11,946 nt of DNA, from the NCBI GenBank assembly GCA_014383605.1, contig JACNHM010000615.1, positions 1 to 11,946 of the forward strand, given 5' to 3'. Within the stretch, counting starts at the first letter, position 1, and each line of letters starts with the position of its first letter. Both the position numbers and the translations under genes were made by a program. The notes under the pieces are model-generated. The model did no database searches. It saw nothing but the letters and a program-made list of their open reading frames with translations, and was not told where the DNA came from. The stretch is from Chloroflexota bacterium (lineage in GTDB: Bacteria > Chloroflexota > Anaerolineae > UBA3071). Below are positions 1 through 11,946 of the stretch, one piece after another.

Positions 1-51
1 GCAGGTTGGACCATGGCCTCAGGCCGGTAGAGGGCAAGAAGGAGGAACATC
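1..51 (+). other. 5' flank of the giant gene
   Basis: This short stretch contains no recognisable promoter. The giant gene's own frame is closed by a TAG at 28-30, which proves that the frame does not extend further upstream. The other two forward frames stay open to a TGA at 53-55 (overlapping the ATG as ATGA) and to a TAA at 66-68. The tail of an upstream gene could therefore end in any of the three frames, but 17 to 22 codons are too few to decide. An ATGA overlap would imply translational coupling within an operon; this is only a possibility. Confidence 0.5.
39..45 (+). promoter_or_regulatory. Ribosome binding site (AAGGAGG)
   Basis: AAGGAGG is a near-perfect complement to the 3' end of 16S rRNA and ends six bases before the ATG at 52. 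It fixes the start: the in-frame stop at 28-30 leaves only seven codons before 52 and none of them is ATG, GTG or TTG. Confidence 0.93.
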
Positions 52-150
52 ATGAAACGCTCCCGTAATCTAAGGTATCTTCTGGTAGCCGTGAGCGTCG
101 GGTTGCTCTTCACGGCCGTAGTCATCGCCCCGCTGACTTCGCTGCCCCAC
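52..150 (+). other. N-terminal signal peptide or signal anchor
   Basis: The first residues are basic (MKRSRNLR). They are followed by a hydrophobic core at about residues 9-27, rich in Leu, Val and Ala, and then by LPHEVADAW. This is a Sec-type export signal. There is no lipobox cysteine, so it is not a lipoprotein signal. Cleavage at or just after the hydrophobic core is plausible, but an uncleaved anchor cannot be excluded. Confidence 0.85.
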
Positions 151-3100
151 GAGGTGGCCGATGCCTGGAATTGGGCCTGGGGCCGGCTGTCGTCGGTGTC
201 CGCTTCCTCCTCGCCGGAGCACGAGGTCCAGGCTGCCTGGCAGCGTGCCCAGGAGGCCGATGTCTACGGCTTCAGCACGGAAATTGTGCAGAAGACCTAC
301 CCGGCGCCGGCCCTGATCAACGTGGGCCGCAGCAGCCGCAAGGATACCATCTACCTGGAGGGACAGACCAACCTGACGGAGCGCCAGATGTCTCTCGCCC
401 TGTGGACTGGCGGCGGTAACGCGCTCACCCGCAAAGACGGCGTGGAGATGCGTATAGACGGCGACCGCACCTACGGCCGCACCATCGGCGGCGAGTGGCA
501 GGAGATGGACGACCTTTCCAACGCCTTCGCCCCCGGCAACGACCTGATGTCGTATCTGGCCGGAGCCAAGAACGTGCGCGAAGTAGGCACGGAGACCCTC
601 TCTCTCTCTCCTGAAGATGGGGAGGTGGGGGGATGGGGGGATGGGGAGAAGTCTCCCCATCTCCCCACCCCCCTATCCCCCTATCTCGTTTTTACTCGCT
701 ACGCCTTCGACGTAGACGGCCCCGCCTTTGCGGAGCACCTGCGCGACCAACTGGAACGTCAACTGCGGGAAAAGGGCGAACTCCCCTTAGGTTTGACCTT
801 AGACTCCTCTGCGGTTTACAGGGGCGCCACCGGCCAGGGCGAAGTATGGATTGACAGCCGCGGCCTGCCGCTGCGCCTGAGCGTCCACTTGGTCTACCCT
901 CCGGAGCGCAACGGTGAGCGGATTGAAGCCGACATCCAGACCGATTTCTCCCACTTTGCCCGGCAGATGGCGGCGGCCCCCAGCTTCTTCGAAAACCCTG
1001 TGGCCTGGACGGCGAGCACCCTGGGCTTGCCGCACACCGCCCGTGAGTGGCAACGGGTCGGGCGGCAGGCCGCACTGGTGACGGGCATGCTTGGGCTGCT
1101 GCTGTTGCTCATCATCTATCGCAAGTCCAAGAAGGTCTACGTGGCTACGGTGGTAGCTGTCATCGTTTCCATGGTCGTCACGCCATTGATGCAAGGCCAT
1201 CAGGCCCAGACCTTTTCCCAGCGGATGGCGGCCCAGCGTGCAGAACATGAACAGCGCCAGCAAGAGCAAGAGGCCGCTCACGAGGTGCAGGAGACACTGA
1301 CCGGCTCAGATTGGGATCCGCATCAGGATCCATTGGGAGTACGCAATACGCAATACGCAATCTCCAACATCCAATCCTTCGGCTTCGCTCAGGACAGGTC
1401 TCCAATCTCCACCATCCAATCTCCAATCTCCAATATCCAATCTCAGTCTTCCACTTGCACCGACGACGAAAAGAACACCGACACGGACCAAGACGGCCTG
1501 ACCGATTGCGACGAAAAAGCGGAATATGATACAGACCCCACCAAGAAAGATACCGACGGCGACGGCCTGCAGGACGGCTGGGAGGTGCTGCGCCTGGGCA
1601 CCGACCCAACGGCGGCCACCGGCTTTGACAGCGACGGCGATGGCATCGGCGATTATCTGGAGGTGGCCGGCTTTGAATACAGGGGCAAGCGATGGTACTC
1701 CAACCCCAACGGCCCGGACACGGACAAGGACGGCCGACCCGATTTCACGGAGTGCCCGGAGCGCGCCACCACCGATGGGGCTACACCCGACCCAGCCACC
1801 GCCTGCCGCGACACCGATAACGACGGCGCCCCAGACCTCTTTGACCTGGACAGCGACGGCGACGGCGTCCCCGATAAGATTGACCTCTCCCCCGAGACCG
1901 TCCTGGGCAACACCACGCCCTTCAACCGCGCCAACCCTTTCAACCTGAATGTGCAAAACCTGAGCCACAAACCAGGGCAGCCCAACACCTATTATCCCGT
2001 CTTTGTGGACTTCCAGTTGCGCCCGACCAATCCTGAGCACCTGACCTACGCCCTCAACGTCCTGGACTGGCCCAGCGGCGACGAGGACGGCCAGATCATG
2101 CGCCGGCGCGGCAATGACTCCACCTTCGCCGATGGCCTGACGGCGGAGCAGATCAAGGCCGATCCCCGCGCGGCCAATGGCGATATGCGCCTGATCCCCA
2201 TGCTGGAAGTCCAGATGTCCGGCAGCAACCTCCCCCTGGCCTTCACCAACCCGCGCACCAGCCTCCAACTGCAGGGCGAGGACTACATTGATCTCGATAG
2301 CGGTTACCAGCAGTGGATAAGCGCTACCATAGGGATGCAGCAGGACGGCGCAAATATCCGCCTGACCTTTGACTTTCAGGGCCAGACCCCTGTGGGCAAG
2401 GTGGGCATCTATACCGGCGCCTGCACCACCGGCGGCAGCGAGGCCTACCGCTGGGAAAACGTCTCCAGCGGAACGTATACCATCTCCAATCGCAAGCTGG
2501 TTACTTTAGCCGACGGCGAGCACTTCATCACCTTGCAGGCAGAGGGCCACTCCCCGGCCTGTGCGCCCCTGGGCGATATCGCCAACGCGGACACGGACAA
2601 CATGATTGATCCGCAGCCGCTCCGACCCTACGGCGTCACCGTGCGGGATAAAGACAAGGTCGGCAACGTGCTGCTCTACGCGCCCCTCAACATCGTCCCC
2701 GATGAGTCCGGCGGCGGACGAGTGGCCTTCTCTGCCCGTGTGCCCTACCAGCCCAGCGGCGCCAGCCTGGGGAATGCCCAGCAGGTGCGGGTGGTCTGGC
2801 TGGTGCAGATGATCGCCGACCGCTGCAAGCCGCTGGCGGAGGACTTCCCCTATGCATCCGACTACTGGTGCATGTACGAGAGCAGTTGGGACCTGGACAA
2901 CACCCAGATCGTCCACGCCTACAGCGACGACTGGTATCTCACCGGCCTCTCTGTGCGCGAGGATCACGGCCTGAACGTGTCCATCCTCTGGGAGGACCCG
3001 GCCCCCAGCACACCATCCCACGCGCCTTATGGCGATTGGCTCTGGCTGCTGACCAGGGGGCTGGAAAATGCGTTCGTCACCGGCCGCGATCAAGACGACG

Positions 3101-6100
3101 ACAAGATCCGTGACCTGGGGATTTACACGCAGAGCGATGGCATCACCGTAGCCGAAGATACCATTGCCCGGCGTTTCAATTCCCCGCTAACCCCATCGGT
3201 GACGCTCACCGACCGCCTGGGCATCCCCCTGACGGCCACCCTGCACGTCAAAGACTTCTCCTATCCCACTCAGGACCACGTGGCCAACATCATGGTCTCG
3301 GAGACGGCGAAGGTCCTGAACGACAATTTCCAGAGCTACACGGACATCAAACCCACCCTGCTCTTCGCCCGAGAGGAGATGTACCGCGTGGTCAGCCTGG
3401 ACATGCAGGACTTCCGGGCTATCACCGGCGCTACGGTCACGCTGGACGCCGGCACGGGCACGGCCAAACGACCGCTGGAGACCATCGCCAGCCTGTCCTG
3501 GGCGCCCTACCGCTTCCGCGATGGGGACTGGCAGTCCATCCCCATCGAAGAATATTGGGACCTCCTGGAGGCCAGCCTCAAACAGCGCTTCCAGGCCGAT
3601 CAGACCCTGGACGTTTACGGCGACTACATCGTTGATGGGATGGTGGCCGTGGCCCAGGCCCAGTACCTGTCTCTATTTCAGGGGCGGGCGGGTCTGGTGG
3701 CCATGAACGGCCAGGCCATCTATCAATTCCAACCGCAAGAGACCGATGCAGAGCTCACTGCCTACGCTCAGGACGTGGTCTGGGCCAGCATGGACTTGGT
3801 GAGCAAACTGACGGAAAGCATTGCCGAGAGCGCTATGGAGGCCATCAAAGGGCTGCAGGATGAACTTGATGCCATCTTTGCAGCTCTTAGCCCTGAGGTG
3901 GCTAAGAGACTGGCCAGTCTGGCCACTGTGCCCGCAAAGATGCGGTTCCTTGCCGTTCTTGGCGCCATCAAGGGGACGCCCAAGGCGATGGGGTCTACTT
4001 TGAAAGACCTGTTCAGCAAGTTGTCTAATAAAGCCACACGATTGAAGGCGGCGGAAAGTGCTGTCCTGGGGGTGGCTGTGGTGGCTATTGTCACCCTGTA
4101 TATCCTGGCCTCAGCCATCAAGAACGAGACAGCAGCCTTAGTCCTGGCCATCACCGGCAAGGCCATCGCCTTCCTGACGTACACTTACCAGGCGATGAAA
4201 ACGGTCTACCAGGCCGCTAAAGGCACATTGGGAGCGCTGAGCAAAGCGGGTACGATTGCCGGCATCGTGGGCGTCATCGTCGTGGGCGTGGGCTTTACCG
4301 CGCTGTTTATAGCCAACATGGTCATTGGCAACGTCAAGTTTGGCAGCATCGCCATGAACGCCGCCTTTGCCCAGGTGATCGCCACCACCGTGGCCACGGC
4401 CATCCTGTTTGCCATCAACTTCATCCCCGTCGTTGGCCAGGTGATTGCGGCCATTCTGGGGGCCGTAGACGCCCTGATCTTCCTGATCTGCACCGCCGTA
4501 CCCGCCGATAAACTGGCCGCTACCGAGTTCGGCGAATGGTTCTGCCAGGGCATCTCTGGCCTGCTGGCCACAGGCATCGGTTGGCTCATCTACGGCGCGA
4601 CGATCATGGTGGACCTGGAACGCGAAGACCGCCTGGTCTTCGGCGCGTTTGATTACGACTTCGTTGATCCAGACCTGGGCGTCTCCGTGGGCAACGAGAT
4701 CCAGTACACCGCCCCCCTCACCAACACCATCAACCTGGTAAAGATTCCCATAGACTGGAAGGCGGCCTCCTATGCCTGGCAGTACACCATAGACGGCGAA
4801 AAGAACTTGAAATCATCCACCTTCAAGTACGAGTGGCAGACCGAGCAGAAGGACCTGCACGTGGATGAGGACGGCAAGGACCTCATTGACCGCAACGAAC
4901 AAGACGCCACCGGCCACCCCTGGCAACCTACCGGCAACGACAAAGAGTTCTACATAGCGCCAACTGCCCTCAGCAGCGGCATCCCCTTCAGCGAGGCCGG
5001 CATTAACCGCAAGCCTTCGCTGTACCTGTCGGAGGGCTATGCCGTCCCCGCCCAGGAGTGTTTCGTTGTTCCCAACATCATCAACCCTATGTGTGCTGTC
5101 ACCCCTTATATCCCCTACCTGTGTCTCGTGCCGGTCTGCCACATCCGCGCCGAACGGGGCACCAGCCACATGGACATAGGGCAGACCCTCACCTTTGACG
5201 TCTTCCCTGCCACTCTGGACGACTTCTACCAGCCCATCGGCAAGGACGGCGGCTACAGTCTTGCCTGGGGACAGACCGGCGATTTGACATTTGGGCGACA
5301 AAAGGACTTCGACGGCGACGGCCTGCTCAACCGCATGGATCGTGGATCTGACCCAGACGATAGCAGGTGGGACAGCGACGGCGACGGCCTGTCCGACTTC
5401 TTTGAGTTCCAGAACGGCAGCGACCCCACCCTCTTTGATACCGACGCCGACGGTCTCTCCGACGCCGAGGAATTCCGGCTGGACACTGACCCCAACCGCA
5501 AGGACACCGACGGCGACGGTCTGACCGACAAAGAGGAGGCGGATGGCTGGGAGTTCGTCTACGCCTTTGCCCCGGACGGCACGCAACTACGCACCTGGGT
5601 CATCTCTGACCCTCTAGAGCCAGACACCGACAACGACGGCCTGAGCGACTTCAAGGAGAAGGTCTACGGTTTCAACCCCCGGGTCTGGCAGGACCCCACC
5701 GTGCTGGCCCTGCAGGCCGGGGCGTGGGAGGCCGGCGCGCCTCGCCTGCTCCTGCGCTTTGAGGAAGCCGCCCGTTCAGAGACCTTCGCCGACTACTCCG
5801 GCTACCGAAATAACGCTGCTTGTAGCGTGGGCGCATGTCCCGACGCGGGCAGGGACGGCAAGTACGGCGCTGCGGTGCAGTTCTATGGGAACGAGTTCCT
5901 GACCATCCCCCGCAGCCAGATCAACGCCCTGCGCAACAACTTCACCGTAGCCGCCTGGATCAATCCCACCCAGTTATCTGGGGGGCGGCGGATCGTGGCC
6001 ACGGCCAGGACCAGCAGCAACAACGGCTTTGGCTTCGGTACCTCTGGCACGGATCTGCGTTTCACCACCTTCGGCGTGAAGGATTACACCTCCACAGGCA

Positions 6101-9100
6101 TTGGCCTCCAGACCAACCAGTGGCAACACGTGGCCGCCGTGATGGATGGCAACAACGCCGTCACCTTCTACGTGGACGGTGTCAACAAGGGGACCATCAC
6201 CCACAGCGCCCCAGCCCATGCCGACCCCGATGATGCCCTGCTCATCGGCGCCACAACATCTCAGGGTAGTGCTACCAGCAGCGAGCGCTTTAACGGCCTC
6301 ATAGACGAGGTGGCCGTATTTGACCGGGCGCTCTCTCAAACCGAGATCCAGAACATGCTGCTGAAGGCCCGCTACAACCCCAACGACTCCTTCGTCCAGG
6401 TAGGCGATACCCTGAACTACACGGCCACGGTGGGCAACAAGCTCTACGACCGCTACGCCCAGGGTCTGTTCTCCCTGGCCGCCACCGACTCGTCGGCTCT
6501 GTCCCAGGTCAACGTACCGCCCCTCACCTTCGTCCTGCAGCCCCTGGAACAGACGGCCATATCCGGCACGGTACAGGCGGCCAACGTCACCGCCTCCCGC
6601 GCCGTCAGCCTGACCCAGGTGGCCTCCGCCCTCATCACCAACTGGCGCGAGCAGTCGGGCTTTGCCGAGATGTGGCTGCCCCTCGATGAGCCGGGCACGG
6701 CCACCACCTTCCAGGATCATTCCGGCGCCATGCCGCCGGCCAACGGCGCCTGCACGGCCTGTCCCACGAGCCAGGAATCCGGCTACTTTGACTACTCCGT
6801 GAGATTCGACGGCTCCCAGTACATCGCCCTGCCCGACACCGTCCGCCTGGGCCTGAAGAATAGCAGCTTCTCCGTCTCCGCCTGGATCAATGGCAGTGAC
6901 TTCTCCGGCAGTGGCTCTGCCAGCGACAGGGCCATCCTGGGCACGGATACGATGGCTACCAACAAGGGGTTGCATCTGGTCATCCGAAACAGAAAGCCCT
7001 ACATGGGCTTCTACGGCAACGATCTGGATAGCGGCTTCATCATTGCCGCCAACGCCTGGTACCACCTGGTCTTTCGCTACGACAAAGACACGCAGGAACA
7101 ATCCATCTACGTCAACGGCGAGTTGAAGAAAGCTGAGACCGGTCATGTCGCTTTCCAGGGCGATGGCACGGTCTACCTGGGCCGAGCCTTAGGCGGCAGG
7201 GGCTTCAAAGGCCGCATTGACGACGTGCGTGTCTTCAAGCGGGCCTTGACCCCGGAGGAGATCCGCACCTTGTACGGCAGGCCGGTTCTCCGGCTGCAGT
7301 TCGAAGAGCAGCACCGCAATATATACCAGGACACCTATTTTGCCGATGCCTCTGGCCTTGGCAACGACGGCGAGTGTAGCTGGTATGCCTGCCCCGGCAG
7401 CACTGACGGCGTCTTTGGCCAGGGAGCCGCGTACTTCTACGGAAATGAGTACCTGCGCGTGGATGCCAGCCCCAGCCTGGACCTGAGCGATGGCCAGTTC
7501 ACCATCGCCGCCTGGGTCTACCCCCTGGATCAGGGCGAACCTGTGGACCCGGACTGCCACTTCAACCAGAAGACCTGGCGCAACATCGGTTGGAGCGGCT
7601 CTCCGGTCAGCGACTGGTGCGTGAACTGGCCGCAGGATTCTATGGATGCGGTGGACTCGCCTCGCGGGACGTGGCTGGTCAACATAGAGCATGATCTGTA
7701 CGGCGCCTGGAGCCCCTGTATCTCCCGTCGGTACACGGGGAACTTCCGCTTCCAAGCGGGGTACTATACCTTCTTCTACCGCTTCGGCGGCGGCGCTGGG
7801 GTGTATCTGGATGGCAGCCTCATCCTGCTCAAACCCTATTTGGGCGTGGACGAACTGTATGAGGGCAGCGTGCGCTTCCACGTCAGCACCAGCGGCGTGC
7901 ACGAGATCAAGGTGGAGTACCAGGACTGCCAGGGAGACGATGTGTTTCAGTTCGGCTGGGCCCCGCCCCATGTGCAGGGCATCCTGGGCAAGAACAGCGG
8001 CCAGAGCAGCGCCTACCCCACCCTGCAGACGGTGGGCCGCAAGGTGCGCTTTGGCTTCGGCACCGGCAGCGAGTGGTACGCCGTGACCACCACTGACCCC
8101 GTCCTCATCGCCAACGCCTGGAACCACGTGGTACTCTCCTTTGGCCCCAAGTATAAGCAGGACGGCACCTTTGACCAGAACCAGGCCTCCCTGTACGTCA
8201 ACAACCAGCGCGTGGGCGACTGGGGCGTGGGGAACAGAAAGCCTTCCTCTAGCGCCCAGGACTTGTACATTGGTCGCTCCAATTACGAGGGCCAGGTCTA
8301 TATTGATCGCTTTTACGTGGTGGACGAGGCGGATGGCTCCGGCGCTGCGGAGGTATACCTGACTTGGGGCGGTCATGGCGGTGACAAGATCTGCACCACG
8401 AGCGGCACGCCCCAAGAAGACTGTGTGTGGAAGGGACTTGGTGACGAAAGCACTGTAGATGTGAACACATCTATGATAGTCAGCGGGCAAGACATCCTGG
8501 AGGCCTGGGAGGACGATCCTACCCATGATGACCTGCTCTGCGACACAAGCGTCTCGTCATCGTGCACTACCGGCTATCAATTCAGCAGCAGTACCCCCAG
8601 TATGCCGGTGCAAGTCTTTGATTGGGAGGGCGATGGCAGCGGTGGGGCTGAGGACCACACGCATATCAACCTCTACCTGGGCGATAGCAGCCATTGGGCC
8701 TACCGCAACCCCTCCATCCCCTTCCGTGGCAAGATGGACGAGCTGGTCATCTACAAGCGGCCCCTCACCGCCGACGAGGTGCAGGAACTCTACCTGTCCT
8801 CCGCCACTGCCATGCACCTGCGCCTGGATGACCCGCCGGGCAGCCAGAGCTTCGAGAACGCGGTTGACGTGAGCCGGCAGGGCAACCCCTTCTGTACGGG
8901 GGATGCCTGTCCGACCGCTGGCGTCAGCGGGCGCATCAACCAGGCCGCCCTGTTCGATGGCACGAGCGATGTCCTCACCACCACCCTGACCATCAGCCAG
9001 ACCAGCAGCGCCGATGGCGCTACCATGATGGCCTGGGTGTACCCCAAGAGCACCAGCAGCGGGTATCACATGGTGGTCAGCACCGATAACAACGGCTGGG

Positions 9101-11946
9101 ATTGGACATTGGCGCGAAACGGCGGCACCTGGGTCGCCTTTAACGGGACCAATGAGGGCAGCACCGGCGCCAGTGTGGACGTGAACAAGTGGCAGCACAT
9201 CGCCGCCGTCTTTATCCCTGGCCAGGGCACCAGGTTCTACAAGAACGGCGTCCGTGTCAAGACGGATTCTACCATTGCCTATGATACAAGTACCGGCCCG
9301 GTGGCCATTGGCAACAAGTCCAGCGGCGGCAACTACTACTTTGACGGCGTCATAGACGACGTGCGCATCTTCAACCGGCCCCTGTCCAATGACGACATCG
9401 AGACCATCTACAAGTTAGCGCCGGTCTTGCAACTGCACCTGGACGAGCAGCAGGGCGCTACTACCTTTATTGACGCTGCTGGCAACAACAACGGCACGTG
9501 CAGTCTGGGCGCCCCATGTGCCGATGTGACCTTGCAGAACCTCACCTGCACGGCTCAGGATGATAACGATGGCGACGGAGGCGGTAGCGAGTTCTACATC
9601 ATCCTGGCTCACGATGGGACTCAAGAGCGAGTGTGGCAGGGAGAGAACATCACGGTTCGTGCTGATCCTTACCCAATCAACGAAACCCGCTCATTCTGCG
9701 GGCCTGCCAGTATCTCTGTCTACGAGGAGGATGACGGCGGCGCCAACGACGATGGGCTTGGCTCTGCCAACATCAACGCCGCGAACCCTGGCCCAGGCAG
9801 CCAGAAGTTCTGGACATGGAGCCCCGGGTATAGTGAGGTCTTCCTCAACTGGGATGTCGGCCCTGCCTCCCACCCCTCCAGCACCTGCCCCAAGGCCGGC
9901 ACCGCCGGCCAGGTGAGCCTGGCCGCAGAGTTCGACGGCGTAAACGACGTCATCTCCGTCCCCGACAGCGCCGCCCTGGATCTGCCCAGTTTCACCGTCG
10001 GCGCCTGGGTCATGCCCACCGCCATCATCACGGCGCATGCGCAAACGCTGGTCCATAAAGGGGCCAACTACGCCCTCAAGATCCCTGCCGACGGCATGCA
10101 GCCCATCTTGCAGGCTTCCCTTGCCCGCCCCACCTACGGGTGCTCATGGCCGGTTGACGGAGTGGTGGGGAGTGTGGCGCCTCTGATCCAGAACCAGTGG
10201 AACCACGTCATGGGCACCTACGATGGCCAGGCGCTGAAGATCTACGTTAATGGCTACGAGCAGGGCAGCGAATCCGTGAGTGGTGATGCCTGCCAGAACA
10301 ACCATCCCCTGCAGATTGGCGGCCAGTTTGCCGGACGCCTGGACGAGGTCACCCTCTACGACCACGCCCTCTCACCTTCTGAGGTGCGGGACATCTTCCT
10401 GTACCAGGGCAAGCTGGTAGAGGAGCGCCGTAGCCAAACTATCACCATAGACAATGACCCGCCCATCTCTGCGTTGCGCTCCTACACCTCCACTTTCCCC
10501 TACCTGGCCAACCAGGACGTGGTCATGCACGTGGAGGCCCAGGATCAAACCTCCGGCGTGGCGCTGGTGGAACTGAGCGTCAACGGGACGTGGGGCAGCC
10601 CGCCCAATCGCATGGATGTCCCGCCCTGCCAGGACGCCACCGGCGGCACCGCCTGGTGTCCTACCTTTATCCCCACCGGCGAGGGCGCCTACACCCTCCA
10701 GACCCGCGCCACCGACCTGGTGGGCAACCGGGAAACACCAGCCCATACCTACACCATCTATGTGGACGACACCCCGCCGACAGTGAGCACCTCCTTGCAG
10801 GACGGAGCTCTGGTCGGCGCGATCCTGCATCCCACCCTGCAGAACACCTGGATGGCGCCACTGAGCGGCACGGTCAGCGATCCCGCCCTTGTGGGGGGCG
10901 CGCCGGGCAGCAGTGTAGCACCCGACGGCGTCTGGGTAACGCTGCTGGATCCCCAGGGCGGGGTCGCCGGCCGGGGGGCACAGATGGCCACAGTCGCGGA
11001 CAACACCTGGAGCGTGGATTACGCGCTGCTAGGGGCCATGCCCACCGGTCGCTACACCGTCACCGTCCAGGCCAAGGACAAAGTGGGCAATGAGGGAACC
11101 ACCAACCTGGGAAGCATCCAGGTGGATGCCACCGGCTCCGGCGCCGAACTAGACGCCCGTAGCGTCCCTACCACGACCATCTCCAGTCGGATCTCCATCA
11201 ACGGCCTGGTCAGCGAACTGCCCCTGCTCTCCAAGACGCTGCTCCGCCTGCACCTGGAGGAAGAGGCCGGGGCCGCCACTTTCTATGATAGCAGCGGCTA
11301 TGCTAACCACGGTACGTGCAGTGGGGGTACGTGTCCTGTCGCCGGACAGACTGGCAAGTACGGCCGCGCCTTGCAGTTTGATGGCGCGGACAAGGTCGTG
11401 CGCATCCCCCACAGCGAGATTAACGAGCTGGGCAAGAACTTCTCCGTGGCCGCCTGGATCAACCCCAGCCAGTTGTCCGGCGTTCAGAGGATCGTGGCCA
11501 CCGCCAGGACTAACAGCAACAACGGCTTCGGTTTCGGCGCCAGCGGAACGAACCTACGCTTCACGACTTTCGGCGTCAAGGACTACACCCTGACGGGGAT
11601 CGGGCTGCAAACCAACCGCTGGACCCACGTGGCCGCTGTCATGGACAGCAACAATGCCGTCACCTTCTACGTGGACGGCGTGGCCAGAGGCGCCATCGCC
11701 CATACCGCCTCCCTCAATGTTGACACCGACGATGTGCTGCTCATCGGAGCTACCACGGAGGCTGGCAGTGGCAGCACCACTGCGCGCTTCAACGGCCTGA
11801 TTGACGAGGTGATGGTCTTCGACCGCGCACTTTCCGCGGATGAGGTGCGGGCCCTGGCCCAGGCCCAGGCCGCTGGCGTGGACAGCGTGCAGTTCGCCTT
11901 CACGCCCAACCTGCCCGGCTCGCCTTTCTACAACGAAACGCCGCCG
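52..11946 (+). CDS. Giant multidomain LamG/TSP3 surface protein, 3' end beyond the window
   Basis: The frame runs 3,965 codons without a stop and continues past the window. The product is predicted to be exported and membrane-anchored near its N-terminus, with most of its mass outside the cell. In order it shows a signal segment, a LolA/LppX-like domain, a two-helix membrane hairpin, TSP3 repeats, a long beta-rich section, a six-segment hydrophobic section, more TSP3 repeats, six LamG domains (two with nested domains), a CARDB-like linker and two Ig-like domains. TSP3 repeats bind calcium and stiffen surface proteins; LamG and PA14 domains commonly bind glycans or proteins, so adhesion is the best guess. 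No catalytic motif was recognised. Cysteines are frequent and mostly paired, as expected outside the cytoplasm. No sortase, dockerin or secretion-sorting signal is visible, but the C-terminus is missing. Two intergenic-type repeats sit inside the gene without breaking the frame. A gene symbol is not justified. Confidence 0.96.
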   Translation, partial: MKRSRNLRYLLVAVSVGLLFTAVVIAPLTSLPHEVADAWNWAWGRLSSVSASSSPEHEVQAAWQRAQEADVYGFSTEIVQKTYPAPALINVGRSSRKDTIYLEGQTNLTERQMSLALWTGGGNALTRKDGVEMRIDGDRTYGRTIGGEWQEMDDLSNAFAPGNDLMSYLAGAKNVREVGTETLSLSPEDGEVGGWGDGEKSPHLPTPLSPYLVFTRYAFDVDGPAFAEHLRDQLERQLREKGELPLGLTLDSSAVYRGATGQGEVWIDSRGLPLRLSVHLVYPPERNGERIEADIQTDFSHFARQMAAAPSFFENPVAWTASTLGLPHTAREWQRVGRQAALVTGMLGLLLLLIIYRKSKKVYVATVVAVIVSMVVTPLMQGHQAQTFSQRMAAQRAEHEQRQQEQEAAHEVQETLTGSDWDPHQDPLGVRNTQYAISNIQSFGFAQDRSPISTIQSPISNIQSQSSTCTDDEKNTDTDQDGLTDCDEKAEYDTDPTKKDTDGDGLQDGWEVLRLGTDPTAATGFDSDGDGIGDYLEVAGFEYRGKRWYSNPNGPDTDKDGRPDFTECPERATTDGATPDPATACRDTDNDGAPDLFDLDSDGDGVPDKIDLSPETVLGNTTPFNRANPFNLNVQNLSHKPGQPNTYYPVFVDFQLRPTNPEHLTYALNVLDWPSGDEDGQIMRRRGNDSTFADGLTAEQIKADPRAANGDMRLIPMLEVQMSGSNLPLAFTNPRTSLQLQGEDYIDLDSGYQQWISATIGMQQDGANIRLTFDFQGQTPVGKVGIYTGACTTGGSEAYRWENVSSGTYTISNRKLVTLADGEHFITLQAEGHSPACAPLGDIANADTDNMIDPQPLRPYGVTVRDKDKVGNVLLYAPLNIVPDESGGGRVAFSARVPYQPSGASLGNAQQVRVVWLVQMIADRCKPLAEDFPYASDYWCMYESSWDLDNTQIVHAYSDDWYLTGLSVREDHGLNVSILWEDPAPSTPSHAPYGDWLWLLTRGLENAFVTGRDQDDDKIRDLGIYTQSDGITVAEDTIARRFNSPLTPSVTLTDRLGIPLTATLHVKDFSYPTQDHVANIMVSETAKVLNDNFQSYTDIKPTLLFAREEMYRVVSLDMQDFRAITGATVTLDAGTGTAKRPLETIASLSWAPYRFRDGDWQSIPIEEYWDLLEASLKQRFQADQTLDVYGDYIVDGMVAVAQAQYLSLFQGRAGLVAMNGQAIYQFQPQETDAELTAYAQDVVWASMDLVSKLTESIAESAMEAIKGLQDELDAIFAALSPEVAKRLASLATVPAKMRFLAVLGAIKGTPKAMGSTLKDLFSKLSNKATRLKAAESAVLGVAVVAIVTLYILASAIKNETAALVLAITGKAIAFLTYTYQAMKTVYQAAKGTLGALSKAGTIAGIVGVIVVGVGFTALFIANMVIGNVKFGSIAMNAAFAQVIATTVATAILFAINFIPVVGQVIAAILGAVDALIFLICTAVPADKLAATEFGEWFCQGISGLLATGIGWLIYGATIMVDLEREDRLVFGAFDYDFVDPDLGVSVGNEIQYTAPLTNTINLVKIPIDWKAASYAWQYTIDGEKNLKSSTFKYEWQTEQKDLHVDEDGKDLIDRNEQDATGHPWQPTGNDKEFYIAPTALSSGIPFSEAGINRKPSLYLSEGYAVPAQECFVVPNIINPMCAVTPYIPYLCLVPVCHIRAERGTSHMDIGQTLTFDVFPATLDDFYQPIGKDGGYSLAWGQTGDLTFGRQKDFDGDGLLNRMDRGSDPDDSRWDSDGDGLSDFFEFQNGSDPTLFDTDADGLSDAEEFRLDTDPNRKDTDGDGLTDKEEADGWEFVYAFAPDGTQLRTWVISDPLEPDTDNDGLSDFKEKVYGFNPRVWQDPTVLALQAGAWEAGAPRLLLRFEEAARSETFADYSGYRNNAACSVGACPDAGRDGKYGAAVQFYGNEFLTIPRSQINALRNNFTVAAWINPTQLSGGRRIVATARTSSNNGFGFGTSGTDLRFTTFGVKDYTSTGIGLQTNQWQHVAAVMDGNNAVTFYVDGVNKGTITHSAPAHADPDDALLIGATTSQGSATSSERFNGLIDEVAVFDRALSQTEIQNMLLKARYNPNDSFVQVGDTLNYTATVGNKLYDRYAQGLFSLAATDSSALSQVNVPPLTFVLQPLEQTAISGTVQAANVTASRAVSLTQVASALITNWREQSGFAEMWLPLDEPGTATTFQDHSGAMPPANGACTACPTSQESGYFDYSVRFDGSQYIALPDTVRLGLKNSSFSVSAWINGSDFSGSGSASDRAILGTDTMATNKGLHLVIRNRKPYMGFYGNDLDSGFIIAANAWYHLVFRYDKDTQEQSIYVNGELKKAETGHVAFQGDGTVYLGRALGGRGFKGRIDDVRVFKRALTPEEIRTLYGRPVLRLQFEEQHRNIYQDTYFADASGLGNDGECSWYACPGSTDGVFGQGAAYFYGNEYLRVDASPSLDLSDGQFTIAAWVYPLDQGEPVDPDCHFNQKTWRNIGWSGSPVSDWCVNWPQDSMDAVDSPRGTWLVNIEHDLYGAWSPCISRRYTGNFRFQAGYYTFFYRFGGGAGVYLDGSLILLKPYLGVDELYEGSVRFHVSTSGVHEIKVEYQDCQGDDVFQFGWAPPHVQGILGKNSGQSSAYPTLQTVGRKVRFGFGTGSEWYAVTTTDPVLIANAWNHVVLSFGPKYKQDGTFDQNQASLYVNNQRVGDWGVGNRKPSSSAQDLYIGRSNYEGQVYIDRFYVVDEADGSGAAEVYLTWGGHGGDKICTTSGTPQEDCVWKGLGDESTVDVNTSMIVSGQDILEAWEDDPTHDDLLCDTSVSSSCTTGYQFSSSTPSMPVQVFDWEGDGSGGAEDHTHINLYLGDSSHWAYRNPSIPFRGKMDELVIYKRPLTADEVQELYLSSATAMHLRLDDPPGSQSFENAVDVSRQGNPFCTGDACPTAGVSGRINQAALFDGTSDVLTTTLTISQTSSADGATMMAWVYPKSTSSGYHMVVSTDNNGWDWTLARNGGTWVAFNGTNEGSTGASVDVNKWQHIAAVFIPGQGTRFYKNGVRVKTDSTIAYDTSTGPVAIGNKSSGGNYYFDGVIDDVRIFNRPLSNDDIETIYKLAPVLQLHLDEQQGATTFIDAAGNNNGTCSLGAPCADVTLQNLTCTAQDDNDGDGGGSEFYIILAHDGTQERVWQGENITVRADPYPINETRSFCGPASISVYEEDDGGANDDGLGSANINAANPGPGSQKFWTWSPGYSEVFLNWDVGPASHPSSTCPKAGTAGQVSLAAEFDGVNDVISVPDSAALDLPSFTVGAWVMPTAIITAHAQTLVHKGANYALKIPADGMQPILQASLARPTYGCSWPVDGVVGSVAPLIQNQWNHVMGTYDGQALKIYVNGYEQGSESVSGDACQNNHPLQIGGQFAGRLDEVTLYDHALSPSEVRDIFLYQGKLVEERRSQTITIDNDPPISALRSYTSTFPYLANQDVVMHVEAQDQTSGVALVELSVNGTWGSPPNRMDVPPCQDATGGTAWCPTFIPTGEGAYTLQTRATDLVGNRETPAHTYTIYVDDTPPTVSTSLQDGALVGAILHPTLQNTWMAPLSGTVSDPALVGGAPGSSVAPDGVWVTLLDPQGGVAGRGAQMATVADNTWSVDYALLGAMPTGRYTVTVQAKDKVGNEGTTNLGSIQVDATGSGAELDARSVPTTTISSRISINGLVSELPLLSKTLLRLHLEEEAGAATFYDSSGYANHGTCSGGTCPVAGQTGKYGRALQFDGADKVVRIPHSEINELGKNFSVAAWINPSQLSGVQRIVATARTNSNNGFGFGASGTNLRFTTFGVKDYTLTGIGLQTNRWTHVAAVMDSNNAVTFYVDGVARGAIAHTASLNVDTDDVLLIGATTEAGSGSTTARFNGLIDEVMVFDRALSADEVRALAQAQAAGVDSVQFAFTPNLPGSPFYNETPP
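214..1056 (+). other. LolA/LppX-like beta-rich N-terminal domain (residues about 55-335)
   Basis: The segment starts with a helix (residues 58-70), followed by alternating beta strands such as YGFSTEIVQ and TIYLEGQ. It later has TRYAFDVDG, a helix with LRDQLERQLREKG, and strands GEVWIDSRGLPLRLSVHLVY and IEADIQTDFSHF. This order, in particular the 'G-E-V-W-I-D, G-L-P-L-R' strand pair, is typical of LolA/LppX-like half-barrel domains that bind lipids or serve as surface lipoprotein folds. The match is by eye, not by profile. The fold is interrupted between VGTETL and VFTRYAF by a G-rich hairpin repeat. It sits outside the membrane, between the signal and the membrane hairpin. Confidence 0.5.
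598..693 (+). repeat. In-frame G-rich hairpin repeat with G-quadruplex motif
   Basis: A (CT)6 run at 598-609 is followed by two 34-base arms, 616-649 and 652-685. They are largely complementary and separated by two bases, with the perfect centre GGGGAGA-AG-TCTCCCC. The left arm carries four G runs (619-622, 627-632, 635-640, 643-646) with loops of 4, 2 and 2 bases, a strong G-quadruplex motif. Five T residues follow at 689-693, so the element resembles an intrinsic terminator. It encodes residues of very low complexity (Gly, Trp, Asp and Glu, then Pro, Leu and Ser). They interrupt the LolA-like domain without breaking the frame. Elements of this look are normally intergenic. Confidence 0.85.
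1072..1191 (+). other. Two-helix membrane hairpin (residues 341-380)
   Basis: The first hydrophobic helix (ALVTGMLGLLLLLIIY) is followed by the basic loop RKSKK and a second helix (VYVATVVAVIVSMVVTPLM). By the positive-inside rule the loop is cytoplasmic. This places the LolA-like domain and the whole remainder of the protein on the outer face. It would be the principal membrane anchor if the N-terminal signal is cleaved. Confidence 0.85.
1192..1320 (+). other. Q/E-rich helical stalk (residues 381-423)
   Basis: The stretch is rich in Gln, Glu, Ala, His and Arg (for example AEHEQRQQEQEAAHEVQE). It follows the second membrane helix immediately and is probably a helix or short coiled coil lifting the outer domains off the membrane. 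It ends where the heptamer repeat begins. Confidence 0.55.
1339..1447 (+). repeat. In-frame interspersed heptamer repeat with TTCGGCTTCGCTCAGG core
   Basis: Three perfect ACGCAAT copies (1341-1361) lead into CAATCTC-type heptamers. A conserved-looking core (about 1376-1398, containing TTCGGCTTCGCTCAGG) follows, and then more heptamers from 1399 to 1447 (TCTCCAA, TCTCCAC, CATCCAA, TCTCCAA, TCTCCAA, TATCCAA). On the minus strand the units read GAGATTG. Such arrays, with a CCTGTCCTGAGCGAAG core on the other strand, are familiar to me from intergenic regions of Chloroflexota genomes. The translation is a seven-residue repeat (PISTIQS, PISNIQS). It separates the Q/E-rich stalk from the first TSP3 repeat and looks like a neutral linker. 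Confidence 0.88.
1456..1896 (+). other. First thrombospondin type-3 (TSP3) calcium-binding block (residues 469-615)
   Basis: The segment contains serial Asp-rich loops: DTDQDGLTDCDE, DTDGDGLQDGWE, DSDGDGIGDYLE, DTDKDGRPDFTE, DTDNDGAPD and DSDGDGVPD. The pattern DxDxDGxxDxxE is the bacterial TSP3 signature, in which Asp side chains coordinate calcium and form a rigid stalk. The cysteines at 469 and 486 could form a disulfide. The block places a calcium-dependent spacer between the membrane anchor and the outer domains. Confidence 0.93.
1897..3720 (+). other. Unassigned beta-rich region (residues 616-1223)
   Basis: I do not recognise a family. The segment is rich in short hydrophobic/aromatic strands separated by Gly, Asn and Pro turns, as in tandem beta-sandwich domains. 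One likely sandwich spans about residues 740-850 (IRLTFDFQGQTP, VGIYTGAC, GEHFITLQAEG). Another spans about 870-990 and contains VRVVWLVQMIADRC and a YWCMYESSW aromatic cluster. Isolated acidic loops that look like single TSP3/EF-type calcium sites occur at DTDNMIDP (about 849) and DQDDDKIRD (1013-1021). A conserved-looking helix/strand section with ANIMVSETAKVLNDNF (about 1095-1110) follows. Confidence 0.6.
3721..4053 (+). other. Amphipathic helical region (residues 1224-1334)
   Basis: After a short strand section the composition changes to long helices rich in Ala, Leu, Lys and Glu, such as LVSKLTESIAESAMEAIKG and LQDELDAIFAALSPEVAKRL. These are followed by Lys-rich turns and LKDLFSKLSNKATRLKAAE. 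It leads directly into the hydrophobic segments. It looks like a helical stalk or the soluble half of a membrane-inserting module. No family was recognised. Confidence 0.6.
4054..4611 (+). other. Six hydrophobic segments in mid-protein (residues 1335-1520)
   Basis: Hydrophobic stretches lie at about residues 1336-1356, 1361-1380, 1400-1423, 1441-1461, 1463-1483 and 1500-1520. They include VLGVAVVAIVTLYILASAI, GIVGVIVVGVGFTALFIANM and IPVVGQVIAAILGAV. Gly and Ala are frequent and one segment contains a Lys (1370). They may be transmembrane helices or a buried helical bundle. An even number would leave both flanking TSP3 blocks on the same, outer side. Similar Gly/Ala-rich hairpins occur in pore-forming and toxin-translocation modules, but no specific family is identified. 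Confidence 0.7.
4612..5304 (+). other. Beta-rich, Cys-containing region before the second TSP3 block (residues 1521-1751)
   Basis: The segment has strands with YTAPLTNTINLVKIPIDW and YAWQYTIDGEK. A single acidic loop (VDEDGKDLIDRNE, 1604-1616) resembles a lone TSP3 or EF-hand calcium site. A compact Cys cluster follows (C1670, C1680, C1691, C1696), which suggests two disulfides. It then continues with GQTLTFDVFPATLDDF. No family was recognised; an extracytoplasmic beta-sandwich is the likely fold. Confidence 0.55.
5305..5694 (+). other. Second TSP3 calcium-binding block (residues 1752-1881)
   Basis: Repeating loops DFDGDGLLNRMD, DSDGDGLSDFFE, DTDADGLSDAEE, DTDGDGLTDKEE and DTDNDGLSDFKE are separated by short 'xGSDPT' and 'DTDPNRK' connectors. 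This is the canonical bacterial TSP3 layout. The block forms a rigid calcium-dependent spacer between the hydrophobic section and the run of LamG domains. Confidence 0.95.
5743..6369 (+). other. LamG-like jellyroll domain 1 (residues 1898-2106)
   Basis: The family's landmarks appear in order. They are an opening strand LLLRFEE, the DYSGYRNNAAC turn, the Cys pair CSVGAC, then AAVQFYGNEFLTIP, FTVAAWINP, WQHVAAVMDG, VTFYVDGV, LLIGATT and FNGLIDEVAVFDRALS. LamG jellyrolls bind glycans, proteins or calcium; no ligand residues can be assigned here. Over 81 residues (1964-2044) it is identical at 70 positions to the sixth LamG domain. Confidence 0.95.
6370..6660 (+). other. CARDB/DUF11-like beta linker (residues 2107-2203)
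   Basis: The segment has the pattern VQVGDTLNYTATVGNKLYDRYAQGLFSL, then PLTFVLQPLEQTAISGTVQ. This is the 'gd.v.Yt.tv.N' opening and long-strand closing of CARDB/DUF11-type Ig-like sandwiches. It separates LamG-1 from LamG-2. Assignment is by pattern only. Confidence 0.5.
6661..7278 (+). other. LamG-like jellyroll domain 2 (residues 2204-2409)
   Basis: Landmarks are MWLPLDEPGTATTFQDHSG, a shortened Cys pair (ACTACP, CX2C), VRFDGSQYIALP, FSVSAWINGSD, LHLVIRN, WYHLVFRYD, QSIYVNGE, VYLGRALGG and GFKGRIDDVRVFKRALTPEEIRTLYG. Length (about 206 residues) is normal for the family and no insert is seen. It follows the CARDB-like linker and runs directly into LamG-3. Confidence 0.93.
7549..7980 (+). 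other. PA14-like domain nested in LamG-3 (residues 2500-2643)
   Basis: The segment begins with TWRNIGWSGS and an aromatic/Cys-rich section. It continues with the classic PA14 order: YTGNFRFQAGYYTFFYRF, GVYLDGSLILLKPY, VRFHVSTSGVHEIKVEYQD and DVFQFGWAPP. The usual 'DDG' before the 'lyvDG' strand is replaced by GGGAG. PA14 domains are glycan-binding beta-barrels found in adhesins, glycosidases and toxins. It sits between the LamG strands AAWVYPLDQG and GILGKNSG, so the LamG fold closes around it. Confidence 0.8.
8323..8667 (+). other. C2-like calcium-binding-type domain nested in LamG-3 (residues about 2758-2872)
   Basis: The segment contains AEVYLTWGG, VWKGLGDESTVDVN, a Cys pair and VQVFDWEGDGSGGAEDHTHINLYLG. 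The order 'x-V-Y-L-x(n)-V-W-x-G ... V-x-V-x-D-x-E-x-D' resembles small bacterial C2-like sandwiches that use acidic loops for calcium. The matching nested domain in LamG-5 has the same layout. It is bracketed by two versions of the same LamG edge (LYIGRSNYEG before, LYLGDSSHWA after). GC over 8401-8640 is 134 of 240, against 82 of 120 in 8761-8880. Confidence 0.5.
8809..9414 (+). other. LamG-like jellyroll domain 4 (residues 2920-3121)
   Basis: Landmarks are MHLRLDDPPGSQSF, DVSRQGNPFCTGDACPTAG (CX4C), AALFDGTSDVL, ATMMAWVYPKS, WQHIAAVFIPGQG, TRFYKNGVRV, VAIGNKSSGG and YFDGVIDDVRIFNRPLSNDDIETIY. Length is normal for the family and no insert is present. It lies between the two domains that carry nested inserts. 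Confidence 0.93.
9421..10404 (+). other. LamG-like jellyroll domain 5, with one nested domain (residues 3124-3451)
   Basis: The opening strand VLQLHLDEQQGATTF and turn DAAGNNNGTCSLGAPC are followed by an insert of about 120 residues. LamG then resumes with TCPKAGTAGQVSLAAEFDG, VISVPDSAALDL, FTVGAWVMP, WNHVMGTYDG, LKIYVNGYEQG, LQIGGQF and AGRLDEVTLYDHALSPSEVRDIFLY. Without the insert the length is ordinary for LamG. The insert lies at the Cys motif shared by all six LamG copies. Confidence 0.9.
9520..9885 (+). other. C2-like domain nested in LamG-5 (residues about 3157-3278)
   Basis: The segment contains an acidic loop DDNDGDGGGSEFYIILAHDG, then RVWQGENITVRADPYP, SISVYEEDDGGANDDGLGSANIN and SEVFLNWDVG. 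The pattern of strand, 'VW-x-G', strand, and acidic 'V-x-V-Y-E-x-D-D' loop followed by 'DDGLG' resembles C2-like calcium-binding sandwiches. It parallels the insert in LamG-3. GC over 9541-9720 is 102 of 180, against 40 of 60 in 9901-9960. Assignment is by pattern only. Confidence 0.55.
10435..10791 (+). other. Ig-like domain 1 (residues 3462-3580)
   Basis: The segment begins ITIDNDPPISAL and continues with VVMHVEAQDQTSGVALVELSVNG, a Cys pair (C3626 excluded; C at PPCQ and AWCP) and GAYTLQTRATDLVGN, closing with YTIYVDDTPPTVS. The 'DnPP ... a.D..sGva.vels.ng ... D..GN' pattern is typical of bacterial Ig-like surface domains. It acts as a spacer between LamG-5 and the next Ig-like domain. Confidence 0.8.
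10792..11127 (+). other. Ig-like domain 2 (residues 3581-3692)
   Basis: The segment opens SLQDGALVGAIL, continues with APLSGTVSDPAL, VWVTLLDPQG and TWSVDYALLGAMPTGRYTVTVQAKDKVGN, and closes with SIQVD. The 'v.G.v.D ... G.yt..v.A.D..GN' order is a bacterial Ig-like fold, in tandem with the previous domain. A Ser/Thr-rich linker (residues 3693-3729) connects it to LamG-6. Confidence 0.78.
11239..11856 (+). other. LamG-like jellyroll domain 6 (residues 3730-3935)
   Basis: Landmarks are LLRLHLEEEAGAATF, DSSGYANHGTCSGGTCPVAG (CX4C), ALQFDGADKVVRIP, FSVAAWINP, WTHVAAVMDS, VTFYVDGV, LLIGATTEAG and FNGLIDEVMVFDRALSADEVRAL. It is complete. Residues 3797-3877 are identical to LamG-1 residues 1964-2044 at 70 of 81 positions, much closer than to the four LamG domains between them. 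Confidence 0.95.
11857..11946 (+). other. Start of a further segment cut by the window end (residues 3936-3965)
   Basis: After LamG-6 the frame continues with AAGVDSVQFAFTPNLPGSPFYNETPP and stays open at the last base. The sequence resembles the start of another beta-rich linker or Ig-like domain. Nothing can be said about the C-terminus or any cell-wall sorting signal. Confidence 0.6.

Follow-up and report, generated by a model that had tools for sequence, protein, structure and literature searches.

Repeat-filled linker of a LamG/TSP3-family gene

The window, meaning the whole 11,946-nt stretch of DNA that was analysed, is occupied almost throughout by one open reading frame. A Pfam search of this frame detected Laminin_G_3, TSP3_bac and Big (Ig-like) domains. 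Of 1870 sequences scored against the N-terminal 760 residues, 607 were homologues at E <= 0.001, and in the best 120 of the 607 the organism, where the name gives one, was Chloroflexota. The features on which the analysis was based were as follows.

52..11946, plus strand: open reading frame of 3965 codons for a giant LamG/TSP3 surface-type protein, still open at the 3' end of the window
601..690, plus strand: repeat insert ("site 1") of two complementary octamer runs giving a hairpin (TRF, DNA fold)
615..649, plus strand: octamer run AGATGGGG, 4.4 copies, left arm of the hairpin (TRF)
652..687, plus strand: octamer run TCTCCCCA, 4.5 copies, right arm of the hairpin (TRF)
1312..1335, plus strand: conserved anchor WDPHQDPL, immediately 5' of the linker (MAFFT alignments of 120 homologues and of the loci)
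1340..1361, plus strand: heptamer run 1, TACGCAA x3 (3.1 copies, 100%), reading RNTQYAI (TRF)
1357..1376, plus strand: degenerate CCAATCT heptamers bridging run 1 and the core, reading ISNIQS (repeat-family listing)
1376..1401, plus strand: left arm and loop of a dispersed palindrome, CCTTCGGCTTCGCTCAGGACAGGTCT, without the right arm (copies in relatives)
1399..1447, plus strand: heptamer run 2 of CCAATCT type, reading SPISTIQSPISNIQS, with an additional 21-nt period (TRF)
1549..1611, plus strand: TSP3 repeat, the top-scoring Pfam match 3' of the linker (Pfam)

Between the anchor and the TSP3 repeat, positions 1340-1447 run from TACGCAA x3 through degenerate CCAATCT units and CCTTCGGCTTCGCTCAGGACAGGTCT to CCAATCT x6.6, and the translation predicted from the DNA is VRNTQYAISNIQSFGFAQDRSPISTIQSPISNIQS. 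The segment 1339-1447 stays open in the frame of ORF 52..11946. Its lag-7 identity was 0.58, compared with a window mean of 0.245 (sd 0.05), and the window maximum for a 109-nt piece was 0.60, starting at 1336. Run 2 (1399-1444 by TRF) was described by a period of 7 nt (6.6 copies, 79%) and also by a period of 21 nt (2.2 copies, 92%), the latter indicating a seven-residue peptide repeat. The segment thus consists of tandem 7-nt units in several copies above chance, as in heptameric simple repeats. The core of the palindrome, TTCGGCTTCGCTCAGG, occurred once in the window, at 1378-1393, and CAATCTC started at 1358, 1403, 1417, 1424 and 1438 on the plus strand only. It had been proposed in the initial annotation that CAATCTC heptamers flank the core on both sides; this description fitted the right side, whereas the left side was mostly TACGCAA with one exact CAATCTC. 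The accompanying proposal on frame cycling was borne out: CAATCTC gives QSPISNL and GAGATTG gives EIGDWRL, rotated over the three frames without a stop. The predicted fold of 1335-1450 was no better than that of shuffled sequences (z 0.12), so this linker lacked the hairpin expected of REP-type elements. At site 1, the hairpin at 601-690 had a DNA folding energy of -30.9 kcal/mol (z -4.3). In other relatives, heptamers were observed near the position of this octamer insert.

The same linker in related genes

Relatives of the gene were collected by a contig scan (43 loci, 8 titled Chloroflexi, Chloroflexota, Anaerolineae or Herpetosiphon; used as handles) and by a search over 396 genomes of the class, 31 of which contained a relative of the window protein at E <= 1e-60; the family searches scored few candidates per genome, two in some searches. 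The test set comprised 60 genes (67 loci less 8 duplicates, giving 59, plus the window), and its N-terminal part amounted to 115 kb. Strict period-7 segments numbered 17, whereas the other periods between 4 and 13 gave 0-4 each. The 17 segments were located in 9 of the 60 genes and were absent from the N-terminal part of the other 51. The segments clustered at three sites, a grouping described post hoc: window residues 182-215 (seven segments), which is the position of the octamer insert; residues 299-340 (three segments, site 2); and residues 435-460 (seven segments), which is the linker. Site 2 was occupied in two G197 paralogues only, and G197 supplied three paralogues and all three segments of this site. 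With the window left out, 5 of 15 segments fell in the linker; uniform placement gives P 0.006 for this, a value that treats the segments as independent, which those sharing a gene or genome are not.

A strict linker array was present in six family genes, namely the window gene, L253, L075, L213, L080 and L067. The L253 word, ACGCAAT, is the TACGCAA of window run 1 rotated, and L075 (TACGCAC) and L213 (ACGCAGT, then CCGCAAT) carry close variants of it. L080 has GTCGAGA followed by CAGTCTC, and L067 has CAACTTC and CAACCTC, each gene coming within one letter of CAATCTC. The core was absent from these five other arrays. The whole window segment was found in no relative seen, and most lacked a strict linker array. 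The linker words across relatives are therefore part shared and part different. These results agreed with the expectation, set out in the initial annotation, that orthologues would not all carry the same segment, and a few of them carried other or variant heptamers in the linker. Weaker linker arrays were seen in L045 (TCAGTGA and CGCAATT), L057, L059 and L068, and many relatives' linkers, including L054 and L060-L062 among those inspected, contained no array.

At the protein level, the stretch from WDPHxDPL to TSP3 was variable in the MAFFT alignment of 120 homologues, and several linkers contained other repeat-like peptide words (SVISDQ, IRNxQF, LTIDNS). Heptamer-type peptide words, picked after some linkers had been viewed, occurred in 11 of the 120 homologue linkers (window included), compared with 3, 1 and 1 in control windows. 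The linker of P0002, the nearest known protein among the best 120 of the 607 homologues (68% identical), was unrelated to that of the window. Decamer-like inverted repeats were also observed as linker filling, both in the G197 paralogue L058 (GGAACTCAGC ... CTGAGTTCCC) and in P0002, P0022 and P0030, with peptides such as SSPEFPKVP. At site 2 of L058, the coding sequence of a membrane helix consists partly of a heptamer run, and the stretch to which this run contributes remains hydrophobic (Kyte-Doolittle 2.52; window 1.86). In this helix, ATCTCCAATCTCCAATCTGCTATTTGCTAT reads ISNLQSAICY. A heptamer run directly preceding a membrane helix was observed in the paralogue L253.

Heptamer arrays across the genomes of relatives

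CAATCTC triplets were searched for in 36 genomes with up to 2 mismatches and reversed-pattern controls. They were present in 20 of the 36, with 393 in G077, 392 in G211 and 299 in G197 (reversed controls 1, 0 and 4), and absent from 16. In G224 and G372 the counts were no better than, or barely above, the reversed controls, and G252 gave reversed-control hits only. Arrays of periods 4-13 were then compared in 400 kb of G197, 400 kb of G367 and 196 kb of G006. G197 contained 52 period-7 arrays, compared with 0-5 for each other period, and these fell into 26 word classes. G367 contained 36 period-7 and 16 period-8 arrays, with 0-3 for the others, and in G006 period 8 (13 arrays) outnumbered period 7 (7 arrays).

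Genes were called with an author-written codon-usage caller, which was trained differently for G006. Period-7 arrays lying wholly within called genes numbered 25 of 52 in G197 (21 with the first version of the caller), 10 of 36 in G367 and 0 of 7 in G006. Arrays were rarer per base in genes than outside, about 5.6-fold in G197 (25 in genes, which make up 0.859 of bases, against 23 in the remaining 0.141) and about 12-fold in G367 (10 against 21). The relatives therefore show the dispersal and the higher density between genes that are known for heptameric repeat arrays, and the earlier description of the repeat as intergenic in type was upheld: such arrays are numerous in some relatives. Of 21 array-bearing genes, 20 were submitted to Pfam and 19 matched known families, including chorismate mutase-prephenate dehydratase (CM-PDT), shikimate kinase-DHQ synthase (SK-DHQS), EPSP synthase, aminotransferases, pyruvate:ferredoxin oxidoreductase and the copper ATPase; arrays at protein starts (shikimate dehydrogenase, a radical SAM protein) may precede the true start.

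Stop-free units were considered as the reason for gene entry, and this idea was discarded as a general rule, the two genomes disagreeing. Counted by eye, units stop-free on both strands made up 21 of 26 classes in G197 and 7 of 25 in G367, compared with 592 of all 1172 heptamer classes. The number of open frames, out of 6, was nearly the same inside and outside genes (5.2 versus 4.7, and 2.9 versus 2.5).

Inverted pairing of arrays

Inverted pairing is a feature that the initial annotation did not mention. An array was counted as having an inverted partner when a complementary match (at least 15 of 21) lay within 110 nt, with swapped flanks as the control. Such partners accompanied 44% of the 52 arrays in G197, compared with 7% for swapped flanks (highest of 60 swaps, 14%), and 22% of the 36 arrays in G367, compared with 6% (highest, 19%). 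Among in-gene arrays, the proportions were 36% of 25 in G197 and 0 of 10 in G367. One exact pair, GGATTTC...CCGCAAT, recurred at five places in G197, two in G070 and two in G154 (reversed control 0) and was absent from the seven other family genomes. Of the five G197 places, one was in the copper ATPase and another in a paralogue of the window gene; SK-DHQS contained a further copy, in which the gap was longer. The loops between inverted arms looked unrelated, which argues against one copied element.

Arrays in conserved enzymes

The copper ATPase of G197 carries a 26-residue insert between residues 594 and 596 of the CopA structure 3j09, directly upstream of VAMVGDGVND. The loop words were TTTCGGA and CCGCAAT in G197, TCAGGAG in G117 (90% identical to G197), of CGCAAAT type in G136 (87% identical) and CCGCAAT after different words in one G154 copy. 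The other eight loops inspected were 3-72 nt long and had no heptamer array. The wider set of 38 CopA copies (12 family loci and 26 more of the 30 best in the class, closest to the G197 protein) is not a random sample and includes two or three copies from some genomes. Arrays were present in the loop of 14 of the 38 copies, with period 7 in nine, period 8 in five, and periods 4-6 and 9-13 in none. Control pieces, taken from these loci and potentially overlapping the loop, passed the period-7 test in 4 of 114 cases and the period-8 test in 2 of 114. With a stricter period test, 8 of 38 loops passed, compared with 0.5% of 3000 pieces. All 38 gaps were multiples of three. The L295 loop begins with CAATCTCCAATCTCC, which is the word of the window, and remained below the array threshold. 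In L292, L296, L297, L307 and L311, we observed loops filled by period-8 arrays with inverted arms of the AAGGTTTG / CAAACCTT type; these represent five genomes and at least three parts of the tree.

A CopA tree was built without the loop from 37 copies, one of the 38 having been dropped for length. Array presence required at least 9 changes on this tree, 6 of them forced by well-supported branches, compared with 11.4 for shuffled labels. The sister copies L298 and L292 had gaps of 3 and 78 nt, respectively. Predicted hairpin energies had z below -2 in 8 of 38 loops versus 9 of 114 control pieces, so the modelled hairpin tendency of CopA loops is suggestive only.

SK-DHQS was a single frame in 8 of 10 family genomes, these eight being the ones in which both parts were seen. 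In G197, arrays lay between both domains and one more lay within the second domain. Linkers measured 69-111 nt without arrays and 111-150 nt with arrays; the linker words were common to G070 and G197, and G117 had a one-letter variant. In CM-PDT, arrays lay between CM_1 (4-118) and PDT (166-343) in G197 only, where the linker was 144 nt, compared with 33-147 nt in the other family genomes. One TGA was reported within the aligned CM-PDT frame of L282 and L284 (G117 and G037), outside the linker.

These enzymes bear on three earlier proposals. Repeats at domain borders do appear to be a wider pattern, arrays being found also at loops and borders of unrelated enzymes. The idea that such repeats create linkers, by contrast, was not supported: in array-free relatives the domains are already fused, the linker being 69-111 nt long in SK-DHQS and 33-147 nt long in CM-PDT, and arrays thus occupy or replace existing linkers. 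Mobility of the repeat is conjectural. No target duplication could be defined by eye when CopA loops with and without arrays were compared, and of the other five strict linker arrays in the LamG/TSP3 family, three have TACGCAA or a one-letter variant, so that an inherited, drifting array is possible.

A dispersed palindromic core

The core was counted in 16 relatives. It was found in nine and had 0 copies in seven, with 125 in G197, 41 in G006, 38 in G203, 20 in G288 and 0-7 in the remaining 12 genomes (reversed control 0-1). The absence of other copies, which had been named as evidence against the element, was thus not what the relatives showed. In some of them the core behaves as a dispersed many-copy palindrome, like REPs and the Rickettsia palindromic element. 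Some copies were arms of longer palindromes, of which the window carries one arm and the loop only; G006 contained the complete 39-nt palindrome, with the arm and loop of the window, at two places (L124, which equals L134, and L137).

The initial annotation had treated core and heptamers as one element. This did not hold in the 400 kb of G197, where none of 18 cores had an array 60 nt away or closer (9% would be expected for intergenic positions) and 0 of 18 lay inside called genes. It is possible for G006, where cores at four places (C2, C177, C384 and C480) lie in or beside heptamer arrays as in the window; of the 38 core hits counted there, 9 were 60 nt or less from an array and represent these four places, the overlapping loci L147-L149 repeating one of them. 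As judged from the sequences, the core is usually separate from heptamer arrays.

Several further observations concern the core. In G288 (L104, L112, L119, L126 and L132), it formed the inner part of longer palindromes that had CGCAATGAC or its complement on one side and GATTGCTTCG or GAAGCAATC on the other. The outer end GAAGCAATCTCC in L126 (complement GGAGATTGCTTC in L119 and L132) contains CAATCTC, and the outer end of these palindromes is a possible source of the CAATCTC word. G003 (7.8 Mb) had 72 stretches matching the LamG/TSP3 family, yet one core copy and no CAATCTC triplet. Six variants of the core letters had no match in the literature searched.

Origin of the arrays

The linker segment of the window is probably a heptamer array that sits in a tolerant linker and encloses half of a REP-like palindrome, and one case of a process that operates in several relatives. 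At the level of the relatives' DNA, the analysis demonstrated dispersal, an excess of period 7, recurrent sites, word differences, in-frame gaps at the compared sites and inverted pairing. In the process that we propose, arrays of 7-nt (or 8-nt) units would appear at many places, often as inverted pairs able to form stems, and would arrive by copying or template switching. Those within genes would be retained where they keep the frame, in loops, in linkers between domains and, in one paralogue, within a membrane helix, and would be translated into protein; purging elsewhere would account for the recurrent sites. Slippage in 7-nt steps (21 nt in genes) may homogenise the arrays, and units may be replaced or drift together, leaving relatives often with different words at one site. 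Words recurring at unlinked places, together with complementary arms, favour copying or template switching over growth from local words alone. Unrelated loops, many words and shared TACGCAA linker words argue against one classical element and leave room for inheritance with drift. On the strongest form of this proposal, Anaerolineae would possess an active system writing 7- and 8-nt repeat stems that has no fixed sequence, only a fixed period and an inverted arrangement, and that re-writes tolerant protein loops in core enzymes and one membrane helix, giving new peptide without point mutation, recombination or a conventional transposon; in this form the proposal is doubtful.

The arrays might instead owe everything to local slippage and inheritance, each linker growing its own array from chance words in 7-nt steps with nothing moving, and we regard this as a tentative possibility. 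In most repeat-rich genomes the most frequent class of long simple repeats has 7-nt units, which Mrazek et al. 2007 attributed to slippage, according to PMC4679880. The many words (26 classes in the 52 G197 arrays) and the 21-nt period of window run 2, which looks as though grown in frame, are in keeping with such growth. TACGCAA-type words in four of the six family genes with strict linker arrays, the words of L080 and L067 one letter from CAATCTC, and the words shared by the SK-DHQS linkers of G197 and G070 are what inheritance would leave, and common descent with drift could explain much. Local growth is opposed by the same words at many unlinked places within one genome, the exact GGATTTC...CCGCAAT pair in G197, G070 and G154, the complementary partners of arrays, and the unequal gaps of the sister CopA copies L298 and L292. 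Selection for the peptide itself, with heptad repeats serving as a flexible or sticky connection where the stalk meets TSP3, seems very unlikely to us: the peptides differ among relatives, array-free relatives have ordinary linkers and array density per base is higher outside genes, even though arrays are positioned at domain borders and the array-encoded stretch of L058 stays hydrophobic.

Copying of the hairpins by a Y1 (IS200/RAYT) single-strand transposase, as proposed for REPs, would agree with the pairing of arrays into possible stems and with the presence of Y1_Tnp in 28 of 36 genomes. Y1_Tnp matches and CAATCTC triplets were weakly correlated in number (Spearman 0.37, p 0.03, and 0.35, p 0.04, when both are taken per Mb; uncorrected for kinship and repeated testing). 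Yet G173, with 62 heptamer hits, and G114, with 7, had no Y1_Tnp match; G134, G003 and G208 had 5, 4 and 3 Y1_Tnp but no CAATCTC triplet; and the stem words varied and the loops look unrelated. We consider this explanation unlikely, and the transposase was rejected as the driver, the correlation being weak and with exceptions. Misjoining of repeats in metagenome assemblies is scarcely credible. Many of the sources are metagenome bins and the window protein is known from one contig, but all measurable CopA, CM-PDT and SK-DHQS gaps were in frame, and the contig bearing the CopA array L294 is longer than 3.8 Mb.

Relation to known repeats and implications

The heptameric simple repeats of cyanobacteria are known as STRR. 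For the TAACTGA arrays of Beggiatoaceae, the available text of PMC4679880 works out the translation and considers insertion possibly tolerated between subunits of modular proteins. The GGGNATC arrays of Xanthomonas and Nostoc are described in the accessible part of PMC4692102 as under-represented in coding regions, with inverted pairs. The arrays reported here resemble those of both sources, as far as these could be consulted, in the 7-nt unit, the many dispersed arrays and the higher density between genes. Theirs, however, are mainly intergenic and of one word, whereas here one genome has many words, genes contain a considerable share of the arrays in two of the three sampled relatives, and the same loops are repeatedly occupied by changing words. 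According to the excerpted account in PMC4476775, two 7-nt motifs form a stem at a variable place in P6b of the Nostoc trnL intron, and one class repeatedly replaced the other. Exchangeable 7-nt motifs building a stem at a variable place are common to both cases, but the Nostoc example is an RNA stem in an intron, and the present one involves open frames of many genes, many words and octamers too. Intragenic REPs and Rickettsia palindromic elements, as given in the consulted portions of PMC3733652, are dispersed palindromes in ORFs, often coding for 20-30 residues. The window core is likewise a REP-like dispersed palindrome. The REPs of that source bear GTAG or CGTC tags, whereas the heptamer stems here vary in word and loop. 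Among the hits listed from the literature searched, which covered few subscription journals, no title or opening of an abstract described translated heptamer arrays recurring at the same loops.

The findings also carry a warning for annotation, namely that peptides such as IRNTQYAIRN or SPISNIQSPIS can be translated repeat DNA rather than domains, and such repeat-derived peptides could cause false homology among unrelated proteins. In many bacteria no long simple repeats are commoner than heptamer arrays (Mrazek 2007, as related in PMC4679880), and these have mainly been regarded as intergenic. In the present data they occupy repeatable positions in conserved enzymes, and copper ATPases that differ from the one of G197 by only 10-13% (G117 and G136) carry other words. 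Different words at repeatable enzyme sites therefore provide natural replicates for asking how the arrays originate, what makes the period seven and in which loops new peptide is tolerated.
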